Shown: positions 1 to 64,000 of the stretch, piece by piece
Layout: each line of letters opens with the position of its first letter
Position numbering within the stretch: position 1 is the first letter of the stretch
DNA from: Flavobacterium sediminis
GTDB lineage: Bacteria > Bacteroidota > Bacteroidia > Flavobacteriales > Flavobacteriaceae
Length of the DNA: 64,000 nt
Direction of reading: 5' to 3'
Assembly: GCF_003148385.1 (NCBI RefSeq)
Contig: NZ_CP029463.1
Coordinates: 2,914,001-2,978,000, forward strand
Position numbers and translations under genes: made by a program
The notes under the pieces: model-generated
Database searches by the model: none
Told to the model about the DNA's origin: nothing
The model's input: only the letters and a program-made list of their open reading frames with translations

Positions 1-732
1 GCATTCGCCTTTACCTTCATAGAAAGCCGTTTGGACAGCATCTGCCAGACGGTTAAAAAACTCTTCTTCGTCCTTAACGACAATTCGGTCAACAATTAAA
101 AAGATTTCTTTTGTATCAAGTTTAACTTGCTCAATAGCATCTAAACGAACCATCTCATTATTAACCAATATACGAGCAAAACCTTGTTGTAATAAAACAT
201 TTAGTTTGTCTTCGATGGCACGTCCTTTTTCCAGATGAATCGGTGCTAATAATAGCCATTTAGAGTCTAATTCAAAGGTTTTTACAGTTTCAATAACATC
301 GGTGACTGTATGTTTTTTTACTTCTTGCCCTGAAATAGGAGAAAAGGTTTTTCCGATTCTGGCATACAATAATTTTAAATAGTCGTAAATCTCTGTTGAG
401 GTACCTACCGTTGACCGGGCATTAGTGGTATTGACTTTTTGTTCAATAGCAATTGCCGGGGCGATACCTTTGATATATTCTACCTTAGGTTTGTCTAAAC
501 GACCTAAGAACTGACGGGCATATGACGATAAACTTTCAACATAGCGACGTTGTCCTTCTGCATAAAGTGTATCAAATGCTAAGCTTGATTTTCCGGATCC
601 AGATAATCCGGTAATAACTACCAGTTTATTTCGGGGAATGGCTACATCAATGTTTTTTAAGTTGTGCAATTGAGCACCTTTAATCAGGATATTTTTTTTA
701 GGTTCAAGTTTAGAAAAATCAGTTGTGTTCAT
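1..732 (-). CDS. uvrA: UvrA, excinuclease ABC subunit A (N-terminal part, runs off the window)
   Basis: This is the first ~244 residues of UvrA, the DNA-damage recognition ATPase of nucleotide excision repair. The reverse-strand frame opens at ATG 732 and stays open to base 1. It reads LHNLKNIDV, then the Walker A loop GLSGSGKSS near residue 45, then RRYVESLSSYARQFLG, a run typical of the UvrA first ATPase domain. The following IEQK.NTTNARSTVGT segment is also characteristic. A TAtcTTTG -7 box (751-758, minus) lies 18 bp upstream of the ATG. The C-terminal two thirds lie outside the window. Confidence 0.97.
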   Translation of the reverse strand, partial: MNTTDFSKLEPKKNILIKGAQLHNLKNIDVAIPRNKLVVITGLSGSGKSSLAFDTLYAEGQRRYVESLSSYARQFLGRLDKPKVEYIKGIAPAIAIEQKVNTTNARSTVGTSTEIYDYLKLLYARIGKTFSPISGQEVKKHTVTDVIETVKTFELDSKWLLLAPIHLEKGRAIEDKLNVLLQQGFARILVNNEMVRLDAIEQVKLDTKEIFLIVDRIVVKDEEEFFNRLADAVQTAFYEGKGEC

Positions 733-750
733 AGTTTTTTGTAAGATTTG

Positions 751-758
751 CAAAGATA
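751..758 (-). promoter_or_regulatory. Predicted Bacteroidota -7 box for uvrA
   Basis: Plus-strand CAAAGATA reads TATCTTTG on the minus strand, an exact TAnnTTTG match 18 bp before the uvrA ATG. No convincing -33 TTG was identified. Confidence 0.5.
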
Positions 759-860
759 ATAAATATCAAGTTTTTTACAGGAATTGACCAAGAGTTTTAT
801 GTTGTATTCCCTTGAATATTGAAAAAAAATGAACTTTTAGACAAAAAGTTTGAAAATAAT

Positions 861-892
861 TTGGTGAATTGAAAGAAAATCTATTAAATTTG
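861..892 (+). promoter_or_regulatory. Predicted promoter of the sigma-factor gene
   Basis: TTG at 861-863 followed after 21 bp by TAAATTTG at 885-892 matches the Bacteroidota -33/-7 layout. It would give a 5' leader of roughly 80 nt before the ATG at 979. Confidence 0.5.
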
Positions 893-978
893 ACAATCAA
901 TTGTAAAGAAAACGGCCTATAGTTTAAAAATACTTTTTTAGAGATTCTTAACCCACAAGTAAACTAAAAGGTATTGTT

Positions 979-1563
979 ATGGCTAAATATGAACTTTCCG
1001 ATGCGGTCTTGGTAAAAAATTATGTAGGTGGTAATGAACAAGCTTTAGCTACATTAATAGAAAGACATCAATCCAAAATTTACGGCTTTATTTATTCTAA
1101 AATTCAGGATAGAGATATTTGCGATGATATCTTTCAGGATACCTTTATTAAGGTGATCAGAACCTTAAAGTCAAAAACGTATAATGAAGAGGGTAAATTT
1201 TTACCTTGGGTCATGCGTATAGCACACAACTTGGTTATTGATTATTTCAGGAAATCAAAGAAGATGCCTATGCAGAGAGATACCGAAGAATTTTCGATAT
1301 TCTCATTTATGAGTGATGATAATCCTAATATCGAAGGAAAGATCATACTGGAACAGGTAGAAATGGATCTAAGTCGTTTAATAGATGAACTTCCTGACGA
1401 TCAGAAAGAAGTTCTGGTGATGCGTATTTATCAGGATTTGAGCTTTAAGGAAATAGCTGATCTAACGGGAGTTAGTATTAATACGGCTTTAGGAAGAATG
1501 CGTTATGCGCTAATGAACCTGCGTAAAGTAATTGAAAAAAAACAGATAATTTTAACGAATTAA
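979..1563 (+). CDS. Sigma-70 family (ECF-type) RNA polymerase sigma factor
   Basis: A 194-residue group 4 sigma factor. Residues about 22-90 are sigma region 2 (RDICDDIFQDTFIKV, then FLPWVMRIAHNLVIDYFRK). Residues about 125-180 are region 4 with the helix-turn-helix LSFKEIADLTGVSINTALGRM. There is no SnoaL or other C-terminal extension. It recruits RNA polymerase to a regulon that cannot be deduced here. No membrane anti-sigma gene follows; instead a 47-codon ORF starts 53 bp downstream and shares its terminator. The start ATG at 979 gives the full region 2. Confidence 0.93.
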   Translation: MAKYELSDAVLVKNYVGGNEQALATLIERHQSKIYGFIYSKIQDRDICDDIFQDTFIKVIRTLKSKTYNEEGKFLPWVMRIAHNLVIDYFRKSKKMPMQRDTEEFSIFSFMSDDNPNIEGKIILEQVEMDLSRLIDELPDDQKEVLVMRIYQDLSFKEIADLTGVSINTALGRMRYALMNLRKVIEKKQIILTN

Positions 1564-1616
1564 ATACTAAACAAAAGTTTTGTGCGTTATAACTCTATAG
1601 ATTTTAATAGATATTT

Positions 1617-1760
1617 ATGGCAAAACTTTACACTAAAGAAAAATTAGCTACAAAAGAGATGTTACCTAAAAAAGAAACGGTTTCTTTTTTACTAAACTAT
1701 TCAAAGGCACTTAACGTTACGAAAGTGGGTAAATTGTCGTTTGAAATGATAGCTAATTAG
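1617..1760 (+). CDS. Small conserved-looking protein (47 aa) downstream of the sigma factor
   Basis: ATG 1617 to TAG 1758-1760 encodes a basic 47-residue protein beginning MAKLYTKEKLATKEMLPKKE and ending KVGKLSFEMIAN. It has no signal peptide, membrane segment or cysteine, and no domain I recognise. It lies 53 bp after the sigma-factor stop and immediately before an intrinsic terminator, so it is probably in the same transcript. The sequence looks like real protein (amphipathic, Lys-rich) and resembles small ORFs that I recall next to this sigma gene in flavobacteria, but that recollection was not checked. Function unknown. Confidence 0.6.
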   Translation: MAKLYTKEKLATKEMLPKKETVSFLLNYSKALNVTKVGKLSFEMIAN

Positions 1761-1761
1761 G

Positions 1762-1794
1762 AAATGCCTCGTAATTTTACGAGGCATTTTTTTT
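1762..1794. terminator. Bidirectional intrinsic terminator between sigma operon and nth
   Basis: A 13-bp stem (AAATGCCTCGTAA / TTACGAGGCATTT) is followed by a T run on the plus strand. It overlaps the last codons of the convergent nth gene. Confidence 0.8.
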
Positions 1795-2436
1795 ATGATA
1801 ATCGTTGATTACAGTCTTTCTGCCAATAGTTTTGGTAATAATGTCTTTGTCTAAGTTCCAACCTCTTGCCGGTGAATAAGATCTTCCGTAATAAATGATC
1901 TGTAAATGGAGCTTGTTCCATAATTCCATCGGAAACAAACGTTTGGCATCTTTTTCGGATTGTTCTACACTTTTTCCGTTAGAAAATCCCCAGCGATATA
2001 ATAATCGGTGAATATGTGTGTCTACAGGAAATGCCGGTACGTCAAAGGCTTGGCTCATTACAACACTGGCAGTTTTGTGTCCCACAGCCGGAAGTCTTTC
2101 CAGGGCTTCAAAACTTTGTGGCACCTCTCCGTTGTGTTCTTCAATTAAAATTTTTGAAAGTCCGTAAATACCTTTCGATTTCATAGGAGTTAAGCCGCAT
2201 GGACGAATAATTTCAGCAATTTCTTCGACACTCATTTTTATCATATCGTATGGGTTATCTGCTTTTGCAAACAATGAAGGTGTGATCTTGTTTACGCGTT
2301 CGTCAGTGCATTGAGCAGATAGCAGTACGGCGATTAATAAAGTATAAGGGTCTTTATGGTCGAGCGGAATAGGAACTTCCGGAAATAATTCATTTAAGGT
2401 ATTTATAACAAATGTTACTTTTTCGTTCTTTGTCAT
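1777..2436 (-). CDS. nth: Endonuclease III-like DNA glycosylase/AP lyase without the Fe-S cysteines
   Basis: 219 residues, usual for Nth. It removes oxidised pyrimidines and nicks the AP site in base excision repair. The helix-hairpin-helix LPAVGHKTASVV holds the catalytic Lys, and FPVDTHIHRL holds the catalytic Asp. The N-terminal LLSAQCTDERVN is typical. The C-terminal segment, where the family binds [4Fe-4S] through C-x6-C-x2-C-x5-C, reads YYGRSYSPARGWNLDKDI and contains no cysteine. A TAttTTTG -7 box (2460-2467, minus) lies 23 bp upstream of the ATG, sharing a short divergent intergenic region with the peroxiredoxin gene. Confidence 0.93.
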   Translation of the reverse strand: MTKNEKVTFVINTLNELFPEVPIPLDHKDPYTLLIAVLLSAQCTDERVNKITPSLFAKADNPYDMIKMSVEEIAEIIRPCGLTPMKSKGIYGLSKILIEEHNGEVPQSFEALERLPAVGHKTASVVMSQAFDVPAFPVDTHIHRLLYRWGFSNGKSVEQSEKDAKRLFPMELWNKLHLQIIYYGRSYSPARGWNLDKDIITKTIGRKTVINDYHKKNAS

Positions 2437-2488
2437 TTTTGTAATTTTATACTTTGAAGCAAAAATAACGATTAAAATTAATAGTATT

Positions 2489-2941
2489 ATGATAACATTA
2501 AAAGCCGGAGATAAAGCTCCGAATTTTTCAGGGCTAGATCAAAATGGTAAAGAGCATGAATTAGCGGATTATAAAGGAAAAAAATTAGTAGTTTTCTTTT
2601 ATCCTAAGGCAAGTACACCGGGTTGTACGGCTGAGGCTTGTGATCTGAGAGATAATTACGAACGTTTTAAAGCTCAGAATTACGAGTTATTAGGTGTAAG
2701 TGCCGATAGTGCTAAGGCGCAAACTAAATTTATTGAAAAAAATGATTTACCGTTTCCTTTATTAGCAGATGAAGAGAAGAAAGTAATCAATGCTTTCGGG
2801 GTTTGGGGCCCTAAGAAATTTATGGGAAGAGAATATGACGGAATCCACAGAACAACTTTTGTAATTGATGAGAACGGAGTGATTGAAGAAGTGATTGAAA
2901 AAGTGAAAACCAAGGAGCACGCTGCTCAAATCCTGAAATAA
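2489..2941 (+). CDS. bcp: Thioredoxin-dependent thiol peroxidase (BCP/PrxQ-type peroxiredoxin)
   Basis: 150-residue cytoplasmic peroxiredoxin that reduces H2O2 and organic hydroperoxides. The motif YPKASTPGCTAEACDLRDNY places the peroxidatic Cys at residue 46 and a resolving Cys at 51, the BCP/PrxQ spacing. No signal peptide. Divergent from nth, so both DNA-damage and peroxide defence genes share one intergenic region. Its mRNA ends at the hairpin 2944-2971. Confidence 0.95.
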   Translation: MITLKAGDKAPNFSGLDQNGKEHELADYKGKKLVVFFYPKASTPGCTAEACDLRDNYERFKAQNYELLGVSADSAKAQTKFIEKNDLPFPLLADEEKKVINAFGVWGPKKFMGREYDGIHRTTFVIDENGVIEEVIEKVKTKEHAAQILK

Positions 2942-2943
2942 AA

Positions 2944-2971
2944 TAAAAGCCTCGCATTTGCGAGGCTTTTA
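2944..2971. terminator. Bidirectional intrinsic terminator
   Basis: Stem AAAAGCCTCGC / GCGAGGCTTTT with a short ATTT loop and A/T-rich flanks on both sides. It serves the peroxiredoxin gene and the convergent DUF3276 gene. Confidence 0.8.
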
Positions 2972-2996
2972 TTTTATTTTAAAAATATAAAAAATT

Positions 2997-3374
2997 TTAG
3001 ATATCATCAAAATCTACGTTAGTAAAGCTTTTTGCAGAAACAGATTCTTCTGTAGTTTCATTTGAAAAAGAATCTCTTTTAAAATCTTTTTGATGTCTTT
3101 CAGAAATTACTTCTTCACCTTTTTTGTCAATTACAAAAGATGTCATTTCGTCAAGAATGTCTCTGAAAGCTGCAAAATCTTCTTTGTAAAGATAGATTTT
3201 GTGTTTTTTGAAGTGGTATGAGCCATCTTCTTCTGTGAATTTTTTACTTTCAGTGATAGTAATATAGTAATCATCTGCTTTAGTAGCTCTCACATCAAAG
3301 AAATATGTTCTTCTACCTGCTCTTAATACTTTAGAAAAGATATCTTCTTGTTCTAACATTTCATTTTCTCTCAT
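2997..3374 (-). CDS. PUR-alpha-like DNA/RNA-binding protein (DUF3276)
   Basis: Small Bacteroidota protein with one PUR repeat: EDIFSKVLRAGRRTYFFDVRATKADDYYITITESKK, followed by a basic HFKKHKIYLYKEDF strand and an acidic, Ser-rich tail ending in NVDFDDI. The family binds single-stranded nucleic acid; the cellular role is not settled. I place the start at the internal ATG 3374 (MRENEML), because the five extra residues of the longer frame are not family-like. Convergent with the peroxiredoxin gene. Confidence 0.85.
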   Translation of the reverse strand: MRENEMLEQEDIFSKVLRAGRRTYFFDVRATKADDYYITITESKKFTEEDGSYHFKKHKIYLYKEDFAAFRDILDEMTSFVIDKKGEEVISERHQKDFKRDSFSNETTEESVSAKSFTNVDFDDI

Positions 3375-3444
3375 AGTCCAATCTATCAATTAAATGGTTT
3401 TAAGTTTTTCAAAAGTCTAAAAAAAAAATGTATTAAGCAATAGT

Positions 3445-5205
3445 TTATATAATTTCTTTTTCTGCAAGCTGTTTAAAATATAAATCTTTATAGTAACCAT
3501 CTGCTGCTAATAGTTGATTATGTGTACCTTGCTGAATAATTCTGCCTTCGTCTAAAATAATGATCTGCGAAGCATTTTTAGCAGAGGACACTCTGTGGCT
3601 CACAATTATGGTTGTAATGTCCTGAGAAAAAGATCCCAGATTTCCTAAAATTTGCTCTTCTGTCTCCGTGTCAACTGCACTTAAACAATCATCTAACAAT
3701 AAGATAGGTGCTTGTTTAATTAATGCTCTGGCAATAGAAACACGTTGCTTTTGTCCGCCTGAAAGTGTAATTCCTCTTTCCCCTAAAACAGTGTTGTAGC
3801 CTTCTTTAAAATGGAGAATGTTTTCGTGAACAACGGCCAGTTTAGCGGCTTCAATCACTTCTTCCTCTGTGGCATCTTCATTTCCGAATTTAATATTGTT
3901 TGCAATACTGTCTGAAAACAGAAAAGCATCCTGAGGAACTACACTGATTGAATTGCGCAGATCGTTGAGGTTGACCTGGTCAATCGGGACACCGTCGATC
4001 AGAATCTTTCCTTTTTCAATATCATATAAGCGACTGATAAGGGATAAAAGTGTCGATTTACCGGAGCCGGTTTTCCCTAAAATAGCCAGTGTTTCACCTG
4101 GTTTTATGTGAAAACTTACATGATCCAGAGCTTTAATTCGGGTATCCGGATAGATGAAGCTTACATTTTCAAAGCTGATGTTTCCTCTAATATCAAAATG
4201 GTGATCGGTTTTATTCGTAATTTCAGGTTCGGTATGTAAAAATTCATTAATCCTTTTTTGGGAAGCTTCAGCTTCTTGTACTAAAGAAGAAACCCAACCT
4301 AAGGAAGCAACCGGCCAGGTCAGCATGTTGATATATAAAATGAATTGGGCAATGATCCCTATCGAAATGGAACCGTTGATATACATCATGCCTCCAACAT
4401 ATATAACAACCAAGTTACTTAACCCGATCAGTAAGATCATTAAAGGACCGAATAAAGAATTTACGATAGCTAAATTCATGAATTTTTTACGACTATCTTC
4501 TGTCAGATCAGTGAATTCTTTTTCTTTTTGTTTTTCTATGGCGTATGCTTTTATAACTCTTATACCGGAAAACATTTCCTGAGCAAAAGAGGACAAGGTA
4601 GAAAGATTAGCCTGAAAAATGCCACTTCTTTTATTTATCTCTGAACTGATCTTAAAAATACCGTATGAGAGTAACGGAAGAGGTAATAAAGAATAAAAAG
4701 TAAGTCTTGGAGAAATATTATACATATAAATAATAACCATAGAGAAGCGAACCAGTGTATTCATGGAATACATTACGGCAGGTCCGACATACATTCTGAC
4801 TTTACTGACGTCTTCACTAATACGGCTCATTAAGTCTCCGGTACGGTTTTGCTTGTAGAAGGTCTGACTCAGAATCTGGTAATGATTATAAATTTCATTT
4901 TTGAGGTCAAATTCTACATAGCGGGACATTACGATTAAGGTTTGTCGCATCAGAAACGTAAAAAAACCGGAAATAAGTGTAGTAGCCAAGATCAGAATAA
5001 TGTTTTTACCCAATAATGATTGGGCAACTTCAATACTGATTTCGTGGTTGTTACGAGTATATTCTTCTATAGACCGAATGGAGTCACCAACCAGTTCAGG
5101 GGTAAATAAAGAGAAGATCTGGGCTATAAATGTAATAACGATTCCAAGTAGGAATCGATATTTGTATTTAATAAAAAATTTATTTAAATATTGTAATTCT
5201 TTCAT
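3445..5205 (-). CDS. ABC transporter, fused permease and ATPase (lipid/multidrug exporter type)
   Basis: 586-residue half-transporter. Residues about 15-310 carry the six-helix ABC transmembrane type 1 domain. Residues about 335-575 carry the ATPase, with Walker A GKTGSGKST, signature LSGGQKQR, Walker B ILLLDDCLSAVD and switch His in IIVSHR. This is the MsbA/MdlB architecture and probably works as a homodimer exporting a lipid or hydrophobic compound; the substrate cannot be read. Single gene, followed within 71 bp by the start of DUF3276 in the same direction. Confidence 0.9.
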   Translation of the reverse strand: MKELQYLNKFFIKYKYRFLLGIVITFIAQIFSLFTPELVGDSIRSIEEYTRNNHEISIEVAQSLLGKNIILILATTLISGFFTFLMRQTLIVMSRYVEFDLKNEIYNHYQILSQTFYKQNRTGDLMSRISEDVSKVRMYVGPAVMYSMNTLVRFSMVIIYMYNISPRLTFYSLLPLPLLSYGIFKISSEINKRSGIFQANLSTLSSFAQEMFSGIRVIKAYAIEKQKEKEFTDLTEDSRKKFMNLAIVNSLFGPLMILLIGLSNLVVIYVGGMMYINGSISIGIIAQFILYINMLTWPVASLGWVSSLVQEAEASQKRINEFLHTEPEITNKTDHHFDIRGNISFENVSFIYPDTRIKALDHVSFHIKPGETLAILGKTGSGKSTLLSLISRLYDIEKGKILIDGVPIDQVNLNDLRNSISVVPQDAFLFSDSIANNIKFGNEDATEEEVIEAAKLAVVHENILHFKEGYNTVLGERGITLSGGQKQRVSIARALIKQAPILLLDDCLSAVDTETEEQILGNLGSFSQDITTIIVSHRVSSAKNASQIIILDEGRIIQQGTHNQLLAADGYYKDLYFKQLAEKEII

Positions 5206-5393
5206 TTAAAAACGGAAAAAAGCTTTTTTTTTAATTAAAAACAGTTTAAATCTTAACTTTTTAAAAATTTATTTTTTCTTTTAAAAGCAGTTGTTTGTTG
5301 TTGAATTGCTAAAAAAAGACTAAATTTTTGAATCATTTCAAATTTTTACGTAATATTGCCATAAAATATTGAATAATTTTCAACTCAATTCAA

Positions 5394-6500
5394 ATGATAG
5401 CAGACGTATTAAATGCAAAAGAACTTCAAAAGGTTGCACCGGTTTTCGGGCAAATTTCTTTTGACGGTCACGAACAAGTTGTTTTTTGCCATGACAAAGA
5501 TACAGGTTTAAAAGCAATTATTGGTATTCATAACACAGTTTTAGGTCCTGCATTGGGAGGAACGAGAATGTGGAAGTATGCTAATGAATGGGAAGCCCTT
5601 AACGATGTATTGCGTTTATCGCGTGGTATGACGTTTAAGAATTCTATTTCAGGATTAAACTTAGGTGGAGGTAAAGCCGTTATAATCGGTGATGCCAAGA
5701 CTGAAAAAACACCTGAATTGATGCGTAAATTTGGGGAGTATGTAGATTCTTTATCCGGAAGATATATCACAGCAGAAGATGTTGGGATGGAAACTAAAGA
5801 TATGGATATTGTAAGAGAAGTTACAAAACACGTATCAGGGATTTCCGTTGAAAAAGGAGGTTCAGGTAATCCGTCACCTATTACAGCTTACGGGGTTTTC
5901 ATGGGATTAAGAGCCGCTGCTAAATATCAGTTTGGTACGGATAATTTAGAAGGTAAGAAAGTTTTGGTACAAGGTATTGGTCATGTAGGTGAAGTTTTAG
6001 TAAAACACCTTACAGAAAGTGGTGCTATAGTTACGATTACGGATATTAATGAAGACAGATTACATCAGGTAGGTGCTAAGTACGGTGCTAAGATTTTTAC
6101 AGGAACTGACCTGTATGCTTCTGATGTGGATATTTATGCGCCATGTGCTTTAGGAGCAACGGTAAATGATGAAACAATCAGTAAATTAAAAGCTAAAGTT
6201 ATTGCAGGTGCTGCTAATAATCAATTGGCAAACGAAATAACACACGGACAAATTCTGAAAGAAAAAGGAATTTTATATGCTCCTGATTTCTTGATCAATG
6301 CCGGAGGTGTCATCAATGTTTACTCAGAACTGGCTAATTTAACAAAAGAGCAGGTTTTAGAAAAAACGGAGAATATTTATAACACGGCTTTAGAAATTTT
6401 TGATTTTGCCGATAAAAACAACATCACAACACATCAGGCTGCTTTATCTATCGCTCAAAAGCGTATTGATGATAGAAAAAAAGAATTACAGAATAAATAA
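5394..6500 (+). CDS. Leucine (Glu/Leu/Phe/Val) dehydrogenase
   Basis: 368 residues. It catalyses NAD-dependent oxidative deamination of branched-chain amino acids, feeding their catabolism. The dimerisation/catalytic domain has GPALGGTRMW and NLGGGKAVI, the latter with the catalytic Lys. The Rossmann domain has VLVQGIGHVGEVL, followed by APCALGATVNDETI and AAGAANNQLA. Length matches leucine dehydrogenase rather than the ~450-aa GDH. The upstream 188 bp (5206-5393) is very AT-rich with no gene visible. Confidence 0.92.
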   Translation: MIADVLNAKELQKVAPVFGQISFDGHEQVVFCHDKDTGLKAIIGIHNTVLGPALGGTRMWKYANEWEALNDVLRLSRGMTFKNSISGLNLGGGKAVIIGDAKTEKTPELMRKFGEYVDSLSGRYITAEDVGMETKDMDIVREVTKHVSGISVEKGGSGNPSPITAYGVFMGLRAAAKYQFGTDNLEGKKVLVQGIGHVGEVLVKHLTESGAIVTITDINEDRLHQVGAKYGAKIFTGTDLYASDVDIYAPCALGATVNDETISKLKAKVIAGAANNQLANEITHGQILKEKGILYAPDFLINAGGVINVYSELANLTKEQVLEKTENIYNTALEIFDFADKNNITTHQAALSIAQKRIDDRKKELQNK

Positions 6501-6517
6501 TTTTTAAATATTATTGG

Positions 6518-6553
6518 TATTTTTGCAAAGCGAAAGAAATTCTCTTTCGCTTT
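6518..6553 (+). promoter_or_regulatory. -7 box fused to a hairpin between leucine dehydrogenase and nusB
   Basis: TATTTTTG at 6518-6525 matches TAnnTTTG. Directly after it, 6527-6553 form an 11-bp perfect stem (AAAGCGAAAGA / TCTTTCGCTTT, 5-nt loop) followed by a T-rich stretch. It may be the terminator of the dehydrogenase gene, the 5' stem-loop of the nusB message, or both. Confidence 0.5.
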
Positions 6554-6583
6554 CTTAATTTTAAAAAGTTCTTAAACTAAAGT

Positions 6584-7525
6584 ATGTTAAACAGAAGACA
6601 TATTCGTATTAAAGTGATGCAGACAATCTATGCTATGCATCAACATCAATCTGATGTTCTTGACAAGGAAGAAAGATTTCTTTATCAAAGCATTGAAATT
6701 ATGCAGGATCTATATTTATTATTGCTTTCTGCCCTTGTAGAAATCAGAGAAAAAGAGGAAGAATACCTTGATATGGCTTCCAAAAAGCATCTGGCAACTA
6801 AAGAAGAACGCAATCCTAACCGTAAATTTATTTCTAATAAAGTTTTAATGCAATTGGCGGAAAATGAGAAATTGCAGGAAAGCCTTGGGGATAGAAGTAT
6901 AAAGAACTGGAAAAATAATGACGATTTAATATTGTTTCTGATCCGGGAAATTAAGGCTAGTGATTTGTATAAGGATTATATGAGCAAACCGGTCGGGACG
7001 TATGAAGAGGAAAAATATTTTATAGCAGATGTTTTTAGTCAGATCATAGCTCCTAATGAACAATTATACGATTATTTAGAAGATTATAAATTAACATGGT
7101 TGGATGATCTTCCTTTGGTAAATACTTTTATTTTAAAACAAATAAAAGGTTTAAAGGATGAAAATGATACTATTCGTTTGCCAAAATTATACAGAGACGA
7201 AGACGATAAAGAATTTGTGAGAAACCTGTTTAGAAAAACGGTTTTGAATGAAGTGGAATTGTCTAAAGAGTATATTGATAAAACACCGAACTGGGATGCT
7301 GATCGTATAGCAGAATTGGATACGATTATTTTAAAAATGGCTATTTGTGAGCTATTGAAATTCCCCTCAATTCCGGTAAAAGTAACGATCAACGAATATT
7401 TAGAGATTGCCAAAGAGTATTCAACACCGAAGAGTAGTATCTTCATCAATGGTATTCTGGATAATCTGGTAAGAGATTTTCAAAGAGATAACCGTATGCA
7501 AAAAGCGGGTAGAGGATTATTATAA
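6584..7525 (+). CDS. nusB: Transcription antitermination/rRNA-processing factor NusB (long Bacteroidota form)
   Basis: 313 residues, about twice E. coli NusB (139 aa). The N-terminus MLNRRHIRIKVMQTIYA and the C-terminal half (AELDTIILKMAICELL, VKVTINEYLEIAKEYSTPKSSIFINGILDNL) are NusB. The middle ~150 residues are a lineage-specific helical insertion. The family binds boxA RNA with S10 (NusE) during rRNA transcription. First gene of a probable nusB-DUF1573-yajC operon (18-bp and 10-bp gaps). Confidence 0.93.
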   Translation: MLNRRHIRIKVMQTIYAMHQHQSDVLDKEERFLYQSIEIMQDLYLLLLSALVEIREKEEEYLDMASKKHLATKEERNPNRKFISNKVLMQLAENEKLQESLGDRSIKNWKNNDDLILFLIREIKASDLYKDYMSKPVGTYEEEKYFIADVFSQIIAPNEQLYDYLEDYKLTWLDDLPLVNTFILKQIKGLKDENDTIRLPKLYRDEDDKEFVRNLFRKTVLNEVELSKEYIDKTPNWDADRIAELDTIILKMAICELLKFPSIPVKVTINEYLEIAKEYSTPKSSIFINGILDNLVRDFQRDNRMQKAGRGLL

Positions 7526-7543
7526 AACTAAAAAACAAGTATT

Positions 7544-7990
7544 ATGAAAAAAATGATTTACTTAGCAGCAGTTGCTATTACTTTAATAACTGTTTCGTGT
7601 AAAGATAATGTTCAAGGCAAAATTACAGATGAAGATATGGCTACTGTTGAAGCAGAAAAAGCCATGATCGGAAAATTACCGAAAGTAAGCTTTGATAAAA
7701 CAGAGTATGATTTCGGAACCATCAATTCAGGTGATGTTGTAGAAACAGAATTCATAGTAACAAATACAGGAGAGTCTGATCTGGTAATCTCTGATGCTAA
7801 AGCATCTTGTGGTTGTACTGTTCCGGTTTATCCGAAACAACCGGTAAAACCGGGAGAATCGGCTCCGATCAAAGTATCTTTTAATTCTTCTGGAAAATCA
7901 GGTATGCAAAACAAAACAGTTACTTTGACAACTAATACTGAGAACGGAAAAGAAACGTTCGCAATTAAGGCTAATGTTTTAACCAAATAA
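7544..7990 (+). CDS. DUF1573 lipoprotein
   Basis: 148 residues. The signal sequence ends at TVSCKDN, giving a lipobox Cys near residue 19. The rest is one DUF1573 domain, an Ig-like fold with VSFDKTEYDFGTINSGDVVE, SDAKASCGCTVP and PGESAPIKVSFNSSGKSG. Predicted to be a periplasmic-side lipoprotein; function unknown. Conserved in Bacteroidota between nusB and yajC, as here. Confidence 0.9.
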   Translation: MKKMIYLAAVAITLITVSCKDNVQGKITDEDMATVEAEKAMIGKLPKVSFDKTEYDFGTINSGDVVETEFIVTNTGESDLVISDAKASCGCTVPVYPKQPVKPGESAPIKVSFNSSGKSGMQNKTVTLTTNTENGKETFAIKANVLTK

Positions 7991-8000
7991 AAAGAGATCA

Positions 8001-8273
8001 ATGAATACAACGATTATAATGCAGTTGTTGTTTATGGCAGTAATTTTTTATTTTTTACTGATCCGTCCACAACAACAAAAAGCAAAAAAAGAAAAATCAT
8101 TTGAAGCTACTTTAAAAGTAGGAGACAAGGTGATTACTAAGGCAGGAATTCACGGCAAGATCGCTGAAATTTCAGATGGAACAGTTGTGATAGAAACAAT
8201 GGCCGGAAAAATTAAAATGGAAAAATCGGCTTTATCAATGGAAATGACAGCTAAGCTAAATGAAAAGAAATAA
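8001..8273 (+). CDS. yajC: YajC, preprotein translocase accessory subunit
   Basis: 90 residues: one N-terminal membrane helix (about residues 5-21), then FYFLLIRPQQQKAKKEK, the YajC hallmark, and a small cytoplasmic domain with VGDKVITKAGIHGKIAEI. YajC associates with SecDF. Last gene of the nusB operon, ended by the terminator at 8273-8306. Confidence 0.95.
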   Translation: MNTTIIMQLLFMAVIFYFLLIRPQQQKAKKEKSFEATLKVGDKVITKAGIHGKIAEISDGTVVIETMAGKIKMEKSALSMEMTAKLNEKK

Positions 8274-8306
8274 AAAAAATCCCAATCGTACGATTGGGAT
8301 TTTTTT
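8273..8306. terminator. Bidirectional intrinsic terminator after yajC
   Basis: The near-perfect palindrome ATCCCAATCG/CGATTGGGAT is flanked by A8 and T6 runs. It serves yajC and the convergent YdeI-like gene. Confidence 0.85.
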
Positions 8307-8886
8307 ATCGATAGCGATCATTGAGACCTTTACCTTCTGCAAGTAAAGGTTTTATTTTTTCCAAACGGGTGAGTTTTGTTTTTTCCTGTTTCGCTGTTTC
8401 AATGAACTCCAGATATTCTCTTTGCTTATAGGGTGTCAGACTTTCAAATTTGCTTTTAAAGTGAGGGTTTTCACTTAAAAAATCTTCAAGAAAGGCAGAA
8501 TGAATAGCTTCTTTTTTCTCGGGCTTAACAGATAAGCCTTTGTTTTCAACAGCAATAGCTTCTTCTATATAGGCAATTATAGTAGCTTCTTCGATCTCCT
8601 CTTTTGATTGAAAACGCATTTGCCGAAGCGATTTTGTTGTGCCTTCCTGAGCGTTGATTAATAGCTTTTTTTTGTCTTTTAAGAAAACACCGTTAAAGAA
8701 CCAAATCCCGAAATAAGACTTAAAACCTCCTATTCCCACTACATTTTTTCCGTTATGGGTAAAGACCGGACCACCCCATTTAGTTGTTTCTGCTAAATCA
8801 GTTTTTCGGATTATAGAGAAAAGTATCTCTAATTCTTCAGTCCATTGATTGGTCTTGTTCCAGGGATTTTTCTTTTGTTCTTCCAT
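8305..8886 (-). CDS. YdeI/OmdA-like protein with N-terminal DUF1801
   Basis: 193 residues. The first ~115 are DUF1801-like (ELEILFSIIRKTDLAETTKWGGPVFTHNGKNVVGIGGFKSYFGIWFF). The last ~60 are the OmdA/YdeI-type helical domain (KSKFESLTPYKQREYLEFIETAKQEKTKLTRLEKI). Soluble, no signal. E. coli YdeI is linked to peptide/bacteriocin resistance; the function here is not established. It starts 4 bp after the M28 peptidase gene, so the two are probably co-transcribed. Confidence 0.85.
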   Translation of the reverse strand: MEEQKKNPWNKTNQWTEELEILFSIIRKTDLAETTKWGGPVFTHNGKNVVGIGGFKSYFGIWFFNGVFLKDKKKLLINAQEGTTKSLRQMRFQSKEEIEEATIIAYIEEAIAVENKGLSVKPEKKEAIHSAFLEDFLSENPHFKSKFESLTPYKQREYLEFIETAKQEKTKLTRLEKIKPLLAEGKGLNDRYR

Positions 8887-8890
8887 TTAA

Positions 8891-11110
8891 TTAAAAAACA
8901 ACTTTCAGTTTCAACTCTTTACCATCACGCATTACGGTTACTTCTCTTTCGTCACCGGCTTTCAGTTTAGACAAGCAATCCATATAGCTATATACTTCTT
9001 TTACTTTACAATCACCTATTCGGGTTAAAACATCTCCGGATTGTATTCCGGCTTTATCTGCAGGTCGCCCGTCAGTAACACCATCAATGTGTAAACCGTC
9101 TCCATAATCTGTATAATCAGGCATAATGCCTAATGTTACCTTGTAAGCCGGGACTTTTTTTCCTGCTTCGACTTTAGTCTTAGTAAATGTTACCGTATCC
9201 ATATTTGAAATGGCATCCGTAATTCTGAAGACATAATCAACAATAGCTCTTACACCATAATAGTTGATCTTATCCTCGTCATCACTTGGTTTGTGATAGT
9301 CTGTATGGGTTCCTGTAAAGAAAAACAAAACAGGAATATCTTTTAAATAAAATGAAGTGTGATCTGACGGGCCTATTCCGGTATTTTCTTCCGTTACATT
9401 GAATCCGGCTGGTTTATTTTTCGCAATCAATTCTGAAAAATCCGGACATGTTCCTACGCCGCCTACTACTAATGCTTTATTGTTATTTAAGCGTCCTATC
9501 ATATCCATATTGACCATAGTGATCACTTTCGGAAATTTTTCTTTTAAAGTTTCTGCCATGAATTTGGAACCGATCAGACCATCTTCTTCACCTGAGAAAA
9601 GGGCAAAAACATAATTTACATTTTCTTTGGATTTATTTTGCGATAACATTCGGGCTAATTCCATGACACCTGCAACACCGGATGCATTATCGTCGGCTCC
9701 GTTATGAATTTCTCCTTCAGAATTAGGTTTTGTAGAGTGGTGGTGTTCGTTTAGTCCCAAGTGGTCGTAATGTGCTCCGATAACAATAGTTCGGTCTGCT
9801 TTATTGTCTAAAACGGCAATTACATTGGTTCCGTTATTAGCTTTTACACTTGTGCTGTCATGAGGGTTTAAGCGAACTTTATAATCAAATTTTTGAAAAT
9901 AACTTTTCTTGTTATATGGTTTTAGACCTAATTTTTTAAACTCTGCTGCAAGGTAATCTGCTGCTTTTTTCTCTCCTTCAGAACCTGTTAATCGACCCTG
10001 TAATGCATCAGAAGCTAAGTAAGAGATATGTTGTTTTAGATTTTTATCGTTTACGATTTCGGCTTCATCAGTATCTACCCAATCGGCAATAAATACATTA
10101 GTCTCTCTCGGTTTACTTTGCATTCTGTTACTAGAGAAAACCAGTTTTTTTCCGTCAGGTGAAAACATCGGAAAGGCATTGAACTCGCTTTCCCATGTGA
10201 TTTGACGTAAATTGTTTCCATCGGTATCGATCATAAACAATTGGAAGTCATATCCTCTGGTAGAATGATGGTTTGATGAAAAAATGATCTTTTTATCCGA
10301 AGGATGGAAGTACGGAGCCCAATTAGCTTTGCCTAAATGAGTTACTTGTTTCAGGTCTGTACCGTCAATATTAATGGTGTAAATCTCCATCTCGGTAGGA
10401 GCTACCAAATTTTTGCTTAGTAACTCTTTATATTCTTTGATGTCTTCTTCGGTTTTTGGTCGTGACGAACGGAAAACCAGTTTTTTACTATCGTGTGAAA
10501 AGAATGCACCGCCATCGTATCCTAAACCGTTTGTTAATTGTTTTACTTCAGAACCGTCGATGTTCATTATCCAAAGTTCTAAATCTCCGCTTCGGGTACT
10601 GGTAAAAACAATCTTTTTGCCATCAGGAGAAACAACGGCTTCAGCATCATATCCCGGAGAATTGGTGAGTTGCTTTACAATATTCCCTTTTAGATCAGCG
10701 ACATAAATATCGTATTCAGGGTAAATGGCCCAAAGATATTTGCCGTCAGTTGATTTGGGAGGAGTAGGGCAAGCATGTCCGCCTTCATGAGTGGAAGCAT
10801 ATAAAATATGTTTACCGTCGGGCATAAAGAATGAGCAGGTAGTTCGTCCGTATCCGGTAGAGATCAGTTTTAAATCTTCCGGAGTGTGGTTGTCTTTTTG
10901 TAAATCCAGCATGTAGATTTGATCACACTGTATACCAAATTGCGGATTGGTGATTTGTAGGGTAAGATTCTTGCCGTCCGGACTGAAATATGCTTCGGCA
11001 TTGTCACCGCCAAAAGTAAGTTGTCTTAGATTTTTTAAATTGCTTTCTTGGGCAAAACCATACCAGCAGAAAGTTGAGGCGAGTAGAAATGAAGTTATAG
11101 ATTTTGTCAT
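8891..11110 (-). CDS. Secreted TolB-like beta-propeller / M28 metallopeptidase / PDZ protein
   Basis: 739 residues with an N-terminal signal peptide (SFLLASTFCWYGFAQ). Residues about 25-345 hold PD40/TolB propeller repeats (FSPDGKKLVFSSNR and variants). Residues about 355-620 hold an M28 aminopeptidase with di-zinc ligands in GAHYDHLG, GADDNASG, GEEDGLIGS, NMDMIGR and SDHTSF. Residues about 660-739 hold a PDZ domain. Probably cleaves peptides in the periplasm or outside the cell. A TAtaTTTG -7 box (11146-11153, minus) overlaps the upstream terminator region. The YdeI-like gene follows after 4 bp. Confidence 0.92.
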   Translation of the reverse strand: MTKSITSFLLASTFCWYGFAQESNLKNLRQLTFGGDNAEAYFSPDGKNLTLQITNPQFGIQCDQIYMLDLQKDNHTPEDLKLISTGYGRTTCSFFMPDGKHILYASTHEGGHACPTPPKSTDGKYLWAIYPEYDIYVADLKGNIVKQLTNSPGYDAEAVVSPDGKKIVFTSTRSGDLELWIMNIDGSEVKQLTNGLGYDGGAFFSHDSKKLVFRSSRPKTEEDIKEYKELLSKNLVAPTEMEIYTINIDGTDLKQVTHLGKANWAPYFHPSDKKIIFSSNHHSTRGYDFQLFMIDTDGNNLRQITWESEFNAFPMFSPDGKKLVFSSNRMQSKPRETNVFIADWVDTDEAEIVNDKNLKQHISYLASDALQGRLTGSEGEKKAADYLAAEFKKLGLKPYNKKSYFQKFDYKVRLNPHDSTSVKANNGTNVIAVLDNKADRTIVIGAHYDHLGLNEHHHSTKPNSEGEIHNGADDNASGVAGVMELARMLSQNKSKENVNYVFALFSGEEDGLIGSKFMAETLKEKFPKVITMVNMDMIGRLNNNKALVVGGVGTCPDFSELIAKNKPAGFNVTEENTGIGPSDHTSFYLKDIPVLFFFTGTHTDYHKPSDDEDKINYYGVRAIVDYVFRITDAISNMDTVTFTKTKVEAGKKVPAYKVTLGIMPDYTDYGDGLHIDGVTDGRPADKAGIQSGDVLTRIGDCKVKEVYSYMDCLSKLKAGDEREVTVMRDGKELKLKVVF

Positions 11111-11153
11111 GTAAGTTGTTTTTATTTAGATTTACTTTAAAGACTCAAATATA

Positions 11154-11181
11154 AAAAAAGAGCTTTAAAAAAGCTCTTTTT
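11154..11181 (-). terminator. Intrinsic terminator of pepT
   Basis: AAAAAGAGCTTT/AAAGCTCTTTTT stem just beyond the pepT stop, with a U-tract in the minus direction. Confidence 0.7.
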
Positions 11182-11186
11182 ATAAA

Positions 11187-12425
11187 TTATTTTTGTGCAG
11201 TTAATTCTGCGATCTTTACAATTACTTCTGTAGCTTTTACCATACTTTCAACCGGAACGTATTCGTATTTTCCGTGAAAATTATGTCCGCCGGCAAAGAT
11301 ATTAGGGCAAGGTAGACCTTTAAAAGATAATTGAGCGCCATCTGTTCCTCCTCTGATCGGTTTTATGATAGGAGTTATATTTAATTCTTTCATTGCTTTC
11401 TCAGCAATTTCTACAATGTGGAAAACCGGTTCAACTTTTTCACGCATATTAAAATACTGATCTTTTACAATTGCTTCACAAATAGGACCTCCGAATTGTT
11501 TTTCATAAGCAGTATTGATCTTATCAGCGATAGTTTGGATCAAAGCTTTACGTGCTTCAAAATGATCTTTATTGTGATCACGGATAATTAATTCTACTAC
11601 AGTTTCTTCAATGCTTCCGTGAATATCGTGTAAGTGAAAGAAACCTTCGTAACCTGTTGTTCGCTCCGGAACTTCATTTATCGGTAATTCAGAAATGAAT
11701 TGGTTTGCTAACAACATGGAGTTGATCATTTTTCCTTTAGCATAACCCGGGTGAACACTTTTCCCCTGAAATGTGATTTTTGCTCCGGCCGCATTAAAAT
11801 TTTCGTATTCTAATTCACCGATCTGACTTCCATCCATTGTATAAGCCCATTCAGCTCCGAATTTTTCGACATCAAATTTGTGAGCACCACGTCCGATCTC
11901 TTCATCCGGTGTAAAGCCGACACGTATTTTACCGTGTTTGATTTCAGGATGCTTGATCAAATAATCCATAGCCGTCATAATTTCTGTGATTCCGGCTTTG
12001 TCATCAGCACCTAAAAGTGTAGTTCCGTCGGTTGTGATAAGAGTTTGTCCTTTATATTGAAGCAAATCTTCAAAATAATCGGGTGAAAGGATAATATTTT
12101 GTTCGGCATTTAATACGATATCACGACCATCATAATTTTCAACGATCTGAGGTTTTACATTTGCTCCCGTAAAATCAGGAGTTGTATCAAAGTGCGCTAC
12201 AAAACCTATAGTAGGTACATCATGAGCAACATTACTCGGTAAGGTTGCCATGATATAGGCATTTTCGTCGATAGTGACGTCTTGCATGCCCATAGCTTTT
12301 AGTTCTTCCACAAGTTTGTTGGCTAAATCCCATTGTTTTTCTGTACTGGGAGTAGTATTAGAATTCGGATCGGATTCTGTATCTATTGTAACGTAACTGA
12401 TAAAACGATTGATAATATCTTGCAT
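11187..12425 (-). CDS. pepT: Peptidase T (tripeptide aminopeptidase, M20)
   Basis: 412 residues, full PepT length, cytoplasmic. Zinc ligands and catalytic residues appear in [39 protein letters not shown] and [15 protein letters not shown], and in the final [17 protein letters not shown]. It removes the N-terminal residue of tripeptides. A TAtaTTTG -7 box (12449-12456, minus) lies 23 bp before the ATG. Confidence 0.96.
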
Positions 12426-12526
12426 GATGCCTTTTTTAAAATTTCACACAAATATACTACTTATGGTTAAATTTTGAAGAATTGTAAATTATTAAGTTTA
12501 TTTCATTATAAATACTGTTGAATTCT

Positions 12527-12534
12527 TATTTTTG
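12527..12534 (+). promoter_or_regulatory. -7 box of pyrD
   Basis: TATTTTTG, an exact TAnnTTTG match. A TTG that could open a longer pyrD frame (12532) lies inside this box, so translation must start at ATG 12556. Confidence 0.55.
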
Positions 12535-12555
12535 CAAAGCAACACAACAAAAATT

Positions 12556-13593
12556 ATGTACAAAATATTTATAAGGCCTATTTTATTTTGTTTTGATCCG
12601 GAACAAGTGCATCACTTTACATTTTCTTTGATCCGATTTCTGAATAAAATTGGTTTTTCTTCCCTTTTTAAAGCACTGTATTGTATTGAAGACAAGCGTT
12701 TAGAACGAGAAGTTTTCGGCTTAAAATTTAAAAACCCGGTTGGTCTGGCGGCTGGTTTTGATAAAGATGCAAAATTATATAAAGAGTTGTCAAACTTTGG
12801 TTTTGGTTTTATAGAAATCGGTACTTTAACACCTAAAGCCCAACCCGGAAACCCTAAAAAGCGTTTGTTTCGTCTAAAAGAAGATTCGGGGATCATTAAT
12901 CGTATGGGGTTTAATAACGGTGGAGTAGAAGAAGCGGTTGAGCGTTTGAAAAAGAATAAAGGTGTTTTAATTGGTGGAAACATCGGTAAAAACAAAATAA
13001 CGCCTAATGAAGAAGCGGTTAAAGATTATGAAATTTGTTTTGAAGCATTATTCCCTTATGTTGATTATTTTGTAGTTAATGTGAGTTCGCCCAATACGCC
13101 TAATCTTCGTGAGTTGCAGGATAAAGAGCCGTTAACAAAGTTGTTACAAACTTTACAGGATCTGAATAATGAAAAACCTGCCACAACAAGCGGAGCAGAG
13201 AAGCCAAAACCTATTTTGTTGAAAATAGCACCGGATTTAACGAACGAACAGTTGTTGGATATTATCGACATTGTAAAAGAAACGAAAATAGCCGGAGTAA
13301 TAGCAACGAATACAACTATAGGAAGAGAAGGTTTGCATTCGGAAAATCAAAAGGAAACAGGAGGTTTGTCAGGAAAGCCGTTGACAAAGCGTTCTACTGA
13401 AGTAATTCGTTTTCTTTCAGACAAGAGTAATAAGGCATTTCCGATTATTGGTGTAGGAGGAATTCATTCGGCAGAAGATGCAATAGAAAAGTTAGAAGCA
13501 GGAGCCAGTTTGGTACAATTATATACCGGTTTCATCTATGAAGGTCCGGGCTTAGTTAAAGCGATCAACCGAAAACTGTTAGAAAAGAATTAA
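12556..13593 (+). CDS. pyrD: Quinone-dependent dihydroorotate dehydrogenase (class 2)
   Basis: 345 residues. It oxidises dihydroorotate to orotate in pyrimidine synthesis, passing electrons to quinone at the inner membrane. The N-terminal membrane-associated helix region ([20 protein letters not shown]) marks class 2. The barrel shows [42 protein letters not shown] with the catalytic Ser, and GVIATNTT, then GVGGI for FMN phosphate. The start at 12556 fits the class 2 N-terminus and the promoter position. The HMG-CoA-lyase-like gene follows 20 bp later with its own -7 box. Confidence 0.95.
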
Positions 13594-13598
13594 TTTTT

Positions 13599-13606
13599 TA
13601 CATTTG
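13599..13606 (+). promoter_or_regulatory. -7 box 6 bp before an ATG (possible leaderless mRNA)
   Basis: TACATTTG ends at 13606 and the ATG of the next gene is at 13613. Transcription would start at or within a base or two of the ATG. A TTG start at 13604 falls inside the box and is rejected. Confidence 0.45.
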
Positions 13607-13612
13607 ATTTTT

Positions 13613-14482
13613 ATGAATACTACTCAGGTAAAGATTATTGAATGTCCACGCGATGCCATGCAGGGTATCAAAGCCTTTATTCCTACAGAAAAAAAAGTTC
13701 AGTACATTCAATCGTTATTGAGAGTAGGTTTCGATACCATTGATTTCGGTAGTTTTGTTTCGCCTAAAGCTATTCCGCAAATGCAGGATACTGCTGAGGT
13801 CTTGGCTCAGCTTGATCTATCGCAAACAAAAAGTAAATTATTGGCTATTGTGGCTAATACTAAAGGAGCAGAGTTAGCATCTGTACATTCCGAAATTCAA
13901 TATTTGGGTTTCCCGTTTTCTATTTCAGAAAATTTTCAGATGAGAAATACCCACAAAACAATTGCTGAATCATTTGTAACCTTGCAGGAAATATTAAATA
14001 TAGCTGCCAGAACTAATAAAGAGGTCGTGGCGTATTTGTCTATGGGATTCGGAAATCCTTACGGAGATCCATGGAATGTGGATATTGTAGGCGAATGGAC
14101 TGAAAAATTGGCCAATATGGGAATTACTATTTTATCCCTTTCAGACACCATTGGCAGTTCAACACCGGAAGTGATCAATTATTTATTTTCAAATTTGATT
14201 CCTGAATATCCGGATATTGAATTCGGGGCGCACCTGCATACAACTCCGGATTCATGGCATGAAAAAGTGGATGCAGCTTATAAAGCCGGATGTAAACGTT
14301 TTGACGGAGCAATAAAAGGCTATGGAGGCTGTCCTATGGCTAAGGACGATTTAACCGGAAACATGCCGACAGAGAAGTTGTTGTCCTATTTCAATACACA
14401 AAAAGCAGAGACCAATTGTCATGCTATGAGTTTTGAAAGCGCTTATAATGAGGCGTTAAAAGTTTTTAATTACTACCACTAA
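13613..14482 (+). CDS. Hydroxymethylglutaryl-CoA lyase-like enzyme
   Basis: 289 residues, one HMGL-like TIM barrel. Motifs are VKIIECPRDAMQGI, DTIDFGSFVSPKAIPQMQD, SLSDTIGSSTPE, FGAHLHTTPDSW with the metal-binding His pair, and the HMGL signature GYGGCPMAKDDLTGN. HMG-CoA lyase splits HMG-CoA into acetoacetate and acetyl-CoA at the end of leucine catabolism, which would fit the leucine dehydrogenase at 5.4 kb. A related aldol-type lyase cannot be excluded. Confidence 0.88.
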   Translation: MNTTQVKIIECPRDAMQGIKAFIPTEKKVQYIQSLLRVGFDTIDFGSFVSPKAIPQMQDTAEVLAQLDLSQTKSKLLAIVANTKGAELASVHSEIQYLGFPFSISENFQMRNTHKTIAESFVTLQEILNIAARTNKEVVAYLSMGFGNPYGDPWNVDIVGEWTEKLANMGITILSLSDTIGSSTPEVINYLFSNLIPEYPDIEFGAHLHTTPDSWHEKVDAAYKAGCKRFDGAIKGYGGCPMAKDDLTGNMPTEKLLSYFNTQKAETNCHAMSFESAYNEALKVFNYYH

Positions 14483-14486
14483 GAAA

Positions 14487-15224
14487 CTAAAAAGTAAATA
14501 TCTTCAATATTTCCTTAAAGTCACTTGGAGTTCGTTTCGGTTTTATGTTTTTATTGAATTTCAGATAGAAATAAAGACAAATAGAAAATAGCCCCACTGT
14601 GATCTGTTTTCCTATGATATTGCCAATGATCAGATCTTTAAAGTTATCATGAGTAAAATAAAAGAACGTATAGAACGCAATAGAATCAAAGATACATACA
14701 AGTGACATCGTTGTAAAAATCTTCAGGAAGGTACCTTTATCCTTGAATTTATAATTTAAGAAATCATAAAATAACAAGATAAACATTGCTTCTAAATAAA
14801 GTAAACTTGTCCCGATCAGGAAAATTGTCAATTCAAAACTCAATATCTCTTCTAAAAGCAGTCCGCTGGATTGTTCTATACTGTGGTCTTGTACTAATAA
14901 GAATTGAGAAAAGAATGTAATGGATATATTAGCGATCAAGATTCCGTAAATAAGGCTTTTGGTCTTGACAAGGTTTTCAGTATGAAAGAAAAGTAATATA
15001 GCAAATAGAGTAGAAGTGTAAAATATAGTGGAACCTGGTGAAAATCTGTAATCCCCTAAATAATTATCATACACGTTAGAAACTAATAACGTCTGAAAGA
15101 ATTGGATCGTTCCTATAAAAACATAAAGCGTTCCTATTCCGACTCTTTTTTTATAAAAATGCATCCCTAAGATTATAAATACAACTAATAGGATCTCTAA
15201 AATATGAAGTGACAGACTTTGCAT
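14487..15224 (-). CDS. Integral membrane protein of unknown function
   Basis: 245 residues with about six to seven hydrophobic helices, for example VVFIILGMHFY, LIYGILIANISITFF and ELTIFLIGTSLLYLEAMFILLFY, and charged ends (KNIKPKRTPSDFKE). No known motif. The overall look recalls 7TM sensor or VUT-type transporter proteins, but I cannot assign it. Convergent with the HMGL gene (4-bp gap) and divergent from guaB. Confidence 0.75.
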   Translation of the reverse strand: MQSLSLHILEILLVVFIILGMHFYKKRVGIGTLYVFIGTIQFFQTLLVSNVYDNYLGDYRFSPGSTIFYTSTLFAILLFFHTENLVKTKSLIYGILIANISITFFSQFLLVQDHSIEQSSGLLLEEILSFELTIFLIGTSLLYLEAMFILLFYDFLNYKFKDKGTFLKIFTTMSLVCIFDSIAFYTFFYFTHDNFKDLIIGNIIGKQITVGLFSICLYFYLKFNKNIKPKRTPSDFKEILKIFTF

Positions 15225-15266
15225 GATAAACTGGTATTAAAGTTTTAGAATGTGGAAGTAAATTTA

Positions 15267-15274
15267 TATATTTG
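15267..15274 (+). promoter_or_regulatory. -7 box of guaB
   Basis: TATATTTG, an exact TAnnTTTG match 30 bp upstream of the guaB ATG. No purine-riboswitch-like structure was seen in the short leader. Confidence 0.55.
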
Positions 15275-15304
15275 CATGCAATTTAACAACTACAACAGAT
15301 TGCG

Positions 15305-16777
15305 ATGAAAGCACACAACTCAAAAATCGTAGGTGAAGGTCTAACCTATGATGACGTCCTTTTAATTCCTAATTATTCCCAAGTGCTTCCTCGTGAAGTA
15401 AATATTTCAAGTAAATTTTCCAGAAATATATCATTAAACGTTCCTATTATTTCGGCAGCAATGGATACTGTTACCGAAAGTGATATGGCAATTGCTATTG
15501 CGAGAGAAGGCGGAATAGGTGTTTTGCATAAAAACATGTCAATTGAGCGCCAGGCAGCAGAAGTACGCAAAGTGAAGCGTGCCGAGTCAGGAATGATCAT
15601 TGATCCGGTTACTTTGTCCTTAGAAGCAAATGTAGGAGATGCAAAACGAGTGATGAAAGAATTCAGTATCGGAGGAATTCCGGTAGTGGATACGGATATG
15701 ACTTTAAAAGGAATTGTAACCAATAGAGATCTGCGTTTTGAAAAAGACAATAAAAGAGCCATTACAGAAGTAATGACATCTGAAAATCTGGTTACAGCTA
15801 AGCAAGGAACAACTTTAGCGCAGGCAGAAGAAATTTTGCAAGAAAATAAAATTGAAAAATTACCGGTTGTTAGCGATGACTTCAAACTGATTGGTTTAAT
15901 TACATTTAGAGATATCACTAAATTAACCTTGAAACCAATGGCTAATAAAGATCAATACGGTCGTTTACGAGTTGCAGCGGCATTAGGTGTTACAGCTGAT
16001 GCTGTTGAAAGAGCCAGAGCTTTGGTAAATGCAGGTGTTGATGCGGTTATAATTGATACGGCCCACGGACACACAAAAGGTGTAGTAGACGTTTTAAAGA
16101 AAGTTAAGGCGGAATTCTCTCAGTTAGATGTTGTAGTAGGTAATATTGCAACACCGGAAGCCGCTCAATATTTAGTAGAAGCCGGAGCAGATGGTGTAAA
16201 AGTAGGTATAGGTCCGGGATCCATTTGTACAACGCGTGTTGTCGCAGGTGTCGGTTTTCCTCAGTTTTCAGCCGTATTAGAAGTTGCTGCAGCAATTAAA
16301 GGCAGCGGAGTACCGGTTATAGCTGACGGCGGTATCCGCTATACAGGAGATATTCCTAAAGCTTTGGCAGCAGGAGCAGATTGTGTTATGCTCGGATCAT
16401 TATTGGCAGGAACCAAAGAATCTCCGGGTGAGACTATTATTTTTGAAGGAAGAAAATTCAAATCTTATAGAGGAATGGGGTCTGTTGAAGCTATGAAGGA
16501 AGGTTCTAAAGACCGTTATTTTCAAGATGTGGAAGACGATGTTAAAAAATTAGTTCCGGAAGGAATTGTAGGGCGTGTTCCTTATAAAGGCGAATTAGCG
16601 GAAAGTATGCTTCAGTTTATCGGAGGTCTACGTGCCGGAATGGGATATTGCGGTGCAAAAAATATTCCGACTTTACAAGAGGTAGGTCGTTTTGTTCGTT
16701 TAACAGCCAGCGGTATCGGAGAAAGTCACCCGCATAATGTTACGATTACTAAAGAAGCACCGAATTATTCCAGATAA
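15305..16777 (+). CDS. guaB: Inosine-5'-monophosphate dehydrogenase
   Basis: 490 residues, full length. It converts IMP to XMP with NAD+, the committed step of GMP synthesis. The barrel has [14 protein letters not shown] and SAAMDTVTE. Two CBS domains sit at about residues 95-210. The catalytic-Cys loop is [15 protein letters not shown], followed by [18 protein letters not shown] and the mobile flap [11 protein letters not shown]. Confidence 0.98.
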
Positions 16778-16805
16778 ATAGATTGAATTTTATATTAAGT
16801 AAATA

Positions 16806-16833
16806 AAAAAGCTCCGTTTATTAGGAGCTTTTT
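16806..16833. terminator. Bidirectional intrinsic terminator after guaB
   Basis: Stem AAAAGCTCC / GGAGCTTTT with an 8-nt loop and A/T tracts on both sides, between guaB and the convergent usp gene. Confidence 0.8.
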
Positions 16834-16837
16834 ATTT

Positions 16838-17650
16838 TTAATAGCTTGCAGGTATAGATAAAAGCGGAATGCTTAAACCCGACGCCATAACTCTGGTTTT
16901 ACTTCTGTGAACCATTGAGTCCCAAAAGCCATATTTTTTAGGCATCATAATTAACAGGTCTGCATTAAAATCTTTGATCTCTTTTTTAATTTCATCGATA
17001 ACTTCTTTCGACTGTATATTTTTGTAATAATAGTTGATCTCCTTTTCGTCGTCTTCTTTTGTTTTAGGATTGTCCTTTTTGATTTTTTCAACAGTTGTAT
17101 CAACACTGAAAACTTCTATTTCTGTATTTTGAGCAGCGATCAGGCTTTTAATGAGCGAAGTAGCATGGCTCGGAATTTCATCCGGTGTATCGCAGGCAAA
17201 TAAAACTCTGTTTAACGGTGTGAATTTTGTCTCTAACGGAACAGAGATTATAGGGATATTAATGTTCCTGATAGCTGAGGTTGTTGTATTACCCATTAAT
17301 TCCTGTTCTAAGCTTTTTTCAGCCATACCGAATACTAATAAACCGGCATTGTATTTTTCAATGCAAGTAACTAAATGTTCTTCAACAAAAGAATAGGTGA
17401 TCTCTGATTGGGTTTCAATATGGTGTTCCTTTTTTAATTCCTTAGCCAACTCTTTCAAACGTTCTGAATTAATATCAAACAGTTTCTGAAAAGTTTCTGC
17501 TGATAATTGCGCATTAGATGCGTGTATAGGTGGATTGAAAGCATGGAAAAGTACTAAATTCATATTGGCTGCTTTAGCTAAGTTAGCCGCATATTGAACT
17601 GCATTCTGAGCGATTTCAGAAAAGTCAGTTGTGGCAATTATGGTCATCAT
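16838..17650 (-). CDS. Universal stress protein, tandem Usp domains
   Basis: 270 residues made of two UspA-like domains. The first starts MTIIATTDFSEIAQNAVQYAANLAKAA and ends with LLVFGMAEKS...MGNTTTSAIRNINIPIISVP. The second starts near RVLFACDTPDE and ends LLIMMPKKYGFWDSMVHRSKTRVMASGLSIPLLSIP. Some family members bind ATP through the G-x2-G-x9-G-S/T motif; the first domain has only a loose version. A -7 box candidate TAAATTTG lies at 17692-17699 (minus). Confidence 0.9.
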   Translation of the reverse strand: MMTIIATTDFSEIAQNAVQYAANLAKAANMNLVLFHAFNPPIHASNAQLSAETFQKLFDINSERLKELAKELKKEHHIETQSEITYSFVEEHLVTCIEKYNAGLLVFGMAEKSLEQELMGNTTTSAIRNINIPIISVPLETKFTPLNRVLFACDTPDEIPSHATSLIKSLIAAQNTEIEVFSVDTTVEKIKKDNPKTKEDDEKEINYYYKNIQSKEVIDEIKKEIKDFNADLLIMMPKKYGFWDSMVHRSKTRVMASGLSIPLLSIPASY

Positions 17651-17876
17651 AAGTTTAGTTTTATTTTGTTATGTACTCTAACAAATTTAAGCATTTTAAC
17701 CAGTTTTATTAGAATAATTAACGTTAAAAAAAGAGAGGTTAAGCGTATTTTAAGAAACTTAGAATAAGATTGATTTATTACAGATATAGTTTATTTTTTG
17801 ATAACAATTTGATGTAATTGTATTATTTGTACAAAAAAAATAGCCTTAATTTTATAATCCTTAATTTTTTTGAAAA

Positions 17877-18968
17877 ATGAATATTAATTATAAAGTTTTT
17901 GCTTTAGTTTTTTTGCTAGCAGGTTGTGCAGGAGAAAAAGAAAAAATAACTGAAACACTGTTTCATACCAGCGGAAGAGTTGAGGCTGTTTCAGATCGTA
18001 AGGTCTACCTGTTGGGATCGGCTTCTTCAATTGAATTCAGCTACAAAGGGAATAGCTGTGAGTTTAACATGGAGAGTGTTGATACATGGAAACATCATAA
18101 TTATTATGTTTTAGAGATAGATGGGTTTTACAAAGGACGGTTTACAATTGATTCAATAGGTATTGAAAAGGTAAAAATTGAAGAAACAAAAGATACTATT
18201 CATCATGTAAAAGTTTTTAAAGCAACAGAAGCAGCCAATGGAAAAGTCTTATTCGATGGCTCAGGAATAACAAATTTAGTCCCCTTTTCGGCAGAATCTA
18301 AAAAGAGAATTGAATTTATCGGGAATTCCATTACATGTGGCATGGGAAATGATCTGACAATTCCATGTCATAGCACCGATTTCTGGTTCGATCAACATAA
18401 TGCATATTGGGCTTATGGTCCAGTTTTAGCCAGAGAACTGGATGCCGATTTCTTGCTGAGCTCTGTTTCCGGTTATGGTATGTACCGCAATTGGAACGAT
18501 GAACATGAGTCAGAACCTAATTTACCGGAGGTCTATGAAAATCTAAATTTAGATAAAGATACTTCTAAAGTTTTCAACACTGATTTCCAACCGGATTTAG
18601 TAAGTATATGTTTGGGAACTAATGACCTGTCTGACGGGGATGGTAAAAAGGAACGTTTGCCTTTTAATGAAGAAAAATACATAGCAAACTATATCAAGTT
18701 TATAAAGACTATTTATAATCGTTATCCGGATACACAGCTTGTTTTACTGAACAGTCCTATGGTTTCAGGAGAAAAAAACGATGTTTTTATGGCATGTTTA
18801 AGGAAAGTTAAAGAAGCTTTTGAAACAGACACCGTACATAAACCGATTACTATTTTTGAGTACAAGCCTATGGAACCCCAAGGATGTGATTACCATCCGG
18901 ATGTAGAAGATCATAAGTTTATGGCTCAGCAATTGAAAGAAACCTTTAAAAAAATACTAAATGAATAA
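17877..18968 (+). CDS. CE2-like SGNH acetyl esterase lipoprotein
   Basis: 363 residues. A lipoprotein signal ends at LAGCAGE (Cys near residue 17). An N-terminal jelly-roll (about 25-135) precedes an SGNH hydrolase domain with EFIGNSITCGMGN (block I, nucleophile Ser; Asn replaces the usual Asp of GDS), CLGTNDLSDGDGK (block III) and DYHPDVEDHKFMA (block V, catalytic Asp/His). This order is typical of CE2 deacetylases acting on acetylated mannan, xylan or cello-oligosaccharides. Probably removes acetyl groups from glucomannan. Its stop overlaps the next start by 8 bp. The 226 bp upstream (17651-17876) hold no gene and no exact -7 match. Confidence 0.85.
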   Translation: MNINYKVFALVFLLAGCAGEKEKITETLFHTSGRVEAVSDRKVYLLGSASSIEFSYKGNSCEFNMESVDTWKHHNYYVLEIDGFYKGRFTIDSIGIEKVKIEETKDTIHHVKVFKATEAANGKVLFDGSGITNLVPFSAESKKRIEFIGNSITCGMGNDLTIPCHSTDFWFDQHNAYWAYGPVLARELDADFLLSSVSGYGMYRNWNDEHESEPNLPEVYENLNLDKDTSKVFNTDFQPDLVSICLGTNDLSDGDGKKERLPFNEEKYIANYIKFIKTIYNRYPDTQLVLLNSPMVSGEKNDVFMACLRKVKEAFETDTVHKPITIFEYKPMEPQGCDYHPDVEDHKFMAQQLKETFKKILNE

Positions 18969-20334
18969 AATTGTTGTAATTTTTAGTTTGTTTTTAATTC
19001 AAGTTATGAATGCAGAAGTAAGTTTACCTTCGTGCTTTTCGGATGGAATGGTCTTACAGCAAAATTCACAAGTAAAGATTTGGGGTTGGGCAAATCCAAA
19101 AGAACCCGTTTCAGTAATTCCGTCTTGGAATAAAAAAGAATATAAGACCGAAGCCGATTCGAATGCCTATTGGGAACTAACCATTGAGACAATACAAGCG
19201 GGCGGACCTTATGAAGTGGAAATAAAAGGTTACAATACATTGCAATTAACCAATGTCTTGTTGGGAGAAGTTTGGTTTTGTTCCGGGCAGTCTAATATGG
19301 AAATGACGGCCGATTGGGGAATTGACAATAAAGAAGAAGAAATAGCAAAAGCTGATTTTCCTGAGATCCGCTTTTTCAGGACTGCTAAGGTCACAGCCGA
19401 TTATCCTCAGGTCAATGCTATTGGCAATTGGGAAACTTGTACTCCGGAAACCATGCGAAAAAATAGTGCCGTTGCTTATTATTTTGCCAGAAGGTTACAG
19501 GAAATAGAACCGGATGTTCCGGTGGGCTTGATTGTTTCAGCTTGGGGAGGTACTCCGGCAGAAGTCTGGATGCCTAAGAATGTATTTTCAAATGATAAAT
19601 CGTATTATAAAACGGCCATTGACCGTAAGTTGTCAGAATATTGTCCGGTTGAACCTTCTAAAACATTCAACAGCATGATTTATCCTTTGATTGGTTATAA
19701 AATAGCCGGCTTTTTGTGGTATCAAGGAGAAAGTAATGTAGGAGAATCTACATATCAACAATTATTTACCGAATTGATTCAATCGTGGCGAAAACTATGG
19801 AAAGAGGAATTGTCCTTTTATTATGTACAGATCGCACCTTATCAATATGAAGGAGAAGGCACTTATGCTGCTATGACCCGTGATTTACAGCGACAAGTTT
19901 TGGCTTTGCCAAAAACAGGAATGGTTGTGATCAGTGATGTGGCAACTTTAAATGACATTCATCCGACCAATAAAAAAACGGTAGGAACCCGATTAGCGGA
20001 TATGGCTTTAAAAGAGCATTATAATGTTTTAAAAGGAACTGTTGAAAGTCCGGCTATCCAAAGTGCTAAAAAGGTTAAAAAAGGAGTTGAACTTACTTTT
20101 GAACATAACGAGAGCCTTCATTTTACGACCAAAGAGAATTTATTTGAAATTGCCGGAAATGATGGAGTTTTTTATCAGGCGAAAGCCAAAATAGTAGAAG
20201 GGAAAGTAATAGTCGGTTGTTCTAAAGTAAAGTATCCTGAATACATCCGTTTTGCTTGGGGAAATGCTGTTCAGTCTAATTTGTTCAATGAAGCTGAATT
20301 ACCGGCTTCTACTTTTAAAATTGCCATTCCATGA
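18961..20334 (+). CDS. Sialate O-acetylesterase-family (SASA) carbohydrate esterase
   Basis: 457 residues with signal peptide MNKIVVIFSLFLIQVMNA. Motifs are VLLGEVWFCSGQSNMEM (nucleophile Ser), AWGGTPAEVWM, GFLWYQGESNVGE and DVATLNDIHPTNK (catalytic Asp/His), which define the family. Shorter than the ~640-aa classical members. In a mannan locus it more plausibly deacetylates hemicellulose than sialic acid. It overlaps the CE2 gene by 8 bp and GH3 by 4 bp (ATGA), so the three are translationally coupled. Confidence 0.88.
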   Translation: MNKIVVIFSLFLIQVMNAEVSLPSCFSDGMVLQQNSQVKIWGWANPKEPVSVIPSWNKKEYKTEADSNAYWELTIETIQAGGPYEVEIKGYNTLQLTNVLLGEVWFCSGQSNMEMTADWGIDNKEEEIAKADFPEIRFFRTAKVTADYPQVNAIGNWETCTPETMRKNSAVAYYFARRLQEIEPDVPVGLIVSAWGGTPAEVWMPKNVFSNDKSYYKTAIDRKLSEYCPVEPSKTFNSMIYPLIGYKIAGFLWYQGESNVGESTYQQLFTELIQSWRKLWKEELSFYYVQIAPYQYEGEGTYAAMTRDLQRQVLALPKTGMVVISDVATLNDIHPTNKKTVGTRLADMALKEHYNVLKGTVESPAIQSAKKVKKGVELTFEHNESLHFTTKENLFEIAGNDGVFYQAKAKIVEGKVIVGCSKVKYPEYIRFAWGNAVQSNLFNEAELPASTFKIAIP

Positions 20335-22613
20335 AACGAACAATCATCTTAACCTTACTTATCATGGGAAGTTATGCCCATGCACAAAAGAAAAAGAAAA
20401 TGAAGCAACAAGAGCCTATTGAAACCAGAATAGAACAGTTACTGCAAAAGATGACCTTGGAAGAAAAAGTAGGTCAGATGAATCAATATAACGGATTTTG
20501 GGACGTAACCGGTCCGGCTCCGGAAGGAGGTTCGGCAGCTTTAAAGTATGAGCACCTTAAAAAAGGTTGGGTTGGTTCCATGTTAACCGTCAGAGGTGTA
20601 AAAGAAGTTAAAGCCGTACAAAAAATAGCTGTAGAGGAAACCCGTTTAGGAATTCCGCTGATCATTGGCTTTGATGTGATTCACGGTTACAAAACGTTAA
20701 GCCCTATACCACTGGCGGAAGCAGCAAGTTGGGATATGGAAGCGATTAAAAAATCAGCTCAGGTAGCAGCCGGTGAAGCTTCTGCTTCTGGTATTAACTG
20801 GACATTCGGACCTAACGTAGATGTCTCCAGAGATGCTCGTTGGGGCAGGGTTATGGAAGGAGCCGGAGAAGATGCTTTTTTAGGAAGTAAGGTAGCTGAA
20901 GCAAGAGTAAAAGGTTTTCAGGGTGAGACTAAAGAAGATTTAGGATTGCCTAATACTATTGCAGCTTGCGCCAAGCATTTTGCAGCTTATGGTTTTGTGG
21001 AGGCCGGAAAGGAATACAATTTGGTAGATATCGGAATGCCAACATTATATAATTTAGTACTGCCTCCGTTTGAAGCTGCTAAAAATGCAGGAGTGCGAAC
21101 GTTTATGAACTCATTTAATACATTAAACGGTGTACCGGCAACAGGAAGTAAGTTTTTACAACGTGATATTTTAAAAGGCAAATGGAATTTTGACGGTTTT
21201 GTGATTACAGATTGGGCTTCCATCAGAGAAATGATCAATTGGGGATTTGCAGAAGACGGAACAGAAGCGTCTTTGAAAGCAGTTGAAGCCGGAGCTGATA
21301 TGGACATGGAGTCGCATTTATATGTATACGAATTAGCGAAATTGGTTTGGGAAGGGAAAGTAGATGAAAAACTGATTGACGATGCAGTGAGAAGAATTCT
21401 GCGTGTAAAATTTGAATTAGGGTTGTTTGATGATCCTTATCGCTATTGTGATGAAAAACGCGAGCAAAAGGTTATTGGAAGTAAAGAAAACAGAGAAGCT
21501 GTATTGGATATGGCTAAAAAGTCAATTGTATTACTGAAAAATGACAAACAGTTACTTCCTTTACCTAAAACAGGTAAAAGAATTGCTTTAATCGGTGCTT
21601 TGGCAGCAGATAAAACCAGTCCGTTAGGAAGTTGGCGCATAGCATCGGATGATGAAACTGCTGTATCTGTTTTAGAAGGAATGCAGCAATATACAGGCAA
21701 CCGATTGGTCTATGAAAAAGGAGCAGATGTAACTATAGGTTCGGTAAGTTTTATTCAGGAAGTTCAAATCAACACTACTGATAAAAGTAGCTTTGAAGCA
21801 GCAAAAAAAACGGCTCAAGAAAGTGATATAGTAGTAATGGTTCTCGGGGAACACGGGTTTCAGACCGGAGAGGCAAGAAGCAGAACAGAACTTGGACTTC
21901 CGGGTGTACAGCAAGAACTTTTAGAAGAAGTGTACAAAGTGAATCCCAATATTGTTTTGGTTTTGAATAACGGACGTCCGCTAGCTTTACCTTGGGCAGC
22001 CAAACATATCCCGGCTATAGTAGAAGCCTGGCAATTAGGAACTGAAACAGGAAATGCTGTTGCTCAGGTGCTCTATGGAGATTACAATCCTAGCGGTAAG
22101 TTACCGATGTCATTTCCTAGAAATGTGGGACAATGCCCGATTTACTATAATTATTATGCTACGGGAAGACCAATCGATAAAGATAACAATGTGTTCTGGA
22201 CGCATTACAGCGATGTAGAAAAAACACCGCTTTGGAGTTTTGGTCACGGATTGAGTTATACTACTTTTGAGTATTCAGAAATAACTCTTGATAAAGAAAG
22301 TTATAAAAAAGGAGAACCTGTAAAAGCTTCTGTAACAGTTAAGAATACCGGAAATTATGATGGTAAGGAAGTGGTACAGTTATATGTTCGTGATGTAGTG
22401 GCAAGTTTAACCCGGCCGGTAAAAGAATTAAAAGATTTTCAAATGATATCTCTGAATAAGGGAGAGTCTAAAACCGTAGAGTTTGTACTAACTGAAAAAG
22501 AGTTAGGTTTTTATAATAGTGAAGGAGAATTTATTGTTGAATCCGGTAAATTTCAAATTTTTATAGGAACAAGCTCCTCTGATACAAAGAATAGTGTTTT
22601 TCATTTATACTAG
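20331..22613 (+). CDS. bglX: GH3 beta-glucosidase (BglX type)
   Basis: 760 residues with signal peptide ending SYAHAQ, so periplasmic. The N-terminal barrel contains KHFAAYG and the nucleophile Asp in FDGFVITDWAS. The alpha/beta sandwich carries the likely acid/base Glu region GEHGFQTGEARSRTELGLPG. A C-terminal fibronectin-III-like domain (SVTVKNTGNYDGKEVVQLYVRD) closes the protein. It would release non-reducing glucose from gluco- or cello-oligosaccharides, fitting glucomannan. Third gene of the esterase operon, ended by the terminator at 22631-22664. Confidence 0.95.
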   Translation: MKRTIILTLLIMGSYAHAQKKKKMKQQEPIETRIEQLLQKMTLEEKVGQMNQYNGFWDVTGPAPEGGSAALKYEHLKKGWVGSMLTVRGVKEVKAVQKIAVEETRLGIPLIIGFDVIHGYKTLSPIPLAEAASWDMEAIKKSAQVAAGEASASGINWTFGPNVDVSRDARWGRVMEGAGEDAFLGSKVAEARVKGFQGETKEDLGLPNTIAACAKHFAAYGFVEAGKEYNLVDIGMPTLYNLVLPPFEAAKNAGVRTFMNSFNTLNGVPATGSKFLQRDILKGKWNFDGFVITDWASIREMINWGFAEDGTEASLKAVEAGADMDMESHLYVYELAKLVWEGKVDEKLIDDAVRRILRVKFELGLFDDPYRYCDEKREQKVIGSKENREAVLDMAKKSIVLLKNDKQLLPLPKTGKRIALIGALAADKTSPLGSWRIASDDETAVSVLEGMQQYTGNRLVYEKGADVTIGSVSFIQEVQINTTDKSSFEAAKKTAQESDIVVMVLGEHGFQTGEARSRTELGLPGVQQELLEEVYKVNPNIVLVLNNGRPLALPWAAKHIPAIVEAWQLGTETGNAVAQVLYGDYNPSGKLPMSFPRNVGQCPIYYNYYATGRPIDKDNNVFWTHYSDVEKTPLWSFGHGLSYTTFEYSEITLDKESYKKGEPVKASVTVKNTGNYDGKEVVQLYVRDVVASLTRPVKELKDFQMISLNKGESKTVEFVLTEKELGFYNSEGEFIVESGKFQIFIGTSSSDTKNSVFHLY

Positions 22614-22630
22614 AATTTGTTAGGGTTTTG

Positions 22631-22664
22631 AAAAGGATTGATGATCTTTCATCAATCCTTTTTT
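22631..22664 (+). terminator. Intrinsic terminator after GH3
   Basis: 13-bp perfect stem AAAGGATTGATGA / TCATCAATCCTTT with a 4-nt loop, followed by T5. Confidence 0.85.
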
Positions 22665-22683
22665 GTGTAAAAAAAACAGAAAT

Positions 22684-23649
22684 ATGAATTACAACAGATG
22701 TGGGAAAAGCGGACTTTTGTTACCACAAATATCTTTAGGGCTATGGCATAATTTCGGTTCTTTTGATGATCTTAAAAATGCAGAGCAAATAATTGTCAAT
22801 GCTTTTGATAATGGGATCACACATTTTGATTTAGCAAATAATTACGGGCCGGTTCCGGGATCAGCAGAGGAAAACTTCGGAGGAATCGTTAAACGGAATT
22901 TTCAAGGTTTTATGCGAGACCAATTAGTCATTTCAACGAAAGCCGGATACAAGATGTGGGACGGACCTTATGGAGATTGGGGTTCAAGGAAATACTTGAT
23001 TACGAGTTTAAATCAAAGTTTGAAACGAATGAATCTGGAATATGTGGATATCTTTTATTCGCATCGTCCGGATCCTGAAACTCCCGTTGAAGAAACCATG
23101 ATGGCTCTTGATTATGCCGTGAAAAGCGGTAAGGCACTTTATGCAGGGATTAGTAATTATAATGCTGAGCAGGCTCAGGAAGCCATAAAGATTCTGAAAG
23201 ATCTGGGAACTCCTAGCTTAATTCATCAACCTAAATATTCTATGTTTGAGCGTTCACCTGAAAATGGCTTATTAGATGTTTTAGAAGAGAATGGAGTAGG
23301 ATGTATCGCGTTTTCTCCTTTAGCGCAAGGTCTATTAACCTCTAAATATTTAAAAGGAATTCCTGCCGGTTCAAGAGCATCAAATCCTAACGGATCTTTA
23401 CAAACAACAGACATAACGGAAGACATTCTTCAAAAGATACAATTGTTAAATAAGTTGGCACAAAAAAGAGACCAAACGTTAGCACAAATGGCTATCGCCT
23501 GGTTGTTAAAAGATAGAAGAATTACTTCTGTTTTAATAGGTGCCAGTTCTGTTGCGCAATTATACGAAAACTTAAAAAGTTTAGAGCAGTTGACTTTTTC
23601 AGAAGAGGAATTGCAACAAATAGAATCAATTCTAAGAGGAATAATTTAG
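22684..23649 (+). CDS. Aldo/keto reductase (YghZ-like)
   Basis: 321 residues from ATG 22684; an upstream TTG (22663) lies in the tail of the GH3 terminator and is rejected. AKR motifs are GLWHNFGSFDD, HFDLANNYGP, DQLVISTKAGYKMWDGPYGDWGS, YVDIFYSHRPDP and a final SVLIGASSVAQLYENLKSL. The long W-G-P-Y-G loop resembles YghZ/GPR, which reduce glyceraldehyde-3-phosphate and methylglyoxal. NADPH-dependent, cytoplasmic; its role beside a mannan PUL is uncertain. It ends overlapping the convergent GH5 gene by 4 bp. Confidence 0.88.
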   Translation: MNYNRCGKSGLLLPQISLGLWHNFGSFDDLKNAEQIIVNAFDNGITHFDLANNYGPVPGSAEENFGGIVKRNFQGFMRDQLVISTKAGYKMWDGPYGDWGSRKYLITSLNQSLKRMNLEYVDIFYSHRPDPETPVEETMMALDYAVKSGKALYAGISNYNAEQAQEAIKILKDLGTPSLIHQPKYSMFERSPENGLLDVLEENGVGCIAFSPLAQGLLTSKYLKGIPAGSRASNPNGSLQTTDITEDILQKIQLLNKLAQKRDQTLAQMAIAWLLKDRRITSVLIGASSVAQLYENLKSLEQLTFSEEELQQIESILRGII

Positions 23650-24935
23650 TTGTTATTCCACTTAGAATTAAAGTCTTTCATAAGAGCTAAGGTACTTTTT
23701 TCTGTAGCAAAAACGGAGTTCAGACCTTGCGGCTCTTGCGGTGGGTCAGTAGTATAGTCATCGCCAATATTCCATTTACCATTTTTAGGATTGTTCTTTC
23801 CGAAACCACCATAACCCCAAAAATTCAAAGCAACAAAAGGTTCATTAGTCTGAATAGCTTTGTCCAAGCGCCGGAAAACAGCTTTATAGAATTGATTGCG
23901 GTATGCCGCTGATGCATTTCTGTCTAAGTTTTCCTGAACTCGCGGATAACCGAATTCTTCTAAAACAATAGGCTTATTTAGCTTATTAGCTACTTTTATA
24001 TGTTCTTCTATATAGTTCAGTGTATTTTGAATAGCAACAGGAGTAGAGCCAGCCTCGTCTTCAATTTTATACCAACCCCAGTTTTTAGGCCAGATGTGCA
24101 TGGTCAAATAATCAATATTCGGATTATTGTGTGTACGTTCAAAAGTAAGCAGATCATCGTTAGAACCGGCTTTCCCTTCTGAGCCTGTTGTTACCAAGTG
24201 GTTTTTATCTAAAGATTTAATATAGGCAGTCACATCATTTAACCAATTTGTAAAAGCTTTTTCATTTTCCGGAGTAAAAACACGAGGTTCATTGGCTACT
24301 TCCCATGCCATAATAGTTGGGTCATCTGAATATTTTACTTTAGAAACAGAATTAGTTCTGGTAATAATTTTTTTGATGTAACTTTTTAAAGCTTCTTTAC
24401 ACGGTTCACAAGTATGGAACTGTGCTGTATATGCCATGAATTGCGGCCAGGTATTAGGTGCAATATTAGGGTTAGGAACTACGCCGTATCCGTTCCACTC
24501 TAAGTACTTAGCCATTCCGCCGCTCCATTCCCAATTGTTAGTAAAATAAAGAATAGCTGTCAGATCTCTTTTTTTCATTTCCGATAAAAGAAAATCGAGT
24601 CCTTCTAAACGGGATTCAATAAAAACACCTTGTTGAGGTTGCAAAGGTTCTCTTACAGTATAATCCTGATCTCCGCCTTCAGCACCAATCATAATCCTTA
24701 GATTGACAATGCCATTAGATTTTAAGTCATCTAACTCTCTTAGTAAACGACTTTGATTACCTTCTTTACAGCCTAAAAGACCTCCATACCAGTAATTAGT
24801 TCCTACATAATGATAAGGTTCTCCGGTTTTGATAAATTGAGATTCCTTAATGCTGATAAAGCTGTCTTTTTCGACATTGCAGGAAATACAAATAATAATC
24901 AAAAGAAGGGGCAAAAAGGCACGGATAGCTTTCAT
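23646..24935 (-). CDS. GH5 (subfamily 7-like) endo-beta-1,4-mannanase lipoprotein
   Basis: 429 residues. The signal ends IIICISCNVEKD, so it is lipidated at Cys about 19. The GH5 barrel shows NYWYGGLLG, LRIMIGAEGG, IMAWEVANEPRV (acid/base Glu) and KPIVLEEFGYPR (nucleophile Glu). NWEWSGGMAKYLEW and the tail NFWGYGGFG are typical of bacterial Man5-type enzymes. Predicted outer-membrane mannanase. Last gene of the minus-strand PUL operon, 6 bp after the GH26 gene. Confidence 0.92.
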   Translation of the reverse strand: MKAIRAFLPLLLIIICISCNVEKDSFISIKESQFIKTGEPYHYVGTNYWYGGLLGCKEGNQSRLLRELDDLKSNGIVNLRIMIGAEGGDQDYTVREPLQPQQGVFIESRLEGLDFLLSEMKKRDLTAILYFTNNWEWSGGMAKYLEWNGYGVVPNPNIAPNTWPQFMAYTAQFHTCEPCKEALKSYIKKIITRTNSVSKVKYSDDPTIMAWEVANEPRVFTPENEKAFTNWLNDVTAYIKSLDKNHLVTTGSEGKAGSNDDLLTFERTHNNPNIDYLTMHIWPKNWGWYKIEDEAGSTPVAIQNTLNYIEEHIKVANKLNKPIVLEEFGYPRVQENLDRNASAAYRNQFYKAVFRRLDKAIQTNEPFVALNFWGYGGFGKNNPKNGKWNIGDDYTTDPPQEPQGLNSVFATEKSTLALMKDFNSKWNNN

Positions 24936-24941
24936 AATTTT

Positions 24942-26153
24942 TTAGTTTGGTAATTGGTACAAGTTCGGTAAATTATTTACTAAAGTCGTTTTGGGCTTGT
25001 TAGTAAAATCTACAAAATCGTTTACATTAGAGTTAGTTGGGGTTGGTACATAATAAGCATCTTGTGTGTTATACCAGAACATGGTATATGCAATTTGGAT
25101 GTTCTGATCGGTTAAAGCAGTATATAAATAATTCGAGAACCAACCATTTATAGGAGGATTGGCATTGCTAACCTGATAGCCGGTCTCGCTCAAGGCTGCA
25201 ATTTTTTTCTTTGCAATAGCCAGATCAGAGAGCATTTTTAATTTATTGTTTGCAGTTGTTGCTCCTGAAGTACCTTGATTATTAAAATCTCCGTAATTGT
25301 CCATTGCTAAAATATCAACATAAGTGTCTCCCGGATAACGTGATAGATACTGACTTTCTGTATTATAAGAATTGTCAGGAGAAAAAGCATAGAGGATATT
25401 GTGAACTGATTTAGTATCTCTTAAATACTCAACAGTAAATTGCCATAGCTGCTGATATTGGGCTGCAGTACACCACTGGCTTCCCCACCAGAACCATCCT
25501 CCGTCAAATTCGTGAAATAGTCTTAAAATGACAGGAATTTGTTTATTATCAGTTCCTTTCATGTTAGTTAATACAGTAGCTATTTTATCCAGTTTTGTTT
25601 TGTAATACTCATGATTTGTACCGCCGGGTAGGAGACTGATCAAAGCATTGTATTTTTGGAAATCGGTCATTTCACTTGTGTAAAATTCTTGGCCCTCATA
25701 AGGTTCGCGCATGTGCCATGAAAAAGTAACAAACATACCATTGTCATACGCCTGTTTAGCATCTGTTATAATTTTTAATTCTTGTTGGTAGAACCAATTA
25801 GAAGCTTCTCCTGTGTTATTATCATCCGTAATGAACATGAAATCACATCCTAAAAGAGCGGGATCATATCCGGTCGATTTTTTGATGTCTGATTGTGAGC
25901 TATCGTTATTGTAAAAGCTGTTAAAAGCATCTTGTTGACCTATAGCAAACTTTGTTTCAGCCATTTTTTTCAGGTTGTAGAACAAAGCAACGGTTTCATC
26001 AGTAGCATTAGGATCAACCATATAGTTCCTCACGTTTTGAGGCGTTATACCGTTGTTATTTGTTGTATTTGTAGTAGCAACGGAATTTGATTCCTCTGTT
26101 GAGGAACAAGCGATTAAAAGAGTAGTGTAAAAGAAAAAAAATATTTTTTTCAT
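24942..26153 (-). CDS. GH26 endo-beta-1,4-mannanase lipoprotein
   Basis: 403 residues with lipoprotein signal ending LLIACSSTEES. GH26 hallmarks are the TFSWHMREP strand, VILRLFHEFDGGWFWWG (acid/base Glu after His) and KIAALSETGYQ (nucleophile Glu). Predicted to cut mannan into mannobiose or longer oligosaccharides, either at the surface or in the periplasm. Its ATG overlaps the stop of the upstream carbohydrate-binding gene by one base (TAATG), so it is translationally coupled. Confidence 0.94.
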   Translation of the reverse strand: MKKIFFFFYTTLLIACSSTEESNSVATTNTTNNNGITPQNVRNYMVDPNATDETVALFYNLKKMAETKFAIGQQDAFNSFYNNDSSQSDIKKSTGYDPALLGCDFMFITDDNNTGEASNWFYQQELKIITDAKQAYDNGMFVTFSWHMREPYEGQEFYTSEMTDFQKYNALISLLPGGTNHEYYKTKLDKIATVLTNMKGTDNKQIPVILRLFHEFDGGWFWWGSQWCTAAQYQQLWQFTVEYLRDTKSVHNILYAFSPDNSYNTESQYLSRYPGDTYVDILAMDNYGDFNNQGTSGATTANNKLKMLSDLAIAKKKIAALSETGYQVSNANPPINGWFSNYLYTALTDQNIQIAYTMFWYNTQDAYYVPTPTNSNVNDFVDFTNKPKTTLVNNLPNLYQLPN

Positions 26154-27184
26154 TATCTGAAGTATTTAATTTGGATGTTGTCAGCATATAAATTTCCTGT
26201 ACAATTGCTTAATGCTAACATGATCCTGAACTTTTTTGTCTCTTTAGGAATACTTAATGTTTTTTCAAAGTACAACCACTCAGTAGAGTTGGTAACAGTT
26301 CCCAGAAGCTGGTCTTCCGATGTTTTATTTTTTCCGTCTTTTGTAAATTCAATGATAAACATTCCGTTGTTCCAAGGTTCTTTTCCCCGAACAATATTTT
26401 CAGCTTTTAACCAACCTGAAATATGAATTTTCTCGGCACCTTCGGGAAGGTCTGCTGACTGTTCGATTGCAGTCCATTCATTTGCCGGAGAAGATACCAG
26501 TACTGCAAATTTTCCCTGATGGCTTTTGTCGGTTATACGGGCTTTACCTGTCCAGTATTCTAATTGGTTTTCAAAATCACCGTTTTGGAAATAGACCGGT
26601 TCAATAACTTTTACTATGGTTTTTTGCTCTTTTTCTGAGGTTTTCTTTTGTACCGTGGAATGGTATTCCTCTTCAGAAATTTTATTAACTTGTACTTCAT
26701 CAAATAGAATAGTACCGTCTGTTTGGGCCAGCGCGAGCATAATTCGGATCTTTTTAGCATCAGAAGGGACTAAAACCGTTTTTGTATATTCAGTCCAGGC
26801 GGTAGAACCTTTGATCTGAGCTATATTCTCATAACTGATATTTTTTCCGGAAGAGGTCAGGAACTCTACAGTCATTACGCCTGCGTTATAAGGCTCTTTC
26901 CCTCCGGAAATCGCATCGGTTTTTATCCATATACTACATTCTAAAGCAAATGTTTCTTTCGGAATGTTAACAGTCTGGTCTATTCCTTTCCATTCGCTAC
27001 CGGTAAATTGATTGATTAAGCAACTATTTTTTCCTGCTTTTTTATCATAAGGAGAGATGGTTGCTGAAGAACCATTCCAATATTGCAGATCCGACTCGAA
27101 GCCTCCGTTTTTAACGATATTTTTTTGTGCATGAGAAAACAGACAAAAAAGGAACAATATCGGGAAAAGAGTATAATGTTTCAT
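26153..27184 (-). CDS. Secreted tandem carbohydrate-binding protein (CBM4/9-like)
   Basis: 343 residues with signal peptide ending LFSHAQ. Two homologous beta-sandwich modules follow. The first (about 22-165) begins NIVKNGGFESDLQYWNG and ends TILFDEVQV. The second (about 195-343) begins YFQNGDFENQLEYWTG and ends NLYADNIQI. This is the CBM_4_9 pattern, and no catalytic domain is present. It may capture mannan for the co-transcribed mannanases as a free-standing binding protein. The modules are joined by a charged linker rich in Glu/Lys. Confidence 0.85.
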   Translation of the reverse strand: MKHYTLFPILFLFCLFSHAQKNIVKNGGFESDLQYWNGSSATISPYDKKAGKNSCLINQFTGSEWKGIDQTVNIPKETFALECSIWIKTDAISGGKEPYNAGVMTVEFLTSSGKNISYENIAQIKGSTAWTEYTKTVLVPSDAKKIRIMLALAQTDGTILFDEVQVNKISEEEYHSTVQKKTSEKEQKTIVKVIEPVYFQNGDFENQLEYWTGKARITDKSHQGKFAVLVSSPANEWTAIEQSADLPEGAEKIHISGWLKAENIVRGKEPWNNGMFIIEFTKDGKNKTSEDQLLGTVTNSTEWLYFEKTLSIPKETKKFRIMLALSNCTGNLYADNIQIKYFR

Positions 27185-27195
27185 TTCAATAGTTT

Positions 27196-28386
27196 TTATA
27201 ATCGATCAATCAGTTCTATACAAGCTCTGGAGTTGTGGTAAGGACATTTCCATAAACCTGCTTTATCGTTGATTATTTTACTGTAATCTCCATGAATACC
27301 CCAGATCCATTCTCCGTTTTCTTTGTCTATGATAAAACGCTTAATGAAATCCCAGTTTTTTTCAGCAGTAGTAAAATATTTCTCTTCTTGTGTTAATTCC
27401 CAAGCATTGATCATCCCAATTAAAAGTTCTGCTTGTGGCCACCAATGCTTTTCTGTGATTAAATTATTTTTCTGAGGATCAAGTTCATACCAAAGACCTC
27501 CGTCCTGGTCAATCCCTTCAAAAGTAGCATCAGCCATTTGTAAGGCGTGTTTAGTAAAGATTTCAATCAGTTCTTGATTTTGTGTAATTCTTGCACACCA
27601 AAGCAATAACCAAGCAGCTTCTATATCATGGCCATAGGAAACGACATCTGGTTTTTCAATCCATTCTTCATTAAAGAAGAGTTTTAGATGTCCGGTTCTA
27701 GTATTGATAAAATAGTGATTGATCGTCTCTAAAATTTCTATGATCTTTGTTTGTAAAAGTTCATTTGGCCAAACTAAAAATAAGTTGGCATACGCCTCTA
27801 CAATATGTAAATGCGTATTCATAGTCTTCTTTTCGTTGACATCTTTAGCACTTAACCGGAGATCTTCAATTGGATTCCATTCTTGAGTAAAGGCTTCTAA
27901 ATATCCTTTGTTTACAGGGTCAAAGCTATATTTTTCGATGGTTTCAAAAAGCGAAATAGCCATTTGTAAAACTTTTTGATCCTGAGTTATCTTATAGTAT
28001 TCGGCTAAGCCGTAAATTGTAAATGCTAAAGCATAGATCTGCTTCTTGGTTTGAGAAGGTTTTCCATCGTATGCAACACTCCAGAAAACCCCGCCAAACT
28101 CTTTGTCAAAAAAATAACTATTAATAAAATGATAAGCTTTAGTGGCTGTTTCAAGATCGGAAGGATCTTGTGTGATCTGATAAGCCGCAGAGAAAGACCA
28201 AAGAATACGAGCATTGAGAACAGAGCCTTTTTCAGCATTCAGAACTTTTTTTTCAAAAGCATCGATTTGTCCTACAAAACCATCATTTTCAGCGTCTATG
28301 GTGTTTTTTTTCCAATAGTTTAAAATGTGGTTAAGTTCTTCTCTGACCTCGTTTTTTAAATTTTGTTTTCTTTCTGGTGTTGGCAT
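27196..28386 (-). CDS. AGE-family epimerase (mannobiose/cellobiose 2-epimerase)
   Basis: 396 residues, no signal peptide, so cytoplasmic. The (alpha/alpha)6 barrel of the N-acylglucosamine 2-epimerase family shows NARILWSFSAAY, GGVFWSVAYDG, NTHLHIVEAYANL, SYGHDIEAAWLLLW, ADATFEGIDQDGGLWYE and KHWWPQAELL. The His in SYGHDIEA and the His in KHWWPQ are the known catalytic positions of cellobiose 2-epimerases. In a mannan locus with GH130 the expected reaction is Man-Man to Man-Glc. Confidence 0.92.
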   Translation of the reverse strand: MPTPERKQNLKNEVREELNHILNYWKKNTIDAENDGFVGQIDAFEKKVLNAEKGSVLNARILWSFSAAYQITQDPSDLETATKAYHFINSYFFDKEFGGVFWSVAYDGKPSQTKKQIYALAFTIYGLAEYYKITQDQKVLQMAISLFETIEKYSFDPVNKGYLEAFTQEWNPIEDLRLSAKDVNEKKTMNTHLHIVEAYANLFLVWPNELLQTKIIEILETINHYFINTRTGHLKLFFNEEWIEKPDVVSYGHDIEAAWLLLWCARITQNQELIEIFTKHALQMADATFEGIDQDGGLWYELDPQKNNLITEKHWWPQAELLIGMINAWELTQEEKYFTTAEKNWDFIKRFIIDKENGEWIWGIHGDYSKIINDKAGLWKCPYHNSRACIELIDRL

Positions 28387-28402
28387 ATCAAAAGATCAAG
28401 GA

Positions 28403-29587
28403 TTATAAATTTTTATTTCGATCAACTAAATCAATAATAGTCGCTACGGATCCTGATGAAATAAAGGTGTCTTCAGGAGTATTCATTACATAATCTACTA
28501 ATCTGTCAGTAGAAGAAACGGCTACATGCATCCGGGTATCGGATGAAGCATAATAGATGTATACGGTTCCGTCTTCATCAGTAATCCAACCGTTTGAGAA
28601 CAACACGTTGGAAACATCTCCTACGCGTTCGTCATTGATCGGAGCCATAAAATGTCCGGCCGGAACATACGTTACTTTTCCTATATCATTCAAATCGGTC
28701 ATGAACATGTAGAGTGTATAGCGCAGACCGGCAGCTGTGTTTCGCACTCCGTGTGCTAAATGCAACCAACCTTTTGAGGTTTTGATCGGAGCAGGACCTA
28801 AGCCATTTTTTAATTCATAGATTGTATGGTATTTTTTAGAGAAAATAATGGTTTCATTTTGAACAACAGGGTTTTCCATATTGTCAATATAACCTAAACC
28901 GATACCACCACCGGAACCAACATCAATAAAGCCGTCCTGAGGGCGTGTGTAAACCGCATATTTTCCATTTACAAATTCAGCGTGTAAAACCACATTTCGT
29001 TGTTGACCTGTATTGGAAATCAAATCCGGCAAGCGCTCCCAATTAACCAAATCTTTTGTACGAACAATACCGGCATTAGCAATTGCGCTACTGGTATCGC
29101 CTTTAGGAGCATTCGGATCTTTTCTTTCGGTACAGAAAATGCCGTAAATCCATCCGTCTTCATGTTGTGTCAGACGCATGTCATATACATTGGTATCCGG
29201 ATTTCCGGGGATTTGAGGAATGACACATGGCTTTTCCCAAAATTTGAAGTTGTCAATTCCATTAGGACTTTCTGCAAGAGCAAAAAACGATTTTCTGTCG
29301 TTTCCTTCAACACGTACGCATAATATATAATTTCCTTTCCATTTTATAGCTCCGGCATTGAATGTTGCATTAAAACCGATACGTTCCATAGCATAAGGGT
29401 TGTTTTCTGCGTTCAGGTCATAACGCCATTCCAAAGGAATATGTTTCGGGGTAACAATTGCATTTTTATAGCGCATGTAAATCCCGTTTGATTCCTCGTA
29501 TGGTTTGTTGCTGATATTCAGAAAGGTTTCGTGTACAGCCTTTAATTGTTCGTAATTGGTTATATGTTTCATGTTTTTAATTTCCAT
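28403..29587 (-). CDS. GH130 beta-1,4-mannosyl-glucose phosphorylase
   Basis: 394 residues (or 389 from the inner ATG at 29572), no signal peptide. The five-bladed propeller of GH130 shows GFNATFNAGAIKWKGNYILCVRVEGNDRKSFFA, DMRLTQHEDGWIYGIFCTERKD, LGPAPIKTSKGWLHLAHGVR and a C-terminal STDRLVDYVMNTPED. The R-VEGNDRKS segment fits subfamily 1. It phosphorolyses mannosyl-glucose, made by the neighbouring epimerase, to mannose-1-phosphate and glucose. The genes are 16 bp apart. Confidence 0.94.
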   Translation of the reverse strand: MEIKNMKHITNYEQLKAVHETFLNISNKPYEESNGIYMRYKNAIVTPKHIPLEWRYDLNAENNPYAMERIGFNATFNAGAIKWKGNYILCVRVEGNDRKSFFALAESPNGIDNFKFWEKPCVIPQIPGNPDTNVYDMRLTQHEDGWIYGIFCTERKDPNAPKGDTSSAIANAGIVRTKDLVNWERLPDLISNTGQQRNVVLHAEFVNGKYAVYTRPQDGFIDVGSGGGIGLGYIDNMENPVVQNETIIFSKKYHTIYELKNGLGPAPIKTSKGWLHLAHGVRNTAAGLRYTLYMFMTDLNDIGKVTYVPAGHFMAPINDERVGDVSNVLFSNGWITDEDGTVYIYYASSDTRMHVAVSSTDRLVDYVMNTPEDTFISSGSVATIIDLVDRNKNL

Positions 29588-29607
29588 ATTATTGACGGTT
29601 AAAAATT

Positions 29608-31433
29608 TTATTCACTTAGATTATTCCACCAGAATTTTTTTAGTAATGCAATGCATATAACAAGAATAATGATGCAGATATAAAGCGGAAAGGTTTGCTG
29701 AAAGATCAGGTACATCGGTATTAGTACCAATAGCGTTTGTGCTATTGTTCCGATCAATACATTGAACATATCACGACCGAAATTAGCATCAGATTTAAAA
29801 TCAGGATTTTCAGCTATTACTTCTTCTTTTACAGGTCCCCAAAACCCCACGGACGGACGTTTAAATAAAATTCTTTAAGAATGTCTTTATTGGTTGCCGG
29901 TGCGGAATAGGTTCCGATAATCGATCCTAATAAAGAAACGATAAGCAAAATAGGAAACAAATAAAGTTCGTTTACTTCAGGAAAAAGCATGGGAGTGAAG
30001 TAAGCGGCTACTAATCCGGTTAGCATCCCCCAGAAAAACCCTTCGCCGTTAAATCGCCACCAATGCCATTTTAAAATGTTAGCTCCTACATAACTTCCAT
30101 AAAGAACAGATACAATAATGTTTAACACGGAGTTTACATTTTTAGCAAATAATCCCAATATAATACTGATAAGCACAACGATAATTCCGGTGGCATAATT
30201 CATATTTCTGATTTGTTTAGCATTAGCTTCCGGTTTAATATGTTTCAGATAAATATCATTTACAATATAGGCTTGAGCAGCATTAAGAGTTCCAGCAAAA
30301 GTAGACATGAATGCAGCGATTAACCCTGCCAGTAATAAACCTAAAAGCCCGACAGGAACAAAGGTTTTAATAGCCGAAGGAAGTATAAGCTCAAAATCCA
30401 GATTTCCGGAAGCAGTCAACAGGTCTATCTTTTCATAGTAAACCAAAGCTAAGGCAGCAAATCCGGCAATCATTAAGTAACGTATCGGCATTAGGATAAC
30501 GGATACGAAACCACTCATTTTAGAAGCTTCAATAGCATTTTTGGTAGATAATATTTTTTGCATATCATAAGTAGGAGCAGGTCCTGCGATGCTAACCAAA
30601 ATTCCTTTAAATAACATCATTGAAAGAAAAATCGAGAAGATTCCGAAACCATCGGACTTTATTTTGCTTTGTACTTCTGGTATCACAGAAGACCAATTGA
30701 GTTCTAAGCCTCCGCTGAACGGACTCATCCAATGTTCCGGTACGGTCAGATTTCCTGTTCCGACAGCTTGCCAACCTAAATAGCCGATAACTAAAGCTGC
30801 TACTGTCATAATTGCAAATTGAACTACATCTGCCCAAACAATTCCTGACATACCGCCCAATAGAGAATAGAATACAGCAAAAAGTGTAAAAATAACGCCG
30901 TAAAAGTGCGGAACATATTGAGCCGAAACCTGAAAAGGTATATAGTTACTGATAACTTCCCAAGGGAGGAAAATCTCTACAAATTTTCCTAAGCCAATAA
31001 ATCCGTATGCTAAATAGCCTAAACATACAACTAAAGCAAATACAACAACGATCATGTGTGATAATTTGGCACCGGTACCTGTCCCGAATCGAGTTCCGAT
31101 CCATTCGGCACCTGTCGTTACGTTTGATCGTCTTAACCATTTGGATAAATAAACCATTAGGAAGATCTGATTGAAAACCGGCCAAAGCCATGGGATCCAT
31201 ACACTTTTTATACCATAAACAAACATTAAAGTAACCAACCAAATAGTCCCTGAAATGTCAAACATACCCGAAGCATTGGAAAGCCCCAGTAAATACCATG
31301 GAATGGATTTACCACCTAAGAGATAATCGTCTTTACTTCGTTCAGCCCTTTTCCTTAATACCAGCCCGATAATGACAATTGAGATCAAGTAAGCAAGGAT
31401 AATTAAAAAATCTATTGTATTGAGTAGTTGCAT
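29608..31433 (-). CDS. Sodium:solute symporter (SSS family), frame broken near the C-terminus
   Basis: Probable mannobiose or mannosyl-glucose importer of ~607 residues with 13-14 helices. The main frame (29829-31433) starts MQLLNTIDFLIILAYLISIV and contains LLGGKSIPWYLLGLSNASG, the SSS sugar-transporter core. It stops after VRPWGFGDL. A second frame (29608-29850) resumes with GFWGPVKEEVIAENPDF and one more helix, the normal end of these symporters. Adding one G to the GGGG run at 29845-29848 joins them as VRPWGFWGPV. The second frame is therefore not a separate small membrane protein. Between GH26 and GH130 in the operon. Confidence 0.85.
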
Positions 31434-31442
31434 AGTATCGGT

Positions 31443-32572
31443 TTACTGGTAAATATTTTGTTCTGTTATTTCTTTTTGGAAAAAAGTATTAGGTAATTCA
31501 TAGAATTTTTTAAAATCCTTTTCCGTAGACTGCCCTTTATAAGGAGCATAATAATGCATTTTTTGTTCATGTTCCAGCCAACCGTGATTTCTCCAGACCA
31601 AGACGTATGAAATTTTATAATTGCCAATAGCTTTTATTAAGGTATCAGTCCACCAGTTTTCATAGGGAATCTGTTCAAATCCGGTTTCAGCAAATGCCAT
31701 TATTTTGTTATGCTTGAAGGCAAATTCATTCATGATTTTGAATTGTTTCCGGCATTTATCAACATAGGCAGTACTTGTGGCAGGATCGTCGTATTGATAG
31801 GCATCAAAGCTTACGATATCAACATATTGGTCTCCCGGGTAAAATTTTTCAAAATCTTCGTATGTTTCAAAATCAGCAGTGTTGAATACATAAATTAAAT
31901 TGTGAACGCCTTTAGATTTTAAGTAATTAAATGAAAACACCCATAATTCTTTAAATTGTTCAGGAGTTCCGTTGTTTTGGCACCACCAAAACCAATTTCC
32001 GGTTAATTCATGATACGGGCGGTATAAAACAGGGATTGATTTACCATCGTCAGATTTAAGACTGTTTAAAAATACGGCAGCTTTGTCTAACCAGTTTTTA
32101 AAAAGTTCATGCTTGCTTCCGTTTGGTAGTACTGAAGCTAAGGAGCCGGGAGTTGTATCCCAAGCATCACCACCGGTAAAAGGGTTATTAATATGCCAAC
32201 TAATAGTATTGACACCGCCCTTTGATATACTTCTTTAATGTATTGTCTCATTTTATGAAAAGGAACTCCGTCCAGGTTTTCCGGACTGTCATTTTCAATT
32301 CTTCCGATATCCCAACCATAAACAGCCGGATAATCATTAGCAACTTCTTTTACATCACTTCGACCATTTTCATATTTCCAGTTCACTCCATAAGCCAGAT
32401 CATCCTGATGACCAAACATGAATCCTTTTTGTTTTAATTGTATCAGGTTTCTGTATACGTTTTGGGTTTCAGTAGTAGCTTGTTGGTCGCTATTGAGTAT
32501 TGAATGACAAGAAGCTAACAAAGAGATTGAGGTCAATAATGTTATTTTTTGTATGGTTTTGTACAGTCTCAT
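31443..32572 (-). CDS. GH26 mannanase lipoprotein, frame broken by a single-base deletion
   Basis: About 377 residues from ATG 32572, with lipoprotein signal ISLLASCHS. The first frame runs to about YIKEVYQ and then goes off. The next frame continues KGGVNTISWHINNPFTGGD, VLYRPYHELTGNWFWWC (acid/base Glu) and IMAFAETGFEQ (nucleophile Glu). One missing base at 32218-32223 (CCCTTT on the plus strand) restores a complete GH26. First gene of the seven-gene minus-strand PUL operon. A longer start (32629) has no signal-like beginning and is rejected. Confidence 0.85.
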
Positions 32573-32608
32573 ATCAGTTATCTTGTGTATTTTTAAAAAG
32601 TAGTTAAA

Positions 32609-32624
32609 AAATATAGGAATATTT
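32609..32624. promoter_or_regulatory. Palindrome AAATAT-N4-ATATTT in the GH26/AraC intergenic region
   Basis: AAATATAGGAATATTT, a 6+6 dyad. A close relative (AAATATAGGTATTT) lies before susC at 33786-33799. Both share AAATATAGG and fall between a predicted -7 box and the start codon of a PUL gene. Candidate operator; the regulator is unknown. Confidence 0.3.
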
Positions 32625-32708
32625 TTCAAATAATTAAAAATATTGATTGTGATTTTATAAAATTCAAAATTAATTTTGTTATTCTATATAGTAGTAATAT
32701 TATTTTGT

Positions 32709-32716
32709 CAAAATTA
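32709..32716 (-). promoter_or_regulatory. -7 box for the minus-strand PUL operon
   Basis: Plus-strand CAAAATTA reads TAATTTTG on the minus strand, an exact TAnnTTTG match identical to the box before susC. It predicts a ~130-nt leader before the GH26 ATG. Confidence 0.4.
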
Positions 32717-32747
32717 TATCTTATAATTGCAAAAAAATAAAATTAAA

Positions 32748-33626
32748 ATGAGCGAGGTCTATAAATTTCACAGAGAAGTAACTCCCTTATCAAAAAGAGA
32801 TAGCTTTTTGGTCTTTGATAGAATTAAAGATGGATTTGATTTCCCGGTACATCATCATCCGGAATACGAGATTAATTTTATTCAAAACGGAAGCGGTGTA
32901 AAAAGAGTAGTGGGAGATCATATAGAAGAGATTGAAGAAGTTGAGTTGGTGTTAGTTGGACCTAATTTGCATCATGGGTGGGAAACACATAATTGCAGGT
33001 CAAGAAGGATTCATGAAATAACCATCCAATTTCATAATGATTTGTTTGAAGATAGTTTTTTATCCAGACGGGTAATGCTGTCGATCAAAGATATGTTGGA
33101 AAAGTCTATACATGGAATATTGTTTTCGAATAAAACAGCTATAGAAATAGGGGAAAGGTTGAAAAAACTATCAAAATTAGACGGAATTGATAATTTTTTA
33201 GAGTTTTTGTCTATACTTTATGATATGTCTAATTCAAGGAATCAGCGGTTGTTGTCTACTTATACGGTTGATAATTTTAATTTCGAAGAGGATGATAAAA
33301 TGAAAATGGTGTATGATTATGTGCAACAAAACTTTTCAGAGAAAATTTCTTTAGATGAAGTAGCAGACCTGTTATCGATGAGTGTTGTGTCGTTTAATCG
33401 TTTTATTAAAAAAAGAACAAATAAGACTTTTGTGAACTATTTGAATGATATCAGGGTAGGGTATGCTTCCAGGTGGTTGATTGAGAAGGATTTAAGTATT
33501 GCGGAAATTGCTTATAAGGCAGGTTTTAATAATATAGCGAACTTTAACAGAATCTTTAAGAGTAAAAAGAACACAACTCCGAGTCAATACAGGGAAGAAT
33601 TCAATGGAATGAAACGTTTTTTATAA
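32748..33626 (+). CDS. AraC-family regulator of the mannan PUL
   Basis: 292 residues from ATG 32748 (a TTG at 32727 is rejected, being part of an AT-rich promoter-like stretch). The N-terminal cupin-like sensor (HHHPEYEINFIQNGSGVKRVVGDH, GPNLHHGWETH) precedes two C-terminal HTH motifs (SEKISLDEVADLLSMSVVSFNRFIKKRTNKTF and SIAEIAYKAGFNNIANFNRIFKSKKNTTPSQYREEF). It sits between the two divergent arms of the PUL, so it is the likely sugar-responsive activator. It is not the usual SusR or hybrid two-component regulator. Confidence 0.9.
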   Translation: MSEVYKFHREVTPLSKRDSFLVFDRIKDGFDFPVHHHPEYEINFIQNGSGVKRVVGDHIEEIEEVELVLVGPNLHHGWETHNCRSRRIHEITIQFHNDLFEDSFLSRRVMLSIKDMLEKSIHGILFSNKTAIEIGERLKKLSKLDGIDNFLEFLSILYDMSNSRNQRLLSTYTVDNFNFEEDDKMKMVYDYVQQNFSEKISLDEVADLLSMSVVSFNRFIKKRTNKTFVNYLNDIRVGYASRWLIEKDLSIAEIAYKAGFNNIANFNRIFKSKKNTTPSQYREEFNGMKRFL

Positions 33627-33628
33627 CA

Positions 33629-33712
33629 ATGATATTATTTTATCATATTCAAACATTAAAATTTCGTTAAAATTTTCGTGAAAATAATAGAATTAAATGA
33701 TAAAATAATATT
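33629..33712. promoter_or_regulatory. Paired inverted repeat upstream of susC
   Basis: GATATTATTTTATCAT (33631-33646) is repeated in inverted form as ATGATAAAATAATATT (33697-33712), 15 of 16 bases matching across a 50-nt spacer. The left arm is itself a dyad, ATGATA-N6-TATCAT, from 33629. Placement between the AraC gene and the susC promoter suggests a regulator site. Confidence 0.4.
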
Positions 33713-33734
33713 AAAGTTAAGTTGGTAAGACCTA

Positions 33735-33742
33735 TAATTTTG
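33735..33742 (+). promoter_or_regulatory. -7 box of the susCD operon
   Basis: TAATTTTG, an exact TAnnTTTG match about 95 bp before the susC ATG. The leader ends in tandem AACT repeats (ACTAACTAACTAAC) just before the start. Confidence 0.5.
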
Positions 33743-33785
33743 TAAATCAACAATAAATACATGTCTAAATTATTGATATTATAAA

Positions 33786-33799
33786 AAATATAGGTATTT
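33786..33799. promoter_or_regulatory. Palindrome AAATA-N4-TATTT in the susC leader
   Basis: AAATATAGGTATTT, sharing AAATATAGG with the dyad at 32609-32624 before the divergent operon. Confidence 0.3.
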
Positions 33800-33837
33800 A
33801 TTTTGTTTTATTAAATTACTAACTAACTAACAAATTT

Positions 33838-36800
33838 ATGAGGGATTCAAATTATTGCTTAAAGCAGGCAAGTAAAAGAAAAAGGTATTTTTTCTTTCTT
33901 TTTCTTTTATCGTCTTTTTCTGCTTTAATGGCTCAAAACATTAAGGTTTCGGGCGTCGTATCCGATAAACAAGGAGTGACTCTTCCGGGAGTTAATGTTG
34001 TTTTGAAAGGTACGCAAAAAGGGGAGATTACAGATTTCGACGGAAATTTCCAATTGGATGTCCCGTCAGATGGTGTTTTAACCTTTTCCTACATTGGTTT
34101 TAAAACAAAAGAGGTACCGGTAAATTCTCAATCAACGATTAATGTGACTCTTGAAGAAAATGTATCCAGTTTAGAAGAGATCGTAGTTATTGGTTATGGT
34201 GCTCAAAAGAAGGAAGATGTTAACGGTGCTATATCTTCAATTAAAACGGAAGATATTACGGCTTTAAAACAAACGACTGTGGATCAGATGATGCAGGGGA
34301 AAGCTGCCGGTGTTACAATTCAAAACAATTCAGGGCAGCCAGGTAGTGCAGTTTCAGTTCGTGTTCGTGGTGTGACTTCTATCTCTGGAACAAACGAGCC
34401 GCTTTATATTATTGATGGTGTTCCGGTTTCCGGTGATGCAACTGGAAAATCCATGTCAGGCCGTCCTATAGCTGCTAATGATTTTTCAGCGGGAGGAGAT
34501 TCGGGAAACAGTGCGGTAAGTCCGTTGTCATTTCTAAATCCTAACGATATTGAATCGATTGATATTTTAAAAGATGCTTCAGCGACAGCTATTTATGGTT
34601 CAAGGGGGCTAACGGGGTTGTGATTATTACAACGAAATCCGGTAAAAGAGGAGATGGAAAGATATCTTATGAAGGTTACACCTCTGTTGCAAATATTTAT
34701 AGAAAATTAGATGTAATGAATTTACAGCAGTATGCCAGATATCAGAATAATTTAGCGGTCGCGATAGGTTTACCAAACTCTGTTAGAGATGAATTCTCAC
34801 ATCCGGAATTATTAGGAAACGGAACGAATTGGCAGGATGAAGTATATCAAACTGCTTTTACACAAAGTCATCAGTTGGCTTTCTCAGGCGGTAAAGATGC
34901 AACGACTTATTATTTATCCGGAGGTTTTATGGATCAGCAAGGAGTTTTACTTGGTTCGGGGTATAAACGCTATACGATGCGTGCTAATCTTGATTCAAAA
35001 GTAAAAGATTGGTTAAAAGTAGGTTTAAATGTTGGGACAGGTATTACAAATGAAAAACTAACTATCAACCAGAGCTATACTGGAATTATTAGTAATGCAT
35101 TGTTACAGGCTCCTGATATTCCGGTAAGAAATACGGATGGTAGTTTTGCCGGACCTAATGACAATTCAATGGCAGGGGCTTCATACTATAACCCGGTTGC
35201 TATTTCAATGGTTAGAGATAATACTCTGGTTCGTAAAAACTTTTTAGGAAATCTGTACGGAGAGGCTACTATAATTGATGGGTTGAAATATAGAGCGGAG
35301 TTAGGAGCAAATACAGAATTTTCAACTCAAGAAGATTTTATTCCTGAATATAACTGGGGAATTCAAACGCATAATGCAACAGAATTATGGAGACGAAACT
35401 CAAACTGGTATTCTATAAATGTTAAAAATTTATTGACTTACGATAAAACATTCGGAAAACATAAAGTAACACTCTTAGCCGGTCAGGAGGCTAATGATAG
35501 CCACTGGGAAGGTTTGAACGTTTACAGTACAGGAGCCCCTGTAAGTGATCCGGCTACGGTTAATATGGGATCAACGATTCGTGTTACGGCAAATGATTAT
35601 TACAAAGGTAGTGCAGCATTATTCTCATATTTTGGTCGTTTGATCTATGATTTTGACAATAGATATAGTCTTTCAGCTTCTTGGCGTGCAGACCGATCGT
35701 CAAAATTTGATCCGGTTGTTGATGGTGGAAAAAAACAATGGGGATATTTCCCGGCTGTAGCTGTCTCTTGGAAATTATCAAATGAAAAATTTATGGAAAA
35801 TACCAGAAAGTATATTGACAATATCAAGTTCAGAATTGGATATGGTGAAACAGGGAACCAACAAATTCCGAATAACCGTTATACGGCTTTGTTACAACCG
35901 GGAGGTTCAGGTTTAGGATCTTCTTATACAGTGGGGAATATGCCGAATCCTGATTTGACATGGGAATCAATGCAACAAACTAACTTTGGTCTTGATTTTA
36001 CGTTATTTGATTCCAGATTATCAGCTAGTTTAGATTATTATGTGAAAAAATCTAAAGGATTTTTGTTCCAGGTACCTTTACCGGATTATTTAACAGGAGG
36101 GAGTTCCTATTATGGCGGAATTGAATCACCATATTCAAACATAGGTTCTATGGAGAATAGAGGATATGATGTTACTTTAAACTATAAAACAAAAGGAGAA
36201 AGTGATTTTTCGTGGAGTTCAACTTTAGTATTATCACATTACAAGAACAAACTATTATCTCTTCAAGACGGACTTATACTGATTCAGGACATTCAGACAA
36301 ACGGTTATATGCCAGTTTCTGTAACGAATACAGTTGTTGGTCAGCCAATAGGAATGTTTTATGGATACGTTGCTGAAGGATTATTTCAAACGCAAGAGGA
36401 GTTGAATAATGCACCGATCCAATTTGGTCAATCTGTTGGAGATCAGCCGGGAGAAACTTGGTTGGGTGATGTAAAATATAAAGATGTGAACGGAGATGGT
36501 GTAATTAATGAATTAGACAGAACTTTAATTGGTAACCCTAATCCTGATTTTACTTTTGGTTTTACTAATAATTTCAGATATAAAAGTTTCGATTTATCCG
36601 TTTTTGTTCAGGGTTCTGTTGGGAATGATATCATGAATTTAACATGGAGAAACGGAACAGCTAATTCACAATTATATACGAATCAGTTAGTTGAAGCAGC
36701 TAATTACTGGACTCCGACTAATACAAATACAGATATTCCGAGAGCATTAAATGGTGTTGGAAATGTTAATAATTTAGTTTCAACACGTTATATTGAAGAT

Positions 36801-37046
36801 GGCTCTTATGCCAGAATTCAAAACGTAACTTTAGGCTATACACTACCATCTGATTTAGTAGCAAAAATTAAGATGTCAAGGATAAGGCTTTACGGAAGTG
36901 TACAAAACCTTCATACTTTCACTAAGTATAGAGGATATGATCCTGAAATTGGTTCATTTAACCAAAATGTTTTATTGTCGGGGATTGATAATGGTAGATA
37001 TCCGACTCCAAGAACTTACTCATTTGGTGTTAATTTCGAATTCTAA
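33838..37046 (+). CDS. SusC-like TonB-dependent outer-membrane transporter, frame broken once
   Basis: About 1069 residues. Signal peptide (FLLSSFSALMAQ), carboxypeptidase-regulatory-like domain (VSGVVSDKQGVTLPGVNVVLKG), TonB box and plug start (LEEIVVIGYGAQKKEDVNGAISSI), plug (IDGVPVSG, SIDILKDASATAIYGSRG), then a 22-strand barrel ending YSFGVNFEF. The frame breaks at 34604-34608: five G are seen where SRGANGVVIITTKSG needs six. The second frame continues VIITTKSGKRGDGKISYEGY. It imports mannan oligosaccharides with its SusD partner, whose gene follows 5 bp after the stop. Confidence 0.93.
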
Positions 37047-37051
37047 AAAAA

Positions 37052-38661
37052 ATGAAAATGAAAATGAATAAAAAAGTAATAGGACGTTTTACAGCAGTTT
37101 TAGCTTCTGTATTGATTCTGGCATCTTGTTCGCAAGATTTTACAGATAGACCTTCTGAAGATGCAATTAGTTTAGACTCTTACTATTCAACTAATGAACA
37201 AGTAGCATCTGCAACAAATGTATTATATTCCAGAACGTGGTTTAATTTTGAAACAAAGTTCTTTTTTGCAGTTGCAGAAGTAGGTTCCGGAAATATGTAT
37301 ACTAATTCATCAGATGTAAATGCATTACGCGATTTTTCAATGAATGGTAGTTATGCTATTTTGCAGGATGGATGGGCTTCATTATGGGCAAATATAGCAC
37401 AGGCAAATGCCCTGATTAACTTTTTAGAGGAAAGAGTTGGACCGGATGTTGACCCTGAAGTTGTTCAGAATACAATCGGAGAGGCATACTTTTTAAGGGC
37501 TACAGCTTATTTCTATTTAGTACGTTTATGGGGGCTGTTCCGATTATTGAAAACAATCTGGATTATGCTAATTCTCCTCAAATTCCGACTAATAGAGTAG
37601 AGGATGTGTACACGCTGATTGAAATGGATTATTTGAAAGCTATTGATCGATTGTATGAAAAGAACAGAGGAAGTAACTATGCTGATAACGGACATGTTTC
37701 TAAAGGTTCGGCTAAAGCAATGTTAGCTAAAGTGTATCTATATGAACAAAAATATACAGAAGCAAAACAAATAGCAGAAGAAGTGATTAGTAGTGGTGAG
37801 TTTAAATTATTTGGCGGGCAAGAGCTTCCGGGTAAATCTTTTGCAGATCTATTCACATATCCTAATAATAATAATGAGGAATCAATCTTTGCTTTGCAAT
37901 GGTTATGGGACGGAAATTACGGTTCCGGAAATATTTGTAACACTCAGTTCGGAATCAGTACAGGCAATTTAACAACTTCAAATTGTTCCTACGGAGGCGT
38001 TTTTGCACCTTCCCAAGATATTTTGAGTTTGTATGAGACTAACGATTTAAGAAGACATGAAACGATTATGTTTCCAGGAGAGGAGTATACAAATATTAAA
38101 GTACTTATTAATGGTGGACAAACTGAACAAATGGGCTTTATCGTACCGGCTGCAACAGCTATCGGTGGACAAGGAGCAGGAGCTGCAATTAAAAAATATG
38201 TAATTGGTATTGAAAACGGAAATGAAACCGGTCCGACTCAGACCAGCGGTAACGGAGCGATGTCTAATAATACCTATATCATGCGTTATGCAGAATTATT
38301 ATTGATCCATGCTGAAGCTATATTAGCAGGTGGAGGAAGTACGAGTGATGTTTCGGCATTGAATTCTTTTAACGCAGTTAGAAACAGAGCCGGTTTACCT
38401 AGTGTAAGTTCTATTACATCAGAAGATATGTTTTTAGAAAGAAGAAAAGAGCTGGCTTTTGAAGGCGATTATTGGTTTGACTTGGGACGTAGACCAAGAG
38501 CAGAAGCAATAGCTATAATGTCAGCTCAAAATAGAGGAGACATGAATTATGCTCAATATTTTACGCCAACGGACGCAGATTTCTTATTAGATTATCCTGC
38601 TAATGAAGTGGCTAGAAATCCTAAGTTATTAGAGTCTCCGGTACCTTATGATTTTAACTAA
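37052..38661 (+). CDS. SusD/RagB-like glycan-binding lipoprotein, frame broken once
   Basis: About 536 residues. Lipoprotein signal LASVLILASCSQDF. The first frame goes to AYFYLVRLWG, a SusD TPR hallmark, and the second continues AVPIIENNLDYANSPQIPTNRVEDVYTLIEMDY, NNEESIFALQW, MRYAELLLIHAEA and RRKELAFEGDYWFDLGRR. The break is at 37530-37534, where five G are present and six are needed (TGG GGG GCT). It forms the lid of the SusC pore and binds mannan chains. Second gene of the susC operon. Confidence 0.93.
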
Positions 38662-38676
38662 AAAAAGAAATTTGAT

Positions 38677-39716
38677 ATGAAAAATAGAATTTTAAAAAGA
38701 ATTACTGTTGCTGTTGTGACTGTATTTATCTTAGCTGTACAATTTTCTTGTTCAGATAGTGATCAGGATAATAGAGGGGGATGGTAAATCCTCCGGTCAT
38801 AACAAGTGTAGTTTTGGCTAGTGATCCTGATTTAGAACCAGTTACTCAAGCGCAAGGAGGAACAATGGTCATTATTAGAGGATCTGGTTTTAACACGTTG
38901 AAAAATGTGTACTTTAATGATTTTGATACTTATTTCAACCCGGCAATGGTTACAGATACTGAGATTTTTGTAGCCATCGATATGGAGACACCTTATGAGG
39001 AAGATGCTCCTCAAACATTAAAAGTGGTGAATAAAAACGGAGAGTTTGTGTATCATTTTGTTGTAGCCCCACCAGCTCCGATTGTAAAAAGCTTTCAGCC
39101 GGTAAATGCTGTTGAAGGGGATCAAATTACAATTTACGGGAACTATTTCATAAACCCTACAGTTTCATTTGATGGTGCTCAGGCAACTGTTGTGTCTAAT
39201 ACTTTAACAGAAATTGTAGCTGTAATGCCGGCTAATGCACAGTATAAATATATTACAGTTGAGACTATTTCAGGTACAGCCTCTTGGGGTACAGCTGTAG
39301 GGACAGCAATTTACGATGACAATTTTTATGCACCTTGGACTATAGAAGCCTGGAATAATCATGTGTATGTTACTGATTTGGCAAATGCTTTTCAGGGAAC
39401 TACATTTTTCAAAAAAGATATCCCGGGCTGGGATAATATTCAAGGAAACTGGGATTGGGACGATCAAATCTCTCAATATACCGGTATTAAATTTGCCGTT
39501 CGTTCAGATACTCCCGGAAAATTGGTTTTCATTTTCAACGGAAGTAACTGGGGAGATAGTAATTTCGCATTCGATACAACAACGGAATGGACAGAAGTGA
39601 GTTTTACTTGGCAACAGCTAAATAATGCAGACCACGTTCAAAATATCACTTTTCAAGAGTTTACAGGTGAGACACATACCTATTATTTTGATAATATTAC
39701 ATATACTGTTGATTAA
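38677..39716 (+). CDS. Surface glycan-binding lipoprotein with IPT/TIG domains, frame broken once
   Basis: About 346 residues. The 36-codon first frame (38677-38787) gives a lipoprotein signal (VFILAVQFSCSDSDQDN) and stops after five G at 38776-38780. With six, it continues RGGMVNPPVITSVVLASDPD. Two IPT/TIG modules follow (about 40-135 and 135-215: MVIIRGSGFNTLKNVYFND, NAVEGDQITIYGNYF), then a C-terminal beta-sandwich rich in Trp/Asn (GNWDWDDQISQYTG, TYYFDNITYTVD), the likely mannan-binding site. This is the SusE/F-position protein. Ended by the terminator at 39747-39776. Confidence 0.85.
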
Positions 39717-39746
39717 TAGATACCTATTTGAATTAGTTATTAATAA

Positions 39747-39776
39747 AAGCATCTTGATCTTCAAGATGCTTTTTTA
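39747..39776 (+). terminator. Intrinsic terminator after the susCD-SGBP operon
   Basis: Stem AAGCATCTTGA / TCAAGATGCTT with a TCT-type loop followed by T6. Confidence 0.8.
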
Positions 39777-39788
39777 AAATTATTAAAG

Positions 39789-41008
39789 ATGAATAAAAAG
39801 AGCGTTATTTTATTGGTATTTCTGCTTTCAATGACTTTTATGCAAGCACAAAAGTTTATTGGTTTAGCTAAACAACCGCCTATGGGATGGAACTCGTGGA
39901 ATACTTTTGAAATAAACATAGATGAAAAATTAGTAAAAGAAACCGCTGATTTGATAGTTTCAACAGGAATGAAAGAGGCAGGCTATGAATACATTGTATT
40001 GGATGACGGTTGGATGACAAAAGAAAGAGATGAAAACGGTGATTTGGTGCCTGATCCTTTAAAATTTCCTAGTGGAATGAAAGCTTTAGTCGAGTATGTT
40101 CATGCAAAAGGCTTAAAATTCGGATTGTATAATTGTGCAGGAACTCAAACTTGTGCGGGCTATCCAGGAACACGAGGATACGAATACCAAGATGCTCGTT
40201 TTTATGCGTCTTTAGGAATCGATTTTTTAAAATACGATTGGTGTAATACAGCAGGAATAGATGCTAAGGAAGCGTATACGACAATGAGTAAAGCGCTTAA
40301 AACAGCCGGAAGACCTATTGTTTTTAGTCTTTGTGAGTGGGGGATAACCAACCTTGGGAATGGGGTGAACCGATCGGGAATCTGTGGCGCATTTCAGGAG
40401 ATATTTACCCGTGCTATGATTGTGAATACGTTCACAAAGAAGCAGCAGAGCCTTGGTCATCTTGGGGATTCTTTAAAATAGCAGAAATGCACAAAGGAAT
40501 TCGCCAATATTCAGGACCAGATCATTGGAATGATTTTGACATGCTGGAAGTCGGAAACGGAATGAGCTATGAAGAAGATAAAAGTCATTTTACATTATGG
40601 TGTATGGTTGCTTCACCGTTAATTGCCGGAAATGATTTCAGAACGATGAAAAAAGAAACCCTTGAAATTCTGACAAATAAAGAACTGATAGCAATAAATC
40701 AAGATAAACTGGGAATACAAGGTTTTAAACATAGTGAAGAGAATGATCTGTCAATTTGGGTAAAACCCTTAGAAAACGGAAATTGGGCGATTAGCTTTTT
40801 TAATAAGAGCGATACAGAGCAAACGATAAATTTTGATTGGAAAGAACATCAGATCAAAGATGAGCTAAATGATTTAGAACTTTCTTTCGTTAAAGAAAAC
40901 TATCAGATCAGAGATGCTTGGACGCATAAGGATTTGAAAACAACAAAAAAAGTGTTTAAAGCATCGATTAAATCACATGATGTTATTACTTTAATTTTAA
41001 AAAAATAA
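39789..41008 (+). CDS. GH27 alpha-galactosidase, frame broken once
   Basis: About 407 residues with signal peptide ending TFMQAQ. The GH27 start QPPMGWNSWNTF is followed by YIVLDDGWM, GLYNCAGTQTC and FLKYDWCN (nucleophile Asp). The first frame stops after SLCEWG. The second continues DNQPWEWGEPIGNLWRISGDI, SGPDHWNDFDMLEVGN (acid/base Asp) and LIAGNDFRTMKKETLEILTNKE. Five G at 40339-40343 should be six (TGG GGG GAT). It removes galactose side chains from galactomannan. The GH5 gene follows after 4 bp. Confidence 0.92.
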
Positions 41009-41012
41009 TAAG

Positions 41013-41975
41013 ATGAGGTATTTTGTTTTTTGGTGTACTTTTTTCTTGACTACAGTACAGGCTCAGTTTGTAAAAAACAATGGTGCTTTGCAAGTTGAAG
41101 GAACCCAGTTGGTTAATCAATATGGTAAACCGGTAGTGTTAAGAGGAATGAGTTTCGGATGGCATAGTTTTTGGCCCCGTTTTTATAATAAAAAAGCTGT
41201 AAAATGGCTTAAAAAAGATTGGCATTGCAATGTGGTAAGAGCTGCTATGGGTATTGAAGGAGGAGACGAAAATAAGACTTACAAAGATAATCCGGAGTTT
41301 GCCAAGGCTAAGGTCAAAGCCGTGATAGAAGGCGCTATTAAAGAGAATATTTATGTAATCGTTGATTGGCATAGTCACAATATAAATTTGGAAGAAGCTA
41401 AAGAATTCTTTGCAGAAATTGCTAAAGAATATGGTAAATACCCAAATATTATCTATGAAGTTTTTAATGAACCGGATGAAGAGAGTTGGGAGGAAGTGAA
41501 AACCTATGCTGAAGAAGTTATTGCAGTGATCAGAGCAATTGATTCCGATAATGTTATCTTGGTAGGGTGTCCGCATTGGGATCAGGATATTCATTTACCG
41601 GCCGCAGATCCTATCAAAGGGTATAAAAACCTGATGTATACAATGCATTTTTATGCGGCGACTCATGAAAAATGGCTACGAGATAGGGTAGATGCAGCTA
41701 TGGCAAATGGTTTACCTGTTTTTATTTCTGAAAGTGCCGGAATGGAGGCTACCGGAGACGGTCCTTTAGATTATAAATCATGGCAGGAATATATCGATTG
41801 GATGGAAAGCAAAAAATTGAGCTGGATTACATGGTCGGTTTCAGATAAAGACGAAACATGTTCTGTACTCCGAAAAACAGCAAAATCGGAAGGAAATTGG
41901 AAACTGTCGGATCTGAAAGAATCGGGAGTTAAAATAAGAGAAGTTTTAAGAGAATTGAATAAAGAGAATTATTAG
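41013..41975 (+). CDS. GH5 endo-beta-1,4-glucanase-like enzyme
   Basis: 320 residues with signal peptide ending TTVQAQ. The GH5 cellulase-type barrel shows GKPVVLRGMSFGWHSFWPRFYNKKAVKWL, VIVDWHSHN, IIYEVFNEPDEESW (acid/base Glu), MHFYAATH and VFISESAGME (nucleophile Glu in SES). This resembles subfamily 2 (BglC/CelA type) rather than the mannanase subfamily 7. It could cut glucosyl linkages in glucomannan or cello-oligosaccharides. Directly after GH27 and ended by the hairpin at 41987-42018. Confidence 0.9.
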   Translation: MRYFVFWCTFFLTTVQAQFVKNNGALQVEGTQLVNQYGKPVVLRGMSFGWHSFWPRFYNKKAVKWLKKDWHCNVVRAAMGIEGGDENKTYKDNPEFAKAKVKAVIEGAIKENIYVIVDWHSHNINLEEAKEFFAEIAKEYGKYPNIIYEVFNEPDEESWEEVKTYAEEVIAVIRAIDSDNVILVGCPHWDQDIHLPAADPIKGYKNLMYTMHFYAATHEKWLRDRVDAAMANGLPVFISESAGMEATGDGPLDYKSWQEYIDWMESKKLSWITWSVSDKDETCSVLRKTAKSEGNWKLSDLKESGVKIREVLRELNKENY

Positions 41976-41986
41976 TTAAATAGATA

Positions 41987-42018
41987 AAAAAAGCCGAACA
42001 TTTTTGTTCGGCTTTTTA
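41987..42018. terminator. Bidirectional intrinsic terminator at the PUL right end
   Basis: AAAAAGCCGAACA / TGTTCGGCTTTTT stem with A- and T-tracts, between GH5 and the convergent ~490-aa gene. Confidence 0.85.
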
Positions 42019-42057
42019 TTATTTTTTCAATTCAAGACTAAGTTGAAAGTTATTATT

Positions 42058-43530
42058 TTATTTTTCAGCTAACTCTTTTTCTTTTTTATCATAGTAACCG
42101 AATAAATGGTGCGTTTTGATAATTTCAGCAGTACCGGATGGTACCATGGTTTCCCAACCGCTTTCACCGTTATTGATCATTTTCAATATTTTTCGGGAGA
42201 AGATATCAAGATTCTCTTCTTCATAATCCTGAATGTCGACTACTTTACCGTTAAATTTAAAGAATTTGTACAATTCTTTCATTCTTGGATATACTTTCAG
42301 ATTGTCGGAGTTGATGATGTTACCATCTTCATCTTTCATCGGATACAGGTAAACTTTAAGGTCACGGTAGAATAATTTACCGAAAGCCTCTAAAATACCA
42401 CCCGATAAATGGCGGTAATATTTTTCGTCAAAAATTTCAACCAGATTGCTAACGCCCATAGTTAATCCCATACGAGCTTTAGTATAGTTAGAGAAATATT
42501 CGACTACTTTATAATACTCCTGGAAGTTTGATATCATTACCGTTTGTCCTAAAGAACATAATAATTCCGCTCTGTCCAAAAAGTCTCTTTCGTCAATTTC
42601 CCCTTCTGCTTTTAAGTTAGAAAGCGTAATTTCAAAGACCACAAAAGTATTCTCTTCGTCTACTTTATTTTCACGAATAAACATGTCGTATGACTTTTTG
42701 TACATATTCATGTTTACTTTAGTAACCGGTCTGAAACTACCTCTAAGCGCCAAGATATTCTTTTTATAAAGAACAGCAGCCGGTAAGATATTATTTCCGT
42801 CAGGACCAAACATTACAGCGTCAGTCATACCGTTTTTAACCAATTGTAAACTCATTAATCGGTTGTCTACATTAGCAAAACGCGGACCGGAAAAATTGAT
42901 AGTATCTATTTCTAATTGATCTTTGTCTAAATGGTCATATAAATAACGCAATAATTTTTTAGGGTCATTGTGCTTGTAAAAAGCGCCATAGATCAGGTTA
43001 ACCCCTAAAATCCCTAAAGTTTCTTGTTGCAAACGGGCATCATTCTCTTTAAAACGGATGTGGAGAATAATTTCATTGTAATCTTCATCAGGTTCTACCT
43101 GAAATTTAATTCCGACCCAACCGTGACCTTTGAATTTTTTTGCAAAATCGATAGTGGCAACGGTGTTTGCATAACTGAAGAATATTTTATTAGGATGTTT
43201 GTCGCGTTTTAAACGATCTTCAATAATTCTCGTTTCGTGAGCCAGCATTTTTTTTAACCGACTTTCTGTGACGTAACGACCGTCTTCTTCAATGCCATAA
43301 ATGGCATCACTAAAATCTTTATCATATGCAGACATGGCTTTGGCAATGGTTCCTGAAGAAGCTCCTGCTCTGAAAAAATGACGGACAGTTTCCTGACCAG
43401 CTCCGATCTCGGCAAAAGTACCGTAAATATTATCGTTTAGATTAATTCGTAAGGCTTTGTCTTTGATGGATGGAATTTGTTCAATTTCCTTGTCTCCTCG
43501 TAGTTTAATATCGGTAACCATGCTTCTCAT
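42058..43530 (-). CDS. Conserved ~490-aa soluble protein of unknown function
   Basis: 490 residues from ATG 43530; a TTG two codons upstream is not needed. No signal peptide or membrane helix. Recognisable stretches are NIYGTFAEIGAGQETVRHFFRAGASSGTIAKAMSAYD near the start and SNFQEYYKVVEYFSNYTKARMGLTMGVSNL in the C-terminal half. I recall relatives in databases labelled TonB-dependent receptor or nicotinate-nucleotide adenylyltransferase. The absence of a signal, TonB box, plug or barrel speaks against the first, and I see no HxGH nucleotidyltransferase motif for the second. A TAacTTTG -7 box lies at 43575-43582 (minus). Confidence 0.8.
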   Translation of the reverse strand: MRSMVTDIKLRGDKEIEQIPSIKDKALRINLNDNIYGTFAEIGAGQETVRHFFRAGASSGTIAKAMSAYDKDFSDAIYGIEEDGRYVTESRLKKMLAHETRIIEDRLKRDKHPNKIFFSYANTVATIDFAKKFKGHGWVGIKFQVEPDEDYNEIILHIRFKENDARLQQETLGILGVNLIYGAFYKHNDPKKLLRYLYDHLDKDQLEIDTINFSGPRFANVDNRLMSLQLVKNGMTDAVMFGPDGNNILPAAVLYKKNILALRGSFRPVTKVNMNMYKKSYDMFIRENKVDEENTFVVFEITLSNLKAEGEIDERDFLDRAELLCSLGQTVMISNFQEYYKVVEYFSNYTKARMGLTMGVSNLVEIFDEKYYRHLSGGILEAFGKLFYRDLKVYLYPMKDEDGNIINSDNLKVYPRMKELYKFFKFNGKVVDIQDYEEENLDIFSRKILKMINNGESGWETMVPSGTAEIIKTHHLFGYYDKKEKELAEK

Positions 43531-43613
43531 CTGCAATGATAATTAGGGAAAAATTTTAGTTTGTTTGTTTACGGCAAAGTTAATCAATTTGTAAAAGATA
43601 GCCTAATTATTTT

Positions 43614-43621
43614 TATTTTTG
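43614..43621 (+). promoter_or_regulatory. -7 box 6 bp before the MBL-hydrolase ATG (possible leaderless mRNA)
   Basis: TATTTTTG ends at 43621; the ATG is at 43628. A TTG at 43589-43591 lies 22 bp upstream, acceptable as a -33 element. The 6-bp spacing equals that at 13599-13613. Confidence 0.5.
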
Positions 43622-43627
43622 TAAGGT

Positions 43628-44400
43628 ATGAAAGAAGCAAAATTATACTTTTTAGGTACCGGAACTTCTCAGGGAATTCCGGTTATCGGTAGTGACCATC
43701 CGGTGTGTTTAAGTAAGGATCCTAAGGATAAAAGACTTAGAGTTTCGGTTTGGATCAATTCCGGTGATTTTTCTGTTGTAATTGACTGCGGACCAGATTT
43801 TCGTCAGCAAATGTTACAAAGCAAATGTAAACATGTAGACGCTATTTTGTTTACTCATGAGCATGCAGATCATACTGCCGGACTGGATGACATCAGACCG
43901 TTTTATTTTAAACAGGGGATATTCCGGTATACGGACACAAAAGGGTGCTGAATAATCTGGCACGACGTTTTGATTATATTTTTGAAACCGAAAATAAATA
44001 TCCGGGAGCTCCTTCTGTTACTCAGGTTGAAGTCAGGGAAGATGAATCTTTTACAATTAAAGACATCGTAATAGAACCGATCAATGCCTGGCACGGTTCG
44101 TTACAGGTTTTCGGGTACAAACTGTTGGATATAGTCTATCTGACTGATGTGAAACGTATCGATATAAGTGAGATAAACAAGATAAAAGGCTGTAAAGCTT
44201 TGGTTATAAATTGTTTGCGTGAAGAACCACACAATACGCATTTTAATTTAGAAGAAGCTTTAGATTTTATATCTTTGGTGCAACCTGAAAAGGCTTATTT
44301 AACGCATATAAGTCACATTTTCGGATTTCATGAAGAAATACAGGCTAAACTACCGGATAATGTGTATGTGGCCTATGATAATCTGGAAATTTCCTTGTGA
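43628..44400 (+). CDS. MBL-fold metallohydrolase (PhnP-like), frame broken once
   Basis: About 257 residues. The first frame shows LYFLGTGTSQGIPVIGSDHPVC, DFSVVIDCGPDFRQQML and LFTHEHADHTAGLDDIRPFYFKQG, with the HxHxDH zinc motif. It then goes out of frame at 43915-43918, where four G are present and five are needed for QGDIPVYGHKRVLNNL. The second frame has EPINAWHG, VYLTDVKRID and KAYLTHISHIFGFHEE, the rest of the metal site. It resembles the PhnP phosphodiesterase group; the substrate is unknown. Confidence 0.88.
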
Positions 44401-44445
44401 TGAGAAAGCATATAAAATAATAACAATAGAATTAATATATTACTG

Positions 44446-44943
44446 ATGAAAAAAAATATCATTTTATTCCTTTTTGTTTTTTCTTTTTTGATCAATGTAT
44501 TTCAATATGTCAATGCTACTAAAATTTTAGAAGCTAAAGAGCACGAGGTAGAAAGAACAAAAGAGCATTTAAAAATTGCCCGTGACTCAATAACACTGGT
44601 ACAATACAACGATTATTTTGATATTGAAAAAGATCAGGATGCACAAGATTATTTCTACAATAAAGATTTAGATTACCAAAAAGTAATGGCTAAGGTAAAT
44701 GAAGATTTAGTTTCCTTGAACACGAATCCAAAAGGAAATGCACTAGTACCTTATGAACCGATTGACGGTAAACCATTTTTAGTGAACAAAGCGAAGGTTT
44801 TAAATCACAGGTGGATCATTGCTGAATTCTCTAACGGTGATCTTTGGGGACAAATTCTGGTGAAGTATTTCTTCAATGAAGATAAACCGACTGATTTCGA
44901 AACGATAGAGACGGTTTTATACGAAAAGCAGAGACAACAATAA
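44446..44943 (+). CDS. Membrane-anchored protein of unknown function
   Basis: 165 residues: one N-terminal hydrophobic anchor (NIILFLFVFSFLINVFQYV), a short coiled-coil-like helix (ILEAKEHEVERTKEHLKIARDS), then a globular part with VNKAKVLNHRWIIAEFSNGDLWGQILVKYFF. No motif known to me. It follows the MBL hydrolase by 45 bp and may be co-transcribed. Confidence 0.7.
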   Translation: MKKNIILFLFVFSFLINVFQYVNATKILEAKEHEVERTKEHLKIARDSITLVQYNDYFDIEKDQDAQDYFYNKDLDYQKVMAKVNEDLVSLNTNPKGNALVPYEPIDGKPFLVNKAKVLNHRWIIAEFSNGDLWGQILVKYFFNEDKPTDFETIETVLYEKQRQQ

Positions 44944-45034
44944 GATTTCTCTATAATCGTATCAATTCTTTTCATTTTTAACCATTTAGGCAGAAAGTAC
45001 AATTTTGTATTTTTGAGACTAAACAATTGAACGT

Positions 45035-45793
45035 ATGAAAATAGTTATATCTCCGGCCAAATCATTGGATTTTGAAACGGCAATCCCAACGCAAGAGTTT
45101 ACTGAGTCACAATTCTTAGATAAAGCCAATAGCATTCAAAAAGTTTTAAAAAAGAAAAAGCCTAAGGATCTGATGGAATTGATGCACATTTCAGAAAAGT
45201 TAGCCGATTTGAATTGGCAACGCAATCAGGAATGGCAGTTACCGTTTACTCTTGAAAATGCACGGCAAGCTGTATATGCTTTTAACGGTGATGTATATGT
45301 CGGTTTAGATGCTTATTCAATTCCGGTTGAAAAACTCCCTGTTTTACAAGATAAATTGAGAATTCTTTCAGGTTTGTACGGTGTATTAAAACCATTAGAT
45401 CTGATACAGCCTTATCGTTTAGAGATGGGAACTTCATTAGCTGTCGGTACTAAGAAGAATTTATATGAATTCTGGAAAAAGAAAATTACGGATGCATTGA
45501 ATAAAGAGCTTCAAAAAGAGGAGCTATTTCTCAATCTGGCGAGTAACGAATATTTCAGTGCAGTAGATGTAAAAGTTTTAAAAGTTCCGGTCATTACTCC
45601 TGAATTTAAAGATTACAAAGACGGAAAGCTGAAAATGATTAGTTTTTTTGCTAAAAAAGCACGCGGCTTAATGGTTCGTTATATTTTGGATCACAATGTA
45701 GAAACACTTGAAGAGCTGAAAAACTTCAACTATGATGGTTATGCTTTTGATGCCAATCTGAGCAAGGGTAACACATTAGTTTTTACGCGATAA
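45035..45793 (+). CDS. yaaA: YaaA, peroxide-stress protein (UPF0246)
   Basis: 252 residues, soluble. Family marks are MKIVISPAKSLDFE, NGDVYVGLDAYS, LRILSGLYGVLKPLDLIQPYRLEMGT, NLASNEYFSAVD, KMISFFAKKARGLMVRY and a final FDANLSKGNTLVFTR. E. coli YaaA lowers free iron and limits oxidative DNA damage during H2O2 stress. A TAttTTTG -7 box (45008-45015) lies 19 bp before the ATG. The last 11 bp overlap the convergent hydrolase gene. Confidence 0.95.
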   Translation: MKIVISPAKSLDFETAIPTQEFTESQFLDKANSIQKVLKKKKPKDLMELMHISEKLADLNWQRNQEWQLPFTLENARQAVYAFNGDVYVGLDAYSIPVEKLPVLQDKLRILSGLYGVLKPLDLIQPYRLEMGTSLAVGTKKNLYEFWKKKITDALNKELQKEELFLNLASNEYFSAVDVKVLKVPVITPEFKDYKDGKLKMISFFAKKARGLMVRYILDHNVETLEELKNFNYDGYAFDANLSKGNTLVFTR

Positions 45794-46541
45794 TTTTTTT
45801 AATAAAACGAACACTTTCCCGTAGAACAAGTTCCGGATTTTCTTTGTGCACTGTATGTCCTGCCTCAGAAACAATAAGAGAAGCAGAAGGACCTTCTGTT
45901 TGGGTAACGATCTTTTTCACCTGTTCCGGAGAACCGAATTCGTCATTTTCACCTTGTATAATAAGGGATTTACATGATATTTGTCTTACAAAGTGTTCAA
46001 TGTTCCAGGTTCTATATTCCGGAGAAGTCCAGGTTTTTGTCCAGGCATTAAATAAAGCTTCCGTTTTGTCACCGTGATAACGTTCCAGTTTTTGTTTTAA
46101 AGACGTTGTCTTATAATTCAGAACAGCCTCCTGAATTCCTTTTAATGTAACATCTTCTACAAAGATATGTGCTCCTTGGGTAATGATACCGATGGTTTTT
46201 TCAGGGTATTTGGCGGCAAAGATAAGTGCTATAGATCCACCATCACTGAAGCCAAATAAAACAGCTTTTTCAATTTCCCGGAATTCCATCAGATCGGCTA
46301 AAATATCGGCTTCCTCTTCTAAATAATTTACATCTCGTTTTGAATATGAGAAAGGACAGGATCTTCCATAACCTTGTCGGTCATAGAGTAGTACATTACA
46401 GTGCGTCTGTCTGGCCAGTTGTTCAGGAAAATCCCGCCATAGTTCCATACAGCCCAGTGAGTCATGTAAAAAAATGAGAGTAGGCTGATCAGGATAGTTG
46501 GTTATTTTTTTAAAAGCTATTTGGGAAAGGTCTAAAGACAT
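45783..46541 (-). CDS. Alpha/beta hydrolase
   Basis: 252 residues from ATG 46541 (MSLDLSQIAF). The longer frame to 46568 would overlap the upstream gene and adds no family-like sequence. The alpha/beta-hydrolase fold shows LIFLHDSLGCMELWRDFP (oxyanion region), LYDRQGYGRS, AVLFGFSDGGSIALIFAAKYPE (nucleophile Ser in GFSDGG), IQGENDEFG (acid Asp) and VSEAGHTVHKENPE (His). Esterase-like; substrate unknown. Ten bp after a 60-aa membrane ORF in the same direction. Confidence 0.88.
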   Translation of the reverse strand: MSLDLSQIAFKKITNYPDQPTLIFLHDSLGCMELWRDFPEQLARQTHCNVLLYDRQGYGRSCPFSYSKRDVNYLEEEADILADLMEFREIEKAVLFGFSDGGSIALIFAAKYPEKTIGIITQGAHIFVEDVTLKGIQEAVLNYKTTSLKQKLERYHGDKTEALFNAWTKTWTSPEYRTWNIEHFVRQISCKSLIIQGENDEFGSPEQVKKIVTQTEGPSASLIVSEAGHTVHKENPELVLRESVRFIKKIIA

Positions 46542-46551
46542 TTTGATTCGT

Positions 46552-46734
46552 TTAAGATAACATGGCACCGCAAATCCCGGCTCCGATTAAAAAATAGATT
46601 CCCGCAGCAATGAAAAGCTTTTTAGCGGTAGACGGTTTCTTTTTTCGGATGATTAAGCCAATAATAACCATTAGAATGGCCGGACTGTGAAATAATAAGT
46701 AAATGATTATGATTAAAGAAAGTAAGCCTTCCAT
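46552..46734 (-). CDS. Small two-helix membrane protein (60 aa)
   Basis: 60 residues: two hydrophobic segments (LSLIIIIYLLFHSPAILMVI and AKKLFIAAGIYFLIGAGICG) joined by a basic loop RKKKPSTAKK. It lies between the radical SAM gene (6 bp) and the hydrolase (10 bp), which fits a four- or five-gene operon read from the Lgt-like gene. Function unknown. Confidence 0.6.
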   Translation of the reverse strand: MEGLLSLIIIIYLLFHSPAILMVIIGLIIRKKKPSTAKKLFIAAGIYFLIGAGICGAMLS

Positions 46735-46740
46735 AGCGAT

Positions 46741-48126
46741 TTAATTAATGAGGTTATCCAAAATTTTTCTTTTTTCATCCCGGTAAAAGAGATTCATGGT
46801 CTCAAAAGGAATTATTTTATTATCCTTATTGACTATATGAACGCAGGATTTTTTTATGGCTCTCACATCAAAATTATGAGCATCAATAAATTGCATAATG
46901 ATGATACGGAATAAATTGTCGTATCCTAAATCAGGCGCTTCAACAAACGGTAAACAGCACAACAAGGAATGCAATTTCTCAGAAGCCTTATCCGTAGAAG
47001 TTCCGGTGCTGAAAATTTCAAACATTTTTTGTTGTAAGGCTTCATCCTGCTCGTAAACAATAGTATTTTTACTGTTGTCTAACAGATCTGCCGGATTAAT
47101 ATAGCGGGTTAAAGGTAATACATTTCCGTTTAGTTTTAAGGCATATCCCATAACCAGGGCATCCGAATTGCAAGGAACAGGGATCAGGTCATCTGATTCG
47201 AAAACAGTAGTTTGTTCCAGTATTTTTCGTCGGACTTCGGTTAATGTGATACGATCGGTTTGTGAATCAAAGTTTTCCAGTCTTCCGGCAATTTGTGTAG
47301 GTTGAAAAGTAACACCTCTTACGCATTGTTGCTGAAGTGCAAATTCAATCACTTCTCCGATTTCATTGTCGTTCAGTCCTTTTTGTAAAGTAACCACCAG
47401 AGTTGTTGACAAATTGAGTACATTCAGGTGTTTCAGCGTCTGCATTCTCATTTTACTCAATTCGGCTCCCCGCATAGACTTTAAAACGACGTCATTAAAA
47501 GAATCAAATTGCAGATAAATTTCAAAATCAGGGGTATATGTTTTCAATCGCTTAGCAAATTCAAAATCCTTTGCGATAGCAATACCGTTCGTATTTACCA
47601 TCAGATGTTTGATCGGCAGGGATTTGGCATAATCTAAGATCTCAAAAAATTGTGGGTGTAGAGTAGGTTCTCCTCCGCTAATTTGAACAACGTCGGGTTC
47701 TTTTTCATTTTTTACAATCGTATCAAGCATGGTTTTCACTTCTTCAAGTGTTCTGTGCCTGCCATAAGTAGGAGAGGAACCTGCATAACAAGTAGGACAG
47801 GTTAAATTACAACGGTCGGTAATCTCAATTACAGTTAAACAGGAATGTTGCTCGTGATCCGGACACAAACCGCAATCATAGGGACAGCCATAATGTGTTT
47901 TAGTATTAAACACATAAGGCATTTCAGAGGGTTTATTGTAATTCCGGATGTTTTTGTAATATTCTTTATCATCGGCAATTAAAACTTTAGAAGCACCATG
48001 TTCCGGACATCTTTTTAACATAAAGACTTTTTGTCCTTCAAAAACAATTTTAGCATCAATTCGCTTTAAACATTCCGGACATAAGCTTAATGTAAAATCA
48101 TAGTAAGTATATTTTCTGACAGGCAT
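46741..48126 (-). CDS. Radical SAM protein of the MJ0619/tetraether-synthase (Tes)-like family
   Basis: 461 residues from ATG 48126 (a TTG two codons earlier is rejected). The N-terminal zinc-ribbon-like part has CPECLKR and LKRCPEHG. A second Cys cluster, GCPYDCGLCPDHEQHSC, leads straight into the radical SAM motif ITDRCNLTCPTCYAGSSP (C-x3-C-x2-C). QISGGEPTLHPQF is the GGE SAM-binding motif, and a late Cys pair is in LLCCLPF. This Cys layout is that of archaeal MJ0619/Tes, which forms C-C bonds between lipid chains. Its start overlaps the Lgt-like gene by 29 bp. Confidence 0.82.
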   Translation of the reverse strand: MPVRKYTYYDFTLSLCPECLKRIDAKIVFEGQKVFMLKRCPEHGASKVLIADDKEYYKNIRNYNKPSEMPYVFNTKTHYGCPYDCGLCPDHEQHSCLTVIEITDRCNLTCPTCYAGSSPTYGRHRTLEEVKTMLDTIVKNEKEPDVVQISGGEPTLHPQFFEILDYAKSLPIKHLMVNTNGIAIAKDFEFAKRLKTYTPDFEIYLQFDSFNDVVLKSMRGAELSKMRMQTLKHLNVLNLSTTLVVTLQKGLNDNEIGEVIEFALQQQCVRGVTFQPTQIAGRLENFDSQTDRITLTEVRRKILEQTTVFESDDLIPVPCNSDALVMGYALKLNGNVLPLTRYINPADLLDNSKNTIVYEQDEALQQKMFEIFSTGTSTDKASEKLHSLLCCLPFVEAPDLGYDNLFRIIIMQFIDAHNFDVRAIKKSCVHIVNKDNKIIPFETMNLFYRDEKRKILDNLIN

Positions 48127-48859
48127 AAACAACGTATTTTTTTAGGGTTTTGCTATAATAAAGGAAACAAATGATACACAACCATTGAATACTACTTAGT
48201 CCTGAAATAAAGAAAGTATTCGGCTTTAAGAATTCAACGGCAAAGCGCCATGAAAAGTATGCGATCATAAAAAATTTAAAAAGGGTACCGTTTTCAAGTT
48301 TTTTGTTTTCCCATAAATATTTTAAGAGCCAGAATAAACCTGCTAAGAAGAATAATTCATAAAGAGCAATAGGATGTCTTTTAATACCATCGCCCAGATT
48401 TATACCAAGAAAAAGAGAAGTCGGTTTCCCGTACGTAAACTCCCGTATGCCGCTTAAAAAACAGCCGATACGCCCTATGAAGATTCCCAGGATCAAAGGA
48501 AGTGTAAACAAATCACCGGATGATTCTTTTTCACGGATTATTTTTTTGGCTAATTCAACACCGATAAGTCCTCCGAATAATCCACCCATAATGGTTTTAG
48601 CATTCAGGATACGGATCAGGTGATCAGAGCTGAAATGAAAGACCGGGTTTTCAAGAAAAGCAAAAAATCGGGAACCTATAAAAGCTCCTACAATAGCTCC
48701 TAAAAGGATGGATAATCTGTTTTTTCCGGTAATAGCATCACTTTTCGTTCTTTTTAAATAAAGGTAATATCGGAAACCGATGAAAAAAGCTAAATATTCT
48801 AATAGTAAATGTACATTGACTGAAGTTCCGAAAACTTGCGGTTCAAATGGGATGTTCAT
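48098..48859 (-). CDS. Divergent prolipoprotein diacylglyceryl transferase (Lgt) homologue
   Basis: 253 residues with about seven helices. Lgt-family features are HLLLEYLAFFIGFRYY near the N-terminus, GAFIGSRFFAFLENP, MGGLFGGLIGVELAKK, GRIGCFLSG (family GRxGNFxNG), RHPIALYELFF and WRFAVEFLKP. By my alignment the essential HGG His (E. coli H103) is Phe here and the signature Asn is Cys, while the Arg of GRIG and the R..VEF pair are kept. It is therefore unlikely to be the housekeeping Lgt. It overlaps the radical SAM gene and heads the operon from the -7 box at 48878-48885. Confidence 0.8.
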   Translation of the reverse strand: MNIPFEPQVFGTSVNVHLLLEYLAFFIGFRYYLYLKRTKSDAITGKNRLSILLGAIVGAFIGSRFFAFLENPVFHFSSDHLIRILNAKTIMGGLFGGLIGVELAKKIIREKESSGDLFTLPLILGIFIGRIGCFLSGIREFTYGKPTSLFLGINLGDGIKRHPIALYELFFLAGLFWLLKYLWENKKLENGTLFKFFMIAYFSWRFAVEFLKPNTFFISGLSSIQWLCIICFLYYSKTLKKYVVYACQKIYLL

Positions 48860-48877
48860 TCTTTATATATTGTACGT

Positions 48878-48885
48878 CAAATATA
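48878..48885 (-). promoter_or_regulatory. -7 box of the Lgt-like/radical SAM operon
   Basis: Plus-strand CAAATATA reads TATATTTG on the minus strand, 18 bp before the ATG at 48859. Confidence 0.45.
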
Positions 48886-48918
48886 ATTCTTTTATAAAGA
48901 GAGCGCATCTATAAAAAG

Positions 48919-48946
48919 AAAAACTACACCTTTAAGGTGTAGTTTT
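48919..48946. terminator. Intrinsic terminator
   Basis: AAAACTACACCTT / AAGGTGTAGTTTT perfect stem just after the minus-strand gene ending at 48963. Confidence 0.8.
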
Positions 48947-48962
48947 ATAGTAGTTAAAACAA

Positions 48963-49697
48963 TTAGTCGATTAATTCCATAAGCATTTTTTTACCTTTAA
49001 TATCTATTTCCTGTTTCAATACCTTTCGGCTGCTTTTTTCAATGTAATAAGTGGAAACAACTTCGTTATCTGAAATATCATCTGTTGTAGTAACAATCCA
49101 GGTTTCTTTTGGAAGGCCATGACTCAGCAAAGTACTATCTTTTACTTGTGTAATTGTTGCTGTAATCACACCGATTTTAGCTACCGGATTATAATCAAAA
49201 ATAGAAATAATGTCGGAGTATCCCTCTTTTAAGGGGAGCCAACGAATCAGTTGCGGATAAAAATTACTATCAAAGTAAGATTCATCTGCTTTTTCTAAGA
49301 TCATTACTTTTTTATTATTCATTTTATCCAGATAATAACCGGTAATTTCTTCCTTAAAGTGGAGTGCCATATCCCTTTGTTGATTGTATGAAGAATGATA
49401 AACCGGTTTAAAGCGATCCGTTTTTACAATTGTACTGTCAACCCATTTTACTGGTGAGCGGTTCAGATCAATGGTAGAGATGACTATCAGCTCATTTCCT
49501 TTTTTTTGAACATCAGTCTGAATAGTTCCTATTTCAATTTTCATAGTGTCTTGCAGGACAAACCATTTCATTTTTGAAGATTCATTTTTTACCAAACTAT
49601 AATCCACAGGATTATTTTGAGGGCTCAATGGAGCCTGACCGAATGAGAAGAGTACAATACCCATTGAAAGAATAAGACTGAAGATTGTTTTTTTCAT
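48963..49697 (-). CDS. Secreted protein of unknown function (DUF3108-like layout)
   Basis: 244 residues with signal peptide ending VLFSFGQ. The rest is predicted beta-rich, with YSLVKNESSKMKWFVLQDTMKIEIGTIQ, a mid-protein YYLDKMNNKKVMILEKADESYFDSNFYPQLIRWLPLKEGY and a final TYYIEKSSRKVLKQEIDIKGKKMLMELI. That mid/late layout recalls DUF3108 periplasmic proteins, but the match is impressionistic. Monocistronic, ended by the hairpin at 48919-48946. Confidence 0.7.
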   Translation of the reverse strand: MKKTIFSLILSMGIVLFSFGQAPLSPQNNPVDYSLVKNESSKMKWFVLQDTMKIEIGTIQTDVQKKGNELIVISTIDLNRSPVKWVDSTIVKTDRFKPVYHSSYNQQRDMALHFKEEITGYYLDKMNNKKVMILEKADESYFDSNFYPQLIRWLPLKEGYSDIISIFDYNPVAKIGVITATITQVKDSTLLSHGLPKETWIVTTTDDISDNEVVSTYYIEKSSRKVLKQEIDIKGKKMLMELID

Positions 49698-49897
49698 GAT
49701 TTTACTTTTCTTAATATGTATAGGTTTTAATTAAAAGTTACATTAAGAATAATAGTATTTTAAGATATTAAACATACAATGTTTTGATTGTTAGTGTTTT
49801 GTGGTCTTTTTTAAAAAAGTTGAAACGAACTACTTTAGGGGTAAAGTGCTCATTAGACAAGTAATGAGATAACTATTTAAAATAAATTGCTAAAACC

Positions 49898-49960
49898 AAA
49901 ACTTTAACAAAATATACATTTTTTCTGTATCCAAGTTAACAACTTTAGGCGCTACCTTTG
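49898..49960 (+). promoter_or_regulatory. Repeat-borne promoter, copy 1: conserved box, 14-bp spacer, TACCTTTG
   Basis: A 36-bp box (49903-49938) contains the dyad ATACATTTTTTCTGTAT (ATACA-N7-TGTAT). Exactly 14 bp after its AGTTA end comes TACCTTTG (49953-49960), a TAnnTTTG -7 box. The same architecture recurs at 50076-50133 and 53756-53813. Confidence 0.65.
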
Positions 49961-49966
49961 TTTCAG

Positions 49967-50037
49967 GTTAATAGCAGTAATTTTATTTCTTATCAAGAAC
50001 ATTTAGTCCCGAAATCCTTTCGGGACTTTTTGTTTTT
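49967..50037 (+). ncRNA. Candidate small RNA, copy 1 (~71 nt)
   Basis: Predicted from a start ~7 nt after the -7 box to the T-tract of an intrinsic terminator. It has an unstructured 5' part (GTTAATAGCAG, CTTATCAAGAACATTT) and a 10-bp terminator stem AGTCCCGAAA / TTTCGGGACT (50005-50027) with TTTTTG-type tail. No ORF of any size. A near-identical copy lies at 53820-53890. It is not a tRNA, 6S or SRP RNA. Confidence 0.6.
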
Positions 50038-50075
50038 GTGGATTTTTTACGTCTCGTGGGGATAAAATATGAAAT

Positions 50076-50133
50076 TTTAACAAAATATACATTTTTTCTG
50101 TATCCGAGTTATAAGGACAATGCTATACATTTG
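50076..50133 (+). promoter_or_regulatory. Repeat-borne promoter, copy 2, driving the mosaic lipoprotein gene
   Basis: The 36-bp box (50076-50111) is identical to copy 3 and is again followed after 14 bp by a -7 box, TACATTTG (50126-50133). No sRNA follows. Instead there is a ~125-nt leader to ATG 50267 that keeps CTTATCAA and GTCCCGAAA (50197-50205) in the same order as the sRNA, but without the terminator's second arm. Confidence 0.6.
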
Positions 50134-50266
50134 ATCCCGATTCACTTATCAAAATTTTGTTTTCTTTCAGTGTGTAATCACCAGAAAGTATGACTTGTCC
50201 CGAAACGGATCATAAACCCTTTTCAGCCGTCGTATTGAAAAAAGAAAAGGTTATAATGTTTATTAA

Positions 50267-51865
50267 ATGAAATTAAAACGAAAGAAAAGGCTGCTCTTAG
50301 GTTTATCGGGGCTCTTAGTGCTGCTTTTAACCAACTGCGAAAAAGACTACCCGGAAGCAACGCTAAACAATAAGTTAACAACCTCCCGCTTTGACATTCG
50401 GGTTCTGAACAGTGAACAGATCCGGTCCAATGCTAAGGTTATGGACGAATTACAAAAGATTGCAGGGCAAACCAAAGCACAAGCCACCGGAACGGGAACA
50501 CCAATAGGTACTTCCCGAATCCTTTACAATTCAACCTACGGCTTTTCCGTAAACACCGCTTATGTGAAATACGTGGAAGATACCACAACGGGGAAACATT
50601 CCTATAACTTTCCGCTCACGCGGGACAGTTTGGTCACTTCCCATTTGGAAAACCTCTTGCTATCGTCACGTTCCGACGGGAGTTACGATGCGTATATCGT
50701 AGAATATGGTTTTTCAAAGGACGAATACAATGCTGTGTCTCAAACAACGCTGAACAACACAACGACCCGTTATTATCCGATAGATTTTGACACTTCGGTC
50801 TTTAACAGCGGCGAGTTAAACAAAATGGTGCTGGAATACAGTTGTGTAGAAATATGGTCATTGGAAGTCGTACCGGCCCACCAGGGCGATAACACAGGTG
50901 GCGAACTCTACACGGAAGAATGGGTATTGGTCTCCAACGAATGCACTTGGAATTACTACGATGACGAAACAGATGGCAGCGGCGGAAGTACCACAACAAC
51001 AACCGGAGTAGAGACCTCGGGCGGTGTAGGCGGTAGTGCCGGAGGTACAAGCACAACAGGAGATAGCTCTGATAGTGGCGACAATACAGATATAGGCGAT
51101 ACCTGCAAAGGTTGCGGCGACAGTGATATCATATCCAGCCCGGCAACAGAGCCGGCAGAAGAACCCGAAACGCCTTGCGACAGAATAAAAGCCGGAACAG
51201 GCAGTGCGGCATATAAACAAAAATTTAAAGCCTTAAATACACCGGAAAAGTTTAATTTAGACCATGAAACCGGTTTTTACGAACAGGAAATTAACGGGGT
51301 AAAACAGTATGTAGACGGAGTAGCTGATGGAAACCATACACTAAATATAGTGCAAGGTTCTTTAAATGCGACTCATGTGCATAATAACAAGCCAGAGACA
51401 GATACCGATGGTAACACTTTTGATGCCCAAATTAAAATGCTTTCTCCTAAAGATTTAGTCATGTTAATAACAACTATTAACAATTCCAATGGGACAACGC
51501 CAGAAAATGCTTTTGTAGTTATGGTTTCAAATGAAAGTATATTTGCTATTACTATTACTGAACCAATTGGTGTTTTAAGTGAAGAGACAAAAACTTTTTT
51601 AAGAGGTTGGAAAGAAGATTATGGCGATAAGGCAAAAGATATCTTAAGGGAATATTCTACAATAAGTGGTAGAAAAAAAGAACTTCAAAAACTGTTTTTA
51701 GGCGCTTTGAGAGACACTCAATTATATAATAAAATAGCTTTATTTGAAGGACAGGTGGAAAATGAAGATACTTCTGATATTAACAATTATACTATAGCAT
51801 GGACTCAAAAAACACTAAAAAATACTTTTTTTGGGCTAACAATAGAAGAAACACCATGCGATTAA
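50267..51865 (+). CDS. Mosaic modular lipoprotein of unknown function
   Basis: 532 residues. Lipoprotein signal (LLLGLSGLLVLLLTNCEKD). Residues about 25-225 form a unit with TTSRFDIRVLNSEQIRSNAK and repeated Y-x-Y strands. Residues about 225-300 are a low-complexity Gly/Ser/Thr/Asp linker with a CKGCGD pair. Residues about 303-532 are a separate domain with FNLDHETGFYEQEINGVKQY, ATHVHNNKPETD and MLSPKDLVMLI. Codon use changes from GC-rich (bases 50300-51180) to AT-rich after about 51200. This is the layout of a polymorphic protein with an exchangeable C-terminal module. The HxH...SPxD pattern faintly recalls JAB-type hydrolases, but the spacing is too long to call it. Confidence 0.7.
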   Translation: MKLKRKKRLLLGLSGLLVLLLTNCEKDYPEATLNNKLTTSRFDIRVLNSEQIRSNAKVMDELQKIAGQTKAQATGTGTPIGTSRILYNSTYGFSVNTAYVKYVEDTTTGKHSYNFPLTRDSLVTSHLENLLLSSRSDGSYDAYIVEYGFSKDEYNAVSQTTLNNTTTRYYPIDFDTSVFNSGELNKMVLEYSCVEIWSLEVVPAHQGDNTGGELYTEEWVLVSNECTWNYYDDETDGSGGSTTTTTGVETSGGVGGSAGGTSTTGDSSDSGDNTDIGDTCKGCGDSDIISSPATEPAEEPETPCDRIKAGTGSAAYKQKFKALNTPEKFNLDHETGFYEQEINGVKQYVDGVADGNHTLNIVQGSLNATHVHNNKPETDTDGNTFDAQIKMLSPKDLVMLITTINNSNGTTPENAFVVMVSNESIFAITITEPIGVLSEETKTFLRGWKEDYGDKAKDILREYSTISGRKKELQKLFLGALRDTQLYNKIALFEGQVENEDTSDINNYTIAWTQKTLKNTFFGLTIEETPCD

Positions 51866-51877
51866 AACATAATAATT

Positions 51878-52462
51878 ATGAAAACACTATTTAAAATCCT
51901 CACTTTACTATTAATTAGTTTGAATGTACAGTGTCAGACAGTAACTACTGTTGTCCCTTATAGAACATTAGATTACCCCAACGGTGCTTATTTAAAAGAT
52001 TTGGACAACGAATTTCCGTTTTGGTTGGGAACATGGGAAGGAACAGCCGATAATAAAAAGTATACTTTTACTTTTGTATTATTTCAAAAGCATTTAAGAA
52101 CAGTTCCAAGTGGTAGATACGAGTTTAAAGACAAAGTTGTAGGTAAGCTAAAAGTAACCGACTTAGCTACAAATCAAGTGATTTATGATGAATCTTCTTT
52201 TGCTAATTTTGATGATTATATTATAAAAGGGAATGTAATATATGGAAGGGAGTTCTATTTTGGTTTTTATGATAAAGAGAACCATTGCAACAATAGTGCT
52301 GACTTTACTTTAGTAAGATATGATAATAACCCTAACCAGATACTCTATAAGAACTTTAGTTATGGAGAGTATTTTACATTGGACGGACCATGTCCTTACA
52401 ATGACCAGTTAGATATTCCTATGTTTTTACCTAAAGTAGATCTGATGTTGACGCGACAATAA
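51878..52462 (+). CDS. Secreted DUF6705-like protein, paralogue 1 of 3
   Basis: 194 residues with signal peptide ending LNVQCQ. The body has GAYLKDLDNEFPFWLGTWEGTADNKKYTFTFVLFQKHL, then a variable middle, and ends DQLDIPMFLPKVDLMLTRQ. Layout and ending resemble the flavobacterial DUF6705 family (from memory, unverified). Starts 12 bp after the mosaic lipoprotein. Its first ~60 bp and last ~70 bp are nearly identical in DNA to paralogue 3. Function unknown; an accessory or immunity-like role to the upstream module is only a guess. Confidence 0.75.
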   Translation: MKTLFKILTLLLISLNVQCQTVTTVVPYRTLDYPNGAYLKDLDNEFPFWLGTWEGTADNKKYTFTFVLFQKHLRTVPSGRYEFKDKVVGKLKVTDLATNQVIYDESSFANFDDYIIKGNVIYGREFYFGFYDKENHCNNSADFTLVRYDNNPNQILYKNFSYGEYFTLDGPCPYNDQLDIPMFLPKVDLMLTRQ

Positions 52463-52504
52463 TTTTTAGGATTAAAGATTTGGTTTTGTAAGGAAAATAG
52501 CGAT

Positions 52505-53089
52505 ATGAAAACACTATTAAATATTCTCTGCCTGTTATTAATTAGTATAAATGTAAATTGTCAGGTTACTCAAATACTACCTTTAAATGGAGGAGAGATG
52601 AGCTACGGCTCTTATAGAAAAGACTTAAATAATGAGCTGCCATTCTGGGTGGGTACATGGGAAGGAGTCTCTAATGGTAAAAAATACGTTTTTGAATTCA
52701 CGTTTTTTCAACAACACTTAAGTCAATATGACATAGATAAATATTATTATTATGATGAAATAAAAGGGAAATTTAAAGTAATAGATTTAAACACGAATGC
52801 TATTTTATATAATGGTCTTAATGCTACAGTTTATGATGATTACACAATAACTAATCTTGTTCTTAGGGGCAATAGTTTATTGTTACTCTTTCAAGACGGC
52901 GAGATCAATTGTTGCAATACAGCTGAGTTTTATCTGATCAAAGACAGTAACAGTCCTGACCAAATTATGTATAAAGATTTTAGCTATGGAGAATATGGTT
53001 GTTTATCTAACAATCCATGCCTTTACAATGACCAGTTAGATATTCCCATGTTTTTGCCGACTCAAGATTTTGTATTAACAAGACAGTAA
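52505..53089 (+). CDS. Secreted DUF6705-like protein, paralogue 2 of 3
   Basis: 194 residues, same length as paralogue 1. Signal peptide ends INVNCQ. It keeps YRKDLNNELPFWVGTWEGVSNGKKYVFEFTFFQQHLS and the ending YNDQLDIPMFLPTQDFVLTRQ, while the middle (residues about 75-150) is clearly diverged. The terminal blocks are also more diverged in DNA than between copies 1 and 3. Preceded by a 42-bp gap and followed by a strong hairpin at 53094-53129. Confidence 0.75.
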   Translation: MKTLLNILCLLLISINVNCQVTQILPLNGGEMSYGSYRKDLNNELPFWVGTWEGVSNGKKYVFEFTFFQQHLSQYDIDKYYYYDEIKGKFKVIDLNTNAILYNGLNATVYDDYTITNLVLRGNSLLLLFQDGEINCCNTAEFYLIKDSNSPDQIMYKDFSYGEYGCLSNNPCLYNDQLDIPMFLPTQDFVLTRQ

Positions 53090-53093
53090 TTAG

Positions 53094-53129
53094 AACGTTG
53101 GTTTTGAGGATTAATTCAAAACCAACGTT
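53094..53129 (+). other. Perfect 14-bp hairpin inside the DUF6705-like operon
   Basis: AACGTTGGTTTTGA / TCAAAACCAACGTT with an 8-nt loop (GGATTAAT), right after the paralogue 2 stop and 14 bp before the paralogue 3 ATG. There is no T-tract after it on the plus strand, so it is not a classical terminator. It could stabilise or partition the transcript, or limit translation of paralogue 3. Confidence 0.6.
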
Positions 53130-53142
53130 TAAAAAAGTAAAG

Positions 53143-53712
53143 ATGAAAATACTATTTAAAATCCTCGCTTTACTATTAATTAGTTTGAATGTACAGTGTC
53201 AGGTCTTACCATTATATACTCCAAGTTTTGAACGAACTAATGGAGCATACTTAAAAGATTTAGATGATGTCCAGTCTTTTTTGGAAGGGACGTGGATAGG
53301 TATAATTAATGATAAAGAATACACCTTTCAGTTTGTTAAATTACCCCACCATTTAATTTCTTATGGGGATGTTAATTATTATGAAGATATACTTAAAGTT
53401 AAATTTAAAGTAGTAGATTTAGTTGCGAATCAATTGATATATAGTGATTTGCAGGTTGTTGATTTTGATGATTATAAGATAAATTTATCATATTATGGTA
53501 ATAATATTGGGTATTCTTTTTATTATGAAGATGAAATGAATTGTAGTAATTCTGCTAAATTCTATATTTATAGAATTGATAATAATACAGATCAAATAGA
53601 ATATAAAAACTTTATTTATGATGAATATTGGGATTGGGATTGTTCCTATACCGACCAGTTAGATATTCCCATGTTTTTACCTAAAGTAGATCTGATGTTG
53701 ACGCGACAATAG
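53143..53712 (+). CDS. Secreted DUF6705-like protein, paralogue 3 of 3
   Basis: 189 residues from ATG 53143; the longer frame from 53098 runs through the hairpin and adds no signal-like sequence. Signal peptide ends LNVQCQ, as in paralogue 1. The body has NGAYLKDLDDVQSFLEGTWIGIINDKEYTFQFVK, a divergent Tyr/Asn-rich middle, and the ending DQLDIPMFLPKVDLMLTRQ identical to paralogue 1. Last gene before the right-hand repeat. Confidence 0.75.
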   Translation: MKILFKILALLLISLNVQCQVLPLYTPSFERTNGAYLKDLDDVQSFLEGTWIGIINDKEYTFQFVKLPHHLISYGDVNYYEDILKVKFKVVDLVANQLIYSDLQVVDFDDYKINLSYYGNNIGYSFYYEDEMNCSNSAKFYIYRIDNNTDQIEYKNFIYDEYWDWDCSYTDQLDIPMFLPKVDLMLTRQ

Positions 53713-53750
53713 TTTTTAGGATTAAAAACAGAATAAAGGAAAAACTTCTA

Positions 53751-53813
53751 AAAACTTTAACAAAATATACATTTTTTCTGTATCCGAGTTAGGTTTAGTC
53801 TGCCGTATATTTG
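53751..53813 (+). promoter_or_regulatory. Repeat-borne promoter, copy 3: conserved box, 14-bp spacer, TATATTTG
   Basis: The 36-bp box (53756-53791) with the ATACA-N7-TGTAT dyad (53767-53783) is followed, 14 bp later, by TATATTTG (53806-53813). The spacer sequence differs from copies 1 and 2, but its length does not. Confidence 0.65.
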
Positions 53814-53819
53814 TGATGG

Positions 53820-53890
53820 TTAATAGCAGTAATTTTTATTTCTTATCAAGAACATCTAGTCCCGAAATCCTTTCGGGACTTTTTGTTTTT
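53820..53890 (+). ncRNA. Candidate small RNA, copy 2 (~71 nt)
   Basis: Differs from copy 1 by one extra T in a T run and one C/T change, with the same terminator stem (53858-53880) and T-rich tail. It lies 107 bp after the last secreted paralogue. The hairpin alone could serve as that operon's terminator, but the intervening promoter-like module argues for an independent transcript. Confidence 0.6.
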
Positions 53891-53943
53891 GTCGATTTCG
53901 TTCTCCAAAAAGAGTGTATTATAAAACATAGATAGCCAAAAGC

Positions 53944-53977
53944 AAAAAGCTCTTTCTTTTAAAAGAAAGAGCTTTTC
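53944..53977. terminator. Bidirectional intrinsic terminator before the efflux operon end
   Basis: AAAAGCTCTTTCTTTT / AAAAGAAAGAGCTTTT near-perfect palindrome just beyond the stop of the minus-strand MFS gene. Confidence 0.8.
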
Positions 53978-53998
53978 TGATTAACAAATTAAATGAGA

Positions 53999-55591
53999 TT
54001 AGTGCATTGCATCACTAAGATTGACGTTTCCTTTTCCTTTTTTAATGAGTAGGATAAACGGAATACAAATTAAGAACAGCAATCCTAAGTACATAAAAAC
54101 ATCCATATAGGACAATACTGTACTTTGTTGGGTCACTGACAGATCAATTAGCTGGTAAGCTTTGTTCAATGCTTCATTGGGACTAAATCCTTTGGCTATA
54201 AATCCTTGTTGTAAAGCATAGATCCTTTGTTGTACCTGAGTATTAGCTCCGTCAATATTTTTGATCAGATTCACTCGGTGGTCTTGTGATAATCTGGAAA
54301 TAAAAGTTGTAATAATGGCAATACCGAATGAACCTCCTAACTGACGTAACATTCCGGTAAAAGCAGCTCCTTCACCGATTCCTTTTCCGCTTAAAGTGGA
54401 AAGCGAAAGAGTAGTGATCGGAACAAACAGCAATCCTAAACCGAATCCGCGAACGATCAGTGGCCAAAACATGTGTTCTTCACCGGTATCGGGAGTCATA
54501 ATGTTATGCATCCAGAACGTAAAAATAAAGAACATTAAAAAGCCTATAGCGACCAGATAGGGTTGAGGTACGCCTTTTTGGATCAGTTTACCGATGATCG
54601 GCATCATAAAAGCCGTCATCAAGGAACTCGGGATCAGCAATAAACCGGCGTCGGTTGCGGTCCACCCTAAAATAGACTGCGTATAGATCGGAATAATGAA
54701 TGTAGAGCCATACAATCCGAAACCGAGTACAAAACTTAAAATGGTTCCTACTCTCAGGTTATTGTCCCTCAGAACCCGAAGATTCACTATCGGATATTCG
54801 TAGACGAGCTCCCTCCAAATGAAGAAGAACAAACCGACAAAGCTCATAATACTGACGACAACTATAGTACTGTCATTAAACCAGTCGTCCTGTTGTCCGT
54901 GCTCCAGAACAAATTGCAGCGAACCGATAAACATAGCCAGCGTAATGATTCCCCACCAGTCAACCTGATTGCTTTTTAATTTATCACCGTATTTCGGACT
55001 TTTAACGTAAGTTAAAGTTAACAAGGTTGCAATAATTCCAATCGGTACGTTGATGTAAAAGATATAAGGCCAGGAGTAATTATCTACCAGATAACCTCCT
55101 AACGGCGGACCCAATGTAGGTCCTACAATTACACCCATACCGTAAATAGCTTGTGCCATACCTCTTTTTTCCACCGGATAACTTTCGGTAATGATCGTTT
55201 GAGAAGTAACCAAAAGGGCTCCGCCACCTAATCCCTGAATGAATCGGAAGAGAACTAATTCCCAAATTCCGGAAGCATTTCCGCATAAGAATGAGGAAAA
55301 GGTGAAAATGATAATAGAAGCGGCAAAATAATTTCGTCTACCGAATTGTTGAGATAGCCAACTGGTCATTGGGATTACAATTACGTTAGCAATAGCATAA
55401 GCCGTAATTACCCAAGCCACATCGGTTAAGGTAGCTCCCAGACTTCCACGCATGTCGTTCAAGGCTACGTTAACAATGGTAGTATCTACAATTTCTAATA
55501 AGGCACACAATACGGCAGTGACGGTAATAATAACCCTGTCAATGCCATACAGTACCAAATCGTCATTTTGTATGGTTCCTGATGCGCTCAT
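53999..55591 (-). CDS. DHA2-family MFS multidrug transporter (EmrB-like)
   Basis: 530 residues, about 14 helices. Motifs are LEIVDTTIVNVALNDMRGSLG (DHA2 motif in helix 1), WLSQQFGRRNYF (motif A), RFIQGLGGGAL and GPTLGPPLGGYLVDN (motif C). It is the proton-driven inner-membrane pump of the EmrAB-TolC type. Last gene of the operon tetR-tolC-emrA-emrB, 3 bp after the adaptor gene. Confidence 0.95.
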   Translation of the reverse strand: MSASGTIQNDDLVLYGIDRVIITVTAVLCALLEIVDTTIVNVALNDMRGSLGATLTDVAWVITAYAIANVIVIPMTSWLSQQFGRRNYFAASIIIFTFSSFLCGNASGIWELVLFRFIQGLGGGALLVTSQTIITESYPVEKRGMAQAIYGMGVIVGPTLGPPLGGYLVDNYSWPYIFYINVPIGIIATLLTLTYVKSPKYGDKLKSNQVDWWGIITLAMFIGSLQFVLEHGQQDDWFNDSTIVVVSIMSFVGLFFFIWRELVYEYPIVNLRVLRDNNLRVGTILSFVLGFGLYGSTFIIPIYTQSILGWTATDAGLLLIPSSLMTAFMMPIIGKLIQKGVPQPYLVAIGFLMFFIFTFWMHNIMTPDTGEEHMFWPLIVRGFGLGLLFVPITTLSLSTLSGKGIGEGAAFTGMLRQLGGSFGIAIITTFISRLSQDHRVNLIKNIDGANTQVQQRIYALQQGFIAKGFSPNEALNKAYQLIDLSVTQQSTVLSYMDVFMYLGLLFLICIPFILLIKKGKGNVNLSDAMH

Positions 55592-55594
55592 ATC

Positions 55595-56674
55595 TTATTT
55601 TAAGTGTACGTCTACATCTACATTCATTCCTGCGCGAAGTAAACTTAATTTTTCTTTGTCGTTAGAGTTTTTAAAATTGATCTTAACCGGAAGTCTTTGC
55701 ACGGTTTTTACGAAATTTCCGGTAGCATTGTCAGGGGGCAAAAGGGAGAAACGTGATCCGGTAGCCGGAGAGAATGAAGTAACTTCACCTACAAATTTAT
55801 AGTCAGGATAAGCATCAACTTTTATTTCAACTTCTTGTCCCAAACGCATTTTGTCTAATTGGGTTTCTTTGAAATTAGCAACTACCCAAACGTCTCCGGT
55901 TTCGATGATATAAAATAACGATTGTCCGGCCTGAACCATTTGTCCCGGTTGCAGATCAACAGTTGAAACTTGTCCGTCAATAGCCGCAGTCACTACGGTA
56001 TAGCCTAAGTTTAATTTAGCAGCATCTAATTGGGCTTGTGCTCTTTTTATATTAGCTTGAGCTACTTGTGTTTGTTTGCTGGAAACATTTGAACGGGAAA
56101 CAGCTACTTTTTTCTGATAATCAGAAGCTGCTTTCTGATCTTGCAACACTTTCAGTTCATTTTCTGCCACTTGTTTGGCTGCCAAGGCTTGTTCGTATTG
56201 TTGTTTAGTGATCGATTTGTTTTTGTATAGGTTCTCAAAACGTTCAAAGTCGTTAGTGGCTCTCCACACTTTTACTTTAGCATTTTCAATACTATTAGTA
56301 TAGGATTGTGCATTGGCAGCAGAAACTGATACACCGGCTGCCGCGCTTCCTACATCAGCTTTAGAGACTTCTAAATTGCTTTCTGCCGCTAAAAGCGCTG
56401 CCTGAGCCTCTTCAAAGCGTACCAAATAATCACTGTTGTCGATAACGAATAAAGTATCTCCTTTTTTAACGTATTGATTGTCTTTTACATATATTTTCTG
56501 AACGTAACCGCTTACTCTGGGAATAATCGGTGACATGTTTTGTTCTATCTGGGCATCATCGGTAGTTTCGTGAGCCAAAGAGTGGAAGTATTTGTATCCA
56601 CCGTAAACCACTCCTAAGGTTACTAAAACAATTAGGATGATCGTAAATTTTTTATTTGTTTTTTTTGTTTCCAT
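55595..56674 (-). CDS. HlyD/EmrA-family membrane-fusion adaptor
   Basis: 359 residues: one N-terminal membrane helix (FTIILIVLVTLGVVYGGYKYF), then TTDDAQIEQNMSPIIPRVSGYVQKIYVKDNQYVKKGDTLF (biotinyl-lipoyl-like half), a long coiled-coil hairpin (about 85-215, Ala/Gln/Lys-rich) and a beta-barrel with VDLQPGQMVQAGQSLFYI and EIKVDAYPDYKFVGEV. It links the MFS pump to the outer-membrane channel. Between tolC (15 bp) and emrB (3 bp). Confidence 0.95.
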   Translation of the reverse strand: METKKTNKKFTIILIVLVTLGVVYGGYKYFHSLAHETTDDAQIEQNMSPIIPRVSGYVQKIYVKDNQYVKKGDTLFVIDNSDYLVRFEEAQAALLAAESNLEVSKADVGSAAAGVSVSAANAQSYTNSIENAKVKVWRATNDFERFENLYKNKSITKQQYEQALAAKQVAENELKVLQDQKAASDYQKKVAVSRSNVSSKQTQVAQANIKRAQAQLDAAKLNLGYTVVTAAIDGQVSTVDLQPGQMVQAGQSLFYIIETGDVWVVANFKETQLDKMRLGQEVEIKVDAYPDYKFVGEVTSFSPATGSRFSLLPPDNATGNFVKTVQRLPVKINFKNSNDKEKLSLLRAGMNVDVDVHLK

Positions 56675-56689
56675 TTTTTGGTCAGAAAT

Positions 56690-58000
56690 TTATTGTTGAA
56701 CAGATTGGGTTAAGTTTCCTTTAGCAAAAGCCAATTCGTAATATTTTTGAAGAATATCTGCTTTTGAAACCGCCTTATTGATATTAGCCTGAAGTTGTTC
56801 TACATCGGCTTCCAGTAGATCATTAGTATTGGATAAACCGTTGTCGTATTTGTCTTTTACAATTCTGTAGTTTTCTGTAGCTTGTTCAGCAGCTAAGTTG
56901 TATACATTGTATTGTTTTTGAGCTAAGGTGTAGTTTTCCTGAGCTTCGTGAACTTCTTCTTTAATTTGATCGGTTAAAAGAGCTACGGATTGTTTTGCTT
57001 CTTCCGATTTGCTTTTGGCGACCTTAACTTCTGCATTGTTTTTAAAAATAGACGATAAGTCATAAGAAACACCAACTCCAAAGTTTATGGCATTAGTCAT
57101 GGTAAAGGCATTTTTGATGTCTACGGCAACATATCCGCCTACTAGATTAATAGAGGGATAATAGTTTCCTTGTGCTATTTTAATCCCGTTTTCCGCTGCT
57201 TTTTGTTTGTATTCTGCTGCTTGTAGGTCACTGCGTTGTGCATCGCCGGCAGCTATTGCCTGGAACGAATCAATTCCGTTAGGATCAATTTCAATAGTTG
57301 AATTTTCAGCAATTCCCAAAAGATTTTTCAGTTTGAAATTCAATACATCCAGATTCTTCTGGTTCTGATCAATCATCAATTGTACGTTAGATTCCTGCAA
57401 TTGTGCTTTTAGCATATCGTTGTGTGCCAACAAACCGTTGTCTTCCATAGCTTGGAAGTCCACTACACGTTGGTGAGCGCTTTTCAGGTTATCTTGTAAT
57501 AAATCCAACATTTGTTGGGTTTTATAGATCGCCAGATACAAATTAGTAGCATATAAAGCCACTTGTTCTTTTGTATATTCGGCTTCTAAACTTTCCGATT
57601 CATGCAAATTCTCAGAGGCTTTAATGTTTTGACTGATTTTGAATCCGTTGAATACCGGAATACTCACATTAGCCATTCCTAAAAGCAATTGGTTTATTTT
57701 ACCGGTACTTCCGCCGGAAGAACCGGAACTTGAATCACCGAACAAAGGCGAACTGATGTTCGGTTCTGTCAACCGGAAATATTGTCCCGAAAGCGTTGCG
57801 CTCGGGTAGCGGTTGTTTTTAGCCTTTTTGACTTCATAATCTGAGGTCGTTACTTTAGCCTCGGCTAAAACGGCTTGCTTACTTTGTGTCGTAGCCATTT
57901 CAACGGTTTGTTTTAAGGTCAGCTTTTGTGTTTCCTGAGCTTGTCCCGTAAAAGAAACCAGTTGAAAAAGAACTAAAATAAGCGAAAATTTACTTTTCAT
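56690..58000 (-). CDS. TolC-family outer-membrane efflux channel
   Basis: 436 residues with signal peptide ending SFTGQAQ. Two OEP repeats of paired long helices are visible: ATTQSKQAVLAEAKVTTSDYEVKKAKNNRYPSATLSGQYF, then AAENGIKIAQGNYYPSINLVGGYVAV, and a C-terminal YDNGLSNTNDLLEADVEQLQANINKA. It forms the outer-membrane exit duct of the EmrAB-type pump. Lies 42 bp after tetR. Confidence 0.93.
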   Translation of the reverse strand: MKSKFSLILVLFQLVSFTGQAQETQKLTLKQTVEMATTQSKQAVLAEAKVTTSDYEVKKAKNNRYPSATLSGQYFRLTEPNISSPLFGDSSSGSSGGSTGKINQLLLGMANVSIPVFNGFKISQNIKASENLHESESLEAEYTKEQVALYATNLYLAIYKTQQMLDLLQDNLKSAHQRVVDFQAMEDNGLLAHNDMLKAQLQESNVQLMIDQNQKNLDVLNFKLKNLLGIAENSTIEIDPNGIDSFQAIAAGDAQRSDLQAAEYKQKAAENGIKIAQGNYYPSINLVGGYVAVDIKNAFTMTNAINFGVGVSYDLSSIFKNNAEVKVAKSKSEEAKQSVALLTDQIKEEVHEAQENYTLAQKQYNVYNLAAEQATENYRIVKDKYDNGLSNTNDLLEADVEQLQANINKAVSKADILQKYYELAFAKGNLTQSVQQ

Positions 58001-58042
58001 AGTGTTTCGATTTCTGTTGAGGTTTTGAGTTATATAGTTATG

Positions 58043-58657
58043 TTAGTTTAAAATAATTGCGTGAATTGCTCTGATCAGATCATCTGTAAAAGTGCTGTAG
58101 ATATATTGTTCAAATTCTTCTTCCGTTTTCAGGTCTAATACTTTTTGGTAAAAAGCCTTGTTGGTATAGAATTGGGTCAGCGTTCCGATAATTACCGGAG
58201 GAATCATCAATACTTTTATATTCGGGCGAAAAACCTTCTGTTCCTGACCTTCTTTAATGATGTCTTCGATCAGATCCAGATTTTGTCTCTTAATGTCAAT
58301 AAAAACATCGTAATTGATGTCGCGTTTTTGCGAAATGATCTCCACATGCAGAATTTGATAAATACTGCGATTCTCATAAATACGATGCACATAAAAGCGC
58401 ACCAGTTTTTCCATTTTTTCTATCGGCGAAATGTTTTCTTCGAAAAGGTTGGCTAACATTAAGCGCATAGCGGAAATACGGTTCAGTACAATAGCTTCCA
58501 AAAGCTTTTCTTTGGAACCGAAATAATAAGAAATCATAGCAATGTTGATATCAGCTGCTTTGGCAATATCACGAATGGAAGTTCCGTCGAAGCCTTTTTC
58601 TGCGAATAAAGTTTCGGCTATTGTAATGATTTCGATTTGTTTAGCATTTAACTCCAT
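58043..58657 (-). CDS. TetR-family repressor of the efflux operon
   Basis: 204 residues. The N-terminal HTH KQIEIITIAETLFAEKGFDGTSIRDIAKAADINIAMISYYFGSKEKLLEAI is typical TetR. The C-terminal ligand domain is all-helical (YHRIYENRSIYQILHVEII). It is the first gene of the operon, and two palindromic sites overlap its promoter (58682-58714), so it very probably represses itself and the pump until an inducer binds. Confidence 0.95.
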   Translation of the reverse strand: MELNAKQIEIITIAETLFAEKGFDGTSIRDIAKAADINIAMISYYFGSKEKLLEAIVLNRISAMRLMLANLFEENISPIEKMEKLVRFYVHRIYENRSIYQILHVEIISQKRDINYDVFIDIKRQNLDLIEDIIKEGQEQKVFRPNIKVLMIPPVIIGTLTQFYTNKAFYQKVLDLKTEEEFEQYIYSTFTDDLIRAIHAIILN

Positions 58658-58676
58658 TTCATTTTAATTTACGACG

Positions 58677-58714
58677 CAAAGTTAAACACTTGTTTAAATT
58701 AAACATTTGTTTAA
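58677..58714 (-). promoter_or_regulatory. TetR operator pair overlapping the operon promoter
   Basis: Two 16-bp perfect palindromic half sets, TTAAACACTTGTTTAA (58682-58697) and TTAAACATTTGTTTAA (58699-58714), lie in tandem with centres 17 bp apart. A minus-strand -7 box TAACTTTG (58677-58684) overlaps the first. Binding there would block RNA polymerase. Confidence 0.8.
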
Positions 58715-58762
58715 AAATGATATTAACAAAAATTTAACAAAACAGAATCTTGCTATTTAATT

Positions 58763-59737
58763 TCAAGAAACAGCTATTTCAGTACGCTTTTTGGATTGAT
58801 ATAATACATTCCAAAAGTGAAGAATTAATCCGGTGAACACAATAAGCATTCCTATTTGTCCATAAGTTCCGGGGAAAGAAGTTCCTAATAAGATCATCTC
58901 GCCTAATAATGTAAAGATGATTTCCAAAGCTTGAGTTGCTTCGATAGCAGCAATGGCTATGGGATTTTTATGAACCATTTGGGTAGCATGATAAAAAGCT
59001 GCTCCGCCTAAAAAACCTGAAAGTAAAGCTGAGTATAATGATGCTTGACATTGAGAAATTGGCGGTAATCCTGATTGTGTGTAACCGATAATTGCTAATA
59101 CAATTAATAAAGGTATAGATCCGATACTCATACCTAATACGCGTTGTACGGCATTGAGTTGGAGATTATTTTCTTCAAGATCAACCATTAATTTTCGGTT
59201 TCCTAAAGGCCAAACAATTGCACCAATGAGAACTAATATAAAGCTGATTGCGATTTCGGAAGAATTTCCTAAACCATCTGCTTTTTCAAATTGCATAACA
59301 AGAACTCCTACCAAAATTAAAAGGGAAAGGAATACTGCTTGTTTAGGAATTTTGCGTCGGTGATCTTTATAAATAAAAGGAGCAAGTAAAATTCCAAATA
59401 CAATATTCATTTGAAAAGAAGCAGCGATCATCCATCCTGGGGCAAAAAGGGAAGCTAAAGCCACAAAACTATATAAGATCCCGAAGCCAATAATTCCCCA
59501 TTTGATGAAAATCATAGGCTTTAAAATCATGGCTTGTACTAAAGGACGTAGTTTTTTGTTAGCTAACAAAACTAAGGCTAAAATAGGAATGAGGAAAAAG
59601 GTACGCAGATTTGCTGTCCAAGCCCAATGTCCACCTGATTCTGCAATTAAGCTGTTGATTAAAAATGTTGAGGATAGAAAGAATGATGCAATTATTCCCC
59701 AAATTATTCCTTTAAGTGATTGAATAGTAGTTCCCAT
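58763..59737 (-). CDS. DMT-superfamily multidrug-type exporter
   Basis: 324 residues with ten hydrophobic helices in two five-helix halves. The N-terminus GIIWGIIASFFLSSTFLINSLIAESGGHWAWTANLRTFFLIP, the ASFQMNIVFGILLAPFIYKDHRR segment and the second-half AIAAIEATQALEIIFTLLGEMILLG match the multidrug-resistance efflux branch of DMT/EamA proteins. Substrate unknown. Transcribed in the direction of the AraC gene upstream (59-bp gap), with its own -7 box four bases before the ATG. Confidence 0.88.
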   Translation of the reverse strand: MGTTIQSLKGIIWGIIASFFLSSTFLINSLIAESGGHWAWTANLRTFFLIPILALVLLANKKLRPLVQAMILKPMIFIKWGIIGFGILYSFVALASLFAPGWMIAASFQMNIVFGILLAPFIYKDHRRKIPKQAVFLSLLILVGVLVMQFEKADGLGNSSEIAISFILVLIGAIVWPLGNRKLMVDLEENNLQLNAVQRVLGMSIGSIPLLIVLAIIGYTQSGLPPISQCQASLYSALLSGFLGGAAFYHATQMVHKNPIAIAAIEATQALEIIFTLLGEMILLGTSFPGTYGQIGMLIVFTGLILHFWNVLYQSKKRTEIAVS

Positions 59738-59741
59738 TTTG

Positions 59742-59749
59742 CAAAGGTA
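59742..59749 (-). promoter_or_regulatory. -7 box 4 bp before the exporter ATG (possible leaderless mRNA)
   Basis: Plus-strand CAAAGGTA reads TACCTTTG on the minus strand; the exporter ATG ends at 59737. A start site at the usual distance would fall at or inside the ATG. Confidence 0.4.
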
Positions 59750-59796
59750 TTATGCCTTTGGTTGTAGATTATGGTACATTTTGGGTAACTTATGGT

Positions 59797-60642
59797 TTAA
59801 ATCATTCTTTTTTTGCGAAATTCAGCCGGAGTAATTCCCGTGTGTCTTTTGAAAAATCGTCCGAAGAAAGCCGGATCATTAAATCCTAATTCGTAACTGA
59901 TTTCTTTGATGGAACCGGTTGAGGTTTGCAATTCAATTTTACTTTCGGTAATTAATCGTTCTTGAATGAGTTCAAAAAGAGTACTTCCGGTAGTTTTTCG
60001 GCAAATTGCATTTAGTTTTTTACCGTCGATATTTAGTTTTTCAGCATAATAGGAGGCAAGATGTTCGCTTTTATATTTCACTTCTAAAAGTTGTTTGAGC
60101 TCTTGAAATATTTTACGATTGGCTAAATCTAATTGTTCTTTAGGATGTTGGTTGACTTGTATTTTATTGGCTTGAAGAATAAAAAGTGACACATAATGAA
60201 AAATGATGTTGAGATCTTGCTTTTCAGCCTTAAGTTCTTCATTGATTTGTTCAATAAGATGAATGAATTTCTGCAATTGATTTTCGTCTAAATCAATGTA
60301 TGGAAAAGGAGAATAGCTATCTAACAAACCCTTTTCGCTTTCTTGTTTGTGAATTTTTAAAAACGTGCTGTATAGCTCTTCACCAAAAAATACCAACCAA
60401 CCTTCTCGTTCAAAATTTTCAATGATATGAACTTGTCCTTTTTGGATAAAATAGAGTCGGTTAGGTTGAATATCAAAAGGTTTATAATCAATTAAATGCT
60501 TGCCTGATCCTTTTAACGGAAGAATAAATTCATAATGGTCATGTCGGTGCGGAACAGCAGATAGATCATTCAAATCTTTATGCAGTCTGGCAATATGAAG
60601 ATATTCTCCATGAAGTAATTCCTGAACAGGCAGTTTATTCAT
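59797..60642 (-). CDS. AraC-family transcriptional regulator (cupin sensor)
   Basis: 281 residues. The cupin-like N-terminus (LSAVPHRHDHYEFILPLKGSGKHLIDYKPFDIQPNRLYFI) precedes the AraC DNA-binding domain with ASYYAEKLNIDGKKLNAICRKTTGSTLFEL and SIKEISYELGFNDPAFFGRFFKRHTGITPAEFRKKR. Located just upstream of the DMT exporter, which is its likely target. A TAaaTTTG -7 box lies at 60671-60678 (minus). Confidence 0.92.
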   Translation of the reverse strand: MNKLPVQELLHGEYLHIARLHKDLNDLSAVPHRHDHYEFILPLKGSGKHLIDYKPFDIQPNRLYFIQKGQVHIIENFEREGWLVFFGEELYSTFLKIHKQESEKGLLDSYSPFPYIDLDENQLQKFIHLIEQINEELKAEKQDLNIIFHYVSLFILQANKIQVNQHPKEQLDLANRKIFQELKQLLEVKYKSEHLASYYAEKLNIDGKKLNAICRKTTGSTLFELIQERLITESKIELQTSTGSIKEISYELGFNDPAFFGRFFKRHTGITPAEFRKKRMI

Positions 60643-60744
60643 ATCTTATTCTCAGATAAAAGCTAGTTAACAAATTTAAAAACTATTTTTAAAAGAATCA
60701 GAAACAGGATAATTAACGGTTTATTGTTTTGAGAAAAATAGGTT

Positions 60745-61881
60745 TTAATTCAAACCTTCCCACCATCTTTCAAAGGTTTGTGTAGTGTCATTCAGTTTTA
60801 CAATTTCTCCGATTTTAGGTGTAATTAATGCAATGGAACTACTATCTTTTTCGTGTAATGCTGAAATAGTTTTAAGTGGTTCGTCCCAAGTATGATTAGC
60901 TAGTTTAAATTTAGACGAATGGATAGGAAGCAATCGTTTGGTCTTTAGTTCTTTTGCTGCTTTTAAACCTTCTTTCGGTAGCATGTGAATAGCTTGCCAA
61001 GCGAGATTATATTGCCCGTTGTCTAAGAGTGCTAAATCAAAACCGTTAAATTTTTCTCCGATTTCTGTAAAATGAGAGTCATAACCACTGTCTCCGCCAA
61101 GATACATTTTGAAATTATCTGTTTGCAATATAAAAGACAGCCAAAGCGTATTATTTCGGGTAAAGCCTCTACCGGAGAAATGACGTGCAGAAGCCGTATG
61201 TATTGAAAAGTCATCAGCAATATTGAAACTTTCATTCCAGTCTTTTTCGATGATCTTTGAAGCATCAAATTTCCAATAGTCAAAATGTTGTCCTACACCT
61301 AATCCGCAAATAATGTTTTTAATTTTAGGTTTTAGCTTTAGAATTGTAGGATAATCCAAATGGTCATAATGATCGTGTGTGATGAGTAAATAATCAATTT
61401 CAGGCATGTCTTCAGCCGAATAAACATCACTTCCCTTAAAGGAAGTATTGGAATTAGGAATAGGAGAGGCATTCCCGCTAAAAACCGGATCGATCAGGAA
61501 TCGTTTTCCGTTAAGTTGTATAAAATAAGAGGAATGTCCAAACCAAACCAACACATTTTCAGTAATCGGCAAATTTTTTAAATCTGTTTTTACAGAAGGA
61601 ATGACATCTACAGGTTTAGTTCTTGGAAATGATTTAAAAATGAAATCATATAAAACACCTGTCATTGAATAACCTTCAGTTACTGTTGGTGTATGATGAA
61701 TGTTTTGGAATTTACCGTCTTTATAGTTAGGAGACTGTTGTAAAAGTTCTAGCCGTTTTCCAGCGGGAGTCTTTCCAAATTGCGGGTGATTCATAAAAAG
61801 AAATACAGCAATTGTCAAAAGCAGAATTACAGAGATCAAAATTGTCATTATTCGCTTGATAGTTTTAATTAAATGTTGCAC
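60745..61881 (-). CDS. UlaG/NAPE-PLD-like MBL-fold hydrolase, membrane anchored
   Basis: 378 residues: an N-terminal membrane anchor (MTILISVILLLTIAVFLFM) and an MBL domain with VLVWFGHSSYFIQLNGKRFLIDPVFSG, YLLITHDHYDHLDYPTI (zinc motif), FSIHTASARHFSGRG, MYLGGDSGYDSHF and ALLDNGQYN, then LLPIHSSKFKLANHTWDEP. Similar proteins hydrolyse phosphodiesters or lactones; the substrate here is unknown. The ATG used (61881) overlaps the AraC gene by 17 bp; an alternative ATG at 61848 would begin MTILIS. Confidence 0.87.
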   Translation of the reverse strand: MQHLIKTIKRIMTILISVILLLTIAVFLFMNHPQFGKTPAGKRLELLQQSPNYKDGKFQNIHHTPTVTEGYSMTGVLYDFIFKSFPRTKPVDVIPSVKTDLKNLPITENVLVWFGHSSYFIQLNGKRFLIDPVFSGNASPIPNSNTSFKGSDVYSAEDMPEIDYLLITHDHYDHLDYPTILKLKPKIKNIICGLGVGQHFDYWKFDASKIIEKDWNESFNIADDFSIHTASARHFSGRGFTRNNTLWLSFILQTDNFKMYLGGDSGYDSHFTEIGEKFNGFDLALLDNGQYNLAWQAIHMLPKEGLKAAKELKTKRLLPIHSSKFKLANHTWDEPLKTISALHEKDSSSIALITPKIGEIVKLNDTTQTFERWWEGLN

Positions 61882-62776
61882 GGAATTCTAAAGGTGACAT
61901 TTCGGTTTTTTTCTTGAATAGTTTGTTGAATGACTGTGGGTATTCAAATCCCAATTGGTACGCAATTTCACTAACGGAAAGCTGAGAAGTCGTGAGCAAT
62001 TCTTTACTCTTTTCAATAATTTTGTTGTGAATATGAGCCTGAGCACTTTGTCCGGTTAAGTTGCGCAACACATCACTTAAATAATGTGCTGACAAGTTAA
62101 GTTGCCCTGCAAAATATTCGACTGTAGGCAATCCGTTATGTAAAGTTTCTTCATTACTAAAATAATCATTCAACAGCTTCTCCATTTTAGTGACCAGATT
62201 ATGGTTTACCGCTTTTCGGGTAATGAACTGTCTTTCATAAAAACGATTACTGTAATTGAGTAACAAATCAATTTGCGAAAGAATAATATCCTGAGTATGT
62301 CGGTCGATATGTTGATATTCCCGTTCTATTTTTTGAAAGATCTCAATGATATTTTTTTCTTCCGGATCTGAGAGATGTAAAGCCTCATTGACGGAATAGG
62401 AAAAGAAACCATAGTTTTTAATTGAAACCTGCAAAGGGTGTTTATGCAAAAAATCAGGATGAAACATCAGCATATAACCTTCTCCGCATTCCACATTTAT
62501 TTGTTGAATATCAGCAATACTAAGCGATTGTACTTGCTTAGGCGCAATAAAATTCATCGTACCTTTTTCAAAATCATAATATTCTTGTCCGTATTTCATT
62601 TTTGCAGCTACATTCTTTTTGAGTGAAATGCAGTAAAAATTAGCAAAAAATTGTTCCCAGATTTCACTTTCCGCCGGCTTTAAATCTGAAACGGAAATTA
62701 CGCTGACCAAAGGATGTAACGGATCAGGCAGAGCCAAAAGCTTATGGAATTCAGATATGGAATTGATGATATACAT
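61865..62776 (-). CDS. AraC-family transcriptional regulator
   Basis: 303 residues. A variable N-terminal sensor (about 1-185) is followed by the HTH pair LPTVEYFAGQLNLSAHYLSDVLRNLTGQSAQAHIHNKII and SVSEIAYQLGFEYPQSFNKLFKKKTEMSPLEFRATFN. It shares a transcript with the MBL hydrolase (17-bp overlap) and probably regulates it and/or the SDR gene upstream. A TAaaTTTG -7 box lies at 62793-62800 (minus). Confidence 0.92.
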   Translation of the reverse strand: MYIINSISEFHKLLALPDPLHPLVSVISVSDLKPAESEIWEQFFANFYCISLKKNVAAKMKYGQEYYDFEKGTMNFIAPKQVQSLSIADIQQINVECGEGYMLMFHPDFLHKHPLQVSIKNYGFFSYSVNEALHLSDPEEKNIIEIFQKIEREYQHIDRHTQDIILSQIDLLLNYSNRFYERQFITRKAVNHNLVTKMEKLLNDYFSNEETLHNGLPTVEYFAGQLNLSAHYLSDVLRNLTGQSAQAHIHNKIIEKSKELLTTSQLSVSEIAYQLGFEYPQSFNKLFKKKTEMSPLEFRATFN

Positions 62777-62838
62777 GATGTTCTCTCTTTACAAATTTAC
62801 AAAAAGCAACTATAGAAAGATAGTTGCTGGATTCATTG

Positions 62839-63639
62839 TTACCCGAATTGCTGTTTAATTTCTTGTATGAATGCTTCTTTACCGATTTCTAATCGTCTTT
62901 CATAAAGAAAATGAGCATCGGCTCCAGCCAAATAGCGTATTTGATCTTTGTCATCTGTTGCTGCTTCGTAAACGACTTCTGCAATTTGTTCGGCAGTTGA
63001 GGCATTTTTCATCATACCTTCAACAGCTTCAAACAATTTATGTTCAATGTCGGAGTATTCAGATTGTGCATTAAAATCCATTGATCTGCCTGCAAAATCA
63101 GTTGAAATTCCTCCCGGAGCCACAGTTTTAATTCGAATACCCAATGGACTCAATTCAAAAGACATACTTTCAGACCAGCCTTCTAAAGCAAATTTGGTAG
63201 CATGATAGATGGAATGTAAAGGAAAGCCCATAAACCCGCCTATAGAAGTAGTACTGATAAATAAACCGTTTCTTTTTTCTCTGAAATAAGGAATAAAAGC
63301 TTGCGTTACACGTAAAACTCCTAGCAAATTGGTATTGATCTGACGAATGATTTTTTCGTCACTTAGTCCTTCTAAAGCACCCATTAAACCATAACCGGCA
63401 TTATTAAAGACCACATCAATAGTTGATTTTTCGATTGCTTGTTTAACTGTAGTTTGTATTTGCTCCGGATCATTCACATCAAGTGGTAAAACGGTAACGT
63501 TTTCTAATGTAGTAAGTTCGGTTTCTTTTTCAGGATTTCGCATTGTAGCCATTACATGCCAACCTTTGCTCTGAAATAATTTAGCTGTAGCTTTTCCCAA
63601 TCCGCTGGAAGCACCTGTAATAAAAATTGTTTTTGCCAT
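62839..63639 (-). CDS. Short-chain dehydrogenase/reductase
   Basis: 266 residues, classical SDR. The cofactor motif is FITGASSGLGKATAK (TGxxxGxG). NNAGYG follows, and the catalytic set is Ser in STTSIGG with YHATK (Tyr/Lys). The N-terminal Arg after the second strand (ATMRNPEK) suggests NADP preference. Substrate unknown. Read in the same direction as the AraC-MBL pair, 62 bp upstream of the AraC start. The 208-bp between it and trpA holds no visible gene. Confidence 0.9.
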   Translation of the reverse strand: MAKTIFITGASSGLGKATAKLFQSKGWHVMATMRNPEKETELTTLENVTVLPLDVNDPEQIQTTVKQAIEKSTIDVVFNNAGYGLMGALEGLSDEKIIRQINTNLLGVLRVTQAFIPYFREKRNGLFISTTSIGGFMGFPLHSIYHATKFALEGWSESMSFELSPLGIRIKTVAPGGISTDFAGRSMDFNAQSEYSDIEHKLFEAVEGMMKNASTAEQIAEVVYEAATDDKDQIRYLAGADAHFLYERRLEIGKEAFIQEIKQQFG

Positions 63640-63847
63640 TGTTCTTTAGTATTAAATTAGACCAGACAAAATTGGGTATAAAAGAAAAGAGGGATGTTTC
63701 CAAATAGTGGTTTATTGTATCCAAAATGTGGAGAAGTTATATTTTGTTAAAGTTTTCACCATTGTACATTAGGAATTATAGTGTAAAACTTCAATTTCCA
63801 GATTTTATAATTATATATTGGCTTTCTTGGTTGAATAATTAACCTTC

Positions 63848-64000
63848 TTACCGAACACTCTTTACAAATTTTCCAATATTCTTAATCGGGTTTTTACTTA
63901 AAAATTGAATAAAAGCACTGCCGATAATCGCTCCTTTCTGGTACGTTGTGGCTTGTATAAACGTAACCTGATCTTTAATACCGAAACCGACAATTTGCGG
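63848..64000 (-). CDS. trpA: Tryptophan synthase alpha subunit, C-terminal end (runs off the window)
   Basis: The reverse-strand frame is open from base 64000 to the TAA at 63848-63850 and encodes 50 residues. It reads PQIVGFGIKDQVTF, then KGAIIGSAFIQFLSK and ends KFVKSVR. The VGFGI and GSAF phosphate-binding stretches are those of TrpA, which cleaves indole-3-glycerol phosphate. The rest lies beyond the window; the remainder of a trp operon can be expected upstream. Confidence 0.9.
   Translation of the reverse strand, partial: PQIVGFGIKDQVTFIQATTYQKGAIIGSAFIQFLSKNPIKNIGKFVKSVR

Follow-up and report, generated by a model that had tools for sequence, protein, structure and literature searches.

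The quorum-sensing small RNAs (sRNAs) of Vibrio, the Qrr RNAs, come from near-identical genes with their own promoters and are under the control of a single phosphorelay response regulator, LuxO, which is sigma-54 dependent. In Porphyromonas gingivalis, FimS/FimR combines a TPR-containing kinase with a LuxR-type regulator; we know of no sRNA array in that system. FopS of Bacteroides occurs in 12-15 paralogous copies per genome in Bacteroidaceae (PMC11697453), and GacA-RsmY/RsmZ and LisRK-LhrC are two-component systems that control redundant sRNAs (PMC2375449, PMC4132741). Little work has been done on regulation by small RNAs in Flavobacterium. Rfp18 of F. psychrophilum, which is conserved in the genus, is the only sRNA for which we found a tested role, and the part of its description at hand predicts a strongly structured molecule that pairs through its third stem-loop (PMC9723704). 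A search of the open-licence PMC literature found no described peptide-signalling circuit for this group.

The window (the whole 64,000-nt stretch of Flavobacterium sediminis DNA analysed here) carries three copies of a 36-bp box, two predicted sRNAs and a lipoprotein cluster:

49903..49938, forward strand: regulatory box copy 1 (genome box search, window shuffles, spacing check)
49953..49960, forward strand: -7 element TACCTTTG of predicted sRNA 1 (spacing check)
49965/49966, forward strand: predicted 5' end of sRNA 1 (conserved 5' stretch 49966-49984)
49966..50037, forward strand: predicted sRNA 1 (covariance-model match, 80.5 bits, E 2.1e-12)
50005..50027, forward strand: intrinsic terminator hairpin of sRNA 1 (covarying stem)
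50076..50111, forward strand: regulatory box copy 2, of the lipoprotein operon (genome box search, spacing check)
50126..50133, forward strand: -7 element TACATTTG of the lipoprotein operon (spacing check)
50267..51865, forward strand: mosaic lipoprotein with shared N-terminal carrier and variable C-terminus, polymorphic-toxin-like
51878..52462, forward strand: possible immunity protein, DUF6705-like (22.3 bits, short of the Pfam cut-off, 24.4)
52505..53089, forward strand: possible immunity protein, DUF6705 (26.9 bits, over the Pfam cut-off, 24.4)
53143..53712, forward strand: further paralogue of the genes at 51878..52462 and 52505..53089 (assumed start codon; itself without a Pfam match)
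53756..53791, forward strand: regulatory box copy 3 (genome box search, spacing check)
53806..53813, forward strand: -7 element TATATTTG of predicted sRNA 2 (spacing check)
53818..53890, forward strand: predicted sRNA 2 (covariance-model match, 74.3 bits, E 3.6e-11)
53858..53880, forward strand: intrinsic terminator hairpin of sRNA 2 (covarying stem)

Box copies 2 and 3 are identical and copy 1 is one base off, and a 14-bp spacer separates each from its -7 element, just as an earlier, sequence-only reading of this DNA had described. That reading also had copies 1 and 3 leading into near-identical units with terminators; the units are about 72 nt long, have identical terminator hairpins and are told apart by a single indel and a single substitution. 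Its picture of twin sRNAs bracketing the cluster needs to be widened. Two units do lie there, but they are merely two of ten copies in the genome, and the bracketing amounts to a lipoprotein cassette inside or adjoining RNA repeats; no trailing copy was found at L030, one of the four cassettes.

The genome-wide box search that the same reading had proposed returned 14 copies with up to three mismatches, against none for a reversed control pattern, and in 100 shuffled versions of the window the 26-bp core of the box never occurred. Nine copies stand before an RNA unit, four before lipoprotein operons (one of these in the window) and one just behind a response-regulator gene; the tenth RNA copy of the genome has no box. 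Every one of the 14 is followed, after a gap of exactly 14 bp, by the -7 element, which reads TAnnTTTG 13 times and TAACTTTA once, giving an overall form of TAnnTTT(G/A). A box scattered through the genome without -7 elements at fixed spacing had been named as the pattern that would count against shared control. Since every copy keeps the gap, this pattern is absent and a plain dispersed repeat is ruled out. Judged by its sequence context, the box is a promoter-linked control site that mostly precedes near-identical small RNA genes. Across 53 RNA promoters, gathered by seed and -7 element with the box as no criterion, the region from about -60 to -22 that holds it is strongly conserved. The ATACA-N7-TGTAT dyad is present in the window copies as claimed, but relatives do not generally have the element in this form: the strict dyad is kept in only part of the clade and is lost in the GGCA clade.

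Twelve Flavobacterium genomes carry 53 distinct copies of the predicted RNA; one copy from NRK F7, containing masked bases, was dropped, and a pair of F. jejuense units, located at contig ends, could represent a single unit counted twice. The copies often form tandem arrays of up to seven units with one promoter per unit, often sited between an M23-peptidase gene and mfd, a position common to several species. In F. psychrophilum promoters the last G of TAnnTTTG is at -5 (PMC9723704, in the part at hand); if this holds here, the predicted start falls within one base of a conserved RGTTAATAGCAG block. As in FopS, the RNA is predicted to begin with a conserved unpaired stretch, behind which comes an intrinsic terminator; the conservation of this 5' stretch is partly imposed, because the copies were gathered with seed patterns. 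The 5' end stays conserved in arrays with diverged terminators and linkers. In the terminator stem, 93.7% of cells are paired against 78.4% in shuffles (none of 500 as high), and seven of eight pairs show changes on both sides, with slid controls far lower. Of 39 type-A rows, 31 went into alignment A2 together with the second copy from the window; three rows were trimmed at the 3' end. Two subtypes each keep a distinct conserved middle. A further hairpin is predicted in the middle of many copies, and type-B copies have a predicted second hairpin. By covariation and by its own promoters, the predicted RNA is a real family.

The family is narrow. A covariance-model search across Flavobacteriaceae, also proposed earlier, found the RNA at E <= 1e-5 in ten of 398 genus genomes, whereas among 397 family genomes it found the window's own only. 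Outside the ten clear genomes the best E-values are 7.2e-5 (genus) and 8.1e-5 (family), at 30-43 bits. At E <= 0.01 the matches extend to 72 of the 398 genus genomes and 47 of the 397 family genomes, all of them weak beyond the ten, in a search whose filters can lose weak true matches; we take these weak matches, uninspected case by case, as unrelated terminators, and a family-wide RNA is not supported. Spread by phage or plasmid was likewise rejected, neither the phage nor the plasmid collection giving a match. Rfam at gathering scores placed no family in the window and gave rRNA and tRNA only at five array loci. At E up to 10 it offered no convincing family for the RNA and none named FopS, which may be outside the Rfam copy used. 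In an exact seed scan (102 stretches), none was titled F. psychrophilum or F. columnare, and both may lie outside the genomes scanned.

One of the closest described systems is FopS, which is likewise from Bacteroidota, multicopy and built of a conserved single-stranded 5' seed and a terminator hairpin behind sigma-A type promoters. FopS differs in being described in Bacteroidaceae, and the portion of its report at hand calls its transcription regulator unknown and does not mention tandem arrays (PMC11697453). Rfp18 differs in its description, as far as the available part goes: the RNA here measures about 72 nt, has one or two stems and is present in many copies.

The box-headed lipoproteins have a common N-terminal carrier and differing C-termini. 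Tae4 and a sub-threshold AHH domain turned up on two of ten scanned relatives; the window lipoprotein C-terminus has no Pfam domain. We tentatively regard these proteins as polymorphic-toxin-like, and the first two genes behind the window lipoprotein as possible immunity genes.

The genome's own regulator gene is located 1.54 Mb from the window, and next to it are genes for a TPR-containing histidine kinase and for a small propeptide that resembles a lipoprotein. The kinase has TPR, HisKA_3 and HATPase domains. The regulator resembles RcsB over residues 6-214 of 225 and matches Response_reg, with no separate GerE match in Pfam. A receiver and LuxR-type DNA-binding regulator with an adjacent HisKA_3 kinase is the arrangement of a NarL/RcsB-type system, and a TPR-containing kinase with a LuxR-type regulator also recalls FimS/FimR of the same phylum. 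The kinase is not FimS, because it scores 41.4 against an NCBIfam cut-off of 600. Upstream of the kinase, the nine loci that were read carry one to seven lipoprotein-like propeptides, which often end like DPIIIPKKD.

A matrix trained on RNA promoters only (47 of the 53, six left out; some of the 47 fit poorly, the lowest at -26.6) places a box scoring above 9 at the regulator locus in 17 of 39 genomes, including all ten with clear RNAs, the 39 loci being the best-scoring and not a random draw, with several scanned stretches stopping at contig ends. The box is right behind the regulator gene in our genome, G257, G122 and G134 (35.0-37.5) and heads the propeptide-kinase-regulator operon in G277, G061, G314, G387, G231 and G149 (20.5-25.4; in G149 the propeptides are on another contig than the regulator). 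Our own propeptide gene has a weak box (12.2). The other 22 loci have no box above 9, six of them scanned for just 1.5 kb on each side, and G012 has a regulator 66% identical in the same gene neighbourhood yet no box. Among 74 control loci, which include weaker regulator-hit loci, the top score is 13.6 and the next 7.3; the top score is the same as at the G133 regulator locus, with which control L366 overlaps. In 286 kb of other sequence, three matches exceed 9, one inside the kinase locus and one, at 20.8, before another gene. The box pattern has 50 matches in six whole genomes against one for the reversed pattern; sorted by hand, 26 fall at RNA arrays, nine at the kinase-regulator locus and 15 elsewhere. 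Regulator homologues occur in 107 of 121 genus genomes, so their co-occurrence with the RNA is unspecific.

The form of the operator at the regulator locus follows that at the same genome's RNAs (mean distance 3.5 within genomes and 6.9 between; permutation value 0.00025, with phylogeny ignored and effectively three clades). Where our own, G122 and G134 regulators carry GISA within the predicted DNA-binding region, the six of the GGCA form carry AQSS; yet regulators with TACA-like boxes in G067, G032 and G098 differ again at this position, with TLSA (G067, G032) or SMSS (G098).

One regulator site common to the sRNAs and the lipoprotein operon, as first proposed, remains the best reading and is supported by a covarying RNA with its own promoters, a cross-species box and a box at a two-component regulator locus. 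The box is probably the site of a NarL/RcsB-type regulator that drives small RNAs, lipoprotein operons and kinase-regulator genes. The response regulator encoded beside the TPR-containing kinase and propeptide would bind the box and, once activated, turn on sigma-A promoters at fixed spacing. It would thereby switch on nine of the ten copies of a trans-acting small RNA, the four polymorphic-toxin-like lipoprotein operons and the genes of its own locus. The conserved single-stranded 5' end of each RNA is the presumed seed for base pairing with mRNAs, and the terminator hairpin would be free to vary.

The box could instead belong to another global regulator or be an upstream promoter element, with real RNAs and a real box and the kinase-regulator locus as one more target. 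Boxes before RiPP-type precursor clusters (G231, G387), surface proteins (G061, G277) and our gene L035:12808 (score 20.8) would suit this, as would the 22 boxless regulator loci. We consider it unlikely, since the box recurs at the regulator locus, in some lineages after the regulator and in others at the start of the operon, and its form there tracks the form at the RNAs. An improbable alternative is a promoter-terminator repeat that spreads by recombination and in which transcription matters and the RNA product does not: its 5' stretch is kept despite diverged terminators and linkers, its terminator covaries, its two subtypes have distinct middles and its array position is common to several species, although the units in our genome are near-identical and sited where gene neighbourhoods differ from an F. 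haoranii MAG, and an rRNA operon lies between RNA copies in G231. That the unit encodes a very short protein is scarcely credible. Several copies have an ATG at the 5' end and read ATGGTTAATAGC, but a start codon is missing at this place in others, and near-identical copies fall out of frame with one another where their lengths differ by a single base.

Regulation by the NarL/RcsB-type system would resemble a peptide-signalling circuit acting via small RNAs, because the box lies before RNA genes and beside kinase, regulator and peptide-precursor genes. We tentatively suggest peptide quorum sensing in Bacteroidota, a possibility somewhat short of even, in which propeptides, with up to seven tandem copies and a C-terminal tail in common, release a signal for the TPR kinase, the regulator drives Qrr-like RNA arrays and competition genes (polymorphic-toxin lipoproteins, RiPP-type clusters), and the operator has changed along with the regulator from clade to clade. 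Gene arrangement and conserved propeptide C-termini may hint at peptide sensing. As in LuxO-Qrr, several near-identical sRNA genes each have their own promoter and share an upstream element, and sensing of a cell-made signal may be a further likeness. The differences are a NarL/RcsB-type regulator and sigma-A TAnnTTTG boxes in place of sigma-54 and a LuxO-type regulator, tandem arrays of another RNA, and propeptide genes adjoining the kinase. The proposed two-component control of redundant sRNAs is shared with GacA-RsmY/RsmZ and LisRK-LhrC, which involve other organisms and regulators and, in the parts of those reports at hand, no mention of propeptide genes (PMC2375449, PMC4132741). If the suggestion is right, a single genetic experiment would tie together signal, kinase, operator, tandem small-RNA array and competition genes, and the species with differing operator forms would be a natural set for comparison. 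The covariance model and operator matrix would also serve to predict regulon members in other Flavobacterium genomes.

Searches for RNA targets gave little above background. Near-complements of the seed with one mismatch number 16 in the genome against nine for the reversed seed, not far above the control. In the start regions of 133 ORFs from our own loci, the best seed match beat shuffled seeds but sits inside a coding region, and in the kinase operon of eight genomes the seed complement beat all ten shuffles in one. At L210, a near-complement of the seed lies 42 nt upstream of a start codon.

Re-reading of the window placed the three 36-bp boxes, their 14-bp spacers and the -7 elements exactly as the sequence-only reading had described them, and the box core occurred in none of 100 window shuffles. 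The elements concerned are:

49903-49938, 50076-50111 and 53756-53791: copies of the 36-bp box, a candidate regulatory element
49966-50037 and 53818-53890: RNA units, predicted sRNAs of about 72 nt with an intrinsic terminator
50267-53712: lipoprotein cassette between the RNA units

The fixed spacing claimed for the window extends genome-wide. In the F. sediminis genome (one contig, 3.44 Mb), the 26-bp box core occurs 14 times at ≤3 mismatches, each time with TAnnTTT(G/A) exactly 14 bp downstream, and the reversed core, a control at the same tolerance, occurs nowhere. Nine boxes precede RNA units of one kind and four precede similar lipoprotein genes, and each of these four follows an RNA unit's own box at a distance of 171-173 bp. 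The 14th is flanked by a response-regulator gene and a gene for a 75-aa membrane protein. In front of a tenth RNA body the promoter differs. A further box outside this list (L035:12808, in the same genome; score 20.8) stands 14 bp from TATATTTG, and the gene downstream encodes a 133-aa protein that is probably secreted.

Whole-unit similarity search found similar units in 15 of 150 genus genomes, several being terminator-only matches. Other routes were a seed pattern run on 398 genus genomes and a search of named genomes. Requiring the seed with ≤2 mismatches and a -7 element gave 53 distinct RNA copies from 12 genomes; the conservation of both features is thus partly imposed by selection, and the box and terminator played no part in the criteria. 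The terminator stem varies in sequence and keeps its pairing (93.7% of cells paired, both-side changes in seven of eight pairs), a level reached in 0 of 500 shuffles, and slid controls were much lower. Two subtypes start with GGTTAATAG or AGTTAATAG at the 5' end and differ in their middles. A study of F. psychrophilum places the TAnnTTTG element at -12 to -5 (PMC9723704). Counted by this rule, the window RNA is predicted to begin ≤1 base from the conserved block; of the 53 copies, 41 share this distance and 12 exceed it by one base. Length differences shift the reading frames between near-identical copies, and a protein product is therefore unlikely.

A covariance-model search of Flavobacteriaceae, as proposed earlier, matched 10 of 398 genus genomes including F. 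sediminis itself at E ≤1e-5, and among 397 family genomes none outside F. sediminis. Taken as a group, the weaker matches at E ≤0.01 (72 of 398 and 47 of 397 genomes) look like background. Searches of open-licence PMC papers found no description of the RNA or of the circuit.

RNA arrays occupy the interval between an M23-peptidase gene and mfd (domains checked at L035 alone), with seven units in F. profundi (genome G277), six in 9AF (G314), 3+3 in J27 and four in G387. F. jejuense has six units spread over two contigs; two of these units may be one. Each unit of an array carries a separate promoter and terminator, and at L035, the F. sediminis locus of this kind, a lipoprotein cassette lies inside the array. 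The RNAs of MY14.004 (G122), bin08 (G134) and the F. haoranii MAG (G257) are sited outside this interval. At L195, the corresponding locus of G231, an rRNA operon and two tRNAs lie between sRNA copies.

Across the 53 promoters, most box positions are conserved between about -60 and -22, with a consensus of about TTTAACAARAAnGGCARAAATnTTGTATCCAAsTTAACAAA. A weight matrix built from 47 of these promoters, with weighting by species, was then applied to loci encoding the response regulator found beside the 14th box. It scored 35.0-37.5 immediately behind the regulator gene in F. sediminis, G257, G122 and G134, and 23.8-25.4 at the head of the regulator operon in G277, NRK F7 (G061), G314, G387 and G231. 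In RU_4_13 (G149), the corresponding propeptide array scored 20.5 and the regulator is on another contig. The G067 and G023 loci, from genomes lacking a clear RNA, scored 20.1; weaker boxes (10.3-19.5) occur in G032, G098, G038, G095 and G133. Altogether, 39 loci were scanned, the best regulator matches rather than a random draw; a box scoring above 9 is present at 17 of them and absent from 22, and the 17 include every one of the ten genomes that have clear RNAs. The scan covered a wider stretch at 33 loci (some ended by contig ends) and 1.5 kb per side at six. In 286 kb of other sequence, three hits scored above 9: 9.0, 10.8 (the F. sediminis kinase locus) and 20.8 (before another gene of that genome). 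The box lies 13-14 bp from the -7 element at measured regulator loci. The sequence-only proposal that one regulator would control the sRNAs and the lipoprotein operon is supported, and the response regulator of this locus is the candidate.

The candidate regulator resembles RcsB over residues 6-214 of 225, and TPR, HisKA_3 and ATPase domains were identified in the neighbouring kinase. Small lipoprotein-like propeptide genes lie upstream of the kinase gene, which suggests that the signal may be a peptide made by the cell. Tandem copies (seven in G277, six in G061, five in G231, four each in G314 and G387, three in G149) end in TDPIIIPKKD, TDPVIIPKKD, TDPIVKPKKD or TDPIVKPKRD, with one deviating G149 copy. 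F. sediminis has a single propeptide ending in TNPIVTLPKKD, and G122 and G134 have one each with less similar ends in KKD; G257 was outside this upstream reading. Two propeptides scanned against NCBIfam reached no cut-off. More distant regulator loci have propeptides of other kinds, some repeat-built, and at several the filter used detected none. In other genus members, the repeat-built propeptides of the TPR-kinase/regulator loci L376, L419 and L425 (EIGGQVVTRPVA, IGGNGGNETRKA, EIGGQESRGSRRIV) resemble repeat pheromone precursors. In the propeptide-operon promoter of loci L371-L375 and L386, AACACCTTATTTTTG and its complement form an inverted repeat that overlaps the -7 element, so that the opposite strand has a -7-like sequence towards an adjoining phosphatase-like gene.

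The regulator-locus box core is TACATTTTTTCTGTA in F. sediminis and G257, TACAGAAAATCTGTA in G122 and G134, and of a GGCA form in six further genomes. Several TACA-type genomes have complementary dyad arms; in GGCA-type genomes the arms are mostly non-complementary. RNA-promoter boxes resemble the regulator-locus form of the same genome (mean distance 3.5 within versus 6.9 between; permutation 0.00025, which ignores phylogeny and in effect compares three clades). In an alignment excluding G257, the predicted DNA-binding region reads GISA in the F. sediminis, G122 and G134 regulators versus AQSS in all six GGCA-type regulators. The same position reads TLSA in G067 and G032 and SMSS in G098; regulator residues and box form would therefore be coupled at best clade by clade. 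The circuit may be likened to LuxO-Qrr in its mode of working, but it is no member of that system, having no sigma-54 promoter and an unrelated regulator. Three attempts at RNA target prediction gave nothing convincing.

In six whole genomes the box pattern gave 50 hits versus one for the reversed pattern. Our sorting of the 50 put 26 in RNA arrays, nine at the kinase-regulator locus and the other 15 at further sites. With gene types assigned by eye, some of these 15 lie ahead of RiPP-type precursor clusters (G231, G387) or of surface-protein genes (G061, G277). The remaining box-linked outputs in F. sediminis are four mosaic lipoprotein cassettes (window 50267-53712 and loci L030, L034 and L035). 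They share an N-terminal carrier and differ in their C-termini; DUF6705-type genes come after the lipoprotein, as they do in the window. For five of the six cassette pairs, identity is 91-96% over the first ~1.2 kb, and beyond this point the only similarity is that of RNA repeats; the cassettes of the window and L035 align over their full length at about 84%. Ten lipoprotein relatives were scanned; at the C-terminus, one has a Tae4 domain and another an AHH nuclease domain that stays below threshold. With this shared start and differing remainder, these relatives and the DUF6705-type genes, the cassette resembles a polymorphic toxin accompanied by its immunity genes. The L034 lipoprotein is split into two reading frames; its relative P0004 is unsplit.

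Neighbourhoods at L031, L032 and L034 are joined differently at sRNA copies from those at L193 and L194 of the F. haoranii MAG (hemB, dprA and M13-peptidase neighbours), and the RNA repeats may thus be rearrangement points.
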